Below, one piece after another: positions 1 through 64,000 of a DNA stretch of 64,000 nt. Position 1 is the stretch's first letter. Every line of letters begins with the position of its first letter. Under the pieces are notes generated by a model. That model worked only from the letters and a program-made list of their open reading frames with translations, had not been told where the DNA came from and did not search any database. A program made the translations under genes and the position numbers. Origin of the DNA: Thiomonas intermedia (GTDB lineage Bacteria > Pseudomonadota > Gammaproteobacteria > Burkholderiales > Burkholderiaceae_C); assembly GCF_002028405.1 (NCBI RefSeq), contig NZ_CP020046.1, forward strand, positions 930,001 to 994,000. The letters are read 5' to 3'.

Positions 1-543
1 CAGCCGCTCAGCCTGGACGCCTTCGGCGAACCCCTGCACGCTTTCGACGCCTTCACCGCCAGCGTCTGCAACCTCAACCCAGGCAGCCGCGGAACGGTGC
101 GGATCAAGAGCCCGCGCTTTGCCGACGCACCGGCCATTGCGCCCCATTACCTCAGCACCGACGAGGATCGCCAGGTGGCGGCCGACAGTCTGCATCTGAC
201 CCGCCGCATCGTGGCGCAACCGGCGCTGGCACGCTACGCGCCGGAGGAGTTCAAGCCGGGCACGCAGTTTCAGACCGATGCCGAACTCGCCCGCCTGGCC
301 GGAGACATTGCCACCACCATCTTCCACCCGGCCGGAACGACGGCGATGGGCCGGGCCGACGACCCCGATGCGGTGGTGGATACGCGGCTGCGCCTTCACG
401 ATGGCCGCGGCGGCGTGGTGACCGGGCTGCGCGTGGTCGACGCCGGGGTGATGCCCCGGATTCCCAGCGGCAACATCAACAGCCCGACGCTGATGATCGC
501 CGAGAAGGCCGCCCGCTGGATCCGCGAAGCGGCCAAGGGGTAG
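1..543 (+). CDS. GMC-family oxidoreductase, C-terminal part (5' end outside window)
   Basis: The reading frame is open from base 1 and ends at the TAG at 541-543, so only about 180 C-terminal codons are present. They form the C-terminal domain of a glucose-methanol-choline (GMC) oxidoreductase, a class of FAD enzymes that oxidise alcohols such as choline. The visible signatures are IFHPAGTTAMG, holding the conserved active-site His of the HPxGT motif, then RVVDAGVMPRIPSGN and NINSPTLMIAEKAA, which bind the FAD pyrophosphate in this family. The substrate cannot be read from this fragment. It converges with the mutarotase gene, which ends 44 bp downstream. Confidence 0.9.
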   Translation, partial: QPLSLDAFGEPLHAFDAFTASVCNLNPGSRGTVRIKSPRFADAPAIAPHYLSTDEDRQVAADSLHLTRRIVAQPALARYAPEEFKPGTQFQTDAELARLAGDIATTIFHPAGTTAMGRADDPDAVVDTRLRLHDGRGGVVTGLRVVDAGVMPRIPSGNINSPTLMIAEKAARWIREAAKG

Positions 544-587
544 CCGGTGTGCAGGCCCGCGGCTGACGCGAGCGCCTCAGTGCGCGT

Positions 588-1490
588 TCACAGCGCCTCG
601 GCGCTGTAGCGCACGCGCAAAGTCTGCGTCGCGCCAGGCGCCAGGCTCAAAGCATTGTCGGCGGCGTTGGCCGATTCCACGCAAAGCATGTTGCGCCAGC
701 CCTGCGCGGTGTAGTCGCCCATGGCAGCGGCCTTCTGCTCCCAGGGCGTCCAGACCACGGTGGAAGCCGATCCCTGCTTGGCAATGCGCAGCCGCCGCTG
801 CAGGCGGGCATCGACGATGACGCATTCGGCCGTCGTATCCACATACACGCGATCGGTTTCGCCGCCAAAGCGCAGCGCGCCCGCCTGACGCTTGTGGGCG
901 AAGTCTTCGGTCTTGTCGAGATAGGCGCAGCCGTCCAGCCCGTGCAGCTCGACCTCGGCAATATCGCCGACCTGAAAGTAGGTGTGGAGCGCCTCGCTCA
1001 GCGGCAGGGCCTGGTCACTGGCGTTGTGCGTGATCAGCGCCATCTCCAGCACGTCCGACACCTGCACGCGCAGAATCACGGGCGTGTCGTGCGGCCACTG
1101 GGCGCGCGTGGCCTCCGAGGGCTGCAGTTGCAGGGTCAGATGGGTGACGCCGTTCGTGGCGCCACTGTCGATCACCGCCCACGGCACGGTACGCGCAAAG
1201 CCGTGTGCCGGGAACTGGCTTTCGCGCGGATGCGCGCCAAACCACGGCCAGCACACCGGCACGCCGCCGCGAATAGACTTGCCCGGCAGGTAGCGCGCCG
1301 CCTCGGAGACCCACACCACCGGCTCCGGCTGGGCCTTGGGGCGGAAATTGGTGAGATGCGCGCCCTGCAGACAAAGGCTGGCCTGCCCGGCGGCGTTGTC
1401 GATCTCGGCGAAGATCAGACCGGTCGGATGGGCGCGGAAGGCCAATTGACCGGGGATGGCGAAACGGTTGAGCGTATCGAGGTTGTGCAT
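588..1490 (-). CDS. D-hexose-6-phosphate mutarotase (aldose 1-epimerase-like, YeaD type)
   Basis: This 300-residue protein has the length and motif order of the YeaD-type aldose 1-epimerases, which interconvert the anomers of hexose 6-phosphates in the cytoplasm. Family marks are SIRGGVPVCWPWFG (residues about 70-85), FPAHGFART with a conserved His, and LSEALHTYFQVGD with the second conserved His near the middle. The start is an ATG at 1490. There is no signal peptide. The gene is followed on the same strand by nothing and preceded by the MFS gene at a 60-bp gap, so the two could be co-transcribed. The family assignment is firm; the exact sugar substrate is inferred from the family. Confidence 0.88.
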   Translation of the reverse strand: MHNLDTLNRFAIPGQLAFRAHPTGLIFAEIDNAAGQASLCLQGAHLTNFRPKAQPEPVVWVSEAARYLPGKSIRGGVPVCWPWFGAHPRESQFPAHGFARTVPWAVIDSGATNGVTHLTLQLQPSEATRAQWPHDTPVILRVQVSDVLEMALITHNASDQALPLSEALHTYFQVGDIAEVELHGLDGCAYLDKTEDFAHKRQAGALRFGGETDRVYVDTTAECVIVDARLQRRLRIAKQGSASTVVWTPWEQKAAAMGDYTAQGWRNMLCVESANAADNALSLAPGATQTLRVRYSAEAL

Positions 1491-1550
1491 GGGCGTCTGG
1501 GCAACGAGGAAGGGGGAGACTTCATTGTCCCTCGGCGGATGGGGCCGCGG

Positions 1551-3011
1551 TCAAATCGTCACGCGCGGCACCCGGGTCGAAGTCCAGGCGGCGAGCAGCG
1601 TCAGCCCGCCGGCGCAGAAAAACGCCAGATGAAAGGCGCGAATGACCGTCTGGGCCGCACCTGGATCGGTGGCATGCAGCGCAGCCTGCAGATCCGCGCT
1701 GGAGGTCAGACCGAACACCAGGGCGCCAAACACCGCCGTGCCCACGGCCGCTCCAGTGGACCTGGCCAGCGAAACCGTGGCCGCCGCCGCCCCGAGTCGG
1801 CTGCGGCCCGCCACCGTCTGCACCACCAATTGCGACGTTGGCATCACGGTCCCGAAACCCAGCCCGGCCACCACCCCCAAGGTGCCGATGACCAGGGGTA
1901 CCGCGGGCGCCATTCCCAGCAAACCCAGGGCCAGTGCCGCGACACTCAGCCCCCAGCGCGGCGGCACATCGGGACGACCCGTCCTGGCGACCAGCCGGCC
2001 GGTGGCATTCGAACCCAGTACCAGCCCCGCCGTCAGCGGCAGCAAGAGCAGGCCCGCGTGCGCCGCGCCGGTCGCATGCCCCACCTGGAGATACACCGGC
2101 AGAAAGAACACCAGGGCGAACAAGGCCGCCGCAAACAAGACCAGGGTGACGCTCGTCCACGCAATCGCGGGCAGGCGCAGCAGCTCCAGCGGAAGAAAGG
2201 GATGGGGATGCCCGTGCTCGCGTCGCAGCAACAGGCCACCGAGGCCCAGGGCCAGTCCCGCCATGACCACACTGGGCCACGACGCCCAGGCGAAGCGGTG
2301 CCCCGCCAGCGTGAGCCAGAGCAGCATCAGCGAGGCGCAAGCGGCAAACAACAACACCCCCAGCGCATCGTGCGATTCACCGGGCTGTCTGTATCGCGCA
2401 CTCGACGGCAGGCGGAACACCCGCCACACGGCCAACGCCGCCAGCGGCAGATTGCCGATGAACAGCCAGCGCCAGCTGAAGTGGCTGACGACCAGGCCAC
2501 CGAGCACCGGCCCCGTCACGCTGGCCAGCACGAACACCATGCCGAAGTACGCCTGGAAGCGCGGACGCTGCCGCGGAGGCACAACTTCACCGATGAGCGC
2601 CTGACTCATCACCATCAGCCCGCCCCCGCCCAGTCCCTGCAACAGCCGCGCGGCGATCAACCACCACATGCCCTGCGCCAGGGCACAGGCCAGCGAACCG
2701 AACGCAAACAGGCCCAACGCGGCGACCAGCGCGTCGCGGCGGCCGTAGCGGTCTCCGAGTCGCCCATACAACGGCGCCATGATGGTGGAAGCCAGCAGAT
2801 AGCCCACGGCAATCCAGGCACTGTCGGCAAAATCGCCCAGGTCGCGCGCAATGGCTGGCGTGGCAGCCGCCAGCAAGGTCTGATCGACCGCCGCCAGAAA
2901 AATCGGCAGCATGACAGCGGCAAACAGCTGCACGAACGCGGCGCGGCTGACGACGACGTCGTCAGACACCGTGGAGGAGGACGAATGGGAGGGTTGCGAC
3001 ACGCGGAGCAC
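1551..3011 (-). CDS. MFS transporter, DHA2 (14-TMS EmrB/QacA-like) drug efflux family
   Basis: The product is a hydrophobic protein of up to 486 residues with about 14 predicted membrane segments. It has the MFS motif A region PLYGRLGDRYGRRDALV near residue 85 and the first-helix motif LFAAVMLPIFLAAVDQTLLAAATPAIARDL typical of DHA2 proton-coupled exporters, shown here only in part as FLAAVDQTLLAAATP. It probably exports toxic organic compounds across the inner membrane. The outermost start is a GTG at 3011, and no ATG lies in the first 30 codons. A start a few codons further in (another GTG) is possible because I see no clear ribosome binding site. No TetR- or MarR-type regulator lies next to it. 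Confidence 0.85.
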   Translation of the reverse strand: MLRVSQPSHSSSSTVSDDVVVSRAAFVQLFAAVMLPIFLAAVDQTLLAAATPAIARDLGDFADSAWIAVGYLLASTIMAPLYGRLGDRYGRRDALVAALGLFAFGSLACALAQGMWWLIAARLLQGLGGGGLMVMSQALIGEVVPPRQRPRFQAYFGMVFVLASVTGPVLGGLVVSHFSWRWLFIGNLPLAALAVWRVFRLPSSARYRQPGESHDALGVLLFAACASLMLLWLTLAGHRFAWASWPSVVMAGLALGLGGLLLRREHGHPHPFLPLELLRLPAIAWTSVTLVLFAAALFALVFFLPVYLQVGHATGAAHAGLLLLPLTAGLVLGSNATGRLVARTGRPDVPPRWGLSVAALALGLLGMAPAVPLVIGTLGVVAGLGFGTVMPTSQLVVQTVAGRSRLGAAAATVSLARSTGAAVGTAVFGALVFGLTSSADLQAALHATDPGAAQTVIRAFHLAFFCAGGLTLLAAWTSTRVPRVTI

Positions 3012-3081
3012 TGGTCAAAACGACGCGAGCGGCCCAAGCCGCTCGGCATCATGGCCCGGCCAGGCCGAGCTGGAAGGGGAT

Positions 3082-3564
3082 TCAGTCCCCGCCGATCTGG
3101 CCCGCAGCGGTCTGTAGATAGTTCTGCAGACCCATGCTCTTGCATAGCTTGATCTGCGTTTCCAGATAGTCGATGTGTTCCTCGGTGTCATCGAGGATGT
3201 CGGTGAGGATGTCGCGAGACACAAAATCCCGCACCGATTCACAGTGGGCAATGGCTTCGACATAGAGCGCACGACCATGCTCTTCGAGCTTGAGGTCGCA
3301 CTCCATGCACTCCGGCACCTCTTCGCCGATGCGCAGCTTGTCGAGATCCTGCAGATTGGGCAGCCCGTCGAGGAACAGAATGCGCTTGATCAGCTTGTCG
3401 GCATGACCCATCTCCTCGATGGACTCCTTGTACTCATGTTCACCCAGATCTTTCAGGCCCCAGTTCTCATACATACGAGCGTGCAGAAAGTACTGATTGA
3501 TGGCGGTGAGCTCGACCTTCAGCGCCTTGTTCAGATATTGAATGACTTTGGCGTCACCTTTCAT
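3082..3564 (-). CDS. bfr: Bacterioferritin
   Basis: The protein has 160 residues from the ATG at 3564, preceded by GGAGA about 6 bases upstream. The longer open frame reaching to 3720 adds only an unrelated N-terminal extension. Bacterioferritin assembles into a 24-mer that oxidises and stores iron, with haem between subunit pairs. Visible ligands are Glu18 ([11 protein letters not shown]), Glu51 and His54 in [13 protein letters not shown], the haem-binding Met52, and the C-terminal [11 protein letters not shown] with the second EExH set. The neighbour bfd lies 152 bp upstream on the same strand, the common bfd-bfr arrangement in which the ferredoxin helps release stored iron. Confidence 0.95.
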
Positions 3565-3716
3565 GGGGGTCTCCAGATGGATTAAACGGACTGCAACACC
3601 GTCAAAGCCGTGCGCAGCGTGGCATGTACCGAGCGTAGCAGGGCAACCCCATCCAGATGTCAAAAAAAGTGAATATCGTGACCTTCCCCGTGACCAGGAC
3701 GCCCGTGGCGGTGCCC

Positions 3717-3935
3717 TCAAGCCGCCACAGCAATCGGCACGCAGCGCCGACGCTCGGCCTGCGACTGACGCTCAAGCTCTCCGGCGATGACTTGCTTGGC
3801 GCATTGGGCGCAGCGGCCGCATTGCGAGCCGACGCCCAGATGCTCCCGCACCTCGCGCAGACTGCACAGGTCATGCTCGCGCATGGCCTGACGGATCTGA
3901 CCATCGGTGACATTGCGGCAAATGCAGACGAACAT
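3717..3935 (-). CDS. bfd: Bacterioferritin-associated ferredoxin
   Basis: This is a 72-residue [2Fe-2S] protein of the Bfd family. It starts [14 protein letters not shown] and has a second cysteine pair in [13 protein letters not shown]. Bfd binds bacterioferritin and donates electrons to the haem, so that stored ferric iron is reduced and mobilised. The four cluster cysteines are Cys4, Cys6 and two of the CGRCAQC group. Length and motif spacing match the family; the C-terminal tail after [10 protein letters not shown] is a little longer and Arg-rich. A Fur-like palindrome lies 50-68 bp upstream of the start, which fits induction under iron starvation. Confidence 0.92.
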
Positions 3936-3984
3936 GGTGGCGAGAACTCCAGCAAATACGAATGGGTCGCATCATCCTATTGTT

Positions 3985-4003
3985 GCGAATGATTGTCAAT
4001 AAA
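3985..4003 (-). promoter_or_regulatory. Putative Fur box upstream of bfd
   Basis: On the minus strand the 19-mer reads TTTATTGACAATCATTCGC. Against the Fur consensus GATAATGATAATCATTATC it matches at 13 of 19 positions, including the whole core AATCATT. It lies 50-68 bp upstream of the bfd start, a normal promoter distance. I infer iron-dependent repression of bfd and perhaps bfr. The tRNA gene on the other side begins about 100 bp away on the plus strand. Confidence 0.5.
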
Positions 4004-4106
4004 CCCCAGCGATACACCGGGATAGGCGCAGACTTTCATTCACCGCCCTTCCGCATGACGCCCGCTAAGATGTCGGCTTTTGCGCCCGCAGTGCGGCGCG
4101 TCATTC

Positions 4107-4183
4107 GGGCCGTTAGCTCAGTTGGTTAGAGCAGAGGACTCATAATCCTTTGGTCGTTGGTTCAAGTCCAACACGGCCTACCA
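4107..4183 (+). tRNA. tRNA with CAT anticodon (elongator Met or Ile2)
   Basis: The 77-nt sequence folds as a complete cloverleaf with an encoded CCA. The acceptor arms are GGGCCGT and ACGGCCT, the D-arm is GCTC...GAGC, the anticodon loop is CTCATAA, the variable loop is TGGTC and the T-arm is GTTGG-TTCAAGT-CCAAC. Positions 1 and 72 form a G-U wobble. A CAT anticodon can mean initiator Met, elongator Met or the lysidine-modified Ile2. The three consecutive G-C pairs of the initiator anticodon stem are absent. The C4-G69 and C5-G68 pairs are those read by TilS in E. coli tRNA-Ile2, so Ile2 is a real possibility. The identity is left open. Confidence 0.95.
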
Positions 4184-4235
4184 AATACCCTGCGAATGCA
4201 CGAAGAAGCACGGCATCGCTTCTTCCGACACCGTC

Positions 4236-4880
4236 ATGCCCTCCTGGACGACTTACCTGCTGTTCATCGGCTTTGCGCTGGCCGCCTCGTTCACGCCTGG
4301 GCCAGCGGTGATGCTGTCCATACACAACGCCATGAATCTGGGCTGGCGGCATGCGCTCTGGTCGTCCCTGGGCAATATCACGGGTCTGCTGGTGCTCGCC
4401 ACGTTGAGCGCCTTGGGGCTCAACGCCATCCTGCAATCGTCCGAACTGGCGTTCACCGTGGTGAAGGTGGCGGGCGCCGCCTATCTGATCTGGCTGGGCG
4501 TGCAGCAATGGCGCAATGCGTCCAGGCGTGTGGCGTCTGCGCGGGTCGAGGCGCCTCGCCACCCGGAGCCGGCGCAGATGCCGCACAGGCTTTATGTCAA
4601 GGGTCTGACCGTGGCCTTGACCAATCCCAAGGCGATTGCCTTCATTGCCGCGCTGTTTCCGCAGTTCCTGAACGTCTCGCGCCCGCTGGGGCCGCAGTAT
4701 GCCGCCTTGACGCTGACGTTCATGGCGATTTCCCTGCTGGCTCTGAGCACTTATGCGGGTGTGGCCGTGCTGGCGCGCAAGCGCCTGAACGGGTGGTTCG
4801 CCTCGGGCTGGCCCCAAAGGGTGTCGGGATCGGTGTTCTGCGCTTTCGGCCTGGGTTTGCTGCGTCTTTCGCGGCCCTGA
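4236..4880 (+). CDS. LysE/RhtB-family amino acid exporter
   Basis: This 214-residue membrane protein has about six hydrophobic segments. It begins with the family signature: TPGPAVMLSIHNAMNLGWR near residues 20-38, then SLGNITGLL, and later LTVALTNPKAIAFIAALFPQF. LysE/RhtB proteins export amino acids or related metabolites by proton antiport across the inner membrane. The start is an ATG 52 bp after the end of the tRNA gene, so the two could share a transcript. It converges with the cyclic-nucleotide-domain gene, whose stop is 21 bp away. The exported compound cannot be inferred. Confidence 0.9.
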   Translation: MPSWTTYLLFIGFALAASFTPGPAVMLSIHNAMNLGWRHALWSSLGNITGLLVLATLSALGLNAILQSSELAFTVVKVAGAAYLIWLGVQQWRNASRRVASARVEAPRHPEPAQMPHRLYVKGLTVALTNPKAIAFIAALFPQFLNVSRPLGPQYAALTLTFMAISLLALSTYAGVAVLARKRLNGWFASGWPQRVSGSVFCAFGLGLLRLSRP

Positions 4881-4901
4881 CCTGACTGCCTCTGCCGGGG
4901 G

Positions 4902-5375
4902 TCATGCCCAACCCGGAGGTGCCCAGGACGCCATCATGCGCAGCCGTGCCGCGTGCAGGCGCTCGGACATCAGGGTGGCGAACATTTTCATCAGGGCGTA
5001 GCCCAGCGCAGGGTCTTGCTCGCACTCCTGCAGAATGGCCTTGCCATCGAAGCGCAACAGCGTGACCGGGGTGAGCGCCTTGGCTTCGAATGCCCAGCGG
5101 TAGGGCGGAATCAGCCATGACCAGCCGATCACGTCCCACGGACCCAGGGTCTGCACCTCGACTCCCGGGCCGTTGATGGCGGGCACACAGATCTTCACGC
5201 GACCTTCCCGCACGACGTAGAAGGCGTCTGCCGCCTGATCTTGAAGAAAGATCACGCCATCGGGTGCGAGTTGCACCTCGCGCGCGTGATGAAGCAAACG
5301 CCCCAACTGCTCGGCATTGAGGGCGGACAGCAGGGTACGGCTGTGCAAGTCGTGAAGCAGGGCGGACGGTTGCAT
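4902..5375 (-). CDS. Cyclic nucleotide-binding domain protein without a DNA-binding domain
   Basis: The 157-residue protein consists of one Crp/Fnr-type cyclic nucleotide-binding beta-barrel (about residues 10-120, with VQLAPDGVIFLQDQAADAFYVV, VREGRVKI and LGPWDVIGWSWLIPP) and one amphipathic C-terminal helix. The C-terminal helix-turn-helix of Crp/Fnr regulators is missing. It may therefore be a stand-alone sensor or a truncated regulator. The start at 5375 is chosen because AAGGAAC lies just upstream; longer forms would run into an FNR-like palindrome at 5437-5450. The gene diverges from putA. Ligand and target are unknown. Confidence 0.75.
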   Translation of the reverse strand: MQPSALLHDLHSRTLLSALNAEQLGRLLHHAREVQLAPDGVIFLQDQAADAFYVVREGRVKICVPAINGPGVEVQTLGPWDVIGWSWLIPPYRWAFEAKALTPVTLLRFDGKAILQECEQDPALGYALMKMFATLMSERLHAARLRMMASWAPPGWA

Positions 5376-5436
5376 GGCTGGGTTCCTTCGGCTTCGAATC
5401 AACAAGGCCATTGCAGTCCTTTGCCCGAACGTGGTG

Positions 5437-5450
5437 TTGACCCACATCAA
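5437..5450. promoter_or_regulatory. FNR/DNR-like palindrome
   Basis: The sequence TTGAC-CCAC-ATCAA matches the FNR-class consensus TTGAT-N4-ATCAA at 9 of 10 defined positions. The flanks extend the dyad to GTTGA...TCAAC. Its centre is 68 bp upstream of the start of the cyclic-nucleotide-domain gene and 112 bp upstream of putA. It could activate the former under low oxygen or nitrosative conditions; this is inference from the motif alone. Confidence 0.5.
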
Positions 5451-5500
5451 CGACCCAGGCCCCGCCCAACCCCGCCCAGATCAAGGGTTAATACTTATTC

Positions 5501-5535
5501 ATGGGTTGCGACTCGGTGCAAAAATCGCAACCCAT
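5501..5535. promoter_or_regulatory. Perfect inverted repeat, candidate PutA autogenous operator
   Basis: ATGGGTTGCGA at 5501-5511 and TCGCAACCCAT at 5525-5535 are perfect 11-bp inverted arms around a 13-bp spacer, ending 19 bp before the putA start. Each arm contains GTTGCG, one base away from the GTTGCA box bound by the ribbon-helix-helix domain of E. coli PutA. A further exact GTTGCA box (read on the minus strand) lies at 5560-5565 inside the first codons. PutA in this window has that DNA-binding domain, so autoregulation is likely. Confidence 0.6.
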
Positions 5536-5554
5536 TGCATGGGCAGGAAAAATC

Positions 5555-8500
5555 ATGGGTGCAACCACCATAGGCATCAAAATGGACGACGCCCTGCGGG
5601 AGCGGGTGCGCAGAGCCGCAGATCGCCTGGGACGCACGCCGCACTGGCTGATCAAGCAGGCCACTCTGGATCGCGTCGAACAGATCGAGCGCGGCGAGTG
5701 GGAGAAGACACCCCCCTCGACTCCGGGCCTGGTTGCGCCTGAGTTTCACAACCTCGAACCCGAGATTGCCGCCTCCCCGGTGCCCTTTCTCGACTGGGCG
5801 CAGAGCGTTCTGCCACAGACTGATCTGCGGGCCGCCATCACCGCGGCCTGGCACCGGCCTGAGCCCGAATGTCTGCCGAGTTTGATCGAGCTTGCACAGA
5901 TGTCCGACGAAAGCGCGCGAGAGGCCGTCCGTGAACGGGCGCAGCGCTTGGTCGAAGGGGTGAGAGCAAGGCGCGAGATGGGCGGCGTGGAGGCGCTGGT
6001 GCAGGAGTTTTCGCTTTCCAGCCAGGAAGGGGTCGCCCTGATGTGTCTGGCCGAGGCGCTGCTGCGCATCCCCGACAACGCCACCCGCGACGCCCTGATC
6101 CGCGACAAAATCAGCCGCGGCGACTGGCAGGCCCACCTCGGACACTCGCCCTCGATGTTCGTCAACGCCGCCGTCTGGGGGCTGATGCTCACCGGCAGGC
6201 TGACCGCGACGTCCAGCGAAAGAGGCCTGGCAAGCTCACTGTCCCGACTCATCGGCAAGGGTGGCGAACCGCTGATCCGGCAAGGCGTGCAGCGTGCCAT
6301 GCGGCTGATGGGCGAGCAGTTCGTGACCGGGCAGACCATTGCCGAGGCATTAGCCAACAGCCGCGCGCAGGAGCGCAAAGGATTTCGCTACTCCTACGAC
6401 ATGCTGGGCGAGGCCGCGCTCACCGAGGCCGACGCGCAGCGCTACTTCGCCGCGTATGAGCAGGCACTGCACGCCATCGGCAAGGCCTCGCACGGACGCG
6501 GCATCTTCGAGGGTCCGGGGCTGTCGATCAAGCTCTCCGCCCTGCATCCCCGCTACAGCCGTGCCCAGTACGCCCGGGTGATGGACGAACTGCTGCCCCG
6601 GCTCACCGCCCTGGTGGTGCTGGCGCGGCAGTACGACGTGGGCATCAACATCGACGCGGAGGAAGCCGACCGGCTCGAACTCTCGCTCGATCTGCTGGAG
6701 GCGCTCTGCTTCCACCCTGCCCTCAAGGGCTGGAACGGGATCGGCTTCGTGATCCAGGCCTACCAGAAGCGATGCCCTTTCGTCATCGACCACCTCCTCG
6801 ATCTGGCCCGGCGCAGCGGGCACCGGCTGATGGTGCGTCTGGTGAAGGGTGCCTACTGGGACAGCGAGATCAAGCGCGCGCAGGTCGACGGCCTCGACGG
6901 CTACCCGGTCTACACCCGCAAGGTGCACACCGATGTGGCTTACCTGGCCTGTGCCCGCAAACTACTGGCCGCGCCGGACGCCATCTATTCGCAATTCGCC
7001 ACGCACAACGCGCAGGCCCTGGCGTCCATCGTGCACATGGCCGGGCAGAACTACTACCCTGGACAGTACGAGTTCCAATGCCTGCACGGCATGGGCGAGC
7101 CGCTGTACGACCAGGTCGTCGGCGCGAGCGGCGAAGGCAAGCTGTCGCGGCCCTGCCGCATTTATGCGCCGGTCGGCACGCACGACACCCTGCTGGCCTA
7201 TCTGGTGCGGCGCCTGCTTGAAAACGGCGCCAACACCTCGTTCGTCAACCGCATTGGCGACGACGCCGTGCCCGTTTCCGAGCTGGTGAGCGATCCGGTG
7301 GATGACGCACGCGCCATCGCCGCGCAGACCGGCGTGCTTGGCTCCCCCCATCCGCGCATCGCCCTGCCCCGGCAACTCTTCGCCGGGCTGGGCGAGCTGT
7401 CGAGACCGAACTCTGCCGGGTTCAACCTTGCCCACGAGCAGCAACTGGCCTCGCTCAGCGCCGCACTGCTGCGCAGTGCGCAACAACGTCCTCACGCCGC
7501 GCCTACCGTCCGGGATGCACCTCCACCAGCCGAGCCCGCGCAGGCCGAAGCCGACGGCTGGCAGGCCGTGCTCAATCCGGCCGATCCGCGCGACACCGTG
7601 GGATGGGTGCACCACACCACACGGCCCCAAGTTGACGACGCCCTGCAACGCGCCCAGAGCGCGGCCCCGGTCTGGCAGGCCACCCCGCCGGCCGAGCGCG
7701 CCATCTGCCTGCAGCGCGCCGCCGACGCGCTGGAACAGCAGATGCAGCCCCTGCTCGGACTCATCATGCGCGAAGCCGGCAAGACCCTGCCGAGCGCCGT
7801 GGCCGAGGTGCGCGAGGCCGTGGACTTTCTGCGCTACTACGCGGCGCAGGTGGCCTCCCGGTTCGACAACGCCACCCATCGCCCTTTGGGTGTGGTGCTG
7901 TGCATCAGCCCCTGGAATTTCCCGCTGTCCATCTTCTGTGGCCAAGTGGCCGCGGCGCTGGCTGCGGGCAATGCCGTGCTGGCCAAACCCGCCGAGCAGA
8001 CGCCGCTGATCGCGGCCGCCCTGGTCCGGCTGCTTCATGCCGCGGGCGTACCCGCCGACGCAGTGCAACTCGTGCCGGGCCAAGGCGGCACCGTGGGCGC
8101 CGCCTTGGTGGCGCATCCGTCCGTGGCCGGGGTGATGTTCACCGGTTCGACCGAGGTCGCCCAAAGCATCGCGCGCACAGTAGCGCAGCGTCTGAGCCCG
8201 CAGGGTCGCAGCGTGGTCCTGATTGCCGAGACGGGGGGACAGAACGCGTTGATCGCCGATTCGTCGGCACTGGCCGAACAGCTGGTGGCCGACGTCCTGA
8301 CCTCGGCTTTCGACTCGGCCGGCCAGCGCTGCTCCGCGCTGCGCCTGCTGTGCATCCAGGACGACGTGGCCGACCGGGTGATCGGCATGATCCGCGAGGC
8401 CATGGACGACTGGAGCCTCGGCAATCCCGACCGCATGCACACCGACATCGGCCCCGTGATCGATCGCGAGGCTCGCGACACGCTCGAAGCGCACATCGCC

Positions 8501-9586
8501 CAGATGCAGGCGGCAGGGCTGGCGGTGACGCGGCTGGGGCGCGACGAAAGCAACGGCCTGGGCACCTTCGTTCGCCCCGCGCTGATCGAAATCGACCGCA
8601 TCGACCGCCTGCAGCGCGAAGTCTTCGGCCCCGTGCTGCATGTGCTGCGCTACCGCCGCGACCAGGTGGCGACGGTGCTCGACGCGGTCAACGCCACGGG
8701 CTATGGCCTGACTTTCGGCATCCACAGCCGCATCGACGAGACCCTCGACGAGTTGAGCACGAAGGCCCGCGCAGGCAATGTGTACGTCAACCGCAATCTC
8801 ATCGGCGCCGTCGTCGGGGTCCAGCCTTTCGGTGGCCAGGGCAAGTCCGGCACCGGCCCCAAAGCCGGTGGCCCGCTCTACCTCGATCGCCTCGTGCAAC
8901 CCCACGACCCGGCTCGTGGCGGACCGTCCGATCTGCATCTGCCGGGCTCCCTGGAGCGCATCCCGGCCGACCCCGCTCCCGCGAGCCACGACGCCCTGCG
9001 CCGCCTGATCGACGCGCTCCAGCCCCGCGCCTTCGGTCTGGACGCTCCGGGCGTGGCCCGCCTGCGCGACGCCTGCGCGCACTATCTCGCCGCCAGTCCG
9101 GCCGGCCTCACTTTCATCCTGCCTGGCCCGACCGGAGAATCCAACCGCTACCGGCTGTTGCCCCGCGAAGGTGGCCTGTGGTGCATGCCGCAGACCGCCC
9201 TGGGCTTGCTGCATCAGCTTGCCGCCTCGCTCGCCACCGGCCATGATGCCCTGATCGAGATACCAGGCCCCGACAGCCCGATCGCATCGTGGCTTGAGGC
9301 GCTGCCGCCTGAGGTGAAGCGGTTCGTGCGGGCTTGCACGCCAGCGCAGCGCGAAACACGGCCCGACCTGAGCGTCGTGCTGTTCGAAGGCGACGCCGAC
9401 GCCCTGGCCCGCACCCAGATCGAACTGGCACAGCGCGATGGCCCGATCGTGCGCATGGAGAGTCGCAGCCCGGCACAACTCGCCGAGGGTGCCCTGATCG
9501 ATCTCCACGCCCTGATGCACGAGCAAAGCGTGAGCATCAACACCGCCGCGGCCGGCGGCAATGCACAGCTCATGACCTTGGCATGA
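5555..9586 (+). CDS. putA: Bifunctional proline dehydrogenase / L-glutamate gamma-semialdehyde dehydrogenase with DNA-binding domain
   Basis: PutA oxidises proline to pyrroline-5-carboxylate using FAD and membrane quinone, then oxidises glutamate semialdehyde to glutamate using NAD+. The 1343-residue protein starts MGATTIGIKMDDALRERV, the ribbon-helix-helix DNA-binding domain of trifunctional PutA (residues about 1-48, with TPHWLIKQ). The FAD barrel follows (SIKLSALHPRY near 326, then GVNIDAEE-like and RLVKGAYWDSEIKRAQ motifs). The aldehyde dehydrogenase has FTGSTEVAQ, ETGGQN near 892 and the catalytic Cys926 in SAGQRCSALR. The start at 5555 matches the E. coli PutA N-terminus; an upstream in-frame ATG at 5501 falls in the operator. 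The acetyltransferase gene overlaps its stop by ATGA. Confidence 0.96.
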   Translation: MGATTIGIKMDDALRERVRRAADRLGRTPHWLIKQATLDRVEQIERGEWEKTPPSTPGLVAPEFHNLEPEIAASPVPFLDWAQSVLPQTDLRAAITAAWHRPEPECLPSLIELAQMSDESAREAVRERAQRLVEGVRARREMGGVEALVQEFSLSSQEGVALMCLAEALLRIPDNATRDALIRDKISRGDWQAHLGHSPSMFVNAAVWGLMLTGRLTATSSERGLASSLSRLIGKGGEPLIRQGVQRAMRLMGEQFVTGQTIAEALANSRAQERKGFRYSYDMLGEAALTEADAQRYFAAYEQALHAIGKASHGRGIFEGPGLSIKLSALHPRYSRAQYARVMDELLPRLTALVVLARQYDVGINIDAEEADRLELSLDLLEALCFHPALKGWNGIGFVIQAYQKRCPFVIDHLLDLARRSGHRLMVRLVKGAYWDSEIKRAQVDGLDGYPVYTRKVHTDVAYLACARKLLAAPDAIYSQFATHNAQALASIVHMAGQNYYPGQYEFQCLHGMGEPLYDQVVGASGEGKLSRPCRIYAPVGTHDTLLAYLVRRLLENGANTSFVNRIGDDAVPVSELVSDPVDDARAIAAQTGVLGSPHPRIALPRQLFAGLGELSRPNSAGFNLAHEQQLASLSAALLRSAQQRPHAAPTVRDAPPPAEPAQAEADGWQAVLNPADPRDTVGWVHHTTRPQVDDALQRAQSAAPVWQATPPAERAICLQRAADALEQQMQPLLGLIMREAGKTLPSAVAEVREAVDFLRYYAAQVASRFDNATHRPLGVVLCISPWNFPLSIFCGQVAAALAAGNAVLAKPAEQTPLIAAALVRLLHAAGVPADAVQLVPGQGGTVGAALVAHPSVAGVMFTGSTEVAQSIARTVAQRLSPQGRSVVLIAETGGQNALIADSSALAEQLVADVLTSAFDSAGQRCSALRLLCIQDDVADRVIGMIREAMDDWSLGNPDRMHTDIGPVIDREARDTLEAHIAQMQAAGLAVTRLGRDESNGLGTFVRPALIEIDRIDRLQREVFGPVLHVLRYRRDQVATVLDAVNATGYGLTFGIHSRIDETLDELSTKARAGNVYVNRNLIGAVVGVQPFGGQGKSGTGPKAGGPLYLDRLVQPHDPARGGPSDLHLPGSLERIPADPAPASHDALRRLIDALQPRAFGLDAPGVARLRDACAHYLAASPAGLTFILPGPTGESNRYRLLPREGGLWCMPQTALGLLHQLAASLATGHDALIEIPGPDSPIASWLEALPPEVKRFVRACTPAQRETRPDLSVVLFEGDADALARTQIELAQRDGPIVRMESRSPAQLAEGALIDLHALMHEQSVSINTAAAGGNAQLMTLA

Positions 9587-10371
9587 ACAGCCGTGCCATG
9601 CCCCACAATGTCGATTTGAGCACCGCCACGTCCATGTCACTCCCCCCCCAATCCACGGCCCCGCTGGGTCAGCCCGTTCCCGGTTGGCGCCCGCCCGCGC
9701 TGCCCGCCAAGACCTCGCTCGAAGGCCATTTCTGCACGCTGGAACCCGCAGAACCCTCCCGGCACGGCGCCGACCTCTACGCCGCGCAAACCCTGGACGC
9801 CCAGGGCGAGGGCTGGAATTACCTTCCCTACGGGCCGTTCGCATCGGCGCAGGACTATGAGGCCTGGATGATGGCCAACGGCCTGGGCTCCGACCCCCTG
9901 TTCTTCGCCATTCTCGACGCGCACACCGGGCGCGCGGTCGGATTGGCCAGCTACCTGCGCATCACCCCTGCGGCGGGCAGCATCGAGATCGGCCATCTCT
10001 ACTTCTCGCCGCTGCTGCAGCGCAAACCCGCGGCCACCGAGGCGCTGTTCCTGCTGATGGACCAGGCGTTTGCGTTGGGCTACCGCCGACTGGAATGGAA
10101 ATGCAATGCGCTGAACGCGGCCTCGCGCAGCGCCGCCCAGCGCCTGGGCTTTCAGTTCGAGGGCCTCTTTCGTCAGGCGGCCGTGGTGAAAGGTCGCAAC
10201 CGCGACACCGCCTGGTTCAGCATCATCGACGGGGAATGGCCGCAGTTGAGGAGCGCCTTCAAACGCTGGCTGGCACCGGCAAACTTCGATGAAAAAGGGC
10301 GGCAGCGCGAGCGCCTGTCGGCACTCACCGCAGCCGCCCTGGGGCGCGCGCCCGGCGATCAGTCGGAGTAG
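9583..10371 (+). CDS. GNAT-family N-acetyltransferase
   Basis: The product is a 262-residue GNAT protein of the RimJ/RimL-like type. It has [22 protein letters not shown] (the acetyl-CoA region, roughly residues 125-146) and the ending block [19 protein letters not shown] followed by [22 protein letters not shown]. Related proteins acetylate the N terminus of proteins or small amines; the substrate here is unknown. The start at 9583 forms an ATGA overlap with the putA stop, suggesting translational coupling. Starts at 9598 or 9634 are also possible, since the first 40 residues are not typical of the family. It converges with glyA, overlapping its 3' end by 13 bp. Confidence 0.82.
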
Positions 10372-11606
10372 ACCGGGAAGGCGTCGGTCAACTGCTTGAC
10401 CTCGGCGCGAACCCGCTCCAGCGTGGCCGCGTCGTGCGGGTTCTCCAGCACGTCGGCGATGAGGTTGGCGGTCTTCTCGGCTTCGGCCTCCTTGAAGCCA
10501 CGGGTGGTCATGGCCGGCGAGCCGATGCGGATGCCCGAGGTGACGAACGGCTTTTCGGGGTCGTTCGGAATGGCGTTCTTGTTGACCGTGAGATGCGCCT
10601 CGCCCAGCACTTTTTCGGCCTCCTTGCCGGTGATCTGCTTGGACCGCAGATCCACCAGCATGACGTGCGATTCGGTGCGCCCGCTGACGATGCGCAGGCC
10701 GCGCCGCGTCAGCGTTTCGGCCAGCACGCGCGCATTGGCCACCACCTGTTGCTGATAGACCTTGAAGTCGGGCGCCAGCGCTTCCTTGAACGCCACGGCC
10801 TTGCCCGCGATCACATGCATCAGCGGACCGCCCTGGATGCCGGGGAAGATGGCGCTGTTGATGGCCTTGGCGTGCGCCTCTTTCATCAGGATCACGCCGC
10901 CTCGCGGGCCGCGCAGACTCTTGTGGGTGGTGGTGGTCACCACGTCGGCATGGGGCACGGGATTGGGGTAGACGCCCGCAGCGATCAGGCCGGCGTAATG
11001 CGCCATGTCCACCATGAAGTAAGCGCCCACCGCCTTGGCCACCTTGGCAAAGCGCTCGAAATCGATGCGCAGGCTATAGGCGCTGGCGCCTGCGATGATG
11101 AGCTTGGGCTTGTGCTCGTGCGCCAGACGCTCCATGGCGTCGTAGTCGATCTCTTCCTGCGCGTTCAGACCGTAGCTCACCACCTTGAACCACTTGCCGC
11201 TCATGTTCAGCGCCATGCCATGGGTCAGGTGACCACCCTCGGCCAGGCTCATGCCCATGATGGTGTCGCCCGGCTGCAGCAGGGCGAAGAACACACCCTG
11301 GTTGGCTTGCGATCCGGAGTTGGGCTGCACATTGGCCGCCTCGGCGCCGAAGATCTGCTTGACGCGGTCGATCGCCAGTTGCTCGGCGATGTCGACGAAC
11401 TCGCAACCGCCGTAATAACGCTTGCCGGGATAGCCCTCGGCGTACTTGTTGGTGAGTTGCGAACCCTGCGCCTGCATGACGGCGGGCGAGGTGTAGTTTT
11501 CCGAGGCGATCAGCTCGATGTGGTCTTGCTGGCGCTGGTTCTCGGACTGGATGGTGGTCCACAGTTCGGGGTCGATCTGGGCGAGGGTCTTGGTGCGGTC
11601 GAACAT
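10359..11606 (-). CDS. glyA: Serine hydroxymethyltransferase
   Basis: This PLP enzyme converts serine and tetrahydrofolate to glycine and 5,10-methylene-tetrahydrofolate, feeding one-carbon metabolism in the cytoplasm. The 415-residue protein has [16 protein letters not shown] near the N terminus, [36 protein letters not shown] with the PLP-contacting Asp, and the Schiff-base Lys in [16 protein letters not shown]. The start is the ATG at 11606 giving [10 protein letters not shown]; the longer frame begins with an unlikely TTG at 11621. About 255 bp of non-coding sequence separates it from the next gene upstream, and I see no glycine riboswitch there. Confidence 0.96.
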
Positions 11607-11862
11607 GGAAAAAAGGTCCAATTGACGGCCCGCGCCGCTTCATCCAGAAGGGAAGTGCGCAAGCCTGGGCTGATGACGATCATAGACAGCGATAGGCTGG
11701 CCCAGGCGAACGGCTCGTGCAGCAGTCCAGTCCCAGAAGGGGTGAAACACTGCACTCGAAATCCAGCACTCCCCGGTGGTTCGTCCCACCTCGAGACCGC
11801 GCGTGTGTCGCCAGTCTCTATCGCCAGTCGTGCAGAAGCTATGGTAGCGGGTCGGCAGCGGG
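11607..11862. other. Intergenic stretch upstream of glyA
   Basis: These 256 bp lie between the glyA start and the 3' end of the lytic transglycosylase gene. It must hold the glyA promoter, but I found no convincing operator, terminator, riboswitch or small gene in it. Confidence 0.4.
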
Positions 11863-12729
11863 TCAGGTGAGGGAAGCGTGCTTCTGCAGGGCCGTCGATG
11901 GCTCGGTCGCCACGGTCGATTTGGCGACAGCCGACAACGCTTGCGGTGACACGACATGGCCTGCGCTGGCCGTCATCGGCGCCGCAGCCTTGGGCGGCAG
12001 CCCCGCCACGCGTTCGAGCTGCTCCTGTTCGGCCAGCACTTTGTCGGCATAGCCGCCCTCGTTCGCATCGGTCGTGGCGCCAACGTAATAGCGCAGCCCC
12101 ACCCGCACCGAACCCCCGCGGCTGATCGCATCTCTGAGCACCAGGGCGCCCACGCGCATATTGGCCAGCGGATCGATGCTGGCCTGAGGGCCGCCAAAGG
12201 GCGCAAATTTGTCACGATGCACGCCGGCCATCACCTGCATGAGCCCGGTGGCGCCCACGCTGCTGGCCGCATAAGGGTTGAATGACGACTCGACGGCCAT
12301 CACCGCCAGAATCAGCAGCGGATCGAGCTTTTCCTGCCGTCCCACCGTCCAGGCCGCGCTGACGAGCTGGGCCATGGCATTGGGCGCAATGCTGTAGCGT
12401 CGCGCCAGCCAGTTGGATACGGTGCGCTGCTGCAGCGTCAGCGCAGGCAAGGCGCTGCTGGGCAGGGGCGCCGCTTGCGCCACGGGCAACAGCACATCGG
12501 CCGGCTTCTGCGCCAGAGCCTGCAGCTCATCGGTCGCCGTCTTGCGCGCCATGACCCACTGAGTCAGGCCGCGGTCCAGCGTGCTCATCGCCTTGGGCTG
12601 GAAGTACAAATACGCACCACCGGCCACCACAAACAAGCCCACCATCATCAAAGTCTGGTGGGTCAATTCCCAAAAACCTCCCACCAACCGACGCGCGCGC
12701 GGCAGGGAAGATTGCATGGCGTTCAACAT
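11863..12729 (-). CDS. Membrane-anchored lytic transglycosylase (SLT domain)
   Basis: The 288-residue protein has one N-terminal membrane segment (about residues 26-43, TLMMVGLFVVAGGAYLYF). A periplasmic SLT domain follows, with the catalytic Glu147 in VMAVESSFNPYAASSVGATG and the LMQVM motif typical of lysozyme-like transglycosylases. Such enzymes cut peptidoglycan between MurNAc and GlcNAc with 1,6-anhydro product formation. The chosen start at 12729 has AGGAG nine bases upstream; the open frame continues to 12798 without support. The C-terminal 60 residues are Ala-rich and likely disordered. The gene stands alone, so its process (cell-wall turnover, secretion apparatus insertion) is open. 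Confidence 0.88.
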   Translation of the reverse strand: MLNAMQSSLPRARRLVGGFWELTHQTLMMVGLFVVAGGAYLYFQPKAMSTLDRGLTQWVMARKTATDELQALAQKPADVLLPVAQAAPLPSSALPALTLQQRTVSNWLARRYSIAPNAMAQLVSAAWTVGRQEKLDPLLILAVMAVESSFNPYAASSVGATGLMQVMAGVHRDKFAPFGGPQASIDPLANMRVGALVLRDAISRGGSVRVGLRYYVGATTDANEGGYADKVLAEQEQLERVAGLPPKAAAPMTASAGHVVSPQALSAVAKSTVATEPSTALQKHASLT

Positions 12730-13037
12730 GGAACACTCCTGTGTCTGAGCGGAACGGGCGAGTGTCGGAGGACAACCAGCGCCAGTTCCCAAGGGCACAG
12801 ATCCGAAAACACAGGCTCACCAAGGGAGCCCGGCGGCCTAAGATGCGGCCTTGCATAGGGGCCTGCACCGGGGTTGCCGCGACCGATCAATGGGTCGTTC
12901 ACGGCAAGGCGTGCTTCGGGACGAGTGTGTTGCCTGCCTGAATGTCAGGCGTATTAGGGCAAACACGGATCGAATTTTAGGAACGTCGTTATTCCAGGTC
13001 AACGCATAAGGTCTTATCTTTCACTTCTATTAGTTAT
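12730..13037. other. Divergent intergenic region between transglycosylase and ubiD-like gene
   Basis: These 308 bp carry the promoters of two divergent genes. I see a short dyad ATAAG-GT-CTTAT at 13006-13017, just before the ubiD-like start, and GCCTG...CAGGC around 12927. Neither matches an operator I can name. No gene is evident. Confidence 0.35.
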
Positions 13038-14588
13038 ATGAAATACCGGGATCTGCGTGATTTTCTCTCCCAGTTGGAGGCTCTTTCCCTGCTGCGGCGC
13101 ACGGCCGAACCCGTCTCGCCTCATCTCGAGATGACGGCCGTCTGCGACGCCCTGCTTCGGGGGGGCGGACCGGCGGTGCTGTTCGAGCGACCGACGGGCC
13201 ATGCCATGCCGGTGCTGGGCAATCTGTTCGGCACGCCCCAGCGCGTAGCCATGGGCATGGGTGCGAAGGATCTCAGCGAACTGCGCCGGATCGGCGAAGT
13301 GCTCGCCCGCCTCAAAGAGCCCGAACCGCCGAAGGGCCTCAAGGACGCCGGCGAGTTGATGCATCTGGTCAAGGCTGTCTGGGACATGCGCCCGAGCACG
13401 GTATCGCGCCCCGTCTGCCAGCAGGTCGTACTGGAAGGTGACGAGGTGGACTTGCACCGCTTGCCGATGCAGACCTGCTGGCCGGGCGACGTGGCGCCGC
13501 TGCTCACCTGGGGGCTGGTGATCACGCGCGGCCCGCAGGATGTGCCGCGTCCGCGCAAGCGGCAGAACCTGGGCATCTACCGCCAGCAGCGCATCGGCCG
13601 CCGCCAGCTCATCATGCGCTGGCTGACGCATCGGGGAGGCGCCCTCGATTTCCGCGAATTCGCCCTGGCCCACCCTGGACAGCCCTTTCCGGTGGCCGTC
13701 GCGCTGGGCGCCGACCCGGCCACCACGCTGGGCGCGGTCACCCCCGTGCCCGACACCCTGAGCGAGTACCAGTTCGCGGGGCTGTTGCGCGGCGCCCGCA
13801 CCGAAGTGGCGCGCTGCGTCGGTCTCGACCTGCAGGTTCCGGCGTCTGCGGAAATCGTGCTCGAAGGTCATCTCCCGCCCGCTGAGCCGGGCTGGCGGGG
13901 TGAAAGCGAAACCGGCGTGCCCCTGATGGAGAAAAACGGCTACCTCCATGCCCTCGAAGGGCCGTTCGGCGACCACACCGGGTATTACAACGAGCAGGAC
14001 TGGTTTCCCGTCTTCGAGGTCCAGCGCATCACCCACCGCGACCAGCCGATCTATCACTCCACCTATACCGGCAAGCCGCCCGATGAACCGGCGGTGCTGG
14101 GCGTGGCGCTCAACGAGGTGTTCGTCCCGATTCTGCAGAAACAGTACCCGGAGATCGTCGACTTCTACCTGCCGCCCGAAGGATGCAGCTACCGGCTCGC
14201 CGTGGTGTCCATCCGCAAAGCCTATGCCGGTCACGCCAAGCGGGTGATGTTCGGCATCTGGGGCTTTCTGCGGCAGTTCCTCTACACCAAGTTCATCGTC
14301 GTCACCGACGCGGATGTGAACATTCGCGACTGGAACGACGTGATCTGGGCCATCACCACCCGCATGGACCCGGTGCGCGACACGCTTCTGGTGGACAACA
14401 CCCCGATCGACTACCTCGATTTCGCCTCGCCGCAGTCGGGCCTTGGCGGCAAGATGGGACTGGACGCCACCCACAAATGGCCGGGCGAGACCCAGCGCGA
14501 ATGGGGCCGCGCCATCGTGCCCGACGAAGCCGTGAAAGCGCGCATGCAAAGTCTGATCGACACCTTGTCGGCGCAACCGCCCCCCTGA
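13038..14588 (+). CDS. ubiD: UbiD-family (de)carboxylase
   Basis: UbiD enzymes use prenylated FMN to decarboxylate aromatic acids; the housekeeping member removes the carboxyl group of 3-polyprenyl-4-hydroxybenzoate in ubiquinone synthesis. The 516-residue protein starts [15 protein letters not shown] and has the family blocks [52 protein letters not shown] and [17 protein letters not shown]. Length and these blocks fit the ubiquinone-pathway type rather than the phenolic-acid type, so the symbol is given with that reservation. The start at 13038 follows an AT-rich region. No ubiX flavin prenyltransferase gene is adjacent. Confidence 0.88.
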
Positions 14589-14825
14589 TGAAACGCAAAA
14601 CTTTCAAGGCCTTGCGCCATGATCACTCAGCCGATTCGGCCATACCCCCATGCCTGGGTCATGTTTGGTCTTGACGGCGCCGACACACGGGGCGTACCTT
14701 CAAGTCGTCGTTGCAGTGCAGCTGCTCGGCGAACAGACTGGGTGGAACCCGGACTGTTGTTAGACCCCCCTCATGCATCCCTGCGTGAGATTGACAGGCG
14801 GCAGCAAACCCGACTGTCGGACCCC

Positions 14826-14865
14826 CGGGCCGCACACCTTCAGGTTGGCGGCCCGCTTCTTTTTT
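14826..14865 (+). terminator. Rho-independent terminator
   Basis: CGGGCCGC (14826-14833) pairs with GCGGCCCG (14848-14855). Inside, an ACCT/AGGT stem extends the hairpin after a 2x2 internal loop. It is followed by CTTCTTTTTT. It lies between the convergent ubiD-like and copper-chaperone genes and most likely ends plus-strand transcription. The preceding 14589-14825 holds no gene that I can support. Confidence 0.75.
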
Positions 14866-14874
14866 GGGGACGCT

Positions 14875-15393
14875 TCAGCGCATGCCGCCGTGCATGTCCT
14901 TGCCCGGCATGGAGGCGTCACTGGCGATCTTGTCCCGCGGCTCCACCTTGAGTTTCACCTCCATGTGCCCGCCTGCCGCGAACTTGATCGTCACAGGTAC
15001 CGTCTCGCCCACTTTCAACGGCGCTTTCAGGTCCATGAACATAAGGTGATAGCCCGAGCCCGGCTGCATGCGCAAGGTCTTGCCAGCAGGCACCGGAATG
15101 GTTTCCACTTCACGCATGCGCATCACGTTGTTCTCCATGCTCATGGTGTGCAGTTCCACATGACCGCAGACGGGCGATGAAGCGGCAACGATCTTGTCAT
15201 CGGTCTTGCCGTGGTTGACGAGGGTGAGAAAGCCACCGCCGTTGCGGGCGCCGGGTATCGACGGCAGCGCCTGGGCCTGCGTCACCGCGATCGCGCCGGC
15301 GCCTTGGGCCAGCGCGGCCGACGCGCTGGTCAGCATCAACACAGCGGGAATCATCGCCAGGGCCTGTCGGCGGGTGAACACGCGGATCGTCAT
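14875..15393 (-). CDS. Periplasmic copper chaperone, PCu(A)C family
   Basis: PCu(A)C proteins carry Cu(I) in the periplasm, mainly for cytochrome oxidase CuA or CuB assembly. The 172-residue precursor has an N-terminal signal with a twin-arginine look (FTRRQALAMIPAVLML, cleavage after ALA-QG near residue 29). The mature part has the copper site H(M)x10Mx21HxM: His82 with Met84, Met93, then His116 and Met118 in GYHLMFMDLKAPLKVGE. The C-terminal tail is Met/His-rich (MPGKDMHGGM), as in many copper proteins. The start at 15393 has AGGAG about nine bases upstream. It diverges from msrA and lies near the DsbG-like and bufferin genes. Confidence 0.9.
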   Translation of the reverse strand: MTIRVFTRRQALAMIPAVLMLTSASAALAQGAGAIAVTQAQALPSIPGARNGGGFLTLVNHGKTDDKIVAASSPVCGHVELHTMSMENNVMRMREVETIPVPAGKTLRMQPGSGYHLMFMDLKAPLKVGETVPVTIKFAAGGHMEVKLKVEPRDKIASDASMPGKDMHGGMR

Positions 15394-15533
15394 CAAGGTT
15401 CTCCTAGAAATCAATACGGCACGGACGCCGCTGCCGATTGTCGGCGAAAATCGCCACAGAAAAGGCGTGCATTTTGTCAGCCTCCGACAATGCGCGGACC
15501 GCGGCAAATTGCCGCACTCACGACTCCTGCCCC

Positions 15534-16097
15534 ATGTCAACCTTCGCCCTGCCCTCTTTGCCTCAGCGCATCACCCTCGCGGGAGGATGCTTCTGGTGCC
15601 TCGACGCCGCCTACCGTCCCTTGCGCGGCGTGTTGCGCGTGGAGTGCGGCTACAGCAACGGCACCACGCTGCGTCCGAGCTACCGGGAGGTCTGCACCGG
15701 CCAGACCGGGCATGCCGAGGTCGTCCGCCTGGACTTCGATCCCGACGTGCTCAATCTGGACACGGTACTGGACGTGTTCTTCGCCATGCACGACCCCACC
15801 ACCCTGAACCGCCAGGGCAACGACATCGGCACGCAATACCGCTCGGGCATCTACACCCACGACGGCGCCCAGCTCACGGCCGTGCGCGCCTATGTGCAGC
15901 GCCTGCGCGACCAGGCGCTGTTCGCCGATCCCATCGTGACCGAGATCGCGCCGGAATCCAACTACAGCCCTGCCGAATCGGAACATCAGGACTATTTCGC
16001 CCACCATCCCTACCAGGGGTATTGCGCCGCCGTCATCGCACCCAAGGTGGACAAGCTGCGTCGAAAGTACGCCGCGCTGCTGCGCGAGTCGGCATGA
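15534..16097 (+). CDS. msrA: Peptide methionine-S-sulfoxide reductase
   Basis: MsrA reduces the S-epimer of methionine sulfoxide in oxidised proteins. The 187-residue protein has the invariant GGCFWC (catalytic Cys19) followed by GVLRVECGYSNG, the substrate block TGHAEVVRLDFDP, FFAMHDPTTLNRQGNDIGTQYRS, and the recycling region HHPYQGYC. It has no signal peptide, so it is cytoplasmic. The start is the ATG at 15534; the longer open frame from 15438 lacks a plausible start. It is followed 19 bp downstream by the HPP-CBS gene, which may be co-transcribed. Confidence 0.95.
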   Translation: MSTFALPSLPQRITLAGGCFWCLDAAYRPLRGVLRVECGYSNGTTLRPSYREVCTGQTGHAEVVRLDFDPDVLNLDTVLDVFFAMHDPTTLNRQGNDIGTQYRSGIYTHDGAQLTAVRAYVQRLRDQALFADPIVTEIAPESNYSPAESEHQDYFAHHPYQGYCAAVIAPKVDKLRRKYAALLRESA

Positions 16098-16116
16098 TCG
16101 CGCAGGGAATCGCACC

Positions 16117-17202
16117 TTGAGCGGCGCTCAAACCGCGGGCAGCCCCCGCGTCGGCTGGGTCGAGTGGCTGCGCGTTTCGGTTGGCGCGGTGCTCGGCGTT
16201 GCCGCCGTCGGGCTGCTGAGCCGCTTCGTCGAAACGGGCACGGGCTGGACGCAGGCCGCCTGGCTGGTCGCCCCCATCGGGGCCAGTGCCGTCATCGTGT
16301 TTGCCCTGCCCAGCAGTCCGCTGGGACGGCCGTGGTCGGTCATAGGCGGCAACACGCTGGGTACGCTGATGGGCATCGTCAGCGCGGCCTGGATCGGACC
16401 GACCTGGATCGCGGCCGGGGTGGCGGTGGGCGCGGCCATTGCCCTGATGCTGCAGGCCCGCTGCCTTCATCCGCCGGGCGGCGCGGCCGCTTTGCTGGCG
16501 GTGCTGACGCACACCACCGACTGGCGCTTCGCCCTCATGCCCGTGGCGCTCAATTCAGCCTTGCTCGTGGCCGCGGCATGGCTCTGGCATGCCGCCACGC
16601 GGCGTCCTCACCCCGCACCGTCCGCCGGGGCCGAGGCCCTGTTGCCCAATACCGACGATCTGTCCAGCGCCATCGACGCGGCGGTGACACGCTACGGCGA
16701 AGTGCTCGACATCGATCGGGCGACGCTGCGCAACCTGCTTGAAGAAGCGCAGACCCAGGCCTACCGCCAGCGCCTGGACGCCGTGAGCTGCGCCGACATC
16801 ATGCAGCGCGACGTGCAGGTCGCCCGGCCCGATGAAAGCGTGGCCGAGGCCCAGGACCGTCTGACCGAACACGGCATCAAGGCGCTGCCGGTGATCGACC
16901 GGCATCGACAGGTCGTCGGCATTGTGACCGCCGCCGACCTGCGTCTGAACCCCGAGGGCGCCCCCAGCGCCATGCGAGAGTCTTCCGCGCCCGTGGCCGC
17001 ACGCATGACGCGGCAGGTGCGCGTCGTCTCGCAAACGCGGCATCTCTCCGAACTGATCCCGCTGTTCGCCAGCAGCGGCCATCACCATCTGCCGGTCATC
17101 GACGCGTCGGCGCGGCTCACCGGCATGATCACGCAAAGCGACGTGATGCGGGCGCTGCATCGCACCCCGGTGACCCTGCTTACTTCGCCTCCTTCAGCAT
17201 GA
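16117..17202 (+). CDS. HPP-family membrane protein fused to two CBS domains
   Basis: The N-terminal half (residues about 20-160) is an HPP-family membrane domain with four or so hydrophobic helices and the defining CLHPPGGAAALLAV motif. The C-terminal half has two CBS domains: CADIMQRDVQVARPDESVAE to GIVTAADLRL, and AARMTRQVRVVSQTRHLSEL to GMITQSDVMRAL. Some plant and cyanobacterial HPP proteins move nitrite; CBS pairs usually bind adenosyl ligands and gate the attached domain. The only fitting start is a TTG at 16117, with AGGGA nine bases upstream. Its stop region overlaps the 3' end of the DsbG-like gene by 23 bp. Transported substrate unknown. Confidence 0.82.
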   Translation: MSGAQTAGSPRVGWVEWLRVSVGAVLGVAAVGLLSRFVETGTGWTQAAWLVAPIGASAVIVFALPSSPLGRPWSVIGGNTLGTLMGIVSAAWIGPTWIAAGVAVGAAIALMLQARCLHPPGGAAALLAVLTHTTDWRFALMPVALNSALLVAAAWLWHAATRRPHPAPSAGAEALLPNTDDLSSAIDAAVTRYGEVLDIDRATLRNLLEEAQTQAYRQRLDAVSCADIMQRDVQVARPDESVAEAQDRLTEHGIKALPVIDRHRQVVGIVTAADLRLNPEGAPSAMRESSAPVAARMTRQVRVVSQTRHLSELIPLFASSGHHHLPVIDASARLTGMITQSDVMRALHRTPVTLLTSPPSA

Positions 17203-17770
17203 TCTGGATCTGCGCATCCGACGGCACGCCGATCATCATGTCGGCGCGGCCATCCGTCTTGCGCCACACGACCACCGGCACGCCGAACAGCTTCTGGCCG
17301 TTGTAGATCGCCAGATTGGCAGCCAGCTCCGCCTGAACCTTGGCCGTGATGGAAGCCGCGGGCTCGATACCTCCGCCCGGCTGGCCGTTGGCCGCGAAGT
17401 CGTAGTCGTTCTCGTTTTTCTGGAACGCCTGCAAGGGATCGGGCGACTGCAGGATGGCTGCCGCCTTGGGCAGGCTGCTTGCGGTGAGCATGCCCAGCGG
17501 AATCCAGCGGAACTGCACATCGGTCTTGCCCACCAGGCCGCGCAGTTTTTTATACAGCTCATGGCAGAACGGGCAGTTCGGATCGAAAAAAATGTACAGC
17601 GCACGCTCACCCTTGCCTTCGGCGATGTAGGTGGCCTTGCCGATTTGTGCCAGCACGCCTTCAGCCTGCCGGGCGCTCTGCGCCTGGGCTGCGGGCCAGG
17701 CGGCGAGGCATGCGACCGCGCCGAGGCCGCGCAGAACCTGACGACGATGCAACGACGGATGTGAAGCCAT
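17180..17770 (-). CDS. DsbG/DsbC-like periplasmic thiol-disulfide protein (CPFC)
   Basis: The 196-residue precursor begins with a signal peptide containing a twin-arginine-like stretch (HRRQVLRGLGAVA, cleavage near AQA-QS at residue 30). The thioredoxin fold has the active site FFDPNCPFCHEL (Cys66, Cys69) and a cis-Pro loop GVPVVVWR, as in DsbG/DsbC disulfide isomerase-reductases. The N-terminal dimerisation domain of E. coli DsbG is largely missing, so it is a short form. The start at 17770 is supported by GGGAGA upstream; the frame open to 18028 is not. Two paralogues lie 2.5-4 kb away. The partner that reduces it (DsbD-like) is not in the window. Confidence 0.85.
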   Translation of the reverse strand: MASHPSLHRRQVLRGLGAVACLAAWPAAQAQSARQAEGVLAQIGKATYIAEGKGERALYIFFDPNCPFCHELYKKLRGLVGKTDVQFRWIPLGMLTASSLPKAAAILQSPDPLQAFQKNENDYDFAANGQPGGGIEPAASITAKVQAELAANLAIYNGQKLFGVPVVVWRKTDGRADMMIGVPSDAQIQIMLKEAK

Positions 17771-17848
17771 GCGGGTCTCCCTGTTGTGGAAATGGATCAA
17801 CGCTCTCAATAATGCCGCAGAACACGCCTTTCGGCACTCCCGACCACG

Positions 17849-18196
17849 ATGACCCTGACCCTGCCTGAGACCTGCGCCGCCTGGTCGCAGCCCGACTTCG
17901 GCACTGTGCTGCTGACCGAATTGCGGCAGACCGGCGCCCTGCCCGGGCTGCTGCAACAAGGCTTGAGCCGAGGCAGCCACGCCTTGACCGACGACGTCGC
18001 CCTGCTGGTGTTGCAGCGCAGAGAGCAAGGCGATGCCCTCCAGGTGAAAGCCGGTCTGAGCTATTTCAGCATCATCCCCGGCTGCGCCTGCGAGGCCGAT
18101 CCGACCCCGATGAGCGAGCTGCCCGAGTATGTCGAACTGGGCATCGCCATCCGGCGGTCAGACGCCGTCGCCACGCTGGTCCTGCTCGACGATTGA
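17849..18196 (+). CDS. Conserved hypothetical protein, 115 residues
   Basis: I do not recognise a named domain. The protein is soluble and mildly acidic, with QQGLSRGSHALTDDVALLVL in the middle and PGCACEADPTPMSELPEYVEL holding a Cys-Ala-Cys pair that could bind metal or form a disulfide. Similar small proteins occur in Burkholderiales, from memory and without a search. It diverges from the CPFC DsbG-like gene with a 78-bp gap and converges with pdxH; the gap to pdxH contains a hairpin. GC content and codon use look like those of its neighbours, which supports a real gene. The start is the ATG at 17849, without a clear ribosome binding site. Confidence 0.6.
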   Translation: MTLTLPETCAAWSQPDFGTVLLTELRQTGALPGLLQQGLSRGSHALTDDVALLVLQRREQGDALQVKAGLSYFSIIPGCACEADPTPMSELPEYVELGIAIRRSDAVATLVLLDD

Positions 18197-18237
18197 CGCG
18201 CCGAGCCTCCGCCAGACGACGGGCTGCGCCACGCCCC

Positions 18238-18270
18238 TGAGAAAACGCCGGGCCGCCCCAAGTTTTCTCA
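18238..18270. repeat. Hairpin with GCCGGGCCGCCCCAA loop (copy 1)
   Basis: TGAGAAAAC and GTTTTCTCA form a perfect 9-bp stem around the 15-nt loop GCCGGGCCGCCCCAA. The same loop occurs at 28892-28906 within an entirely different 9-bp stem. It lies between two convergent genes, so it could end transcription in both directions, but no T-run follows. Confidence 0.7.
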
Positions 18271-18303
18271 TCCCCCGCGGGCCTGACGCGAACCAGCGCA
18301 CTC

Positions 18304-18942
18304 TCAGGGCGCCAAACGCCTGACCCCCCAGCGCCCTTCGCCCTGCAGCGTGTAGGCCAGGCGGTCGTGCAGACGCGAGGGCCGCCCCTGCCAGAACTCC
18401 CAGGCATCGGGCAGCAGACGATAGCCTCCCCAGTGCGGCGGGCGGGGCGGGTTCACGCCATAGCGCAGACCGAATTCGGCAGCGCGCTTGAGCAAAGTGC
18501 CGCGACCCTCGATCGGCGCACTCTGCGGTGAAGCCCAGGCGCCGAGGCGCGAGGCCAGCGGACGGCTGGCGAAGTAGGCGTCGGACTCGTCGGCATCGAC
18601 CTTTTCCACCCGGCCCTCGATGCGCACCACACGCTCGAGTTCCACCCAGTGGAACTGCAGCGCCGCGAAGGGATGTTCCGCAAGCTCCCGGCCCTTGCGG
18701 CTGGCATAGTTGGTGTACCAGACGATGCCCCGCGTATCGACCTGCTTGATCAGCACCACGCGGGTGGACGGGCGCCCGCCTTCGCCCACCGTGGCCAGGG
18801 TCATGGCATTGGGCTCGGGCACCTGGGCGTCCATCGCCTGTTGCAGCCAGTGCTCGAACTGCCTGAAGGGATCGGCGTCGGCATGCGCCTCGTCGAGTTC
18901 GGCCCTCGAATAATCCTTGCGCAAATCGGTCAGTGATTTCAT
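18304..18942 (-). CDS. pdxH: Pyridoxine/pyridoxamine 5'-phosphate oxidase
   Basis: PdxH uses FMN and oxygen to make pyridoxal 5'-phosphate, the last step of vitamin B6 synthesis and salvage. The 212-residue protein starts [16 protein letters not shown] and has [39 protein letters not shown] (FMN binding), [20 protein letters not shown], and the C-terminal signature [26 protein letters not shown]. Length and motifs are typical. The gene diverges from the SLAC1-type channel gene with a CRP-like palindrome in between. The nearby glyA product and other PLP enzymes depend on its product, but there is no operon link. Confidence 0.96.
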
Positions 18943-18979
18943 GCATGCAGTATAGAAATGGCCTCCAAATGCCGATGGA

Positions 18980-18995
18980 GGTGACCACGGTCACA
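18980..18995. promoter_or_regulatory. CRP-like palindrome
   Basis: GGTGA-CCACGG-TCACA matches the CRP consensus TGTGA-N6-TCACA at 9 of 10 defined positions; GTGACC-AC-GGTCAC is a perfect dyad. It lies 38 bp upstream of pdxH and 65-98 bp upstream of the channel gene. A CRP/Vfr-type regulator would be the natural candidate; which gene it serves is unknown. Confidence 0.4.
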
Positions 18996-19059
18996 CTCAT
19001 GTATCAAAATTTTTCAATGTTGCGTTCGATCAATATCTGCCGCTCGCGTCGCGCCCACA

Positions 19060-20088
19060 ATGCCGTACCGTTTTTCTCAACTATTGACCGCCATGTCCAC
19101 CGCACCCACCCCTCAGCCCGCCGAAACGGCGCACGCCAGCAGCTGGCTGGCGCACTTCCCCATCACCTTGTTCGCCACGGTGATGGGCACGTCCGGTCTG
19201 GCGATCGCCTGGCACAAGTCGGCGCAGGTGCTGTCCATGCCGCACGGTGTGGGCATCGGCCTGAGCTATGTCGCGCTGACTCTTTTTGCCGTGCTGCTGC
19301 TGGGCTACGCGGCCAAGGTGGCGCGGCACTACGGTGAGTTCAAGGCGGAGTTCGGCCATCCGGTGCGCGTGAGCTTCTTTCCGGCCATTTCCATCAGCGC
19401 CATTCTGCTGTCCATCGCCTTTCTGCATGTGCTGCCGGGGCTGTCGTGGGCGCTCTGGTGGACTGGGGTGGCGCTGCACCTGATTTTCACCGTGGTCATC
19501 ATGTCATCGTGGATCCATCACACGCATTACCAGATCCAGCATTCCACGCCGGCCTGGTTCATCCCGGTGGTGGGCAACATCCTGGTGCCCATTGCAGGCA
19601 TGACGCACGGCTCGCCCGAGATCTCCTGGTTCTTCTTCAGCGTCGGCCTGGTGTTCTGGATCGTGTTGCTGACGGTGATGATGAACCGCTTCTTCTTCCA
19701 TCCGCCCGTGCCCACCAAACTGCTGCCCACGCTGTTCATCCTGATCGCGCCACCGGCCGTGGGCTTTCTCTCCTATCTGGCGCTCGATGGCGGCGTGGTC
19801 GACAGCTTCGCACGGGTGCTGTTCTATGTGGCGCTGTTCACCACCTTGCTGCTGTTCTATCAATTGCCGCAGTTCCGCAAGGTGCCGTTCTTCATGTCGT
19901 GGTGGGCCTATTCCTTCCCGATGGCGGCGATCACCATCGCCTCGCTCACCATGGGCAGCAAGATCGGCAGCGGCTTTCTCATGGGCCTGGGCGGCGCGCT
20001 GCTGGCCGTGACCACCGCGCTCATCGCCCTGCTCGCGGTGCTCACGGTCAGGGCCATCGCGGCCGGCAAGGTGTTCATCCCGGAATAA
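19060..20088 (+). CDS. SLAC1/TehA-family voltage-dependent anion channel
   Basis: This protein of up to 342 residues has about ten hydrophobic helices and the family pattern FPITLFATVMGTSGLAIAW at the start of helix 1, then NRFFFHPPVPTKLLPTLFI and GFLSYLALDGGVVDSFARVL. SLAC1/TehA proteins are trimeric anion channels or carriers; bacterial members have been linked to tellurite resistance and C4-dicarboxylate or sulfite export. The first in-frame ATG is at 19060 and a second at 19093 (MSTAPTPQ); neither has a clear ribosome binding site. A terminator follows directly after the stop. Substrate unknown. Confidence 0.85.
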   Translation: MPYRFSQLLTAMSTAPTPQPAETAHASSWLAHFPITLFATVMGTSGLAIAWHKSAQVLSMPHGVGIGLSYVALTLFAVLLLGYAAKVARHYGEFKAEFGHPVRVSFFPAISISAILLSIAFLHVLPGLSWALWWTGVALHLIFTVVIMSSWIHHTHYQIQHSTPAWFIPVVGNILVPIAGMTHGSPEISWFFFSVGLVFWIVLLTVMMNRFFFHPPVPTKLLPTLFILIAPPAVGFLSYLALDGGVVDSFARVLFYVALFTTLLLFYQLPQFRKVPFFMSWWAYSFPMAAITIASLTMGSKIGSGFLMGLGGALLAVTTALIALLAVLTVRAIAAGKVFIPE

Positions 20089-20109
20089 GGCCGAATCGTC
20101 GCCGCACCG

Positions 20110-20134
20110 AAAAGCCCGGTCCGCCGGGTTTTTT
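20110..20134 (+). terminator. Rho-independent terminator after SLAC1-type gene
   Basis: GCCCGG-TCCG-CCGGGT forms a 6-bp stem with a tetraloop, flanked by AAAA before and TTTTT after. The stem plus A/T arms could work in both directions, but on this strand it follows the channel gene by 22 bp. Confidence 0.8.
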
Positions 20135-20247
20135 GCATCAGGAGGTACAAGCCACCGGGAGGCCTTGGGGTATCTGCGGTTTACACGCGCCGCGGGCCTG
20201 CCTATCGTGAAGGGTGAAAGGCGAAAGTGCCCCCCAAGGAGGATGTT

Positions 20248-20922
20248 GTGCTGCCCGCAAAGGTCTTCGCCCCTGAGACATCACAAGCCCAGCGCCGCTG
20301 TCGGCGGCGACTGCTGCGATGGAGCCTGGTGGCGCCGCTGGCCGGTACGGCATGGCTGTGGCAGACGATCGCCGTTCAGGCCGCCCGGGCGGCGGGCGTG
20401 GAGGCCGCAGCCGACTGGGCGGCCGATCCCGAAGCGGCGCGCGCGGCCAGACTGCTCGGGGCCATCGGTTCGGCCCATTGGGTGCAGGAGGGCACGGGGC
20501 CGCGCATCGTCTACATCTTCTTCGACCCGAATTGCCCGTTTTCGCACAAGCTCTATCTGGCCACGCGCAGCGAGGTCGGCAAGGACGGACTGCAACTGCG
20601 ATGGATCCCGGTGGGGCAGCTCGAAGCCAGCAGTACGGGCAAGGCGGCGGCCATTCTCGCCGCGGCGGATCCGCTGGCCGCCTTCCATAAAAACGAGAAC
20701 GACTGGGATTTCGGCGATAGCCCGGCCGGCGGCATCCGTCCGCTGGCGCATCCAGCCCCCCGCATCACGGCGCAGCTCCAGGCCAATGCCGCTTTGATGC
20801 GCCAAGCCGACCTGCACACCTTTCCGGTGATGCTGTATCGCGGGGCGAAGGGCCGCGCCCGGCTCTTCGTCGGGCTGCTGCCGGCCGATGCGCTGGCGAC
20901 TGTGCTGGGCAGCGCGGGCTGA
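20248..20922 (+). CDS. DsbG-like periplasmic protein with monothiol CPFS site
   Basis: The start is fixed by a perfect AAGGAGG at 20236-20242, five bases before the GTG at 20248. The 224-residue protein has an arginine-rich signal anchor (RRCRRRLLRWSLVAPLAG, cleavage or membrane anchor near residue 45) and a DsbG-type thioredoxin fold. Its active site reads FFDPNCPFSHKL: Cys96 is present, but the second cysteine is Ser99 (codon TCG). There is no other cysteine after the signal region. A cis-Pro loop (HTFPVMLYR) is intact. A single thiol cannot form an intramolecular disulfide, so a holdase, isomerase or mixed-disulfide role is more likely than reduction. It converges with the CPYC paralogue. 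Confidence 0.82.
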   Translation: MLPAKVFAPETSQAQRRCRRRLLRWSLVAPLAGTAWLWQTIAVQAARAAGVEAAADWAADPEAARAARLLGAIGSAHWVQEGTGPRIVYIFFDPNCPFSHKLYLATRSEVGKDGLQLRWIPVGQLEASSTGKAAAILAAADPLAAFHKNENDWDFGDSPAGGIRPLAHPAPRITAQLQANAALMRQADLHTFPVMLYRGAKGRARLFVGLLPADALATVLGSAG

Positions 20923-20963
20923 GCGCAACGTCCAGCCCATCGCGCCCTGCGTCCTGCCCACCC

Positions 20964-21557
20964 TTACTTCACGCTCGCCAGAATGTCCTTCAACTGCTGC
21001 GCATCGGGCGGGCCGACGACCAGCATGGCGTCGCCCTGCTTGTCGCGGTAAAGCATGGTGGGGACGCCGGGCGACTTGGTGGCATCGAGCAGCGCATTGT
21101 TGGCATTGAGGATGGCACTGGTGGCTGGCAGGACCTTGGTCGCGGGCGCGATGCCTCCGCCCTGCCCCGTGGGCCCCTTGCCATAGCCCGCTTCGTTGTC
21201 GTGGAAGGCCTTGAGGCGGTCACTGGCCTGCAGAATGGCCGCGCCCTTGGTCACGCTGCTGGGCGTGAGCACGGCCACAGGCACCCATCGCACTTCCAGG
21301 CCGTCCTTGCCGATGCGGGGACGCAGATCGGTGTAGAGCTGATGGCAGTACGGGCAGTTGGCGTCGAAGAAGATGTAGATCACGCGGGGACCATGTCCCT
21401 CGGTGATGAGGGTGGCCTTGCCCATCTCGCCCAGCACCTTGACGGCATTCGGATTCTGCATCTGCTGGGCTGAAGCCGTCGGCGCCAGACCGATGACACT
21501 GGCGCTCAGGGCGGCCGCGAAGAACGTGCGCAAGGCTGCGCGGCGGGTGGGATGCAT
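20964..21557 (-). CDS. DsbG/DsbC-like periplasmic thiol-disulfide protein (CPYC)
   Basis: The 197-residue precursor has a signal peptide with twin arginines (PTRRAALRTFFAAALSA, cleavage after ASA at residue 30). The active site is FFDANCPYCHQL (Cys68, Cys71), with the cis-Pro loop GVPTMLYRDKQG. It is a paralogue of the proteins at 17180 and 20248 and shares blocks such as the MGKATLITEGHGPRVIYIF region. GAGGAG lies about ten bases before the ATG. It follows the doxX gene by 61 bp on the same strand and so may be the last gene of the bufferin operon. A role in keeping bufferin or copper-site cysteines reduced is my inference. Confidence 0.85.
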   Translation of the reverse strand: MHPTRRAALRTFFAAALSASVIGLAPTASAQQMQNPNAVKVLGEMGKATLITEGHGPRVIYIFFDANCPYCHQLYTDLRPRIGKDGLEVRWVPVAVLTPSSVTKGAAILQASDRLKAFHDNEAGYGKGPTGQGGGIAPATKVLPATSAILNANNALLDATKSPGVPTMLYRDKQGDAMLVVGPPDAQQLKDILASVK

Positions 21558-21618
21558 GCGGGGTCTCCTCGTTGCAATGGGGTTGCGAGCCAGTATGCCG
21601 CAAACACGCCGTTCGCGC

Positions 21619-22110
21619 TTACGACGCCCGACGCTTCATCCACCCATGGTCCACCGACCACTTGCCCGGCCCCCACAGCACCACGACCAGCAACAGAATG
21701 CCCCAGATGACGTGAAACAGAATGGCCGGCGCCTGCAACGCGTGCAGATACGACAGCAGAGCCACGGCGTTCACCACAAACAAACCCAGTGCGCCGAAGC
21801 GGCCAAACAGGCCCAGTGCCAGCAGGGGCGGCAGCAACACCTCGCCCGCGGTGCCCAGAACCGCCGCGACGTGCGGCGGCAGAAGGGCGACGCGGAACTC
21901 GTTTTCATACAGCCACAGGGTGGAGCCCCAGTCGCGCAGACTTTGCAGCCCGGAGGCGAAGAACACATAGGCCACATACAGCCGGGCCGCCAGCAGGGCC
22001 GGGGCTTGCAGGCTGTCGAGACCTCGCCTCAGCGCGCACCAGCCACGAGCGATGAAACCGGTGGGCCGCAACACCGGGGCAGACGCGGTCAGGGGGTGGG
22101 AGGAATGCAT
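21619..22110 (-). CDS. DoxX-family membrane protein of the bufferin operon
   Basis: This 163-residue protein has four hydrophobic segments and the DoxX pattern RLYVAYVFFASGLQSLRDW in helix 1 and VLGTAGEVLLPPLLALGLFGRF in helix 2. DoxX proteins are quinone-associated inner-membrane proteins; the homologue in the Cupriavidus gig cluster is called GigT, and DoxX genes are a regular part of bufferin operons. Their exact task there is not settled. AGGAG lies seven bases before the ATG. It starts 42 bp after the bufC stop and is followed 61 bp later by the CPYC DsbG-like gene. Confidence 0.85.
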   Translation of the reverse strand: MHSSHPLTASAPVLRPTGFIARGWCALRRGLDSLQAPALLAARLYVAYVFFASGLQSLRDWGSTLWLYENEFRVALLPPHVAAVLGTAGEVLLPPLLALGLFGRFGALGLFVVNAVALLSYLHALQAPAILFHVIWGILLLVVVLWGPGKWSVDHGWMKRRAS

Positions 22111-22152
22111 GGTGATCTCCTTGAAAGGGGAAGTGCGAACGGGTGGAAGCTT

Positions 22153-22980
22153 TCAGGCCAGGCTCTCCACCCGGTCCAGCCAGCCTTGGGCCATGGCCTC
22201 GTGCAACCAGGCGCCGACATCGAATCCATCGGCCGCAGCGTCGAGGGCGAGGTCCAGCCGCATCGGCCGCTGCAAGGCCGTCAACCATGCGGCTTCGGCC
22301 TCTGAAGCCGCGCGCACGCGGGGCTGGAAGCCGTCGCGCCAGACCCACGCCGTCTCGCCCCCCGCACGCACGACCTGCCGCAGCGCAGCGCCATCGGGGG
22401 TCGGGTGCTGATGCAGCCGCCACAAGGACACGAGCGGCCATGACGCCTTGATCAGACACGATCCTGGCGCGAGATGCAGACGCAATGTGGCCGGATCGTC
22501 ATGGGCGAGCCGCTGCAGATCGTCGGCGCCGAAGGCCGCGGCAGGCGCGTCGAGCGCGCGCCACAGCGCCCAGTCGAGCCGGGCGCTATCCACCAGCCAG
22601 GGCCAGTCGTGCAGGTCGGGCTGTGCCTGCACGCAGGTGGCGAAGTCTTCGCCGAGCCGCGCCAGATCGCCGCACTTCGGCGGCCAGCCGCGCCAGTAAC
22701 GCGCGGCCACGGCGTCGAAGGCCGACTCGCCCAGCATGGCCAGAAGGGTGGGAAACTGCACCCGCAATGCCGCGCTGCCATTGGCCAGACCGTTGCCGCG
22801 ATAGGCCGCAAGGCCTGATCGCCAACGTGCTCCGGTCTGGCGCAGGCCCAGCGCTTCATCAGCTTCGCGCGGCGGGTGCGACACCCACAGGGCATGCAGC
22901 AAGGCCTGCTGTCTGCGCGCCTCGCCAGACACCACGCACCCGCCAAAAGGCATTGGCGCACCAGGCGCGGACTGCTTCAT
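22153..22980 (-). CDS. bufC: Bufferin maturation partner, DUF2063 (HvfC/BufC family)
   Basis: The 275-residue protein has the DUF2063 N-terminal domain: RRQQALLHALWVS, SGLAAYRGNGLANGSAALRVQ and FPTLLAMLGESAFDAVAARYW over roughly residues 20-100. A divergent C-terminal half follows. In bufferin clusters BufC binds the precursor and works with the MNIO enzyme BufB; this is known from related systems, and homologues were named GigB in the gig cluster. The start at 22980 overlaps the bufB stop as ATGA, showing tight coupling; the alternative ATG at 22989 lies within bufB. Few residues of the C-terminal half can be interpreted. Confidence 0.85.
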   Translation of the reverse strand: MKQSAPGAPMPFGGCVVSGEARRQQALLHALWVSHPPREADEALGLRQTGARWRSGLAAYRGNGLANGSAALRVQFPTLLAMLGESAFDAVAARYWRGWPPKCGDLARLGEDFATCVQAQPDLHDWPWLVDSARLDWALWRALDAPAAAFGADDLQRLAHDDPATLRLHLAPGSCLIKASWPLVSLWRLHQHPTPDGAALRQVVRAGGETAWVWRDGFQPRVRAASEAEAAWLTALQRPMRLDLALDAAADGFDVGAWLHEAMAQGWLDRVESLA

Positions 22981-23888
22981 GGCAGACATGCCATCACCTC
23001 GCTCGCATGCGTGCCCTGCCCGTTTTGCAGGTACTCGTCCAGCAGGGCCTGCGCCTGCCCCGCTTCGCCCAGCAGCACATCGAGCGTGGGCAGATCGGTG
23101 TCCCATTCGATCAGCGTCGGCACCGCGCCGAAGCGGCGCAAGGCGTGGGCATAGGCCAGCCATACCGGCAGCGAGACCACGCTGGCATGGTCGTCGACGA
23201 CCAGTCCGTTCTGCACACTGTGGCCCGCGAGATGGATTTCGCCCACCAACGCAGCAGGCGCTGCAGCGGCCAGCTCATCCAGCCAGTCGGCCACGCGCTG
23301 CACGGGGTCTGGCTCGCCGGCATTTTTGGCATTGACCATGAGGTTGTTCACATCGAGCAATAGGCCGCAGCCCGTGCGCCGCCCGAGTTCGGCAAAGAAT
23401 TCGGGCTCGGTGAAGTCGGCTTCGGCGAAGTCGAGATAGCTGCTCAGGTTCTCGACCAGGATGGGACGGCGCAGACGCTCCTGCACCTGCTGCACATGGC
23501 GCACGAAGATGTCGAGCGAACCACGGGTGAAGGCCACCGGCAGCAGATCATTGGCATGCACCACACCGCGCGAGGCCCAGGGCGCGCGGGCGAAGCAGGC
23601 ATGATCGGAAACGCGTACCGGTGCGATGCGCTCGACCAGATCGGCCAGACGATCGAGATGCGTCGCATCGAGCCCGCAGGCCGAACCCAGCGCCAGACCC
23701 ACGCCGTGCAGGCTCACGGCATGATCCTGCCGCACCCGCTGCAATACCTGCGCCGCGGCGTCATGGGGGTTGAAGAAATTCTCGGAGTGCACTTCGACGA
23801 AGCCCAGGCGGGGCTGCATCGCGTGAAACGCGCTGTAGTGGGGCTGGCGCAGGCCGATGCCCGCGCGAGCCGTGTCAGGGAGGATCAT
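22977..23888 (-). CDS. bufB: Multinuclear non-haem iron oxidase (MNIO, DUF692), bufferin-modifying enzyme
   Basis: DUF692 enzymes use two or three iron ions to oxidise cysteines of a ribosomal peptide. In bufferins this yields thiooxazole groups that bind copper. The 303-residue TIM-barrel protein keeps the expected metal ligands: His17 (GLRQPHY), Glu32 and Glu36 (FVEVHSENFF), His61 (SLHGVGLALGS), His96 (SDHACF), Glu146 (LVENLSSYL), Asp179 and Asn181 (LLLDVNNLMVNA), Glu217, His219 and His223 (GEIHLAGH), and Asp263/Asp265 (EWDTDLP). GGAG lies nine bases before the ATG at 23888; the frame open to 23942 is not needed. It sits 69 bp after bufA. Confidence 0.92.
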   Translation of the reverse strand: MILPDTARAGIGLRQPHYSAFHAMQPRLGFVEVHSENFFNPHDAAAQVLQRVRQDHAVSLHGVGLALGSACGLDATHLDRLADLVERIAPVRVSDHACFARAPWASRGVVHANDLLPVAFTRGSLDIFVRHVQQVQERLRRPILVENLSSYLDFAEADFTEPEFFAELGRRTGCGLLLDVNNLMVNAKNAGEPDPVQRVADWLDELAAAAPAALVGEIHLAGHSVQNGLVVDDHASVVSLPVWLAYAHALRRFGAVPTLIEWDTDLPTLDVLLGEAGQAQALLDEYLQNGQGTHASEVMACLP

Positions 23889-23957
23889 GTCTTGTCTCCT
23901 GGGCACAGCGGCGGCGATGGTCGACGAGCAGAGCGTCGGCAAAGCCGCCGCGTGAAC

Positions 23958-24287
23958 TCACATGCTCATCTTCTTGGCCATTTTTTCTTCGAACATCTTG
24001 ACCTCGGCGGGGTTCTTCAACAGCGCCTTGGCCTGTTCCATGTTCAGGCCTCCCATCTCCTTGCAGGTGCCCGTGGGCTTGACCGCGAAGTCGCCCGGGT
24101 CATAGCTGGTGGTGCTCGTGCCCTTGCACGAATGCAGTCCGGAAATGCCCGCGCAATCGTTCTGACCGGCCTTGGCGATGCCGAAGCATTTGTCCATGCT
24201 CTGAGCCTGCGCTGCAGGCGCGAGCGACAGCACACCCATGGCCAGCAGGGAAGCGGCGGCGGTCTGGAGGACTTGGCGTTTGTTCAT
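23958..24287 (-). CDS. bufA: Bufferin precursor peptide (DUF2282), secreted
   Basis: This 109-residue precursor has a Sec-type signal peptide (MNKRQVLQTAAASLLAMG, cleavage after AQA at residue 28). The core has the four conserved cysteines of the family: Cys34 (DKCFGIAKAGQNDC), Cys45, Cys54 (HSCKG) and Cys75 (PTGTC). Homologues are GigP of Cupriavidus and BufA of Caulobacter; the modified peptide is exported to the periplasm and sequesters copper. After the usual KEMGG end the protein continues about 29 residues with five Met and six Lys, a tail I do not expect in this family. AGGAG lies eight bases before the ATG. It is the first gene of the operon and diverges from the sigma factor gene. 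Confidence 0.92.
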   Translation of the reverse strand: MNKRQVLQTAAASLLAMGVLSLAPAAQAQSMDKCFGIAKAGQNDCAGISGLHSCKGTSTTSYDPGDFAVKPTGTCKEMGGLNMEQAKALLKNPAEVKMFEEKMAKKMSM

Positions 24288-24526
24288 GGTGAATCTCCTG
24301 AAAGTGTGGAAGGCGACGGCAGACGGTCTGCCTGCTCAAACCCGGTCAACAAGAAATCCGGGCTGCTTCTTGGTCGTCGTGCGGCGGCGTTCCTGACAGC
24401 CCAAATCCTGGTGGAAACCCGCATGCCGTGCGCCAGCGCAGGGCCGAAGGCTGTGGAAGAATGCGCGGGCTTCCATGAACCGGCGCCACCGGCCCCGGTC
24501 ACCGTATCGTTCTCACGTCCCCCGCC
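24288..24526. other. Divergent control region between bufA and the ECF sigma gene
   Basis: These 239 bp must contain the promoters of the bufferin operon and of the sigma factor. I looked for a shared ECF -35/-10 pair. GAACC at 24477 (plus) and TGTTGAC followed by CGTC on the minus strand near 24315-24350 are weak candidates with unusual spacing. No pair is convincing. Confidence 0.4.
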
Positions 24527-25102
24527 ATGTCCGATTCCCTGCAGCTTGCCGATTTGCACGGACGCCTCGAAGCCCTGCGCCCCACGCTGCTGCGCCTGGC
24601 GCAACTGCAATTGCGCAATGCGGCCTGGGCCGAAGATGCGGTCTCGGAGACTTTGCTGGCGGCCCTCGAAGGCGCGTCGCGCTTTGCCGGCCAGTCGCAG
24701 CTCAAGACCTGGGTGGTGGGCATCCTCAAGCACAAGGTGCTCGACCAACTCCGCCAGCGTCAGCGCGAGGTGGCGTATGACACCGATGACGACGGCGAGG
24801 TGATCGACGATCTGGTGTTCGCCCCCGACGGTCATTTCCGCACGACGCCACAGACCTGGCAGAGCCCGTCGGACACGCTACAGCAGCGCCAGTTCTTCGA
24901 GGTGCTCGAGGCCTGCATGGATGCGCTGCCCGGCCAGATCGGCCGCGTGTTCCTGATGCGCGAATGGCTGGAGCTCGACACCGACGCCATCTGTCAGGAA
25001 TTGCGCCTCTCCTCGACCAATGTCTGGACGATGCTGCACCGTGCCCGCATGCGTCTGCGCGAATGCCTGCAACTCAACTGGTTCGGGAACCCCGCCAAGT
25101 GA
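24527..25102 (+). CDS. ECF-type RNA polymerase sigma factor (RpoQ-like)
   Basis: This 191-residue protein has sigma region 2 (AEDAVSETLLAALEGASRF, then SQLKTWVVGILKHKVLDQLR near residues 45-85) and region 4 (ALPGQIGRVFLMREWLELDT through CQELRLSSTNVWTMLHRARMRL near 130-180). Region 3 is absent, as in ECF factors. It directs RNA polymerase to a small regulon; in Cupriavidus the ECF factor RpoQ controls the gig genes, which are homologous to the operon divergent from it here. The anti-sigma gene overlaps its stop by GTGA. I infer that the pair controls the bufferin operon in response to copper or thiol stress. Confidence 0.9.
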   Translation: MSDSLQLADLHGRLEALRPTLLRLAQLQLRNAAWAEDAVSETLLAALEGASRFAGQSQLKTWVVGILKHKVLDQLRQRQREVAYDTDDDGEVIDDLVFAPDGHFRTTPQTWQSPSDTLQQRQFFEVLEACMDALPGQIGRVFLMREWLELDTDAICQELRLSSTNVWTMLHRARMRLRECLQLNWFGNPAK

Positions 25103-25305
25103 ACTACCCCTTCCGTCGCACCTGCCGAGAAGTCGCCGCGCTCATCCTGGCGCGGGAAGATCGCGCGCTCGAATTCCCCGAGCGTCTGGCCGTGCGCATC
25201 CATTTTCTGGTCTGCAAGGCCTGTCCCCGTTTCGAGCAGGAGGTGCAGACCATGCGCGCCGCGCTGAACGGCTGGAAAAACTATCGCAACAACGGCGACG
25301 AGTGA
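25099..25305 (+). CDS. Small zinc-finger anti-sigma factor
   Basis: The start is the GTG at 25099, which overlaps the sigma stop codon in GTGA; the longer open frame lies within the sigma gene. The 68-residue protein has the zinc-binding anti-sigma pattern Cys9 ... His35-x3-Cys39-x2-Cys42 (FRRTCREVAAL and RIHFLVCKACPRF). It has no membrane segment, so it is a soluble anti-sigma factor likely to release its partner when the zinc thiols are oxidised or attacked by metal. Translation coupling with the sigma gene should keep the two in balance. Confidence 0.85.
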   Translation: MNYPFRRTCREVAALILAREDRALEFPERLAVRIHFLVCKACPRFEQEVQTMRAALNGWKNYRNNGDE

Positions 25306-25317
25306 ATCGGAGAGTGG

Positions 25318-26211
25318 TCAACCCAGCCGCAGCATCACCGCGCCCGCGGCGATGAGCGCAAGCGCGATCCAGCCATGCAGATGGGGCCGTTCGTGCAGGA
25401 AAATCCAGGCCAGCAACACGCCGAACAACATGGCCGTCTCACGCAGTGCCGCGACCTGCGCCACGGGCGCCACGGTCATGGCCCACAGCGCCAGGGCATA
25501 CGAGCCCAGACTGCTGGCTCCGCCGCCCAGTCCGCGCAGAACGGGACGCAGGCTGGCCCGCCACCGGGATGCCGCGCCGTCCCTGGGCAAAGGCATATCC
25601 AGGGCGAGAAGCGCAGTCAGCCCGCGGCGTCGAAGCAGCCAGGCCAGGGTGGGCAGGGCGGTCAGCGGAAAGGTCCACAAGGCATAGGCCATGGGTGCGC
25701 CGGAGGCGCGGGCTCCGGCGGCGTCGTTCAGGGTATAGGCCGCGATGACCGCCGCGTTGAGCAAGGCATAGCCCACGGCCGACGATTCGCCGGGCAGAAG
25801 CCGCACCCGCATGAGCAGCACGCCCAGGCCCACCATGCCCACACCGGCCACCGCCGGCAAGGTCAAGGGCTCCTGGAACAGCCAGACCGCCGCCAGCAGG
25901 ACCAGCAAAGGCGCTGCACCGCGCATGAGCGGATAGCTGACCGCCACGCGGGCCCGGGCATAGGCTGCAGCGAGCAGACCGAAATAAACCACATGCAGGA
26001 TCGCCGTGATCGCCAGATGCGGCCAGGCCGCCGGGGCGGGTTGCCGCATGAAGGGCAGCACGACCGCGGCCACCACGCTGCCGCCCGCGACGAGACGGGC
26101 GGTCTCCATGCGCCGGTCGGTGCCGCTGCGAATCGCCACATTCCAACTGGCGTGCAGCAACGCGCCGACGATCACGGCCAAGTAGGCCAACGTGGGGAAA
26201 TCGGTTTGCAT
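25318..26211 (-). CDS. EamA/DMT-family transporter
   Basis: This 297-residue protein has ten predicted membrane helices arranged as two EamA repeats. Its first helix reads AYLAVIVGALLHASWNVAIR, with the typical ASWN motif, and helix 4 has YPLMRGAAPLLVLLAAVWLF. DMT proteins usually export amino acids, nucleosides or drugs; nothing here identifies the substrate. The start at 26211 (MQTDFPTLAY) is an ATG, whereas the open frame to 26247 begins with GTG. It converges with the anti-sigma gene at a 12-bp gap. Confidence 0.82.
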   Translation of the reverse strand: MQTDFPTLAYLAVIVGALLHASWNVAIRSGTDRRMETARLVAGGSVVAAVVLPFMRQPAPAAWPHLAITAILHVVYFGLLAAAYARARVAVSYPLMRGAAPLLVLLAAVWLFQEPLTLPAVAGVGMVGLGVLLMRVRLLPGESSAVGYALLNAAVIAAYTLNDAAGARASGAPMAYALWTFPLTALPTLAWLLRRRGLTALLALDMPLPRDGAASRWRASLRPVLRGLGGGASSLGSYALALWAMTVAPVAQVAALRETAMLFGVLLAWIFLHERPHLHGWIALALIAAGAVMLRLG

Positions 26212-26321
26212 CGGGAATGATGACGCCGGTTCAGGCGCGATGAGCACCCACGCCGTGCCATGGGACGAAAGTCAGCAGCCGCTGCATGCAACGACCGTGC
26301 ATCCGTCTTCAACGCGCCGAA

Positions 26322-26510
26322 TCAGGGCGTAGAGCGCTGGTCTGCCGCCCCTTCGCCGCGCTCGTCGCCTGAAGGCTGGTCAGGCTGGGGCGGAGCATCG
26401 GGCGCGCCGCTCTCGGATTTATTGGCCTTGCGCTGGAGCTTTTCCTGCTTCTTGCGCTCTTTGGCCAACTCTTTCTGGCGTTTTTCGTAGGAGTAATTCG
26501 GCTTGACCAA
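26322..26510 (-). CDS. Small basic protein, conserved in Betaproteobacteria
   Basis: From the TTG at 26510, with AGGAA nine bases upstream, this encodes 62 residues. The first half is a highly charged helix (KPNYSYEKRQKELAKERKKQ, then EKLQRKANK) and the second half is a Pro/Gly/Asp-rich disordered tail. Small proteins with the same KPNYxxEKRQ(K/R)ELAK start occur in many betaproteobacteria as uncharacterised proteins; I recall the pattern and have not searched it. Nucleic-acid or ribosome association would fit the charge, but this is a guess. The start codon choice rests on the ribosome binding site and on the position of the KPNY block. Confidence 0.65.
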   Translation of the reverse strand: MVKPNYSYEKRQKELAKERKKQEKLQRKANKSESGAPDAPPQPDQPSGDERGEGAADQRSTP

Positions 26511-26587
26511 TGGGATTCCTGGTGAAAGTGGAAAAAATGCAGCGCGCCTCGAGACGACGTCGCGGCACATGGCGCTAAGGCCACATG

Positions 26588-27280
26588 CTATCGGGGATGC
26601 GACCGTGCCGCGCCGGATCGGGCCGCGGACCCGGGTTCGCCGTCCTGCGCCTCGCCGTCAGCGCCCAGACAGTGTTGCGCGGCCAGCCGCATGATGCGTT
26701 CGATCTCGGCATCGCGAATGCCAAGACCGTGCAGCGCGTGCGCGGTACGCGCGACGTAATCGAAGGTCGTCCCGTAGCGACCGCGGCAGGTTCGCAGAAT
26801 GTCGAGCAGTTGCCCGTCGTCGAGCGTGCCGGTATAGCTCGGGCTGCTGGGCGCCAGGGTGAAGGCCAGCGCCTGCACCACGCCCTGCGGGGTGCGGCAG
26901 GCAAGCCAGCGGGGGTCATACACCGCGCGAGGCATTTCGCGACGCCACAACTGGCGCAATTCGCGCTCGGCCCGATGCCGGGGCACGCGCAAGGCAATGC
27001 CGCTGCACGACCCCCCCGCCATCAGGGCGAACACCAGGCCGGGCGCGTCTTCCGTGCCCCGGTTGATGCGCGACCACATGCGCAGCGTGCGACGCCAACC
27101 CCAGACTCGCGCGGCGCGCACTTCGTCGTGCGTCACCTCCGGGTTCCAGATGAGCGAGCCGTAGCCGAACACCCAGAGATCGCCGTCGGGACGGGTCGCC
27201 AGCGTGGCCTCCAGCATGTCCTGCGGATCCCGCCCCGGAAATTGGGGCAGACCATGATCGTCATCGGCTTCGCGCATCAT
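26588..27280 (-). CDS. ChaC-like gamma-glutamylcyclotransferase
   Basis: The 230-residue protein has the ChaC signature [14 protein letters not shown] (the YGSL loop that binds the gamma-glutamyl group), then [13 protein letters not shown] and a central region with [11 protein letters not shown]. ChaC enzymes degrade glutathione to 5-oxoproline and Cys-Gly in the cytoplasm. The start at 27280 gives [11 protein letters not shown], with GGAG immediately upstream; the ATG at 27277 is almost equivalent. The open frame continues upstream to 27907 only as a shadow of gltD. The C-terminal 25 residues are low-complexity. It lies 73 bp after gltD on the same strand. Confidence 0.85.
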
Positions 27281-27353
27281 CTCCGCATTGTGCAAAAAAC
27301 CGGCTGTACCGTCTCCGCACAAATCAAAAAATCGGTGAAGCCCGGACGCTGGT

Positions 27354-28841
<1,488 letters not shown>

Positions 28842-28882
28842 GGTCGATCCTTATTTGATGTCTGAACACTGGAGCCAATGAG

Positions 28883-28915
28883 GCGAAACCCGCCGGGCCG
28901 CCCCAAGGGTTTCGC
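28883..28915. repeat. Hairpin with GCCGGGCCGCCCCAA loop (copy 2)
   Basis: GCGAAACCC and GGGTTTCGC form a perfect 9-bp stem around GCCGGGCCGCCCCAA, identical in loop to the element at 18238-18270. A second stem, CCCCTT...GAGGGG, follows at about 28917-28931. The element sits in the gltB-gltD gap, so it must allow read-through if the genes are co-transcribed; it might set the ratio or stabilise mRNA ends. Confidence 0.7.
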
Positions 28916-28963
28916 GCCCCTTGAGGGGGGAGCCCAGCGCAGCGCAGGTTCTCGGGGTGGGCC

Positions 28964-33715
<4,752 letters not shown>

Positions 33716-33872
33716 GGCAGGCTCCGCATTGAGTCGACAAGAGGTTGCGAATTTACTGCATCGCAGCAGAGGGCGCAAGGAAAAATCTCTTCTCCGTCCC
33801 CATTTAATGGACGGGCCACGAAATGGGAATTTTTAATAGGGACAGATTGTTTGATCTACCCTGTGCGCCGAC

Positions 33873-34595
33873 TCAAGCAACATTCATGCGCGGCCGCCCC
33901 CGCGGCGCGGCCTGCAAACGACGCCCGGTTTCGATCTCCATCTGGCGGAGAAAGAAATCGTCCCCCACCGCCAGGCCACGGCGCAACGCAGCGTCCAGCT
34001 CCCCCATCTGCACGGCGGTCAATCCTTGGTCGAGGCGTTCGCGGTAGCCGGCTTCGCGCGCAAAAGGGGTGTTGCCCAGAGTCCAGTAAGCCTCGGGCGC
34101 GGAGAGCGCGGGGCCGCGGACGGGCATGGCCTGGGCCTCGCCGACATGCGCGCCGAGGCTGCTCCAGAGCCAGGGCGAGGCGCCCGACAGCCCGGCGCGG
34201 TCAGCGGCCCGGTCGATCCAGACCATGGCCGTCAGTTCCCAATCCCCGGGCTGCACCAGCGCACTCTGAAATCGCCCTGCCCACGCCGGTTCGCGCGAAA
34301 CCGGCACTGACGCCTCGGCCTGGGGCGCCTGGCGCGCGCGGCTGCTGCGCCGCGCCAGGCCTTGAACGAAGCGGGAGAGGTCTTCCGCCGACTGCGGAGT
34401 GAGCAGCAAAAGCACCGCATCGGGCAGCACCGCATAGGCATGCAGACGCACCGACACCTGGGCAAGCCCCTGCACCATCGTCTGCAGAAACCGGGCTCGC
34501 TGGTCGGGTGCCGCCAGTGGCGAAGCGCCCTGGGCCGCGTGCAGGCGCACCAGATGGGCGCGCCCCGGGCTGCAAAAACGGGCCTGCCGCGCCAT
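33873..34595 (-). CDS. RAYT-like (Y1 transposase family) protein lacking the HUH motif and catalytic Tyr
   Basis: The 240-residue protein keeps the overall pattern of REP-associated tyrosine transposases: it starts MARQARFCSPGRAHLVRL, has SVRLHAYAVLPDAVLLLLTP, IDRAADRAGLSGASPWLWSS and AALRRGLAVGDDFF, and ends RRLQAAPRGRPRM. In active members the second block reads MPNHVHLLL, with two metal-binding histidines; here those positions are Ala60 and Leu62. No tyrosine occurs between Tyr54 and Tyr170, so the nucleophile also seems lost. The frame is intact, which suggests selection for another role such as DNA binding. Its start lies 7 bp from a foldback element. Family placement by eye; function unknown. 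Confidence 0.7.
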   Translation of the reverse strand: MARQARFCSPGRAHLVRLHAAQGASPLAAPDQRARFLQTMVQGLAQVSVRLHAYAVLPDAVLLLLTPQSAEDLSRFVQGLARRSSRARQAPQAEASVPVSREPAWAGRFQSALVQPGDWELTAMVWIDRAADRAGLSGASPWLWSSLGAHVGEAQAMPVRGPALSAPEAYWTLGNTPFAREAGYRERLDQGLTAVQMGELDAALRRGLAVGDDFFLRQMEIETGRRLQAAPRGRPRMNVA

Positions 34596-34608
34596 CGGAC
34601 CGCTCAGA

Positions 34609-34763
34609 GCTTGTGAATGTTTCGGGCATGCCCGAAAGACGCGTCAAAACGCACCCGATCGAGGCGCAAAGCACAGCCATAGCCCGAGCTATGGCGAGCA
34701 TTTGCAACATAGAGCGGGGGTGTTTGGGTGTGCAAGGCGGGCATGGCTGAAAGGTTCACAAGC
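34609..34763. mobile_element. 155-bp foldback element (MITE-like) with 7-bp flanking direct repeat
   Basis: The ends are imperfect inverted repeats matching at 22 of 26 positions: GCTTGTGAATGTTTCGGG... at the left and, inverted, GCTTGTGAACCTTTCAGC... at the right, both continuing to CATGCCCG. The centre holds a perfect GCCATAGC-CCGA-GCTATGGC hairpin whose axis (34685.5) coincides with the axis of the whole element. CGCTCAG occurs at 34601-34607 and again at 34763-34769, as expected for a target-site duplication. It contains no gene. It lies between the RAYT-like gene and cbpM; the cbpM stop codon falls in the right direct repeat. Confidence 0.7.
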
Positions 34764-34765
34764 GC

Positions 34766-35080
34766 TCAGTGGCGCAAGGCCTGACGCAGGGCCGCGACTT
34801 CGTCGAGCAGATCGAGCACCAGCGCCGCCGCCGCGGGATTGAGTTCGAGTTCGCGCTGCAGCCGCAGGGCACGGCGCGCACGCGCCAGCGCCTCACCGCT
34901 GAATCGCCAGTGCTCCAAGGCATGCACCGGAGGGAGCGGGTCGATCACGCCCTCTTCGACCAGATGCACGATCTGCGTGCGCTCCACCCGGCAGAGTGCA
35001 CAGACCTGATCCACGGTAATGTCGATCTGCTCTTCCAAAACGACGCCCACCAGGGGCGCGGCAATCGGGTTGTCGCTCAT
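34766..35080 (-). CDS. cbpM: Chaperone modulator CbpM
   Basis: CbpM is a MerR-like small protein that binds the J domain of CbpA and inhibits its co-chaperone activity. The 104-residue product has the typical ITVDQVCALCRVERTQIVHLVEEGVIDP helix-turn-helix-like region (written here in parts: VCALCRVERTQIV and LVEEGVIDP) and RARRALRLQRELELNPAAAALVLDLL. Its ATG overlaps the cbpA stop codon (ATGA), so translation is coupled. Cysteines in CALC are unusual but not functionally assigned. The stop lies at the edge of the foldback element. Confidence 0.92.
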   Translation of the reverse strand: MSDNPIAAPLVGVVLEEQIDITVDQVCALCRVERTQIVHLVEEGVIDPLPPVHALEHWRFSGEALARARRALRLQRELELNPAAAALVLDLLDEVAALRQALRH

Positions 35081-36045
35081 GATGCGGCTCCTTGATCCAG
35101 ATGGGCGCGTGGATGGAACGCCGGGAAATCGTCTTGCATACGCCGGTAAGCCGAACGCGCCGCGTCGGCATCTGCCGGGGGCAACGCAATTTGCGCGACC
35201 ACGTACAGATCACCCGGTGTGGCGCCCGGAATGCCGCGCCCTTTCAGGCGCAGGCGACGGCCGCTGCCGGTGGCCGGGGGAATCTTGAGCGCGACACGCC
35301 CGTCCGGTGTCGGCACCTGCACTTCCGCGCCCAGCGCCGCCTCCCAGGGGGCCAGCGGCAGATCGACAAACACGTCTCGCCCTTCCACGCGGTAAAGCCC
35401 GTGAGGATTGAAGCCAATCTCCAGATAGAGATCGCCCGCACCGCCCTCGCCAAGGCCCGGCGCACCCTGGCCGCTGAGCCGAATGTGCTGCCCGGCACGC
35501 ACACCCTTGGGAATCTGCACCTGCAACGTGCGCTCCCGCGTCACCACATGGCCTTGAGCATCCACTTCGGGCATGCGCAAGGTAAGCGTGCGGCTGGCGC
35601 CACGATAGGCGTCTTCGAGATCAATGAGGATCTGGGCATGATGGTCCTGCCCGCGCAGATGCACGCCCTGCGCTTGCGGCCGCCCGCCGGCCCTTCGCCC
35701 CCCTGCCCCGCTGCGCGCGAAGAGGGACTCGAAAAAATCGCTGAAATCGCCTTCGCTGTCAGGCATGGCGCCTCGTTGTTCGAAGCCCGCGCCCCAGTCC
35801 GGCGGCGGCTGGAAGTCCTGCCCGGCGCGCCAGTTGCTGCCGAGCTGGTCGTAGGCGGCGCGCTTCTCCGGGTCTTTCAACACCTCGTAGGCCTCGCCCA
35901 GTTCCTTGAACTTGGCCTCGGCCCCGGCCTCCTTGCTGACGTCCGGGTGATATTTGCGGGCAAGCTTGCGGTAGGCGCGCTTGATCTCATCTTGCGTTGC
36001 GCCGCGCTCCACGCCCATGATGCTGTAGTAATCCTTGTAATCCAT
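35077..36045 (-). CDS. cbpA: Curved DNA-binding protein / DnaJ-class co-chaperone CbpA
   Basis: The 322-residue protein has an N-terminal J domain (YYSIMGVERGATQDEIKRAY, HPD in KYHPDVSKE at about residue 35), a Gly/Phe-containing linker and two C-terminal substrate-binding beta domains (DAYRGASRTLTLRMPEV, LRLKGRGIPG). CbpA stimulates DnaK ATPase activity and binds curved DNA. The start at 36045 (MDYKDYY) has AGGA upstream; the longer frame to 36078 is not supported. A heat-shock-type promoter lies about 30-60 bp upstream. It is co-transcribed with cbpM. Confidence 0.95.
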   Translation of the reverse strand: MDYKDYYSIMGVERGATQDEIKRAYRKLARKYHPDVSKEAGAEAKFKELGEAYEVLKDPEKRAAYDQLGSNWRAGQDFQPPPDWGAGFEQRGAMPDSEGDFSDFFESLFARSGAGGRRAGGRPQAQGVHLRGQDHHAQILIDLEDAYRGASRTLTLRMPEVDAQGHVVTRERTLQVQIPKGVRAGQHIRLSGQGAPGLGEGGAGDLYLEIGFNPHGLYRVEGRDVFVDLPLAPWEAALGAEVQVPTPDGRVALKIPPATGSGRRLRLKGRGIPGATPGDLYVVAQIALPPADADAARSAYRRMQDDFPAFHPRAHLDQGAAS

Positions 36046-36076
36046 CGTGCGATCCTGTGCGGAGGAATGATGCGTC

Positions 36077-36105
36077 AAATGAGGGCAGAGGCCGAATTTT
36101 CAAAA
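36077..36105 (-). promoter_or_regulatory. Candidate sigma-32 promoter of cbpA-cbpM
   Basis: On the minus strand TTTTGAAA, 12 bases, then CCCTCATTT. This resembles the heat-shock consensus CTTGAAA and CCCCATNT. The spacing is at the short end. Transcription would start about 26 bases before the cbpA ATG. The downstream gene encodes a DnaJ-type chaperone, which makes the assignment plausible. Confidence 0.45.
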
Positions 36106-36381
36106 TGCGCGTTCGCCCTCATCGAAGCGCCATTCTCTGCCGAGCTGGCGCCTCTGGGCAACGCGCCGCCGCGGTCGCCTAGAATAAGGTCTGTGAATCC
36201 GCTGCGGCAGGCGATTTGACCTGCGACCCTCCTGGCGGAACTCAGCGCGGATTGCAGGCGTGCCGCACCCCATGATGATGCTGGCGCCCGATCTGCCTTG
36301 CGAGAGCATGCGTTCATGCACTCTCGAAACGGCAGAACCCGGCGCAATCCTCCGCTCTTTGCCGCCCTCACCACCGCACGG

Positions 36382-37854
<1,473 letters not shown>

Positions 37855-37896
37855 ACGAGCGCCGAAGACGGTCAGAGGCCGACCTTCGGCGAACGC

Positions 37897-39948
37897 TCAG
37901 GCGTCGGCCGGATCGTCGCCCGCACGCGGCATCAGCTTGAATTCCGAAGAAGTCGGCTTGGGCGTTTCCGGCCTGGGCGCCTCGGTCTGCGCAGCCGGCG
38001 GCTCCAGCGGCAGCTCGAAATCCAGATCGAGATGGGCCGGCGTGCCGAGCGTCGAGAGTTCGACGTGCTCAGCCTGCGCCGCGGTGGGAATGTTGTCGGG
38101 GAACAGGTCTCGCGCGACGGCGAACAACATCAGCAGATCGCGATAGGCCGCCAGCTCGAAACCCATGCGGTGCTGGTGCGGGTCATCGAGCAGCATGCGT
38201 TCGAGCACGGTCACGATCTGCGGCTCTCCCCAGGTCATGGTGATGAGCTTCATGGCACGGTCGTAGTCCATCAGCTCACGTCCCTGCGACTGATGCAAGA
38301 CCTCGGGCGACGCGCCCCAGGGCGGTACGGCGACATTGAAGCGGCGCTCGAAACGGCCGTAAAGCGTCTCGAAATCCTGCTTGCGCCCATGCTTGCGATA
38401 GAGGTCGAACAGCAGCAGATAGGGCAAGGCGAAGCTGTCGCTCGTGCTGTCGTCGAGCGATTTCTCGAGCAGGGCCATAGCGCGGTCTTCGTCGCCCGTA
38501 TCGATGAAATACTCGGCCAGATGCCCGGCATCCATCAGCTCGTCGACATAGACCTGCTTGTCCTGGCTGAGCGGCTGCATGAAACGCGAATCCCAGTCGA
38601 TGCCCGAATCGGTCCAGTGACTTGGCCGGGCCAGATCGGGTGGGAGTGCGTCGATTTCAGGCTGCAAGGGCCGTCCGTCCACCAACGGGGGCAGGCCGAA
38701 AGGCAGCACGGGCGGCTGGATGGTGCTGGTCTGCACCGACATCGACGTCATCGGCGAGGTGAGCGCGGGGCTTGCAGCGGGTTCCTCGGCCTCGGTGCTG
38801 GCGGTCCGTGCCCCAAGTGAAGCGGGCACGAAGGGGCTCTCCGCCAGTCCCGGGTCGGCGCCCCGGCGCCAGAGCCAGAAGCTCAGCAAACCCATTGCTG
38901 CCAGAGCTGCGATCAGGGCGTAGACCACGCCTGCGGAGTAGCTCTGCGCCCGAACCTGGGTCAGCTCGGACTGCGAACGTTGCGCCTGCGCCGAGGCCTG
39001 CTCGAACTGCCGCTGCAGCACCGTCGCCCGTTCCTGCAGGGCATTGATTTGCTGCAGGGTCGGCTGCGCCTCGCCCGGTGCGGCAGTCGCGTCCAGGACG
39101 AGCTGGCGTAGCTGATTGAGCTGGCTGCGCTGCTCCGCGCTGAGGTTGGGCAGCACGGCGGGCAGGGCCGTGGCCAGGCGCAATTCAGGCACGGCGGCGA
39201 AGTCGGCCGCGCCGAGGTCATCGAGTTCGAGGCGGTTGCCTGCGCGGGTCGGTGCCGCGGGCACGGGCGTCTTGGCCGGCGCAGGTCGGCGTCGCTGCGT
39301 CTTGGCCGCAGTCTGTGCGCGCCGCTCATGCGAGGCCAGATCGCGCCGAACCGGCGGGGAAACCCGTGTGCTGGGCTGTGGTCGTGCCTGGGGCGCAGCG
39401 GCAAGGGATTCGGAGGGCCTGGAAGGCGCTTGGTCGAACGACACGCTCTGTGGCGCACGCGAGGACGGCGATGCCGCCAGGCTGGGCGCCGCCGCACTGC
39501 CCGCCACCATCGGCAACTCCGGTGCCGGCGGATCGACCAGCAGGGTGTAGACCTGGGTGCGCTGATATTGGCAGGCCAGATGCAGTCGCACGATCAGAAT
39601 GGGCTCTCGCAGCGGCTGCTGGCTGCGCAACGACAGCGTCACGCCCTCCGCGGTGGGGCTCGATCCGATCGACAACGTCCCCAGCCCGTGGCCGTAGTCG
39701 CCCGCCTGCGCCTGTGCCTGCACGCAGGACAGAGGCAGGGACTCCTGCGGATCCAGGCGGATGGGAATCGTCATCTGCAAGGCGCGGCCAAGTTCGGCAC
39801 GCGTCTGCGGTGCACCGATCATCAGCGCCTGCGCCGGGGCGCAAAGCCCCGCAGCCAAACCCAGCCCGACCGCCCATGCGCGCGGCCGCAAGGCCAAGCC
39901 TTGATGCGTCGCAGAAAAAAGGGTGAATGGGCGAAAGATCGAAAACAT
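37897..39948 (-). CDS. FimV-like membrane protein with C-terminal helical repeats
   Basis: This 683-residue protein starts with a signal sequence (RAWAVGLGLAAGLCAPAQA). A FimV/TspA-type periplasmic part follows, with an initial MIGAPQTRAELGRALQMTIP block and a cysteine pair in LSCVQAQ and HLACQYQ. Then come a long Pro/Ala-rich linker, a coiled coil (about residues 315-345), a membrane helix (GVVYALIAALAAMGLLSFWL) and a cytoplasmic C-terminal part with TPR-like helices (LMDAGHLAEYFIDTGDEDRA). FimV organises polar type IV pili and peptidoglycan binding. No LysM motif is evident, so this is a FimV-like rather than a certain FimV. The ATG at 39948 is chosen over a GTG at 40008. Confidence 0.65.
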   Translation of the reverse strand: MFSIFRPFTLFSATHQGLALRPRAWAVGLGLAAGLCAPAQALMIGAPQTRAELGRALQMTIPIRLDPQESLPLSCVQAQAQAGDYGHGLGTLSIGSSPTAEGVTLSLRSQQPLREPILIVRLHLACQYQRTQVYTLLVDPPAPELPMVAGSAAAPSLAASPSSRAPQSVSFDQAPSRPSESLAAAPQARPQPSTRVSPPVRRDLASHERRAQTAAKTQRRRPAPAKTPVPAAPTRAGNRLELDDLGAADFAAVPELRLATALPAVLPNLSAEQRSQLNQLRQLVLDATAAPGEAQPTLQQINALQERATVLQRQFEQASAQAQRSQSELTQVRAQSYSAGVVYALIAALAAMGLLSFWLWRRGADPGLAESPFVPASLGARTASTEAEEPAASPALTSPMTSMSVQTSTIQPPVLPFGLPPLVDGRPLQPEIDALPPDLARPSHWTDSGIDWDSRFMQPLSQDKQVYVDELMDAGHLAEYFIDTGDEDRAMALLEKSLDDSTSDSFALPYLLLFDLYRKHGRKQDFETLYGRFERRFNVAVPPWGASPEVLHQSQGRELMDYDRAMKLITMTWGEPQIVTVLERMLLDDPHQHRMGFELAAYRDLLMLFAVARDLFPDNIPTAAQAEHVELSTLGTPAHLDLDFELPLEPPAAQTEAPRPETPKPTSSEFKLMPRAGDDPADA

Positions 39949-40168
39949 TGCTGCGCAAGTGAAGGCGAGTATCACCACGAATTGGAGGATCGAAAAGCAA
40001 TGTATCACGCGGCTTTGCCGCAGATTGTTGCCAGTCAGGCCTGGTTCAAAAGTGTGTGAAAAAATTAACGAACGCCCGATTTTGTGTCGGAATCCCCCAA
40101 CACAGACCGGGAAGCCGCAGCCGACTCCCTATCATGCAGCCACCTCTCCTGAAGAGTCCACTCACCGC

Positions 40169-40834
40169 ATGAGCGCCGAACTCCGAGCCGAACGACAGGG
40201 CGACTGCCTGGTGCTGCGCCTGCATCATCCCGAAACCCGCCACGCGCTCAGCGCCGCGCTTTGCGCTGCTGCCCTGGAGGCGCTCACCACGGCTCAGCGC
40301 GACCCCGACATCCGCGCCGTGGTGCTCACCGGCAGCACGCCCCATTTCTGCAGCGGGCTGCACGACCTCGACGCGCTCGAAGCCCTGCACGACTGCATCC
40401 TTGCGCTGCGCGACTGCGAGCCGCTGGTCGTCGGCGCGGTCGAGGGCCAGGCCCGCGGCGCCGGGGCCGCGCTGGCCCTGGCCTGCGATCTGCTCGTGCT
40501 GGCCGACGACGCGCAATTGCAACTCATCGACCCGCTGCTGCCCCACCGTGACGTCGGGGGCGCCCAATGGCTCGCCGCGCGCCTGCTGCCCCGTCCCGTC
40601 TGCAACGAAGCGGCTCTGCCGGGGCCAGGCCTCGGCGCCGTACGCCTGCATCAGCTCGGTGTGGCCAACCGTCTGTGTCCACCGGGTCTGAGCGTGCAAA
40701 CCGCCCTGCAGCTCATCGAAGGCATTCCCCGCATGTCCGGCAGCCCGCGCAAGAACCTGCCGAATCCGCAAGGCCATGAAAGCGCCCTGCATGTGCATCT
40801 GAGTGCCCAACTCCTGACCAACCCGCGCGACTGA
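40169..40834 (+). CDS. Enoyl-CoA hydratase/isomerase (crotonase) family protein
   Basis: The 221-residue protein is a short crotonase: it has VLRLHHPETRHALSAAL, the oxyanion-hole blocks STPHFCSGLHDLDAL and EGQARGAGAALALACDLLV, and a C-terminal helix region ending about 35 residues earlier than usual. These enzymes act on enoyl- or other acyl-CoA thioesters. The Glu pair needed for water addition in true hydratases is not obvious, so an isomerase or hydrolase activity is equally possible. The open frame from 39923 includes an unrelated upstream part; the ATG at 40169 is used. The acyl-CoA dehydrogenase gene follows on the same strand after 86 bp. Confidence 0.78.
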   Translation: MSAELRAERQGDCLVLRLHHPETRHALSAALCAAALEALTTAQRDPDIRAVVLTGSTPHFCSGLHDLDALEALHDCILALRDCEPLVVGAVEGQARGAGAALALACDLLVLADDAQLQLIDPLLPHRDVGGAQWLAARLLPRPVCNEAALPGPGLGAVRLHQLGVANRLCPPGLSVQTALQLIEGIPRMSGSPRKNLPNPQGHESALHVHLSAQLLTNPRD

Positions 40835-40884
40835 CATGAAACAGCCCCCTGACTTGCTGCGCGCGTCTCCCCCCGATGGGGGCG

Positions 40885-40916
40885 TCAGTTCCCTCGGAAC
40901 GGCCGTGCGGAACTGA
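40885..40916. repeat. Inverted repeat between crotonase and acyl-CoA dehydrogenase genes
   Basis: TCAGTTCC (40885-40892) and GGAACTGA (40909-40916) are perfect 8-bp arms. A second short stem, CCCCC-GAT-GGGGG, lies just upstream at about 40870-40882. This compound hairpin ends 4 bp before the start of the dehydrogenase gene and may affect its translation. Confidence 0.55.
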
Positions 40917-40920
40917 CCTC

Positions 40921-42138
40921 ATGCCGCCCCAAACGATGGACACCGCGCCCTCGCCGCGCGTCAGCACGCTCCAGACCCGACTGCACCGTTTCCTGCACAC
41001 CGTGGTGCTCCCCCAGGAGAGCGCCATCAACACGTCGATGCGACTGGGCGCGTCCCATCCGGAGCAAACGGTCAACGCACAGCTGGCCCTCATACGCCAG
41101 AAGGCGCAACTGGCAGGGCTGTGGAATCTGTTTCTGCCCACCTCGCCCCGCGCCAGCCAGGGCTTGAGCCATTGGGAGTACGCCCCGATGGTCGAAGCCA
41201 TGGGCCACATCGCCTGGGCCACCGACCTCTTCAACAGCGCCCAGCCCGACGCCGGCAATATGCAGCTGCTCGACAGCTATGCCAGCGAAGCGCTGAAAGA
41301 CGCCTGGCTCGACCCGCTGCTGCGCGCCGAAACGCGCAGCGCCTGGGCTGCGGCCGAACCCGACGCCGCGCTGCACCAGCCCGATTCGCTGCAGACGCAT
41401 GCCAAGCTCGAAGGCGATCACTGGCACCTGAACGGCCACAAGACCTGGGTGCAGGGCGTGCTGGACCCGCGCACCGCGAGCCTGCTGGTCTTGTGCCGCA
41501 CCGATGCCGAGGCCGCCCTGCATCGGCAGTTCAGCGTGCTGCTCGTGCCCATCCAGGCCGATGGTGTGCACATCGGACGGCAGTTGCACGGCTGGGGCAT
41601 GGCACCGTCGGTGCTGGCCGAAGTCACGTTCGACGGCGTGCGCGTGCCCGCCGCCCACCTGGTCGGCCAGCCGGGTCAGGGGCTGGAGATGCTGCAGGCC
41701 CGCCAGCGCATCGTCGGGCTGCACGACGCCTTGTGGAGTCTGGGCGCTGCCGAACGCGCGCTCGACCTGCTGATCGCCCGGTTGCAGACCCGGCGCATCG
41801 GCGAGCAGCTCGCGATCCATCACCCGGTCTGGCAGCAACGCATCGCCCGCACCCGCACCGGGCTGGACACCACCCGCATGCTGGCGCGGCGCAGCGCCTG
41901 GCAGATGGACCAGAACGACAGCCACCTGCCCTTGCAGGAACTCGCCATGCTGCAAAGCCTGGCGCTGCCGCTGGCGCTTGACGCGGTGCAGTGGAGCATC
42001 GTCGCACACGAAGCCGACGCGCTCGACGACAGTCTGCCCCTGGCCGGTCTGTCCGCTCAACTGCGGCTGATGCAGCAACTCACCCCACCGATCGAAACCC
42101 TGCACGCCCAGATCGCCCAGGGCGAGCTGCTGCGCTGA
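40921..42138 (+). CDS. Acyl-CoA dehydrogenase family protein
   Basis: This 405-residue flavoprotein has the acyl-CoA dehydrogenase pattern: an N-terminal helical domain, a central beta domain with AWAAAEPDAA and HWHLNGHKTWVQGVLDP, EVTFDGVRVPAAHLVGQPGQGLEML, and the C-terminal helical bundle (ALWSLGAAERALDLLIARL). It oxidises acyl-CoA thioesters with transfer of electrons to ETF. The start of the gene lies just after a compound hairpin and has a weak ribosome binding site; an ATG at 40936 would give MDTAPSPR. Together with the crotonase it suggests acyl-CoA breakdown, substrate unknown. Confidence 0.85.
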   Translation: MPPQTMDTAPSPRVSTLQTRLHRFLHTVVLPQESAINTSMRLGASHPEQTVNAQLALIRQKAQLAGLWNLFLPTSPRASQGLSHWEYAPMVEAMGHIAWATDLFNSAQPDAGNMQLLDSYASEALKDAWLDPLLRAETRSAWAAAEPDAALHQPDSLQTHAKLEGDHWHLNGHKTWVQGVLDPRTASLLVLCRTDAEAALHRQFSVLLVPIQADGVHIGRQLHGWGMAPSVLAEVTFDGVRVPAAHLVGQPGQGLEMLQARQRIVGLHDALWSLGAAERALDLLIARLQTRRIGEQLAIHHPVWQQRIARTRTGLDTTRMLARRSAWQMDQNDSHLPLQELAMLQSLALPLALDAVQWSIVAHEADALDDSLPLAGLSAQLRLMQQLTPPIETLHAQIAQGELLR

Positions 42139-42304
42139 GGTGACGCTGAATGCGGCCTTCGCGGGCCGCTGCAGCTTCGCGGCAGCCGTCGCACAATGCG
42201 GCCGGAGCCTGTCACGGTCTGCGCCCGCCTCCCGGCGCGTGCGGCCAGCGTGAGAACAGGGCCCGATCCACCGTTCACACCGCCGCGCAGTCGGCACACT
42301 CACC

Positions 42305-42997
42305 ATGATCGACCTCTACTCCTGGGCCACCCCCAACGGCCACAAGATCCACATCCTGCTCGAAGAACTCGGCCTGCCCTACCGGGTGCATGGCGTGAAC
42401 ATCGGCCGCGGCGAGCAGTTCGCGCCCGACTTTCTCGCCATCAGTCCGAACAACAAAATCCCCGCGCTGGTCGATGCCGACGGGCCGGACGGCCAACCCC
42501 TCAGCGTGTTCGAGTCGGGCGCCATCCTGCTCTATCTGGCCGAGAAGACCGGCCGCTTTCTGGGCACCGGGCCGCGTGCGCGCATCGCCACGCTGGAATG
42601 GCTGATGTGGCAGATGGGCAGCATCGGCCCGATGCTCGGGCAGGCGCACCACTTCCGCCAGTACGCGCCCCAGAAGATCGATTACGCCATCGACCGCTAC
42701 ACCCACGAGGCCCACAGGCTCTACGGTGTGCTCGACCGGCGGCTGGCATCGCAGCCTTATCTGGCGGGGCCCGACTACACCATCGCCGACATCGCCACCT
42801 TTCCCTGGTGCCGAAGCGCCGCCAATCAGGGCATAGCCTGGTCGGAGTTTCCACACGCCAAACGCTGGTTCGACGCCATCGCCGCAAGGCCGGCGGTGCA
42901 GCGCGGCGTGCAGGTGCTGGCCGACGCGCGCCCGCCCGAGATGGACGCCACCGCACGCGAGCACCTGTTCGGCCGCACCCAATACCAACGACGCTGA
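42305..42997 (+). CDS. Glutathione S-transferase family protein (YfcG/YghU-like)
   Basis: The 230-residue protein starts MIDLYSWATPNGHKIHILLEELG, the thioredoxin-like N-terminal domain with the TPN active-site motif of the Nu-class enzymes YfcG and YghU. It has NNKIPALVD and FESGAILLYLAEKTGRFLG for glutathione binding, and an alpha-helical C-terminal domain with FPWCRSAANQGI. Nu-class enzymes act as disulfide-bond reductases rather than conjugating enzymes. The start is the ATG at 42305. It precedes the FAH-family gene by 24 bp, and the two probably form a transcript with egtB and egtD. Confidence 0.88.
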   Translation: MIDLYSWATPNGHKIHILLEELGLPYRVHGVNIGRGEQFAPDFLAISPNNKIPALVDADGPDGQPLSVFESGAILLYLAEKTGRFLGTGPRARIATLEWLMWQMGSIGPMLGQAHHFRQYAPQKIDYAIDRYTHEAHRLYGVLDRRLASQPYLAGPDYTIADIATFPWCRSAANQGIAWSEFPHAKRWFDAIAARPAVQRGVQVLADARPPEMDATAREHLFGRTQYQRR

Positions 42998-43021
42998 ATC
43001 ACCCTTACCGAGGAGACCGCG

Positions 43022-43879
43022 ATGAAGTTCGTCCGCTACGGCCGCAACGGCCAGGAACAACCCGGCCTGATCGACGCGCAAAGCCGCCTGCGCAGCCTCG
43101 GCGGCCTCGTCGATGACATCGATACCCGCGTCTTCGGACCCTCGGGCCGCCAGGCCCTGCGCCGCATCGACGCCGAACAGCTGCCGCTGGTGACCGGCAG
43201 GCCGCGACTGGGCGTGCCCTTCGTGGGCATCAGCAAGTTCATCGCCATCGGTCTGAACTACCGCGATCATGCCAACGAGGCGCACATGGCCATCCCCGCC
43301 TCGCCCATCGTGTTCAACAAGTGGACGACCTGCCTGAGCGGCCCCAACGATGCGGTGCTTCGCCCGCCCGGCGCCCACAAGCTCGATTGGGAGGTCGAGC
43401 TGGGCGTGGTCATCGGACGGGAGGCGCGCTTCGTGCGCGAGGCCGACGCCCTCAAACACGTCGCCGGTTACTGCCTGGTGAATGACGTCTCCGAGCGCGC
43501 GTATCAGCTCGAACAGGGCAGCCAGTGGGGGCTGGGCAAAGGCTGCGACACCTTCGGCCCGGTCGGCCCCTGGCTGGTCAGCCGTGACGAAATCGCCGAC
43601 CCGCAGGACATCGACCTCTGGCTCGACGTCAACGGCGAACGCATGCAGAGCGGCAACACGCGCGACATGATTTTCGGCGTGGCCTATCTGGTCGCCTATC
43701 TCAGCCGCTACATGACTTTGCTGCCCGGCGATCTCATCGCCACCGGCACGCCGCCCGGCGTGGGCATGGGCCGCAGACCGCCGCGCTATCTCCAGCCCGG
43801 GGATGTGGTGACTCTGGGCAGCCCGCAACTCGGCGCCCAGCGCCAGGCCATCAGGGCCGCGAGCCGCGTCGGGGTCTGA
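43022..43879 (+). CDS. Fumarylacetoacetate hydrolase (FAH) family protein
   Basis: The 285-residue protein has the FAH fold marks GLNYRDHANEAHM, PIVFNKWTTCLSGPND, the metal-binding acidic pair in LDWEVELGVVIGREA, GYCLVNDVSERAYQ, and the end block GDLIATGTPPGVGMGRRPPRYLQPGDVV. FAH-family enzymes cleave C-C bonds or decarboxylate beta-keto acids with Mg2+ in the degradation of aromatics; the substrate is not deducible here. GAGGAG lies eight bases before the ATG. It sits between the GST and egtB genes in the same orientation. Confidence 0.9.
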   Translation: MKFVRYGRNGQEQPGLIDAQSRLRSLGGLVDDIDTRVFGPSGRQALRRIDAEQLPLVTGRPRLGVPFVGISKFIAIGLNYRDHANEAHMAIPASPIVFNKWTTCLSGPNDAVLRPPGAHKLDWEVELGVVIGREARFVREADALKHVAGYCLVNDVSERAYQLEQGSQWGLGKGCDTFGPVGPWLVSRDEIADPQDIDLWLDVNGERMQSGNTRDMIFGVAYLVAYLSRYMTLLPGDLIATGTPPGVGMGRRPPRYLQPGDVVTLGSPQLGAQRQAIRAASRVGV

Positions 43880-43930
43880 TCGGCGCGTTTCACGCCATGC
43901 GGCTATCCTTGGCATTCACCCCCGAGACCC

Positions 43931-45262
43931 ATGGAGCCCACCGCCATGCCGACACTCGATCTGGCTTTGCCGCCGCACGCGCATGACGCGCTGCCCCTGA
44001 ACACCTCCAGGGCCGGGCGTCTTCTTGAAAGTCTGCTGCACACCCGCGCGCGCAGCGTGTCGCTGGTGGAGGGTCTGAGCGACGCCGACTGCACCGTGCA
44101 GTCCATGCCCGACGCCAGCCCGGCCAAATGGCATCTGGCGCACACCACCTGGTTTTTCGAGGAGTTCGTCCTCGCGCCGCACCTGCCGGGCTACCGCGGG
44201 TTCGATCCGGCCTTTCGCTACCTCTTCAACTCGTATTACGACACCGTCGGGCCGCGCCACCCAAGGCCGCAGCGCGGCCTGCTCACCCGGCCGACGCTCG
44301 AACACATCCTCGCCTTCCGCGCCCATGTCGATGCGGCACTGCAAAAGCTGCCCCCGGGCGCCGCGCCCGCGGCCCTGCTCGACCTGGGGCGGCATCACGA
44401 GCAACAGCATCAGGAGTTGCTGCTCACCGATCTGCTGCATCTGTTTGCGCAGAACCCGCTGCATCCCGCCTACCGCCCCTTGCCCGCCACCCTGCCCGCA
44501 GGGTGCACGCCAGACGCGCTGCGGTGGCTACGCTTTCCCGGCGGACTGACCGAGATCGGCCATGCCGACGAAGGGTTCGCATTCGACAACGAAGGCCCCC
44601 GCCACCGCGTCTGGCTCGACGACTACGCCCTGGCTCACCGCCCCGTCTGCAACGCCGACTGGCTCGACTTCATGGCCGACGACGGCTACGCCACACCCAC
44701 CCTCTGGCTGGCCGATGGCTGGCGCTGGGTGCAGGAACAGGGCGTGCGCGCGCCGGCCTACTGGCAGGCGCACGACGATGGTTTCTACACCGAGGCCATG
44801 ACCCTGCACGGCCTGCAGCCGCTGCTGCCGCAGGCGCCGGTCTGCCACCTCAGTTTCTATGAGGCCGACGCCTATGCCCGCTGGGCCGGCGCCCGCCTGC
44901 CGACCGAGTTCGAATGGGAAGCGGCAGCCGGCCGCCAGGCGCTGTCGGCGGCGACGCCGCCGCAGTTCGCCGATCATCCCTGGCGCCTTCCCCTTGCCGT
45001 GGGCAGCGCCCCCGAGAACGACCTCCAGGACCTCTGGGGCGGCGTGTGGGAATGGACCGCCAGCGCCTATCTGCCCTACCCCGGCTTTCGCCCGGCCCCC
45101 GGCGCCGTGGGCGAATACAACGGCAAGTTCATGAGTGGTCAGATGGTGTTGCGCGGCGGCTCCTGCGCCACGCCGCCTGGCCATCTGCGCCCCACCTATC
45201 GCAACTTCTTCTATCCCCATCAGCGCTGGCAGTTCACCGGGTTGCGGCTGGCGCGGGGTTGA
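43931..45262 (+). CDS. egtB: Ergothioneine biosynthesis protein EgtB (hercynine sulfoxide synthase)
   Basis: EgtB is a non-haem iron enzyme that joins hercynine to a thiol (gamma-glutamylcysteine or cysteine) with O2. The 443-residue protein has an N-terminal DinB-like domain with the iron ligands: His in WHLAHTTWFFEEF and the pair in HHEQQHQELLLTD (HX3HXE type). The C-terminal formylglycine-generating-enzyme-like domain has the Tyr and Arg-rich blocks RLPTEFEWEAAAG, DLWGGVWEWTASAY and FMSGQMVLRGGSCATP. The start is the ATG at 43931; an ATG at 43946 is possible. egtD follows after 59 bp, so the two-gene egtBD set is complete for thiohistidine formation. Confidence 0.93.
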   Translation: MEPTAMPTLDLALPPHAHDALPLNTSRAGRLLESLLHTRARSVSLVEGLSDADCTVQSMPDASPAKWHLAHTTWFFEEFVLAPHLPGYRGFDPAFRYLFNSYYDTVGPRHPRPQRGLLTRPTLEHILAFRAHVDAALQKLPPGAAPAALLDLGRHHEQQHQELLLTDLLHLFAQNPLHPAYRPLPATLPAGCTPDALRWLRFPGGLTEIGHADEGFAFDNEGPRHRVWLDDYALAHRPVCNADWLDFMADDGYATPTLWLADGWRWVQEQGVRAPAYWQAHDDGFYTEAMTLHGLQPLLPQAPVCHLSFYEADAYARWAGARLPTEFEWEAAAGRQALSAATPPQFADHPWRLPLAVGSAPENDLQDLWGGVWEWTASAYLPYPGFRPAPGAVGEYNGKFMSGQMVLRGGSCATPPGHLRPTYRNFFYPHQRWQFTGLRLARG

Positions 45263-45321
45263 AGTCGTCTCGTCGGCGGCCTGGCCGCCTCGCCGTGTAG
45301 ACCCCTAGAAAAGGAATGCGC

Positions 45322-46314
45322 ATGACTCCCCAGACTGCCACCGCCCTGCATCCACCCGATTCGAACGGCCTCGACCCCGAAACCATCCCCAAGGCTTTCG
45401 CCGAGCAAGTGCTCGAAGGCCTGGCCAGCCACCCCAAGCGCATTCCCTCGACCTGGTTCTACGACCACCGCGGCTCGGAGCTGTTCGAGCAGATCACCGA
45501 GCTGAACGAGTACTACCTCACCCGCACCGAAACGGCGCTGCTTCGCGGTCTGCGCGCCGATCTGGCCCGGCTGCCCGCGGGCGCGGCGGTGATCGAGTTC
45601 GGCAGCGGCTCCAGCCGCAAGACGCCTTTGCTGCTCGATGCGCTGCAGACTCCGGCCAGCTACACCGCCATCGACATCAGCGGTGATTTTCTGCGCCAGT
45701 CGGTGCGGGGGCTGCAACTGCGCTATCCGCAGATGAATGTGCAGACGCTGGAGGCCGATTTCACCGCCCCGCTGAGCTGGCCGGCCGCGCTGGAAGCCGC
45801 GGTGCGCCAGCAGCCGCGCATCGGCTTTTTTCCTGGCTCGACCATCGGCAACTTCACGCCGGAGCAGGCGGTGCGTTTTCTGCACGGCGCGGCGCAGTTT
45901 CTCGGTCCCGGCGCGCAGTTGCTGGTCGGCGTGGACGGCACGCAGGACAAGGCGCGCCTGCTGCCCGCTTACGACGACGCCCGCGGCGTGACGGCGGCGT
46001 TCAACCGCAATCTGCTCATCCGAATCAATCGTGAACTCGGGGCCGATTTCAATCCGCAGGCCTTCCGGCATGTGGCGCGCTTCGACACCGCGCGCAGCCG
46101 CATCGAAATGCATCTGCTCAGCCCCACGCCGCAGACCGTGCGCCTGCTCGGCCAGCGCTTCACCTTTGCCGAGGGCGAAACCCTGCATACCGAAAACTCG
46201 TACAAATATCCGGTCGCGATGTTTCAGCGCATGGCGCACGCCTCGGGCTGGACACCGCACCAACATTGGCTTGCACCCGGGGCGGAAGTCGCCCTGCATT
46301 GGCTGCAATGTTGA
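45322..46314 (+). CDS. egtD: L-histidine N-alpha-methyltransferase EgtD
   Basis: EgtD trimethylates histidine to hercynine using S-adenosylmethionine, the first step of ergothioneine synthesis. The 330-residue protein has IPSTWFYDHRGSELFEQITEL, EYYLTRTETALL, the SAM-binding VIEFGSGSSRKTPLLL and YTAIDISGDFLRQS, and RIGFFPGSTIGNF. An AAGGA at 45311-45315 fits the ATG at 45322 better than the adjacent ATG at 45316. It is the last gene of the plus-strand group starting with the GST gene and converges with regA, 12 bp away. Confidence 0.93.
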   Translation: MTPQTATALHPPDSNGLDPETIPKAFAEQVLEGLASHPKRIPSTWFYDHRGSELFEQITELNEYYLTRTETALLRGLRADLARLPAGAAVIEFGSGSSRKTPLLLDALQTPASYTAIDISGDFLRQSVRGLQLRYPQMNVQTLEADFTAPLSWPAALEAAVRQQPRIGFFPGSTIGNFTPEQAVRFLHGAAQFLGPGAQLLVGVDGTQDKARLLPAYDDARGVTAAFNRNLLIRINRELGADFNPQAFRHVARFDTARSRIEMHLLSPTPQTVRLLGQRFTFAEGETLHTENSYKYPVAMFQRMAHASGWTPHQHWLAPGAEVALHWLQC

Positions 46315-46325
46315 CAGCCACCGCT

Positions 46326-46874
46326 TCAGCGTGCAGCCGGGTCTGAGGACGTTTCGCGTACCGGATGTTTCAGCAGCTTGCGCTGCAGGGTGCGGCGGTG
46401 CATCTGCAGCGCGCGGGCCGTGGCGGAGATGTTGCCGTCATGCTCGGCCAGCACTTTCTGGATGTGCTCCCACTCCAGCCGCTCGACCGGCAGCGGCTGG
46501 GCCGTCACGGGCCGATCGGCCTCGGGCGCGTCCTGCTCCAGGGCGGCGAGGATGTCGTTGACCGTCGCCGGCTTGGGCAGATAGTTGGTCGCGCCAAGCT
46601 TGATGGCATCGACCGCGGTGGCGATGCTGGCGTAGCCGGTGAGCAGCAGAATGCGCAGCGCGGGGTAGGCCTCGCGCAGCGGCGCGATCAGGGTCAGACC
46701 GCTGTCGCCGGACAGGCGAAGGTCGAGCACCGCAGCGTCGAAGGCGGCCGCGCCGATGAGCGCTCGGGCGGCCGACGCCGAATCGGCATGCCAGACCGCA
46801 ATGCCGCGGCGCTCCATCGAGTTGCGCGTGGCCGCGGCCAGGGCGGAGTCGTCTTCGACCAACAAAAGATTCAT
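46326..46874 (-). CDS. regA: Response regulator of the RegA/PrrA/ActR family
   Basis: The 182-residue protein has a receiver domain (phospho-acceptor Asp51 in FDAAVLDLRLSG, Lys in KLGATNYLPKPA) and a Fis-like DNA-binding domain with the invariant family helix GNISATARALQMHRRTLQRKL. RegA-type regulators control respiratory, photosynthetic or nitrogen genes according to redox state. The start is the ATG at 46874; the frame open upstream to 47123 belongs to the regB reading region. The regB gene ends 11 bp upstream, so the two are an operon with the kinase first. Confidence 0.92.
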   Translation of the reverse strand: MNLLLVEDDSALAAATRNSMERRGIAVWHADSASAARALIGAAAFDAAVLDLRLSGDSGLTLIAPLREAYPALRILLLTGYASIATAVDAIKLGATNYLPKPATVNDILAALEQDAPEADRPVTAQPLPVERLEWEHIQKVLAEHDGNISATARALQMHRRTLQRKLLKHPVRETSSDPAAR

Positions 46875-46885
46875 GGGCTTGTCGT

Positions 46886-48184
46886 TCAAGTGGGAGTTTG
46901 CGCACGCGGCCATTGCAGGGTAGCGCTCAGCCCGCCGCCCTCGCGCCGCGACACGGTAAGCGTGCCGCCGAGGCGCTCGATGCCGGCGCGGGCCAGCGCC
47001 AGGCCCAGGCCGCGCGCCTCGCCTTTGGTGCTGACGAAATCGTAGCCCGCGCGCGCCAGGCGGTCGTCGGGCAGTCCGGGGCCGCGATCGAGCACGCTGA
47101 CCCGCAGAAAGGCGGCCTCCCATTCGGCCTCCACGGCCACGGCGTCGGGGCTGGCGTCAGCGGCGTTGTTGAGCAGGCTCACCAGCGCGGCGTTCAGCCC
47201 CGCGTCCACCCGCAGCTCCGGAGGCGCCCCCGCCGTGAGCAACGCCAGATCCGCCTGCGATTGCGGACGCATGAGGTGCCAGTGCTCCAGCGTCTGCTCC
47301 AGCCAGTGCGCCAGCGTCTCGGTCTGGCCGCTGCGGCTGCGGGCGGCGCCCGCAGCCGCGGTGATGTGACCGAGCACCGTGCGGATCTGCGCCACCTGCG
47401 CCTGCATGCGCTGAAGCTCGGGGCCAAGTTCGTCATCACCGGCGTAGTCGGCCTGCAAATCGTCAACCGTCATCGCCAGGGTGGACACAGGCGTGGCCAG
47501 TTCATGCGCTGCAGCCGCGGCCTGCATGCCCAGAGCGAACAGATGCTGATCGCGCAGCGCGACCTCGCGGCTGCGCGCCAGTTCGACCTCGCGCTCGCGC
47601 AGCGCCGCCGACAGCCGCGCCACCACCGCCGCCACCAGCAGGGCGGTGATGAGAAAGTTGCCCCACATGCCCGAAAGGTGCTCGCTCAACACCCCGGTCA
47701 TCATGCCGCAGGCCTCGGTCTGCGGCGCGGGGAAGAACGACAGCAGCGAATACAGCAGAATCACCGTGGCCGTCATGATCCAGACGTAGAGCCAGGGCAG
47801 AGCCACGGCGCTCAGAATGAGCGGCACGAGCAGCAAGAAGATGATGGGGTTGACCTCGCCCCCGCTCCAATACACCAGCAGGGCAAGAATGAGGGCGTCG
47901 GCCAGCAGATGCACAAAGCCGCCGAAAGCCCCCAGCCCTCGGGCGCTGCGGCTTTGCCGCCAGAGCACCAACCCCAGCCCTGCCTGCAGGCCGATCAGCC
48001 CGAGCACTTTGTAGAGCGGCCAGGTGATGTCGAGGAAGTGATGCGCCCAGGGCAGCACGGCCAGTTCGGCCAGCAGCATGACCACACGCGCGGCCAGCAG
48101 ACGGGTCAGGGTGACGGAGGGCAGCGGAGGCGTCGCCCCAGAGCGGATCAGCGGGAGGTGCGGCAGGCGGGAGGACATCGGCAT
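46886..48184 (-). CDS. regB: Redox sensor histidine kinase of the RegB/PrrB family
   Basis: The 432-residue protein has six membrane segments in its first half, including SGGEVNPIIFLLLVPLIL, which keeps the quinone-binding GGxxNP motif. The H box is FALGMQAAAAAHELATPV, with the phospho-acceptor His, followed by a catalytic domain (NNAADASPDAV, DRGPGLPD, GLGLALA). The redox-active cysteine of Rhodobacter RegB, in a motif read from memory as QADRCRDIL, corresponds here to QVAQIRTVL, so that Cys appears to be Ile. It forms an operon with regA downstream. The upstream gap holds palindromic repeats. Confidence 0.9.
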   Translation of the reverse strand: MPMSSRLPHLPLIRSGATPPLPSVTLTRLLAARVVMLLAELAVLPWAHHFLDITWPLYKVLGLIGLQAGLGLVLWRQSRSARGLGAFGGFVHLLADALILALLVYWSGGEVNPIIFLLLVPLILSAVALPWLYVWIMTATVILLYSLLSFFPAPQTEACGMMTGVLSEHLSGMWGNFLITALLVAAVVARLSAALREREVELARSREVALRDQHLFALGMQAAAAAHELATPVSTLAMTVDDLQADYAGDDELGPELQRMQAQVAQIRTVLGHITAAAGAARSRSGQTETLAHWLEQTLEHWHLMRPQSQADLALLTAGAPPELRVDAGLNAALVSLLNNAADASPDAVAVEAEWEAAFLRVSVLDRGPGLPDDRLARAGYDFVSTKGEARGLGLALARAGIERLGGTLTVSRREGGGLSATLQWPRAQTPT

Positions 48185-48295
48185 GGCCGCATTCTAGGAA
48201 GCGTCCCTGCACCGCCGACAGGCGGTTGCCCCCACCTGCGGCAATGTGTCGCAGGCCTGAGCCTTGCGCCCGGGCTTGCGGCGGATGGCTCCGGC

Positions 48296-48506
48296 AAGAA
48301 GAGGAATGAACGCGTCATGGGCCGCGCCATGCACGGCCGCCCCCAACCTCCCCGCAGCGTGGGGGAGGAACAGTCTTGCTCCTTCGCCAATCGCGGGAAG
48401 GGCCGGGATTGCGCATCTTCCCCCTCCCAGCCTCCCCCACGGTGTGGGGGAGGAGCGTTCCCCCTCCCCACGGGTGGGGAGCCGCTTCAAACGTCGACCC
48501 GCCGGA
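48296..48506. repeat. GC-rich palindromic repeat block A
   Basis: This gap between the regB start and the quinone-reductase stop contains three CCTCCCC...GGGGAGG palindromes (about 48346-48368, 48430-48454, 48470-48482) and begins with GTCATGGGCCGCGCCATG (48314-48331). Blocks B and C share the palindrome type and the end motif GGGGAGCCGC.TCAAAC. No gene is supported here. Confidence 0.65.
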
Positions 48507-49490
48507 TCAATGAGGCAGCAGCACCGTCGAACCGATGGTCTTGCGGGCTTGGAGATCACGATGGGCCTGGGCGGCATCGGCCAGCGGGTAACGCTGGTTG
48601 ATGTGAATCTGCACTTGCCCGCTGCGGATCAGGGCGAACAGCGCATCGGCCATCTGCTGCTTCACCGCCGGATCGGCCATGTGCGTGCCGAGCGTGGGGC
48701 GGGTGACATAGAGCGAGCCGGCAGCGGCCAGGTCGGTGATCGTGAACGGCGGAACCGCCCCCGAAGCATTGCCGAAGCTCACCATCAGACCGAAGGGCTG
48801 AAGGCAGGCGAGCGAACGCTCCCAGGTATCGCGCCCGATGGAGTCGTAGACGACGGGTAGGCCGCGCCCTGCGGTGAGGTCCTTGACCCGGGCGACGAAG
48901 TCGTCGTGGACGTAGTCGATGGCGTGGGCATAGCCGTTCTCCAGCGCCAGCGCGCATTTCTGCGCCGACCCTGCGGTGCCGATCAGCGTCGCGCCCATCG
49001 CCCGCGCCATCTGCCCGGCGATCAGCCCGACCCCGCCGGCCGCGGCGTGGAACAGCGCCACGTCTCCGGCCTGCAGGGCCCGCGTGCGATGCAGCAGGTA
49101 ATACGCCGTCAGACCCTTGAGCATGCTGGCCGCGGCCACCTCGAAGGTGATGTCGTCCGGCAGCTTGATGAGCGGCGCCACCGGCACGATGCGCCGCTGC
49201 GCATAGGCTCCCGGCGTGCCGGTGCAGTAGCCCACCCGGTCGCCCACGGCGACTTCGCTCACGCCCGGCCCCACCGCTTCGACCACCCCGGCCGCCTCGC
49301 CGCCCAGGCTGCCGGGCAGCGGCTGCGGGTAGAGCCCGGTGCGGTGATACACGTCGATGAAATTCAGTCCCACCGCCTCCTGGCGCACCAGCACCTGGCC
49401 GGGACCGGGCGCGCCGAGTTCCAGCTCGCGCCATTGCAGCACGTCCGGGCCGCCGTGTTGATCGAATCGAATCGCATGGGTCTTCGTCAT
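48507..49490 (-). CDS. Quinone oxidoreductase, zeta-crystallin/QOR type
   Basis: The 327-residue protein is an NADPH-dependent MDR-family quinone reductase. It begins THAIRFDQHGGPDVLQW and has VGLNFIDVYHRTGLYP, GGEAAGVVEAVGPGV, the nucleotide-binding HAAAGGVGLIAGQMARAMGA, and DSIGRDTWERSLACLQPFG. No zinc-ligand cysteines of the alcohol dehydrogenases are seen. The start at 49490 is supported by AAAGGA; the open frame beyond is part of the MFS gene. The gap of 10 bp to the MFS gene suggests co-transcription. Confidence 0.92.
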   Translation of the reverse strand: MTKTHAIRFDQHGGPDVLQWRELELGAPGPGQVLVRQEAVGLNFIDVYHRTGLYPQPLPGSLGGEAAGVVEAVGPGVSEVAVGDRVGYCTGTPGAYAQRRIVPVAPLIKLPDDITFEVAAASMLKGLTAYYLLHRTRALQAGDVALFHAAAGGVGLIAGQMARAMGATLIGTAGSAQKCALALENGYAHAIDYVHDDFVARVKDLTAGRGLPVVYDSIGRDTWERSLACLQPFGLMVSFGNASGAVPPFTITDLAAAGSLYVTRPTLGTHMADPAVKQQMADALFALIRSGQVQIHINQRYPLADAAQAHRDLQARKTIGSTVLLPH

Positions 49491-49500
49491 GTCTCGTCCT

Positions 49501-50715
49501 TTATCGTGAAGGTTCATGCAGCCCCAGCCAGAGGGCCGCAAGGCAAAGCAGCGCCAGCAAGGCGGCCAGGCTGAACAGCGTGCCGGAGCCCAGGGTCTGC
49601 CAGAGCCAGCCCGCGCCGATGGCGGCAATCAGTTGCATCAGCCCGATGGTCAGGTGATACAGACCGAACGCCGTGCCACGCAGGTCAGGCGGCGCGGATT
49701 CGGCCACGGCTGCGGAGAGTAGTCCCTGCGTGAGCCCCATGTGCAGCCCCCACAGCGCAACCCCCAGCCAGAACCCGGGCATTCCCAAAGGCAACACACC
49801 GCCGAGCAACACCATGGCAAGCGCCAGCACGGCCAAGCCCAGACCGAACAGCCGTTTGCGCCCCCAGCGCGCCGCCAGCAGCCCCACCGGGTAGGCCGAC
49901 AAGGCATAGGCCAGCGACAGCACCAGCGTGACCAGCGCGATCCACGCCACCGAGACGCCGATCTGGTCGCCCCGCAGCACCAGAAACGCCTCGGTCAATC
50001 GCGCCAGGGTGAACAGCGCCGCCAGCGCGACGACTCGCCAGAACGCCGGGGGCAGTTCGCGCGCCGCACGCCAGTCCCATGCCTTTCGGCCCGCCTGGGC
50101 TGCGGCCGCGTGCACCCTCACCCTCCGAGGCTCGCGCACGCCGAAAATCAGAATCGCCACGGCGATCGCCGCCGGGATCACCGCGAACCACAGCACGAGG
50201 CGCAGCTTGTCGGCATAGACGGCCAGCAGGCCGATGGCCGCCAGCGGCCCGAGCACGGCGCCCACGGTATCGAGACTCTGCCGCAGGCCGTAGGCGGCGT
50301 TGCGCTGCCCGGGGGGCGTGGCATCGGCCACGAGCGCGTCGCGCGGCGCCCCGCGCAGGCCCTTGCCGATACGGTCGATGAAGCGCGCCGCGATCACCTC
50401 GCCCGCCCCGGAAGCCATTGGAAACAGGGGCTTGGTCAGGGCCGACAGCCCATAGCCGGCCACGGCCAGCGCCTTGCGCGAACCGAGGCGGTCGGACCAG
50501 GCCCCGGAGGCCACCTTCAGCATCGAAGCCGTGGCCTCGGCGACGCCCTCCACCACGCCCACGCTGAGCACGCTCAGGCCCAGCACCGTGGTCATGTAGA
50601 CCGGCAGCAAGGCATGAACCAGTTCGGACGACATGTCCATGAACAGGCTGACGAAGCCCAGGAGCCAGACCGTGCGGGACAGGCGATTCACGCGGGACGG
50701 GTCGGCAAGGGGCAT
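49501..50715 (-). CDS. MFS transporter
   Basis: The 404-residue protein has 12 hydrophobic helices and an MFS motif A-like GAWSDRLGSRKALAVAGYG after helix 2, plus RFIDRIGKGLRGAPRDALVADATP in the middle, typical of a subgroup of uncharacterised MFS carriers (YfmO/NreB-like by eye). NreB-like proteins export nickel or cobalt, but the substrate cannot be fixed here. The ATG at 50715 is used; the open frame starts with TTG at 50721. It is 10 bp upstream of the quinone oxidoreductase gene. Confidence 0.82.
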   Translation of the reverse strand: MPLADPSRVNRLSRTVWLLGFVSLFMDMSSELVHALLPVYMTTVLGLSVLSVGVVEGVAEATASMLKVASGAWSDRLGSRKALAVAGYGLSALTKPLFPMASGAGEVIAARFIDRIGKGLRGAPRDALVADATPPGQRNAAYGLRQSLDTVGAVLGPLAAIGLLAVYADKLRLVLWFAVIPAAIAVAILIFGVREPRRVRVHAAAAQAGRKAWDWRAARELPPAFWRVVALAALFTLARLTEAFLVLRGDQIGVSVAWIALVTLVLSLAYALSAYPVGLLAARWGRKRLFGLGLAVLALAMVLLGGVLPLGMPGFWLGVALWGLHMGLTQGLLSAAVAESAPPDLRGTAFGLYHLTIGLMQLIAAIGAGWLWQTLGSGTLFSLAALLALLCLAALWLGLHEPSR

Positions 50716-50765
50716 GGGCAAGCTCGTGGCTGTTGGCTGACGGCAGCGTACCTGCCGACGTCATG

Positions 50766-51045
50766 GACCCGGGATGGAGGATGAGGGTTCCATGGGCAAC
50801 GCCTGCGACACAGACTCCCCCCCCGGCCTCCCCCACGAGGTGGGGGAGGAGTAGAAGGCGCTGCGCGTGATCCGCATAAGCCCTCCCGGCCTCCCCCACG
50901 GGGTGGGGGGATGAGTAGAAGGCGCTGCGCGTGATCCGCATAGGTCCTCCCCGCCTCCCGCAGCGTTTGGGGGAGAAGCCCCGTCTTGCTCACTCCCCAC
51001 CCGTGGGGAGGGCCGGGGTGGGGAGCCGCCTCAAACATCAGCATG
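50766..51045. repeat. GC-rich palindromic repeat block B with a tandem 64-bp duplication
   Basis: The block contains a direct duplication: GAGTAGAAGGCGCTGCGCGT plus ten more identical bases occurs at 50849-50878 and 50913-50942, each preceded by a palindrome CCTCCCCCACG(A/G)GGTGGGGG. It ends with GTGGGGAGGGCCGGGGTGGG (51003-51022), repeated exactly in block C. Nothing in 50716-51174 looks coding; the promoter of the response-regulator gene must lie in the last 130 bp. Confidence 0.7.
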
Positions 51046-51174
51046 CCCGCTTCCAAAGGCAATGCCCCGATCCTTGCACGAAAGCGCGCCAGAAGCTTGT
51101 GCTGCATGGCCTTAAGTGCAGTCTAAGCGCGGGCCGCTACAGTTTGAGCTGTCTGCATTCGCGGTTCGCGTCCC

Positions 51175-51885
51175 ATGCGCCTGCTCCTGGTTGAAGATGA
51201 CATGATGATCGGCGAGAGCGTGCTCGACGCCTTGCGCGGCGAGGGCTATGCCGTCGACTGGGTGCGTGACGGCGCGCTCGCCGACTCGGCGCTGCGCACC
51301 GAGCAGTACGACCTCGTGCTGCTCGATCTCGGGCTGCCGAAGATGGACGGCATTGCGGTGCTCAAGGCCTTGCGCGCGCGGCGCGAAACCACCCCGGTGC
51401 TCATCGCCACCGCGCGCGATGCCGTGTCGGCGCGCATTACCGGGCTCGATGCCGGGGGCGACGACTATGTGCTCAAGCCCTTCGATCTCGACGAGCTCTC
51501 CGCCCGCATCCGCGCCCTGCTGCGCCGGGCCGCCGGGCGGGCCGAGCCGGTGTTCAGTTTTGGTCGCATCAGCCTGAATCCGGCCACGCACGAAGCCTTG
51601 CTCGACGGCGAACCCGTGGCGCTGTCGCAGCGGGAGTGGGCCGTGCTCGAAGCGCTGATCGCGCGGCCCGGCATGATTCTGTCGCGCACCCAGCTCGAAG
51701 AAAAACTCTACAGCTGGAAGGACGAGATCTCGAGCAATGCGGTCGAGGTCTATGTGCACAGCCTGCGCAAGAAACTCGGCCCCGACCTGATCCGCAACAT
51801 TCGCGGCATGGGCTACATGATCGCCAAGGAACCCGCTGCGCGCCCCAACCTGGTCGAGGGCGGCGGCACAGGAGACGCCGCGTGA
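51175..51885 (+). CDS. OmpR-family response regulator (QseB/TctD-like)
   Basis: The 236-residue protein has an N-terminal receiver (MRLLLVEDDMMIGESVLDAL, phospho-acceptor Asp51 in LVLLDLGLPKMDG, Lys in DDYVLKPFDLDEL) and a winged-helix effector domain (LSQREWAVLEALIARPG, SNAVEVYVHSLRKKLG, IRNIRGMGYMI). It controls genes in response to the kinase encoded next. The kinase start codon overlaps its stop (GTGA). The signal is unknown; the pair resembles QseBC or TctDE. Confidence 0.92.
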   Translation: MRLLLVEDDMMIGESVLDALRGEGYAVDWVRDGALADSALRTEQYDLVLLDLGLPKMDGIAVLKALRARRETTPVLIATARDAVSARITGLDAGGDDYVLKPFDLDELSARIRALLRRAAGRAEPVFSFGRISLNPATHEALLDGEPVALSQREWAVLEALIARPGMILSRTQLEEKLYSWKDEISSNAVEVYVHSLRKKLGPDLIRNIRGMGYMIAKEPAARPNLVEGGGTGDAA

Positions 51886-53252
51886 AATCGCTGCGCGCCC
51901 GGCTGCTGCTGCTGCTCTCGGTGGCCGTCACCCTGGCGGCGCTGGTGCAGGCGCTGGCGGTGTTTCGCAACGCCATGAACGAGGCCGATGCGGTGTTCGA
52001 CTATCACCTTCAGCAGCTCGCGCTGTCGCTGGCCAGCGGCGATATGGGCCTGCCCGGCTTCGGCCCCGATGTGAGCGCGGGCAACAATGTCGACTATGTC
52101 GTGCAGGTCTGGGCGCCCGACGGCAAGCGCATCTATGTATCGCGGCCGCGCAGCGATCTGCCCAGTCAGGCCGTGCTCGGCTACACCAATGTGCAGGTGG
52201 GCAACGATCAGTGGCGCGTCTTTTCCATGCAGGCCGGGGGCCGCACCATTCAGGTCGGCCAGAGCACCGCCACACGGCAGGCGCTGGCGCTGGGCTTCGC
52301 GCTGCGCTCGATCTGGCCCATGGCCGTCATCGCCCCGCTGCTGCTGCTGGCCGTGGCCTGGGTGGTGCGCCGTTCGCTACGGCCGCTCAGCGATCTGTCG
52401 CTTGAACTGGAGAGCCGCGCCGCCACCAGCTTCGACCCGCTCGACCCGCACCCCGTGGTCAGCGAAATGCGCCCCGTGGTGCGCGCGATGAATGGGCTGT
52501 TCGCCCGCACCCGGCAGGCCTTCGAGACGCAGCGCATGTTCGTGGCCGACGCCGCGCACGAACTGCGTTCGCCCCTGGCCGCGCTCAAGGTGCAGGTGCA
52601 GATGCTCGGGCGCGCGCACGACGACGGCCAGCGCGGCGTGGCCCTGGCCCGGCTGGAAAGCGGCATCGACCGCGCCAGCCATCTGGTCGAACAACTGCTG
52701 CTGCTCGCACGCAACGAATCGGGCGCCGAGGAGGCCCTCGGCACCGTGAGCCTGCTCGACGCCGCCCGCCTGGCGCTGTCCGACACCGCCGAGCTCGCCC
52801 AGACCCGAGGGGTGGACGCCGGGCTCGAAGACGCCGAAGACTGCGCCGTGCTGGCCCCGCCGGACGGTCTGCGCATCCTGGTGCGCAACCTTGTGGACAA
52901 CGCCTTGCGCTACACCCCTGCCGGAGGCCGTGTCGATGTGCGCGTGCGCCACGAGATGCAGGCCGTCAATCCTGCGTCTGCCGCGCCGCAGCGCGTGGCC
53001 GTGCTCGAAGTGAACGACGCCGGCCCTGGCATTCCCGTGGAAGAGCGCGAGCGCGTGTTCGACCGCTTCTACCGCCGCGACGGCAGCCCGGCCGGCGGCA
53101 GCGGCCTGGGCCTGGCCATCGTGCGCAGCGTGGCCGACCGCTGCGGCGCCCGCGTGGAACTCGGCACCGCCGATCTGGGCGGATTGCAGGTGCGGGTGGT
53201 GTTTCCAGCGGTGCATGCCGTGCACGCAGAGCAGCGCAGCGGCGCCGATTGA
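51882..53252 (+). CDS. Sensor histidine kinase, QseC/TctE-like
   Basis: The start is the GTG at 51882, preceded by GGAG and overlapping the regulator stop; the earlier open frame belongs to the regulator gene. The 456-residue protein has two membrane helices ([18 protein letters not shown] and [18 protein letters not shown]) flanking a periplasmic sensor domain of about 130 residues. The DHp region has [21 protein letters not shown] with the phospho-acceptor His, and the ATPase domain has [21 protein letters not shown] and [13 protein letters not shown]. It ends in a short Ala/His-rich tail. Ligand unknown. Confidence 0.92.
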
Positions 53253-53430
53253 TCAGGCATGGAGAAGGAGGAACGGGTCATGGGCCACGCCATGGAACGA
53301 CCTCCGCCTCCCAACCTCCCCCACGGCGCGGGAGAGGCGTGCTGGCTCCCTCTCCACTTGTGGGGAGGGCCGGGGTGGGGCGCTGTTTCAAACTTCAGCG
53401 TGCCGGCTCAATGGGCACGCTGAATCAAGT
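53253..53430. repeat. GC-rich palindromic repeat block C
   Basis: It begins with GTCATGGGCCACGCCATG (53277-53294), one mismatch from block A, followed by CCTCCCCCACGGCGCGGGAG. It then repeats GTGGGGAGGGCCGGGGTGGG of block B at 53360-53379 and ends GTTTCAAACTTCAGCGTGCC, matching the end of block B closely. It lies just after the histidine kinase gene. Confidence 0.65.
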
Positions 53431-53543
53431 TCCCGCGATGGCGCGCCTGCTTGCGAGGCGCGCGAGACTTGTTCAGCGTGGCCCTGCCGGTTTCAGACCC
53501 GGTTAAGGCCCACCGACCATGCTTTGAACAGGGACCCGCGCCG

Positions 53544-53566
53544 CACTTGCCGCAGCGCAGCAAGTG
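53544..53566. promoter_or_regulatory. Inverted repeat upstream of bdhA
   Basis: CACTTGC and GCAAGTG are perfect 7-bp arms around 9 bp, ending 50 bp before the bdhA start. The TTGC...GCAA core recalls sites of the PHB regulator PhaR, which would suit a hydroxybutyrate dehydrogenase gene. That link is speculative. Confidence 0.35.
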
Positions 53567-53616
53567 GGCTTCAATCGGGCTTTGCCTTCCTTTTCATTTC
53601 TCACGGAGACCCCCTG

Positions 53617-54408
53617 ATGACCTCAACGCTCAGCCTCAAGGACAAAACTGCCATCGTCACCGGTGCCGCCAGCGGCATTGGCAAGGAAATTGCCGAAACC
53701 TATGCCAAGGTCGGCGCCAAAGTCGCCATCGCCGACCTGAACCTCGACGCCGCCAACGCGGTGGCCGAGGCCATCAACAAAGCTGGTGGACGGGCCATGG
53801 GCGTGGCCATGAACGTGACCGACGAAGCGCAGGTGAACGCCGGTTGCGAGGCCGTGGCCAAGGCCTTCGGGCCGGTGGACATCCTGGTGTCGAATGCCGG
53901 CATCCAGATCGTGAATCCGATCGAGAACTTCGCCTTCGCCGACTGGAAGAAGATGCTCGCCATCCATCTCGACGGCGCCTTTCTCACCACCAAGGCCGTG
54001 CTTCCGGGCATGTACGCCAAGAAGGGGGGCGTGGTCATTTACATGGGTTCGGTGCATTCGCACGAGGCCAGCAAGCTCAAAAGCGCCTACGTCACCGCCA
54101 AGCACGGCCTGCTCGGGCTGGCGCGCGTGCTCGCCAAGGAGGGCGGCCCCAAGGGCGTGCGCTCGCATGTGATCTGCCCGGGCTTCGTGCGCACCCCGCT
54201 GGTGGACAAGCAGATCCCCGAACAGGCCAAGGAGCTGGGCATCACCGAAGACGAAGTGATCAAGAACGTGATGCTCAAGGACACCGTGGACGGCGAGTTC
54301 ACCACGACGCAAGACATCGCCAGCCTCGCGCTCTTCCTCGCCGCCTTCCCCACGGCCGCACTCACCGGGCAGTCCATCATCGCCAGCCACGGCTGGTGCA
54401 TGAACTGA
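53617..54408 (+). CDS. bdhA: 3-hydroxybutyrate dehydrogenase
   Basis: This short-chain dehydrogenase oxidises (R)-3-hydroxybutyrate, the monomer of PHB, to acetoacetate with NAD+. The 263-residue protein has [31 protein letters not shown], catalytic Ser145, Tyr158 and Lys162 ([21 protein letters not shown]), and the family C-terminal block [17 protein letters not shown] with [18 protein letters not shown] lies nine bases before the ATG at 53617; the longer open frame upstream is repeat sequence. The patatin-like gene starts 10 bp after its stop, a common pairing in Burkholderiales that suggests storage-polymer or lipid turnover. Confidence 0.94.
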
Positions 54409-54418
54409 AGACACGGTC

Positions 54419-55621
54419 ATGAGCGCTACCGCAACCCGCAGAAAGCCGCGCGCCCCCATCGCCACGCCGTCGTGCCGCGCCGATGCGATCTTGGCCCAGG
54501 TGCGCAACTACGACCGCGTGGCCCTGGTGCTGCAAGGTGGCGGCGCGCTCGGGGCGTATCAATGCGGCGTGGTGCAGGCGCTGGAAGATTGCGGCGTGCA
54601 TCCGAACTGGGTGGCCGGCATCTCCATCGGCTCGATCAATGCGGCGCTCATGGCGGGCAACGCGCCGGGCCAACGCACGGCCGCCCTGCAAAACTTCTGG
54701 GAGACGGTAACCCAGCAGCCGATTCTGCCCACGCTGCCGTGGGAGCATGGTGCCGCGCTGGGCTGGATTCCGGAGTCGCTGCAACCTCAGCTCGCCGCAT
54801 GGCAGGGTCTGCGCGCCATTCTCGAAGGTCAGCGCGGATTCTTTCTGCCGCGCTGGCCCCTGGGCGGGCAGCGGCCCGGGCAGGCCAGCTTCTACGACAC
54901 CGCGCCGCTGCGCGATACCCTCACCCGGCTGATCGATTTCGACCGGCTCAACAGCGGCGAAACCCGCATCAGCGTGGGCGCGGTGAATGTGCGCACCGGC
55001 AATCTGGTGGTGTTTGACAGCGCCGAGATGCGCCTGGGTCCGGAGCACATCATGGCCTCGGGCGCGCTGCCGCCGGGCTTCGCCGCGGTGGAGATCGACG
55101 GCGAGTTCTACTGGGACGGCGGGCTGGTGTCGAACACGCCCTTGTCGCAGGTGCTGGGCGGCCACCCCAGCCATCACACCCTGGTGTTCCAGGTCGATCT
55201 GTGGAGCGCGGAGGGCGAGGTGCCGCAGACCTTGCTCGACGTGGCGGAGCGGCAGAAGGACATCCAGTACTCCAGCCGCACGCGCGCCATCACCACCACG
55301 CTGCAAAAGGCGCAGCAGCAGCGCCGCATCCTGCGCGAGTTGCTCGACCGCATTCCCGCCAGCCAGCGCAAAAACGACGCACTGTGCCGACAGGTCCGCG
55401 AGATGGCACAGGACAAGCGCTACAACGTCATCCACCTGATCTACCGCGACAAGGCCTTCGACGGTCAGGGCAAGGATTTCAACTTCGGCCGCGCCGAAAT
55501 GCGGTCCCACTGGCAAAGCGGCCTCGACGACATGCACCGCACGCTTGACCACCCGGACTGGTTCGCCCTGCCCGGGGCGGAACTGGGCTTTGTCACCTAC
55601 GACGTCCATACCCAGGCCTGA
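54419..55621 (+). CDS. Patatin-like phospholipase
   Basis: This 400-residue protein has a patatin domain: the oxyanion loop GGGALGAYQ near residue 41, the nucleophile Ser69 in GISIGS, and the catalytic Asp in WDGGLVSNTPL. The C-terminal part matches the DUF3734-type extension seen in bacterial patatins. Such enzymes hydrolyse phospholipids or neutral lipids; an association with PHB granules is known for some relatives. It follows bdhA after 10 bp and converges with oxyR. No signal peptide is evident. Confidence 0.88.
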   Translation: MSATATRRKPRAPIATPSCRADAILAQVRNYDRVALVLQGGGALGAYQCGVVQALEDCGVHPNWVAGISIGSINAALMAGNAPGQRTAALQNFWETVTQQPILPTLPWEHGAALGWIPESLQPQLAAWQGLRAILEGQRGFFLPRWPLGGQRPGQASFYDTAPLRDTLTRLIDFDRLNSGETRISVGAVNVRTGNLVVFDSAEMRLGPEHIMASGALPPGFAAVEIDGEFYWDGGLVSNTPLSQVLGGHPSHHTLVFQVDLWSAEGEVPQTLLDVAERQKDIQYSSRTRAITTTLQKAQQQRRILRELLDRIPASQRKNDALCRQVREMAQDKRYNVIHLIYRDKAFDGQGKDFNFGRAEMRSHWQSGLDDMHRTLDHPDWFALPGAELGFVTYDVHTQA

Positions 55622-55654
55622 AGCGCCGAACGGCCCAGACGGAAGCCGCGCCGA

Positions 55655-56602
55655 TCAGGGCGTGAGCATGGTCACGCCCCGCAGATCGCAGGCCATGATG
55701 GCCTGCCGCAGCGCGACAATGGCCTGGTGCCGGGTAAAGCTCTTGCGCCACACGAGCACCACGCGGCGCGTGGGCGGCGGTTCGTCGAAAGGCACATAGC
55801 AGACGTGATCGGTGCTGGGGTCGGCCGCATGCGGCACGTCCTGTCGCGGCACTGACAGTTTGGGCACCACGGTGATGCCCATGCCCGAGGCCACCATATG
55901 TTTGATGGTTTCGAGCGACGAGCCCTCGAAGCTCTTGCGTATGCCTTCTGAACTCGGGGAGAAACGCGCAAACTCCGGGCAAACTTCGAGCACATGGTCG
56001 CGAAAACAATGGCCCGTGCCCAGCAACAGCATGGTTTCGTCCTTGATGGCCTCGGCGCTCAGCGCCTTGCACTGCGCCATGGCATGGCCGCGCGGCACAG
56101 CTACGACAAAGGGCTCGTCGTACAGCGGCGAGACCGCGAGGCCCTGGTCGGGAAACGGCTCGGCCAGAATCGCCGCATCGAGTTCGCCGGTGCGCAACAT
56201 TTCCAGCAGCCGGGTGGTGAAATTTTCCTGCAGCAGCAAAGGCATCTGCGGGGTGCGGGCGATGACATTGCGCACCAGTTCGGGCAGCAGGTAGGGGGCC
56301 ACGGTGTAGATCACGCCCAGCCGCAGCGGTCCGGCCAGGGGGTCTTTGCCGCGCTTGGCGATTTCCTTGATCGAGGCGGCCTGCTCGATGACGCGCTGGG
56401 CCTGCTCGACGATGGATTCGCCAATGGGCGTCACGCTGACTTCGTTGCCGCCACGCTCGAACAGGCGCACATCCAGCTCGTCTTCGAGCTTCTTGATGGC
56501 GACGGACAAGGTGGGCTGGCTCACGAAACAGGCCTCGGCGGCCCGGCCGAAATGTCGCTCGCGAGCGACGGCAACGATATAGCGCAATTCTGTCAGAGTC
56601 AT
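55655..56602 (-). CDS. oxyR: Hydrogen peroxide-responsive regulator OxyR
   Basis: The 315-residue LysR-type protein has an N-terminal helix-turn-helix (FGRAAEACFVSQPTLSVAIKK) and the redox pair Cys199 and Cys208 in GTGHCFRDHVLEVCPEF. These cysteines form the disulfide that switches on peroxide-defence genes, at the same residue numbers as in E. coli. The ATG at 56602 and the length are standard. It lies after recG on the same strand with an 84-bp gap, the known recG-oxyR arrangement in betaproteobacteria. Confidence 0.96.
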   Translation of the reverse strand: MTLTELRYIVAVARERHFGRAAEACFVSQPTLSVAIKKLEDELDVRLFERGGNEVSVTPIGESIVEQAQRVIEQAASIKEIAKRGKDPLAGPLRLGVIYTVAPYLLPELVRNVIARTPQMPLLLQENFTTRLLEMLRTGELDAAILAEPFPDQGLAVSPLYDEPFVVAVPRGHAMAQCKALSAEAIKDETMLLLGTGHCFRDHVLEVCPEFARFSPSSEGIRKSFEGSSLETIKHMVASGMGITVVPKLSVPRQDVPHAADPSTDHVCYVPFDEPPPTRRVVLVWRKSFTRHQAIVALRQAIMACDLRGVTMLTP

Positions 56603-56686
56603 AGAAAGAATTAAAACAGAAACCCTGGCGGATTGTGCTAGTCAATGTATCCAGCCGCCGCCAACGGGCGGCCGTGCAGACCACGC

Positions 56687-58798
56687 TCAGGCGCTCAACC
56701 AGTCGAAGCCCTCGCCCAGCCAGCGCGCGACATGCTGCCGGGCGGCCTCGGGCGCGCTCTGCAACAGGCGCTGCGCGGTATCGCGCGCGGCCTCAAGCAG
56801 GGTGGCGTCGAGGGCGAGATCGGCATAACGCAGGCCGGGCACGCCCGACTGCCGAAGACCCAGCAGTTCGCCCGGGCCGCGCAGTTCCAGGTCTTTCTGC
56901 GCCAGGGCGAAGCCGTCGGCGAGCTCGCGCATCGCCGCCAGGCGCTCGCGCGCCGTGGGTGACAACGGCGAGGTGAACAGCAGCACACAATCGGACTGCG
57001 CCGCGCCGCGCCCGACCCGCCCGCGCAGTTGATGCAGTTGCGACAGGCCGAAGCGCTCGGCGTGCTCGATGACCATGAGGCTGGCGTTGGGCACGTCCAC
57101 CCCGACTTCGATCACCGTGGTGGCCACCAGCAGGCCGATCTCCCCGGCGCTGAACGCCTGCATGGTCGCGCGCTTCTCGCCCGCCTTCATGCGCCCGTGC
57201 AGCAGGCCGACGCGCGCTGCCGCCTGCCCGGGAGCCGCCAGCGCGGCGCTGAGTTCGGCATGGGTGGCGACGGCGTTCTGCAGATCCAGCGTCTCGCTCT
57301 CTTCCACCAGCGGGCAGACCCAGTAGGCCTGTCGGCCTTGCGCGATCAGCCCGCCCACCCGCTCGATGAGATCGTCGCGCCGCTCGGCGCTGACCACGGT
57401 GGTGCGCACGGGCGAGCGTCCCGGCGGCAGGGTGTCGATGGTGGAGACGTCCAGGTCGCCGAACATCGCCATGGCCAGGGTGCGCGGGATGGGCGTGGCG
57501 CTCATCATCAGCAGATGGGGCTGGAGCCCACTGCCCTGCGTACCCGCGAGCAGGCTGTCGCGCAAGGCCAGGCGCTGCGCCACGCCGAAGCGATGCTGCT
57601 CATCCACGATGGCCAGCGCCAGCCGCGCAAAGCGCACCTGAGCCTGAATGACCGCATGGGTGCCGAGCACAAGTTGGGCCTGGCCGCTGGCCACCCGCAG
57701 CAACTCGGCCTCGCGCTCCTTGCGGCTCTGGCTGCCCGACAGCCAGGCGACGCCCACGCCCAGGGGCTCCAGCCAATCGGCGAGCTTGCGGGCATGCTGG
57801 GCCGCGAGAATTTCCGTGGGCGCCATGATGGCGCACTGCCAGCCTGCGGCCATGGCCTGCGCCGCCGCCAGCGCAGCCACCACGGTCTTGCCGCTGCCCA
57901 CATCGCCCTGCAACAGCCGGTGCATGGGCGCCGTCTGCGTGAGGTCGGCCGAAATCTCGGCCACGCAACGCTCCTGCGCGGCGGTGAGGGTGAACGGGAG
58001 TGCGGCCCGCAGTCGCTGCGGCAGGGGGGCATCGCCATCGGCCACGGGCAGGGCCGGCGACTTCCGGCGCAGGCGCTGCGTCCGGGCCTGCTGTTGCGCG
58101 AGTTGCTGGGCCAGGAGCTCGTCGAACTTGAGGCGGCGCTGCGCAGGGTGCTCCCCGGCCTCCAGCGCCGCGAGCGCGGACGATGGGGGCGCATGCAGGA
58201 TGCGCAGACTTGCCGCCAGATCGGGCAGATGGTGCCGCGCCCGCTCGTCTTGCGGCACGGTGTCGCGGCCATCCAGGCGCTGGAGCGCGCCGGCCACGGC
58301 CTTGCGCAGATAGCTTTGCGGCAAGCCTGCCGTGGTGGGGTAGACCGGCGTGAGCGTGGTCGGCAAGGGCGCATGCTCGTCCACGGTCTTCCAGCCCGGA
58401 TGCACCATCTCCCAACCGAACAAGCCCTGTCTGACCTGGCCATGCACCCTTAGCCGGACCCCGGGCTGCAGGGTCTTGAGCTGATGGGGATAGAAGTGGA
58501 ACAGCCGCAGGGTCAGGGTTTCCTGCGCCGAACCCGCATCGCGCAGGTGCACCAGCAGTTGCCGCCGTGGCGCCCGTCCCTGCGCCTGGGCATCGATCAC
58601 CACGGCGTCGGCGGTGACGACCGCACCGTCGCACAGCGCGTCCAGCGCGGTGAGCCGGGTTTCGTCCTCGTAGCGCAGGGGCAGGTGCAGCGCGACGTCC
58701 CAGTCGCTGCGCAGACCGAGACGCTCCAGCGCTGCGCTACGGGCGCCGCCGGATCCGGCAGGCCTGGGAGACTTGGGAGACCTGGGTGACGCGCTCAC
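56687..58798 (-). CDS. recG: ATP-dependent DNA helicase RecG
   Basis: RecG reverses stalled replication forks and processes recombination intermediates. The 703-residue protein has an N-terminal wedge (OB) domain (RLRVHGQVRQGLFGWEMVHP), Walker A in LLQGDVGSGKTVVA, the DEQH box IVDEQHRFGVAQR, MMSATPIPRTLAM, and the C-terminal RecG block PNASLMVIEHAERFGLSQLHQLRGRVGRG. The only start compatible with the upstream dgt stop is the GTG at 58798, 10 bp after it. Tandem KSPRP-like N-terminal residues are variable. Confidence 0.95.
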   Translation of the reverse strand: MSASPRSPKSPRPAGSGGARSAALERLGLRSDWDVALHLPLRYEDETRLTALDALCDGAVVTADAVVIDAQAQGRAPRRQLLVHLRDAGSAQETLTLRLFHFYPHQLKTLQPGVRLRVHGQVRQGLFGWEMVHPGWKTVDEHAPLPTTLTPVYPTTAGLPQSYLRKAVAGALQRLDGRDTVPQDERARHHLPDLAASLRILHAPPSSALAALEAGEHPAQRRLKFDELLAQQLAQQQARTQRLRRKSPALPVADGDAPLPQRLRAALPFTLTAAQERCVAEISADLTQTAPMHRLLQGDVGSGKTVVAALAAAQAMAAGWQCAIMAPTEILAAQHARKLADWLEPLGVGVAWLSGSQSRKEREAELLRVASGQAQLVLGTHAVIQAQVRFARLALAIVDEQHRFGVAQRLALRDSLLAGTQGSGLQPHLLMMSATPIPRTLAMAMFGDLDVSTIDTLPPGRSPVRTTVVSAERRDDLIERVGGLIAQGRQAYWVCPLVEESETLDLQNAVATHAELSAALAAPGQAAARVGLLHGRMKAGEKRATMQAFSAGEIGLLVATTVIEVGVDVPNASLMVIEHAERFGLSQLHQLRGRVGRGAAQSDCVLLFTSPLSPTARERLAAMRELADGFALAQKDLELRGPGELLGLRQSGVPGLRYADLALDATLLEAARDTAQRLLQSAPEAARQHVARWLGEGFDWLSA

Positions 58799-58808
58799 AT
58801 CGGACTCG

Positions 58809-59978
58809 TCAATACACCGGCCAGTCGCGCATGGAAAACAGCCGCTGGTGCTCGCGGATGGCGAAGCGGTCGGTCATGCCGGCCAGGTAGTCGGCGATGG
58901 CCCGGGGCTGGCGCGCGGCGTCGTCGCGCTGATAGGCACGGGGCAGCAGCCGCGCATCGGCACGATAGGCCTCGAACAGTTCGGTGAGCAGGCGCTGGGC
59001 TTTGGTGGTGTTGCGCAGCACGTCGGGATGCCGATAGAGGCGGTGCAGCAGCACGTGCTGGAGTTGCTGCAACTGCTGCTGCACGGGCGCGCTGAACGAG
59101 GCCAGCGGCGGCGCCGCGCGCACGGCGTCGGGCGAATCGACGCCGGCCTGACCGACGCGCCGGGTCGTTTCATCCACCAGATCGCCGATGAGCGACGAGA
59201 TCATGCGGCGTATGGTTTCGGCCACGCGGCGGCGCCCCTGCACGGCGGGGTAGGCGCGCTGAACGGCGTCGAGATGCCCGGCGAAAAAGGGCACCGTCTG
59301 CAGTTCCTCCAGGTCGATCAGACCGGCGCGCAGGCCGTCGTCGATATCGTGATTGTTATAGGCGATGGCATCGGCCAGGTTGGTGATCTGCGCTTCCAGA
59401 CTGGGTTGCCCGCCGTGCAGAAAACGCAGCCCGATCTCGCCCAGGTGCGGCGCGTTGCGGCGTGAGCAATGCTTGAGCACGCCTTCGCGCGCTTCAAAGC
59501 TCAGGTTCAGGCCGTTGAATGCGGCGTAGCGTTCTTCCAGCGTGGTGACCACGCGCAGCGATTGCAGGTTGTGCTCGAAGCCGCCACCTTGCGGCGCGTA
59601 TTGCCGCATGCACGCGCCCAGAGCATCCTGACCGGCGTGGCCGAAGGGCGTGTGTCCCAGATCGTGCGCCAGCGCCAGGGCTTCGGTGAGGTCTTCGTTC
59701 AACCGCAGGGCGCGAGCGATCGACCTCGCGATCTGCGCCACTTCCAGGCTGTGGGTCAGGCGGGTACGGAAGAGATCGCCCTCATGATTGAGAAACACCT
59801 GGGTCTTGTATTCCAGGCGGCGAAAGGCCGTGCAGTGGATGATGCGGTCACGATCGCGCTGATAGCCGGTGCGGTCGGAAGCCGGCGGTTCGGCGTGCTC
59901 GCGTCCGCGCGAGGTGGCGTCGCTGCAGGCATAGGCCGCGAGGACCGAAGCCTGCAGCGTCTGGGCCGCGACAGTCAT
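58809..59978 (-). CDS. dgt: dGTPase-like deoxynucleotide triphosphohydrolase
   Basis: The 389-residue protein belongs to the HD-domain dNTP triphosphohydrolases. The metal-binding HD motif is [20 protein letters not shown] with a preceding [17 protein letters not shown], and [17 protein letters not shown] is the nucleotide-contacting block. It hydrolyses dGTP or other dNTPs to the nucleoside and tripolyphosphate. Its ATG overlaps the aroB stop as ATGA, so it is translationally coupled. The order aroK-aroB-dgt is common in betaproteobacteria. Confidence 0.93.
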
Positions 59979-61093
59979 GCGGAGGCCGCGGTCTGGTGCG
60001 GCTGCAGAGGGGTCTGCAGGTGCGCAGCAATGCTGGCCTGCGCTTCCTCCATCGGCGCCGCCCGCAAGACCGGCCGCCCCAGACCGGCGAGCAGCACGAA
60101 GCGCACTTCACCGCCCTCGGTCTTCTTGTCCACCTGCATCCACTCGGCCCAGCGCTCGGCGCCCAGATCGGGAGCCCGTACAGGCAGGCCCGCGCGGGCG
60201 ATCAGCCGGGCCAGCCGTTCGGCGTCGGCGGGCGCGAGCAGGCCCAGCCGCACCGACAGGTCGGCGGCCAGCACCATCCCGGCGCCCACCGCCTCGCCAT
60301 GCAGCCAGTTGCCATAGCCCATGCCGGCTTCGATGGCGTGACCGAAGGTGTGTCCGAAATTGAGAATGGCGCGCAGCCCGGCCTCGGTTTCATCCTGCGC
60401 CACCACATGCGCCTTGATCCGGCAGCAACGCGCCACGGCCTCGGCCATCGCGGCATCGTCCTGCGCCATCAGCGCGTCGATATGCAGTTCCAGCCAGTCG
60501 AGAAAATCCACGTCGGCAATCGCGGCGTGCTTGATGACTTCGGCCAGGCCTGCCGACAGTTCCCGCGGCGGCAAGGTGTGCAGGGTGGCCAGATCGGCCA
60601 CCACCAGCCGGGGCTGGTAAAACGCACCGATCATGTTCTTGCCCAGCGGGTGGTTGATCGCAGTCTTTCCGCCCACCGAGGAGTCCACCTGCGCCAACAG
60701 CGTGGTGGGCACCTGCACGAAGGGCACGCCGCGCATATAGCTGGCCGCGGCGAAACCCGTCATATCTCCGATCACCCCGCCGCCCAGGGCGAACAGCGTG
60801 GTCTTGCGATCGCACTGGTGACGCAGCAGATCGGTGAAGATCTGATTGAGCGTGTCCCAGGTCTTGTACTCCTCGCCATCGGGCAGGGTGCAGCGCAGCA
60901 CCCGCGCAAAATGCGGCTGCAGACTCTGCTCCAGCCGCGCCGCATACAGAGGGGCTACCGTGGTATTGGTGACGACGAGTGCCGTACCCTTGGGAGCGGA
61001 CACTGCGGCAAAGGTGTCGGGCGCATCGAGCAAACCGGTTGCGATCCGGATGTCATAGGCCCGACTGTCGAGTGCGATACGAACGGTGGTCAT
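59975..61093 (-). CDS. aroB: 3-dehydroquinate synthase
   Basis: AroB converts DAHP to 3-dehydroquinate, the second step of the shikimate pathway, using NAD+ and a divalent metal. The 372-residue protein has [21 protein letters not shown] (NAD binding), [34 protein letters not shown], and the metal ligands Glu (AEVIKHAAI) and His in [10 protein letters not shown]. The ATG at 61093 is standard. The gap of 297 bp to aroK is unusual for this pair; I see no gene in it. Confidence 0.96.
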
Positions 61094-61390
61094 GTGGAAA
61101 TCCTGTTCAGGGTGCCCGCGGGTCTGGGTACAGTCGGCGATAACCCGACTTCTCCTGCTCGTCGAGCCCGCGCCTCAAACCGACGACGAGGCGAGCAAGC
61201 GCCTGGGACCGCGCGACGTCTGGTCCAACGCAAGACACGATTGTAGAAAGCCGGGCCGAAGCGCGGTTCGAAGGTCTTTGGCAAGGCCTCTGCGCGTGGC
61301 AGAGCGCCACCCAAGACTGCACTCCCCGCTGGCACCGCCCCTCTACGAGAACGGCCCATCGGCCGCACCGGCAGCCCCGAAAAAACCGAT
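61094..61390. other. Unusually long aroK-aroB gap
   Basis: In most betaproteobacteria aroK and aroB are closely spaced. Here 297 bp separate them. I see no coding sequence, tRNA or clear terminator. The region has normal GC content and could hold a separate aroB promoter or a small RNA. Confidence 0.4.
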
Positions 61391-61930
61391 TCAGCCCACC
61401 TGCCCCGCCGTGGGCAGCACCCCGGCAAGCTCGAGCTGCATCTGCACCATATTCGTCAGCAGCGCCGGAGAAGGGCGTCCCGTATCCATCACGAAATGGG
61501 CCGTCTCGCGATACAGGGGATCGCGCACCCGGAACAGCTCCTGAAGCTTGGTCCGAGCATCACCCTGCTGGAGCAAGGGCCGGGTTCGATCGTGCCGCAG
61601 TCGGTGGGCAAGATCGTCGGGGCTGGCGCGCAGATAGACCACCGTACCCCGTTCGCGCAAGGCCTTGCGGTTCTCAGGCCTCAGCACAGCCCCGCCGCCG
61701 GTGGCGAGCACGATGCCGTCACGCTGCGTCAGCGCGTCGATGGCGCGCGCTTCGATGTCGCGAAACCCTGCCTCACCCAGCCGAGAAAAAAGGGCTGCAA
61801 TCGTGCAGCCCTGCTCGCGCTCGATCTCATGGTCGCTGTCGATGAACCGAAGGCCAGCGCGCTGTGCGAGCGTCCGGCCAACAGTTGTTTTCCCAGCGCC
61901 CATGAGACCTACAAGGAAAATACAAGTCAA
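61391..61930 (-). CDS. aroK: Shikimate kinase
   Basis: AroK phosphorylates shikimate at position 3 in aromatic amino acid synthesis. The 179-residue protein has Walker A in [17 protein letters not shown], the shikimate-binding [13 protein letters not shown], the [11 protein letters not shown] loop and the lid [12 protein letters not shown]. An in-frame TAA (61940-61942 on the minus strand) lies four codons upstream, and no ATG or GTG occurs before the Walker motif, so translation must begin at the TTG at 61930. Upstream AAGGC may serve as ribosome binding site. Confidence 0.95.
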
Positions 61931-61982
61931 TGAATTGCCTTAATAAAAGCCACACCTTGAATATCGCAGCGCAAATTAGGCT

Positions 61983-62864
61983 TTAATTAACTTGCACACT
62001 CACAGATTGACTTGCAATAATAATGCCATTTCGGGTCAGTGTAAAAATAACAATGTCTGTCCCCGCCCGCCCACCAGAAATGTATGTTGGTTCTGCCTGT
62101 CCTGATTGATCGGTTGTGTTGATCAACGTCGGAGATACTGTTGCACTTTGCGTAAGAAAACCTGGCACCACAGCCACAGGTGGATTGCCCAAATAGGCTG
62201 CTGAGTTGGAGCTACCAAGTGCTGATGTGACAGTCAGATTGGGGACAACATTTCCATTGGAATCCTTCACGGTAATTGTGAATGGAATGGCCTCATTTAC
62301 CGTCTGCATGGCTCCAGAAACACTATTACTGGAAACATTCTGCGGGGTGTTTGGACTAACTGTCATTGTGAAGTTACTCGTGGTAGCTTGCACATCAAGA
62401 TTTACTGAGGCAGTTGCAACATTCCCCGCAGCATCCGTGACTGTTGCAGTCACGATGTCGGTTCCACTACTCTGATTTCCTGCAGTATACAAAGTAGCAG
62501 CTTGTCCGCCAGCACTCGTATTTGCAGAATCCACCGTAAGATTCGCGTTTGATATATTCGCTGAAAATGCAAACGTCACTACCTGATTGGCAACAACCGC
62601 CCCAGTAAGCTTGTTATTCACCGTCGCAATCAGTACCGTGCTTTGACCACTAGCAATACTCGAAGAATTACCCCCGCCAGCAACGATCAAGTTAATAGTT
62701 AACGCTGTGCTTCCGGAAATTGTTCCCGATCCAGCAGAGCCACCGTTAGCACCAGTTCCGACCAGCGGCGTTCCGCTCGCCCCCCCCCCGCCACCACATC
62801 CCGCCAGGGTAACAAGGGCGACCACCCCTACAGCGATCTTGAAAAGATTATAAATTTTAAACAT
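61983..62864 (-). CDS. Putative lipoprotein with Ig-like (Big) repeats and a phase-variable-looking G tract
   Basis: The 293-residue protein has a lipoprotein signal ending in VTLAGC, followed by a poly-Gly stretch and two or three bacterial Ig-like domains rich in Ser, Thr, Val and Asn (for example STVLIATVNNKLTGAVVANQ, then TVTDAAGNVATASVNLDV). Such proteins are surface-exposed or periplasmic lipoproteins, sometimes adhesins. The coding sequence is clearly AT-richer than its neighbours; in 62521-62580 only 24 of 60 bases are G or C. It sits between pilQ and aroK, which are usually adjacent, so it looks like an insertion. Ten consecutive G (coding strand) follow the lipobox. Confidence 0.7.
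   Translation of the reverse strand: MFKIYNLFKIAVGVVALVTLAGCGGGGGASGTPLVGTGANGGSAGSGTISGSTALTINLIVAGGGNSSSIASGQSTVLIATVNNKLTGAVVANQVVTFAFSANISNANLTVDSANTSAGGQAATLYTAGNQSSGTDIVTATVTDAAGNVATASVNLDVQATTSNFTMTVSPNTPQNVSSNSVSGAMQTVNEAIPFTITVKDSNGNVVPNLTVTSALGSSNSAAYLGNPPVAVVPGFLTQSATVSPTLINTTDQSGQAEPTYISGGRAGTDIVIFTLTRNGIIIASQSVSVQVN
62780..62789. repeat. Homopolymeric tract of ten C (ten G in the coding strand)
   Basis: The run lies 25 codons into the lipoprotein gene, immediately after the lipobox cysteine and two Gly codons. With ten G the frame is open. Gain or loss of one base would shift the frame, so the gene has the design of a slipped-strand phase-variable locus. Confidence 0.8.
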
Positions 62865-62891
62865 GGAAGCAGCCCTCTAATTTAATTTATC

Positions 62892-64000
62892 TTAATTTCC
62901 TACCATATCGGCATTCGTCACGATTTTTGGCGTCAGGAAAACCATCAATTCGTTTTTATTATACATCTTGCTATTGTTTTTGAAGAGATTACCCAATACC
63001 GGAATATCACCCAGCAGCGGCACCTTGTCGGTTTGATTCTGTTCGGTGGATGTATAAATACCTCCGAGAACCACAGTCCCTCCGTTTTCCACCTGGACCT
63101 GAGTGGTCACGGTATTGGTATTGATGGAAGGCACGCCAGCCGTCGAAGCGCCAGGGCTGTCCTTGTGGATCTCCACATTCATGATGACATTGCCGTCGGG
63201 CGTGATTTGCGGGGTGACATCCAGACTGAGCACCGCCTTTTTGAAGGTCACGGAAGTTGCGCCGCTGGACGTGGCTTCCTGGTAAGGAATTTCCGTACCT
63301 TGTTCGATGGTGGCTTTGCTCAGATCGGCCGTGATCACGCGGGGCGAAGAAATGATCTTGCCTTTGCCATCGGCCTCCATCGCGGAGAGTTCAAGGTTGA
63401 TGAAGCGGTTTGCTGCCGCATTGAACAGGCTGATGCCCAGTGAACTTGGGGTTGCGCCGGCCAGAAGGCTGCCGGCCAATCCGAACGCTGGAAGGTTGAC
63501 GAACTGCGAGTCGGCAAGCGTGGCGGCGGACGAGCCGGGTTGGTTTGTCTGGTTGGCTACGCCGAGGTAATCGCCAGAAACCGTCGCATTCGTACCGCCC
63601 CCCAAATTGACCCCGGGCACACCACCTTGAAGACCGCGAGCGTCGAGGAAACCCAGCTTCACACCAAGGCTGCGCCCGAACTGATCGCTGGCCTCAACGA
63701 TGCGGGCTTCAATCATGACTTGGCGGACGGGCTTGTCGATCTTCGAGATCAACCGGGCCACCTCCTCCAGCTTGGAGGGGATGTCGGTGACGAAGATTTG
63801 ATTGGTACGCGGATCGGCCAGCACCGTGCCACGCGGCGACAGGATGCGTGTCGTAGGCGCAGCGGCCCCTGCCAGACCGGGAAGGGCGACCGGGCCGGGG
63901 GCGGCGGCCGCACCGGACTGCGCACCACCCGCGGCGCCCGTCAGCATGCCCACCACGGTGGCGGCCTTCTGATAGTTGAGCTGGAAGGTTTCGGATTTGA
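62892..64000 (-). CDS. pilQ: Type IV pilus secretin PilQ, C-terminal part (5' end outside window)
   Basis: The frame is open to the window edge and encodes at least 369 residues, beginning KSETFQLNYQKAATVVGML. The secretin signatures follow: a domain with ILSPRGTVLADPRTNQIFVTD, KLEEVARLISKIDKPVRQVMIEARIVEA, and the C-terminal beta-barrel block NTVTTQVQVENGGTVVLGGIY to VPLLGDIPVLGNLFKNN and ELMVFLTPKIV. PilQ forms the outer-membrane pore for type IV pili. The last 30 codons are AT-richer, like the following lipoprotein gene. The stop at 62892-62894 is 27 bp before that gene. Confidence 0.93.
   Translation of the reverse strand, partial: KSETFQLNYQKAATVVGMLTGAAGGAQSGAAAAPGPVALPGLAGAAAPTTRILSPRGTVLADPRTNQIFVTDIPSKLEEVARLISKIDKPVRQVMIEARIVEASDQFGRSLGVKLGFLDARGLQGGVPGVNLGGGTNATVSGDYLGVANQTNQPGSSAATLADSQFVNLPAFGLAGSLLAGATPSSLGISLFNAAANRFINLELSAMEADGKGKIISSPRVITADLSKATIEQGTEIPYQEATSSGATSVTFKKAVLSLDVTPQITPDGNVIMNVEIHKDSPGASTAGVPSINTNTVTTQVQVENGGTVVLGGIYTSTEQNQTDKVPLLGDIPVLGNLFKNNSKMYNKNELMVFLTPKIVTNADMVGN

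Follow-up and report, generated by a model that had tools for sequence, protein, structure and literature searches.

The bufferin operon of Thiomonas intermedia, which is followed by a gene for a DsbG-like protein, raises two questions: does this thiol-disulfide protein serve the bufferin system, and what controls the operon? We analyzed the locus within a stretch of 64,000 nucleotides (the window), and its features are collected in Table 1. In bufferins, BufB and BufC convert cysteines of BufA to thiooxazoles. BufA of the window had a hydrophobic, signal-like N-terminal stretch (KD19 maximum 1.61) and four cysteines, and this DUF2282 precursor was encoded in one run with the MNIO and DUF2063 genes, the bufC/bufB overlap being ATGA. 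The gaps between bufA, bufB, bufC, doxX and dsbG3 were, in that order, 69, -4, 42 and 61 bp. All Pfam matches quoted were over the Pfam cut-offs, and BufB scored 299.8 against NCBIfam MNIO_BufB, just under the cut-off of 310. These domain calls identify the locus as a Buf1 bufferin operon, with the gene set usual in Burkholderiaceae and an ECF pair alongside. An earlier note on this DNA had described a bufABC-doxX run followed by a CPYC DsbG-like gene, and a divergent ECF sigma factor overlapping a small HX3CX2C anti-sigma; the genes, strands and gaps were as described by sequence and Pfam, and the sigma pair was also recognized by NCBIfam.

Table 1. Features of the bufferin locus and its surroundings, with positions in the window.
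Feature	Positions	Strand	Basis
DsbG1, CPFC, behind pdxH	17180-17920 (start approximate)	-	match at 17195-17725
DsbG2, CPFS (second Cys replaced), behind SLAC1-family gene	20227-20922	+	match at 20395-20913
DsbG3, CPYC, signal-like N terminus	20964-21557	-	Pfam Thioredoxin_2 43.2, DSBA 28.2; tree
Gap before dsbG3, conserved block around TGCGGCATACT, possible own dsbG3 promoter region	21558-21618	-	upstream alignment
doxX	21619-22110	-	Pfam DoxX 50.2 bits
bufC, DUF2063 MNIO partner	22153-22980	-	Pfam DUF2063 50.2 bits
bufB, MNIO maturase	22977-23888	-	Pfam MbnB_TglH_ChrH 287 bits
bufA, Buf1 (DUF2282) bufferin precursor, 109 aa	23958-24287	-	Pfam DUF2282 70.6 bits
ECF promoter candidate of bufA, TGTCAGGA-N14-CGACCAAG	24369-24398	-	motif discovery, scans
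ECF sigma factor, PRK12520/TIGR02943 type	24527-25102	+	NCBIfam 284.7 (cut-off 255), 236.2 (cut-off 162.2)
Internal ECF-type site, TGTCAGGA-N14-CGACCAAT, candidate anti-sigma promoter	24992-25021	+	scans, codon tests
Anti-sigma, zf-HC2, 68 aa	25099-25305	+	Pfam zf-HC2 23.3 (cut-off 22.2); NCBIfam antisigmaE 61.7 (cut-off 50)

The sigma factor contained regions 2 and 4 (Pfam Sigma70_r2, 48.6 bits; Sigma70_r4_2, 44.7 bits), and its gene overlapped by 4 bp that of a putative zinc-type anti-sigma with the motif HFLVCKAC (H-x3-C-x2-C). The same four-gene core, bufABC-doxX, with a linked ECF pair is found in the Caulobacter SigF-NrsF operon and in gigPABT of C. metallidurans. Unlike these, the Thiomonas anti-sigma is a zf-HC2 protein of 68 aa in which no membrane span was detected (KD19 maximum 0.73), and the pair therefore departs from the RpoQ-RsqA and SigF-NrsF type with its membrane-bound anti-sigma. 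For C. metallidurans, the available text of PMC10304878 describes the rpoQ-rsqA region as RpoD-dependent and RsqA as predicted to be membrane-bound, and its authors state that evidence for initiation of gig transcription by RpoQ is lacking, yet deem such control likely. The match to gig drawn in the earlier note thus stands for the core and the linked ECF pair but is otherwise loose, given both the status of RpoQ control and the difference in the anti-sigma. Nor is the divergent pair special to this operon: among bufferin loci from 60 other genera of Burkholderiaceae, 34 had such a pair (one locus per genus among the matches listed, with 173 of 299 genomes matched).

Motif discovery and scans identified TGTMAGGA-N14/15-CGAC as the likely ECF promoter, which differs from the GTAACC-N16-CGAA of the known Buf1 systems. 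Gapped words of the motif occurred in 16-18 of 84 bufA upstream regions, against highest counts of 7, 5 and 7 for three shuffled sets; the most frequent words, present in up to 44 regions, derived from bufA coding starts and were excluded. An exact site was present in 38 of the 84 regions and a site with at most one mismatch in 52, while the shuffled regions gave 1 in 420; 46 regions had no exact site and 32 had none at up to one mismatch. The genome of the window had two exact matches to the N14 form, one 111 nt upstream of bufA and the other within the sigma gene, 107 nt ahead of the start of the anti-sigma gene; once a single mismatch was tolerated, the motif (12 matches) was no commoner in this genome than its reversed control (17). 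When extended to CGACNAA the motif matched 89 sites across 28 genomes belonging to a related genus (reversed control, 0) and without NAA 26 sites in 13 Thiomonas genomes (reversed control, 2), counts that, like those above, overstate independence since the genomes share ancestry. We tallied 83 distinct sites of the 89 in the related genus. They lay inside the ECF gene (21) or before genes for DoxX (18), BufA (9), NPCAP peptides (8), ArsS (6), a 65-aa peptide (4), DsrE-like proteins (3), DsbG (3), in some genomes MsrB (3), and a propeller (1), and 7 were given no label by automatic assignment. A scan of the window at a threshold of 11 of 12 positions or better returned the bufA site, the site in the sigma gene and one at 32482 (+), and found none before dsbG1-3, SLAC1, pdxH, msrA or the PCu(A)C-like gene. 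With so sharp a motif, it should be possible to read the regulon of bufferin ECFs with a zf-HC2 anti-sigma from sequence and to test it directly.

DsbG3 shares with E. coli DsbG the catalytic thioredoxin domain with CPYC, and DsbG entries ranked best in a PDB search (E 1.5e-13). Its match to NCBIfam DsbG (115.1 bits, cut-off 124) covered model positions 89-249 of 251, indicating that the N-terminal dimerisation domain is missing, unlike in the E. coli protein, and because of this and the score below the cut-off we label it DsbG-like. A further difference from E. coli DsbG is that three paralogues occupy one cluster, one of them CPFS. Two of these window paralogues, DsbG1 and DsbG2, were absent from the earlier note. 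The ScsC proteins, described in the available text as thioredoxin-fold isomerases that are tied to copper, trimeric and Cu(I)-binding, resemble DsbG3 in the fold and in a possible tie to copper, but for DsbG3 the sequence search ranks DsbG entries first (PMC8900818, PMC5524982).

The gene order could mean that DsbG3 of the window serves bufferin alone, being transcribed with the operon and acting in maturation or as a chaperone to hold the cysteines of BufA in the reduced state. Consistent with this, dsbG3 follows doxX on the same strand after 61 bp here and a comparable gap is 63 bp in G104; a terminator scan of positions 20850-22250 returned a single terminator-like site, at chance level inside doxX, and none in the doxX-dsbG3 gap. 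In the related genus, 9 of the 22 genomes with bufferin genes have another DsbG gene directly after bufC or doxX, and in G105 a DsbG of the window type is behind dsbG4 with an ECF site. We nevertheless regard such a dedicated role as unlikely, because only 3 of the 13 rows in the DsbG3 clade were behind buf genes (2 were behind dsbG4, 1 was at a contig start and 7 were at neither) and because DsbG3 was kept in genomes in which neither MNIO nor such a sigma factor was found, namely G100 and G106 (completeness of 98% or more) and G105 and G108 (87-88%). The block around TGCGGCATACT also argues against it, since an alignment of 12 DsbG3 upstream regions showed it conserved in 9, some of them from genomes that lack buf genes; a sigma-70 promoter scan of positions 20850-22250 gave no match, and so none in this gap. 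Furthermore, MNIO modification is thought to come before export, so a DsbG with a signal-like N terminus would act after that step. From its sequence context, DsbG3 seems to be a distinct paralogue of wider use that has an upstream element to itself. Its gene may also receive read-through from the operon, and its job is likely the reductive repair of periplasmic cysteines rather than bufferin synthesis as such.

A thiol-disulfide gene was found within 100 bp of doxX in 4 of 7 bufferin-bearing Thiomonas genomes, which, along with the 9 of 22 in the related genus, indicates that such a gene occurs beside bufferin genes in more than one strain. The DsbG profile matched 92 of the 94 loci it was built from, a check that is no independent control since the same loci served for both. 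Some MNIO matches had an in-frame TGA, which was read as overrun of the terminal stop since most of these matches reach query residues 290-298; that in G323 ends at 170. In a tree of 85 DsbG rows of at least 140 residues, with 12 distant loci as outgroups, a separate clade (dsbG4) contained 24 rows, and in 20 of these the gene followed either buf genes or an ECF site. Fifteen were linked by label, with one variable last base tolerated in the -35 box, and five by hand reading: G313 is behind a bufB-type frame long enough to span bufC, G309, G331 and G327 have the same gene run behind an ECF site, and G102 is behind a dsbG with a one-mismatch site.

These associations could reflect neighbourhood only: the ECF-buf module may have inserted into a DsbG cluster that was already there, or have been lost from one, without the two being functionally connected. 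Such an origin would agree with G108, in which EamA immediately precedes DsbG3 and no ECF or buf gene separates them, with the lack of a DsbG directly behind the bufferin genes in 13 of the 22 related-genus genomes that carry them, and with the finding of DsbG near the bufferin locus in none of the 60 other Burkholderiaceae genera among the matches listed. It is rendered doubtful by the dsbG4 subfamily, which is tied to buf genes or the ECF site in several arrangements, by the ECF site 86 nt upstream of the dsbG start in G318, G319 and G326, and by a dsbD site present in 8 of 13 Thiomonas genomes (exact in 4), always at an offset of 53 nt. The earlier idea of a thiol-disulfide extension of the bufferin system thus survives in part, as a thiol-repair link in Thiomonas and the related genus, although it had probably been attached to the wrong paralogue.

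In E. coli, DsbD keeps DsbG reduced, according to the available text of PMC13095759. The dsbD of the present genome had no ECF site, and a search for this sigma factor at E 1e-25 found nothing in G100, G101 and G105, in which the dsbD site is present, so that the sites there are relics or are read by another sigma. In relatives, the wider regulon would take in DsbG, DsbD, MsrB and ArsS, unlike in the known Buf1 systems. The main text of the MNIO survey PMC12452194, as available, contains no 'Dsb', 'disulfide' or 'thioredoxin', and the term DsbG was not found in the available text of the open PMC literature among the matches listed. The NPCAP products are exported Cys-repeat peptides with no Pfam or NCBIfam match; NPCAA peptides near two distant DsbG genes (L086, L090) were ~3 kb off and were treated as weak.

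The second exact site in the genome falls in the region-4 codons of the sigma gene that encode CQELRLSSTN, and no exact ECF site was found upstream of that gene. The exact internal site was present in 26 of 27 ECF genes near Thiomonas and 19 of 34 from other genera (missing in 1 and 15, respectively), while 300 codon resamplings gave means of 0.90 and 0.75 and maxima of 5 and 4 for the sets of 27 and 34. Across 189 columns in 59 ECF genes, the two most codon-biased were the -35 and -10 codons of this site; a codon-string comparison covered 50 distinct strings fitting the regular expression. The Cys156 codon was TGT in 56 of the 59 genes, in contrast to the mostly TGC of neighbouring genes, and the residue preceding Thr varied (S, P, A, T), yet its codon was NCG in at least 56 of 59. 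All five non-bufferin relatives lacked the site. Since synonymous codons preserve the internal copy, a sigma-type site within the sigma gene and before the anti-sigma gene, we infer that it is a promoter for the anti-sigma, giving negative feedback. That the site is a by-product of conserved protein sequence or codon preference, or has a non-transcriptional role, is quite improbable, for although the C-[QK]-E and T-N residues are conserved and part of the motif thus comes free, the TGT and NCG codons, the yield of about one gene per resampled set and the five relatives all argue against it. An anti-sigma promoter at this position would be a compact negative-feedback device, testable by one synonymous change.

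The reading that we prefer, at a probability of roughly 0.7, joins a usual Buf1 operon, its ECF promoter, the internal feedback site, a thiol-repair regulon and a separate DsbG3. Copper or oxidant stress, as suggested by relatives, would cause the zinc-type anti-sigma to release the ECF factor, which would start bufABC-doxX from TGTCAGGA-N14-CGAC, and BufB and BufC would then modify BufA as in known bufferins. The second promoter copy, in the region-4 helix-turn-helix codons, would produce extra anti-sigma and damp the response. In Thiomonas and the related genus the same regulon would have gained periplasmic thiol and methionine repair, through its own DsbG subfamily and, in some genomes, dsbD and msrB, with DsbG3 of the window standing apart. 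We also find it fairly probable that the codon-kept internal promoter lets the sigma factor make its own inhibitor across many genera and that copper sequestration and thiol/methionine repair form a joint regulon in Thiomonas and the related genus, with the NPCAP peptides possibly a further MNIO substrate. If true, the regulon would link peptides that bind copper to the repair of cysteine and methionine in the periplasm, and it draws attention to a family of exported Cys-repeat peptides outside Pfam and NCBIfam.

For this group, an anti-sigma promoter inside the sigma gene may already have been published elsewhere. For sigH-rshA of C. glutamicum, the available text of PMC3489674 describes a sigma-dependent promoter within the sigma gene that drives the anti-sigma, with housekeeping promoters driving the operon. 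The likeness, which on the Thiomonas side is one of sequence, lies in a promoter-type site within the sigma gene before the anti-sigma gene; the two cases differ in phylum and motif, and the Thiomonas-type site coincides with region-4 helix-turn-helix codons under synonymous-codon selection across genera. YedY is a methionine-sulfoxide repair protein. In Caulobacter, sigF has an upstream SigF promoter, unlike the Thiomonas sigma gene with its internal site, and SigF also affects a YedY sulfite-oxidase-like gene, as given in the available text of PMC3511200.

We analyzed 84 bufA upstream regions by gapped-word enrichment and identified a candidate ECF promoter, TGTMAGGA-N14/15-CGAC. The exact site was present in 38 of the 84 regions and in 52 with at most one mismatch, as against 1 of 420 letter-shuffled regions. 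In the window's genome (3.34 Mb, two contigs, 100% complete by its record) the site starts 111 nt upstream of the bufA start; the N14 form occurs exactly twice and its reversed pattern not at all. With one mismatch allowed, the motif was not above the reversed control in this genome (12 versus 17). A further near match in the window is listed in the table. The motif without NAA gave 26 sites versus 2 reversed in 13 Thiomonas genomes, and the CGACNAA form gave 89 versus 0 in 28 genomes of a related genus.

The second exact match lies inside the ECF gene, in the part of region 4 that encodes CQELRLSST; its start is 107 nt upstream of the anti-sigma start. TGT encodes the Cys in 56 of 59 aligned ECF genes, whereas TGC dominates in bufA, bufB, bufC and the anti-sigma genes. 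The residue preceding Thr may be S, P, A or T, yet its codon is NCG in at least 56 of the 59, and these two columns were the most codon-biased of 189. The exact internal site was found in 26 of 27 ECF genes of Thiomonas and the related genus (codon resampling, 300 runs: mean 0.90, maximum 5) and in 19 of 34 from other genera (300 runs: mean 0.75, maximum 4). In 60 bufferin loci, one each from 60 other Burkholderiaceae genera, exact sites fell inside ECF genes (19), before bufA (19) or elsewhere (4), and none lay within 300 bp upstream of the ECF gene. None of the five related ECF genes that lack bufferin neighbours has the internal site, nor does the ECF copy of genome G315. The simplest reading is that it would be an ECF-dependent promoter of the anti-sigma gene, giving negative feedback. 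A promoter inside the sigma gene before the anti-sigma gene, here predicted from sequence, is also the layout of sigH-rshA in C. glutamicum, where it was established by experiment (PMC3489674). We consider this site, together with a regulon that can be read from the motif, the most interesting result.

In the loci examined, 83 distinct related-genus sites concentrated before few gene kinds, with families identified on examples: doxX (18), bufA (9), NPCAP-repeat peptides (8), an ArsS-type radical SAM gene (6), a 65-aa peptide (4), a DsrE-like protein, dsbG and msrB (3 each) and a propeller protein (1). The remainder lay inside ECF genes (21) or had no gene assignment (7). In genomes G318, G319 and G326 the site starts 86 nt upstream of the dsbG start codon. 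A site 53 nt upstream of dsbD was found in 8 of the 13 Thiomonas genomes (four exact, three with one mismatch, one with two) and was absent in the window's genome, G104, G106, G107 and G108. Three genomes with the dsbD site (G100, G101 and G105) had no match to this sigma factor at E 1e-25; we read their sites as probable relics of a lost module, or they may be read by another sigma factor.

As the earlier note described, bufABC, doxX and a DsbG-like gene follow one another with gaps of 69, -4, 42 and 61 bp, divergent from an ECF/anti-sigma pair. Among named records, those nearest to the DsbG-like protein come from Thiomonas, the genus to which we assign the window. Every family assignment in the operon reached the Pfam cut-off; the maturase scored 10 bits below the NCBIfam cut-off for BufB and the DsbG-like protein 9 bits below that for DsbG. 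Among the 60 other-genus loci, 46 had bufABC-doxX and 34 a divergent ECF/anti-sigma pair, while a DsbG profile search matched 0; the bufferin core and sigma pair are therefore the family norm, and DsbG is not part of it. The profile matched 92 of its own 94 building loci, which proves that it functions and nothing more. The likeness drawn to gigPABT of C. metallidurans is loose: the authors assume RpoQ control but state that there is no evidence for RpoQ starting gig transcription, describe the rpoQ-rsqA region as RpoD-dependent and report a predicted membrane-bound anti-sigma factor (PMC10304878). Elsewhere in the window's genome, a long open frame of 666 aa holds a second MNIO; similar long frames occur in G101, G102 and G104.

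DsbG adjacency extended beyond one strain. With bufferin-type MNIOs told by score and frame length, 8 of the 13 Thiomonas genomes searched had any MNIO and 7 the bufferin type. In 4 of these 7 (the window's genome, G104, G109 and G103) dsbG lay less than 100 bp behind doxX; the distance between the two was ~4.4 kb in G102 and ~10 kb in G049, and a genome search of G107 gave no DsbG match. In the related genus, bufferin MNIOs occurred in 22 of 28 genomes and DsbG-family matches (E 1e-6) in all 28; dsbG was directly behind buf genes in 9 of the 22 and not so in the other 13. It overlapped bufC or lay within 20 bp of it in eight of the nine, one of these eight having a fused bufB-bufC-length frame. 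In the ninth, G032, dsbG lies ~540 bp behind doxX.

Coordinates of features (window positions unless a genome, G, or locus, L, handle is given; G000 is the window's genome)
Feature	Location	Strand	Remark
Block adjoining DsbG genes	14875-18942		
DsbG1			CPFC; behind pdxH
DsbG2	20227-20922		CPFS, second active-site Cys to Ser; behind SLAC1-family gene
DsbG3			CPYC; behind doxX
Internal ECF site	24992-25017		
Near match to ECF motif	32482	+	one mismatch
Second MNIO	G000:C1:1730464-1731255		outside window
ECF site and bufA beginning fused ahead of dsbG4, G105	L178:8332-9174		
NPCAP peptide	L249:7093-7356	-	
NPCAP peptide	L251:6837-7067	-	
NPCAP peptide	L254:1204-1461	+	
NPCAP peptides	L284, L352, L361, L368		

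The window carries three DsbG-like paralogues within ~4.4 kb, and the genome search gave only weak matches elsewhere. All nine rows of the DsbG2 clade have CPFS or CPYS, a DsbG-like form conserved with one active-site cysteine. The match of DsbG3 to the DsbG model begins only at position 89, and DsbG entries topped a solved-structure search; DsbG3 therefore consists of a DsbG-type catalytic domain and lacks the dimerisation domain. The adjoining block encodes, by eye, a PCu(A)C-like copper chaperone, msrA, an HPP-CBS protein and pdxH, and is mostly retained in those Thiomonas genomes that lack bufferin genes, G106 and G108 among them.

In a DsbG tree of 85 rows, another subfamily, DsbG4, formed a clade of 24 (support 99/98). 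By label, fifteen rows follow buf genes or an ECF site, five more do so by reading (G313, G309, G331, G327, G102), and G310 and G332 adjoin ECF or anti-sigma genes; the G317 contig begins too late to judge and G100 is unlinked. DsbG3 of the window fell in a separate clade of 13, with three rows behind buf genes, two behind dsbG4 (G332 and G105, the latter with an ECF site at its dsbG4), one at a contig start (G331) and seven neither. Nine of 12 orthologues, some of them in genomes that lack bufferin genes, have a block around TGCGGCATACT upstream of dsbG3; the three without it (G109, G105 and G332) are those with dsbG4 ahead of dsbG3. G109 retains bufABC-doxX-dsbG4-dsbG3, and the G105 fusion looks like the scar of a lost bufferin operon. 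We infer that an ancestor had dsbG4 and dsbG3 behind doxX and that the window's strain lost dsbG4.

The earlier note's interpretation is supported in part: among relatives the regulon does extend to thiol repair, but the DsbG adjacent to the operon in the window's strain is the less likely carrier of this extension. What the sequences themselves show is the gene content, the motif, codon selection on the internal site and the recurrent linkage of a DsbG subfamily. By analogy with relatives, copper or oxidants would induce the system; gig responds to copper (PMC10304878), and chromium and cadmium elicit a response of the Caulobacter SigF set (PMC3511200). The anti-sigma factor would release zinc, the bufferin would be matured, and DsbG would reduce periplasmic cysteines, fed by DsbD. 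E. coli DsbG shields single cysteines from sulfenylation. Electron flow from DsbD to DsbG is described in PMC13095759.

In G310, G325 and G315 (loci L269, L282 and L273) an ECF/anti-sigma pair is divergent from pdxH-dsbG1, with no bufferin genes within the stretch examined; the G310 locus also holds dsbG4. On a Burkholderia glumae plasmid (L402) a related ECF/zf-HC2 pair adjoins thioredoxin-family, CcdA-family and arsS genes, so this sigma family can have thiol redox and ArsS genes as neighbours where bufferin genes are absent.

The NPCAP-repeat peptides (76-87 aa) look exported and lie behind exact ECF sites; the two examined had no Pfam match, and one of them no NCBIfam match. In some genomes the peptide is directly upstream of bufA, and in G327 and G317 it is followed by an apparent MNIO gene start and then dsbG. 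These peptides are possibly a new MNIO-type RiPP precursor.
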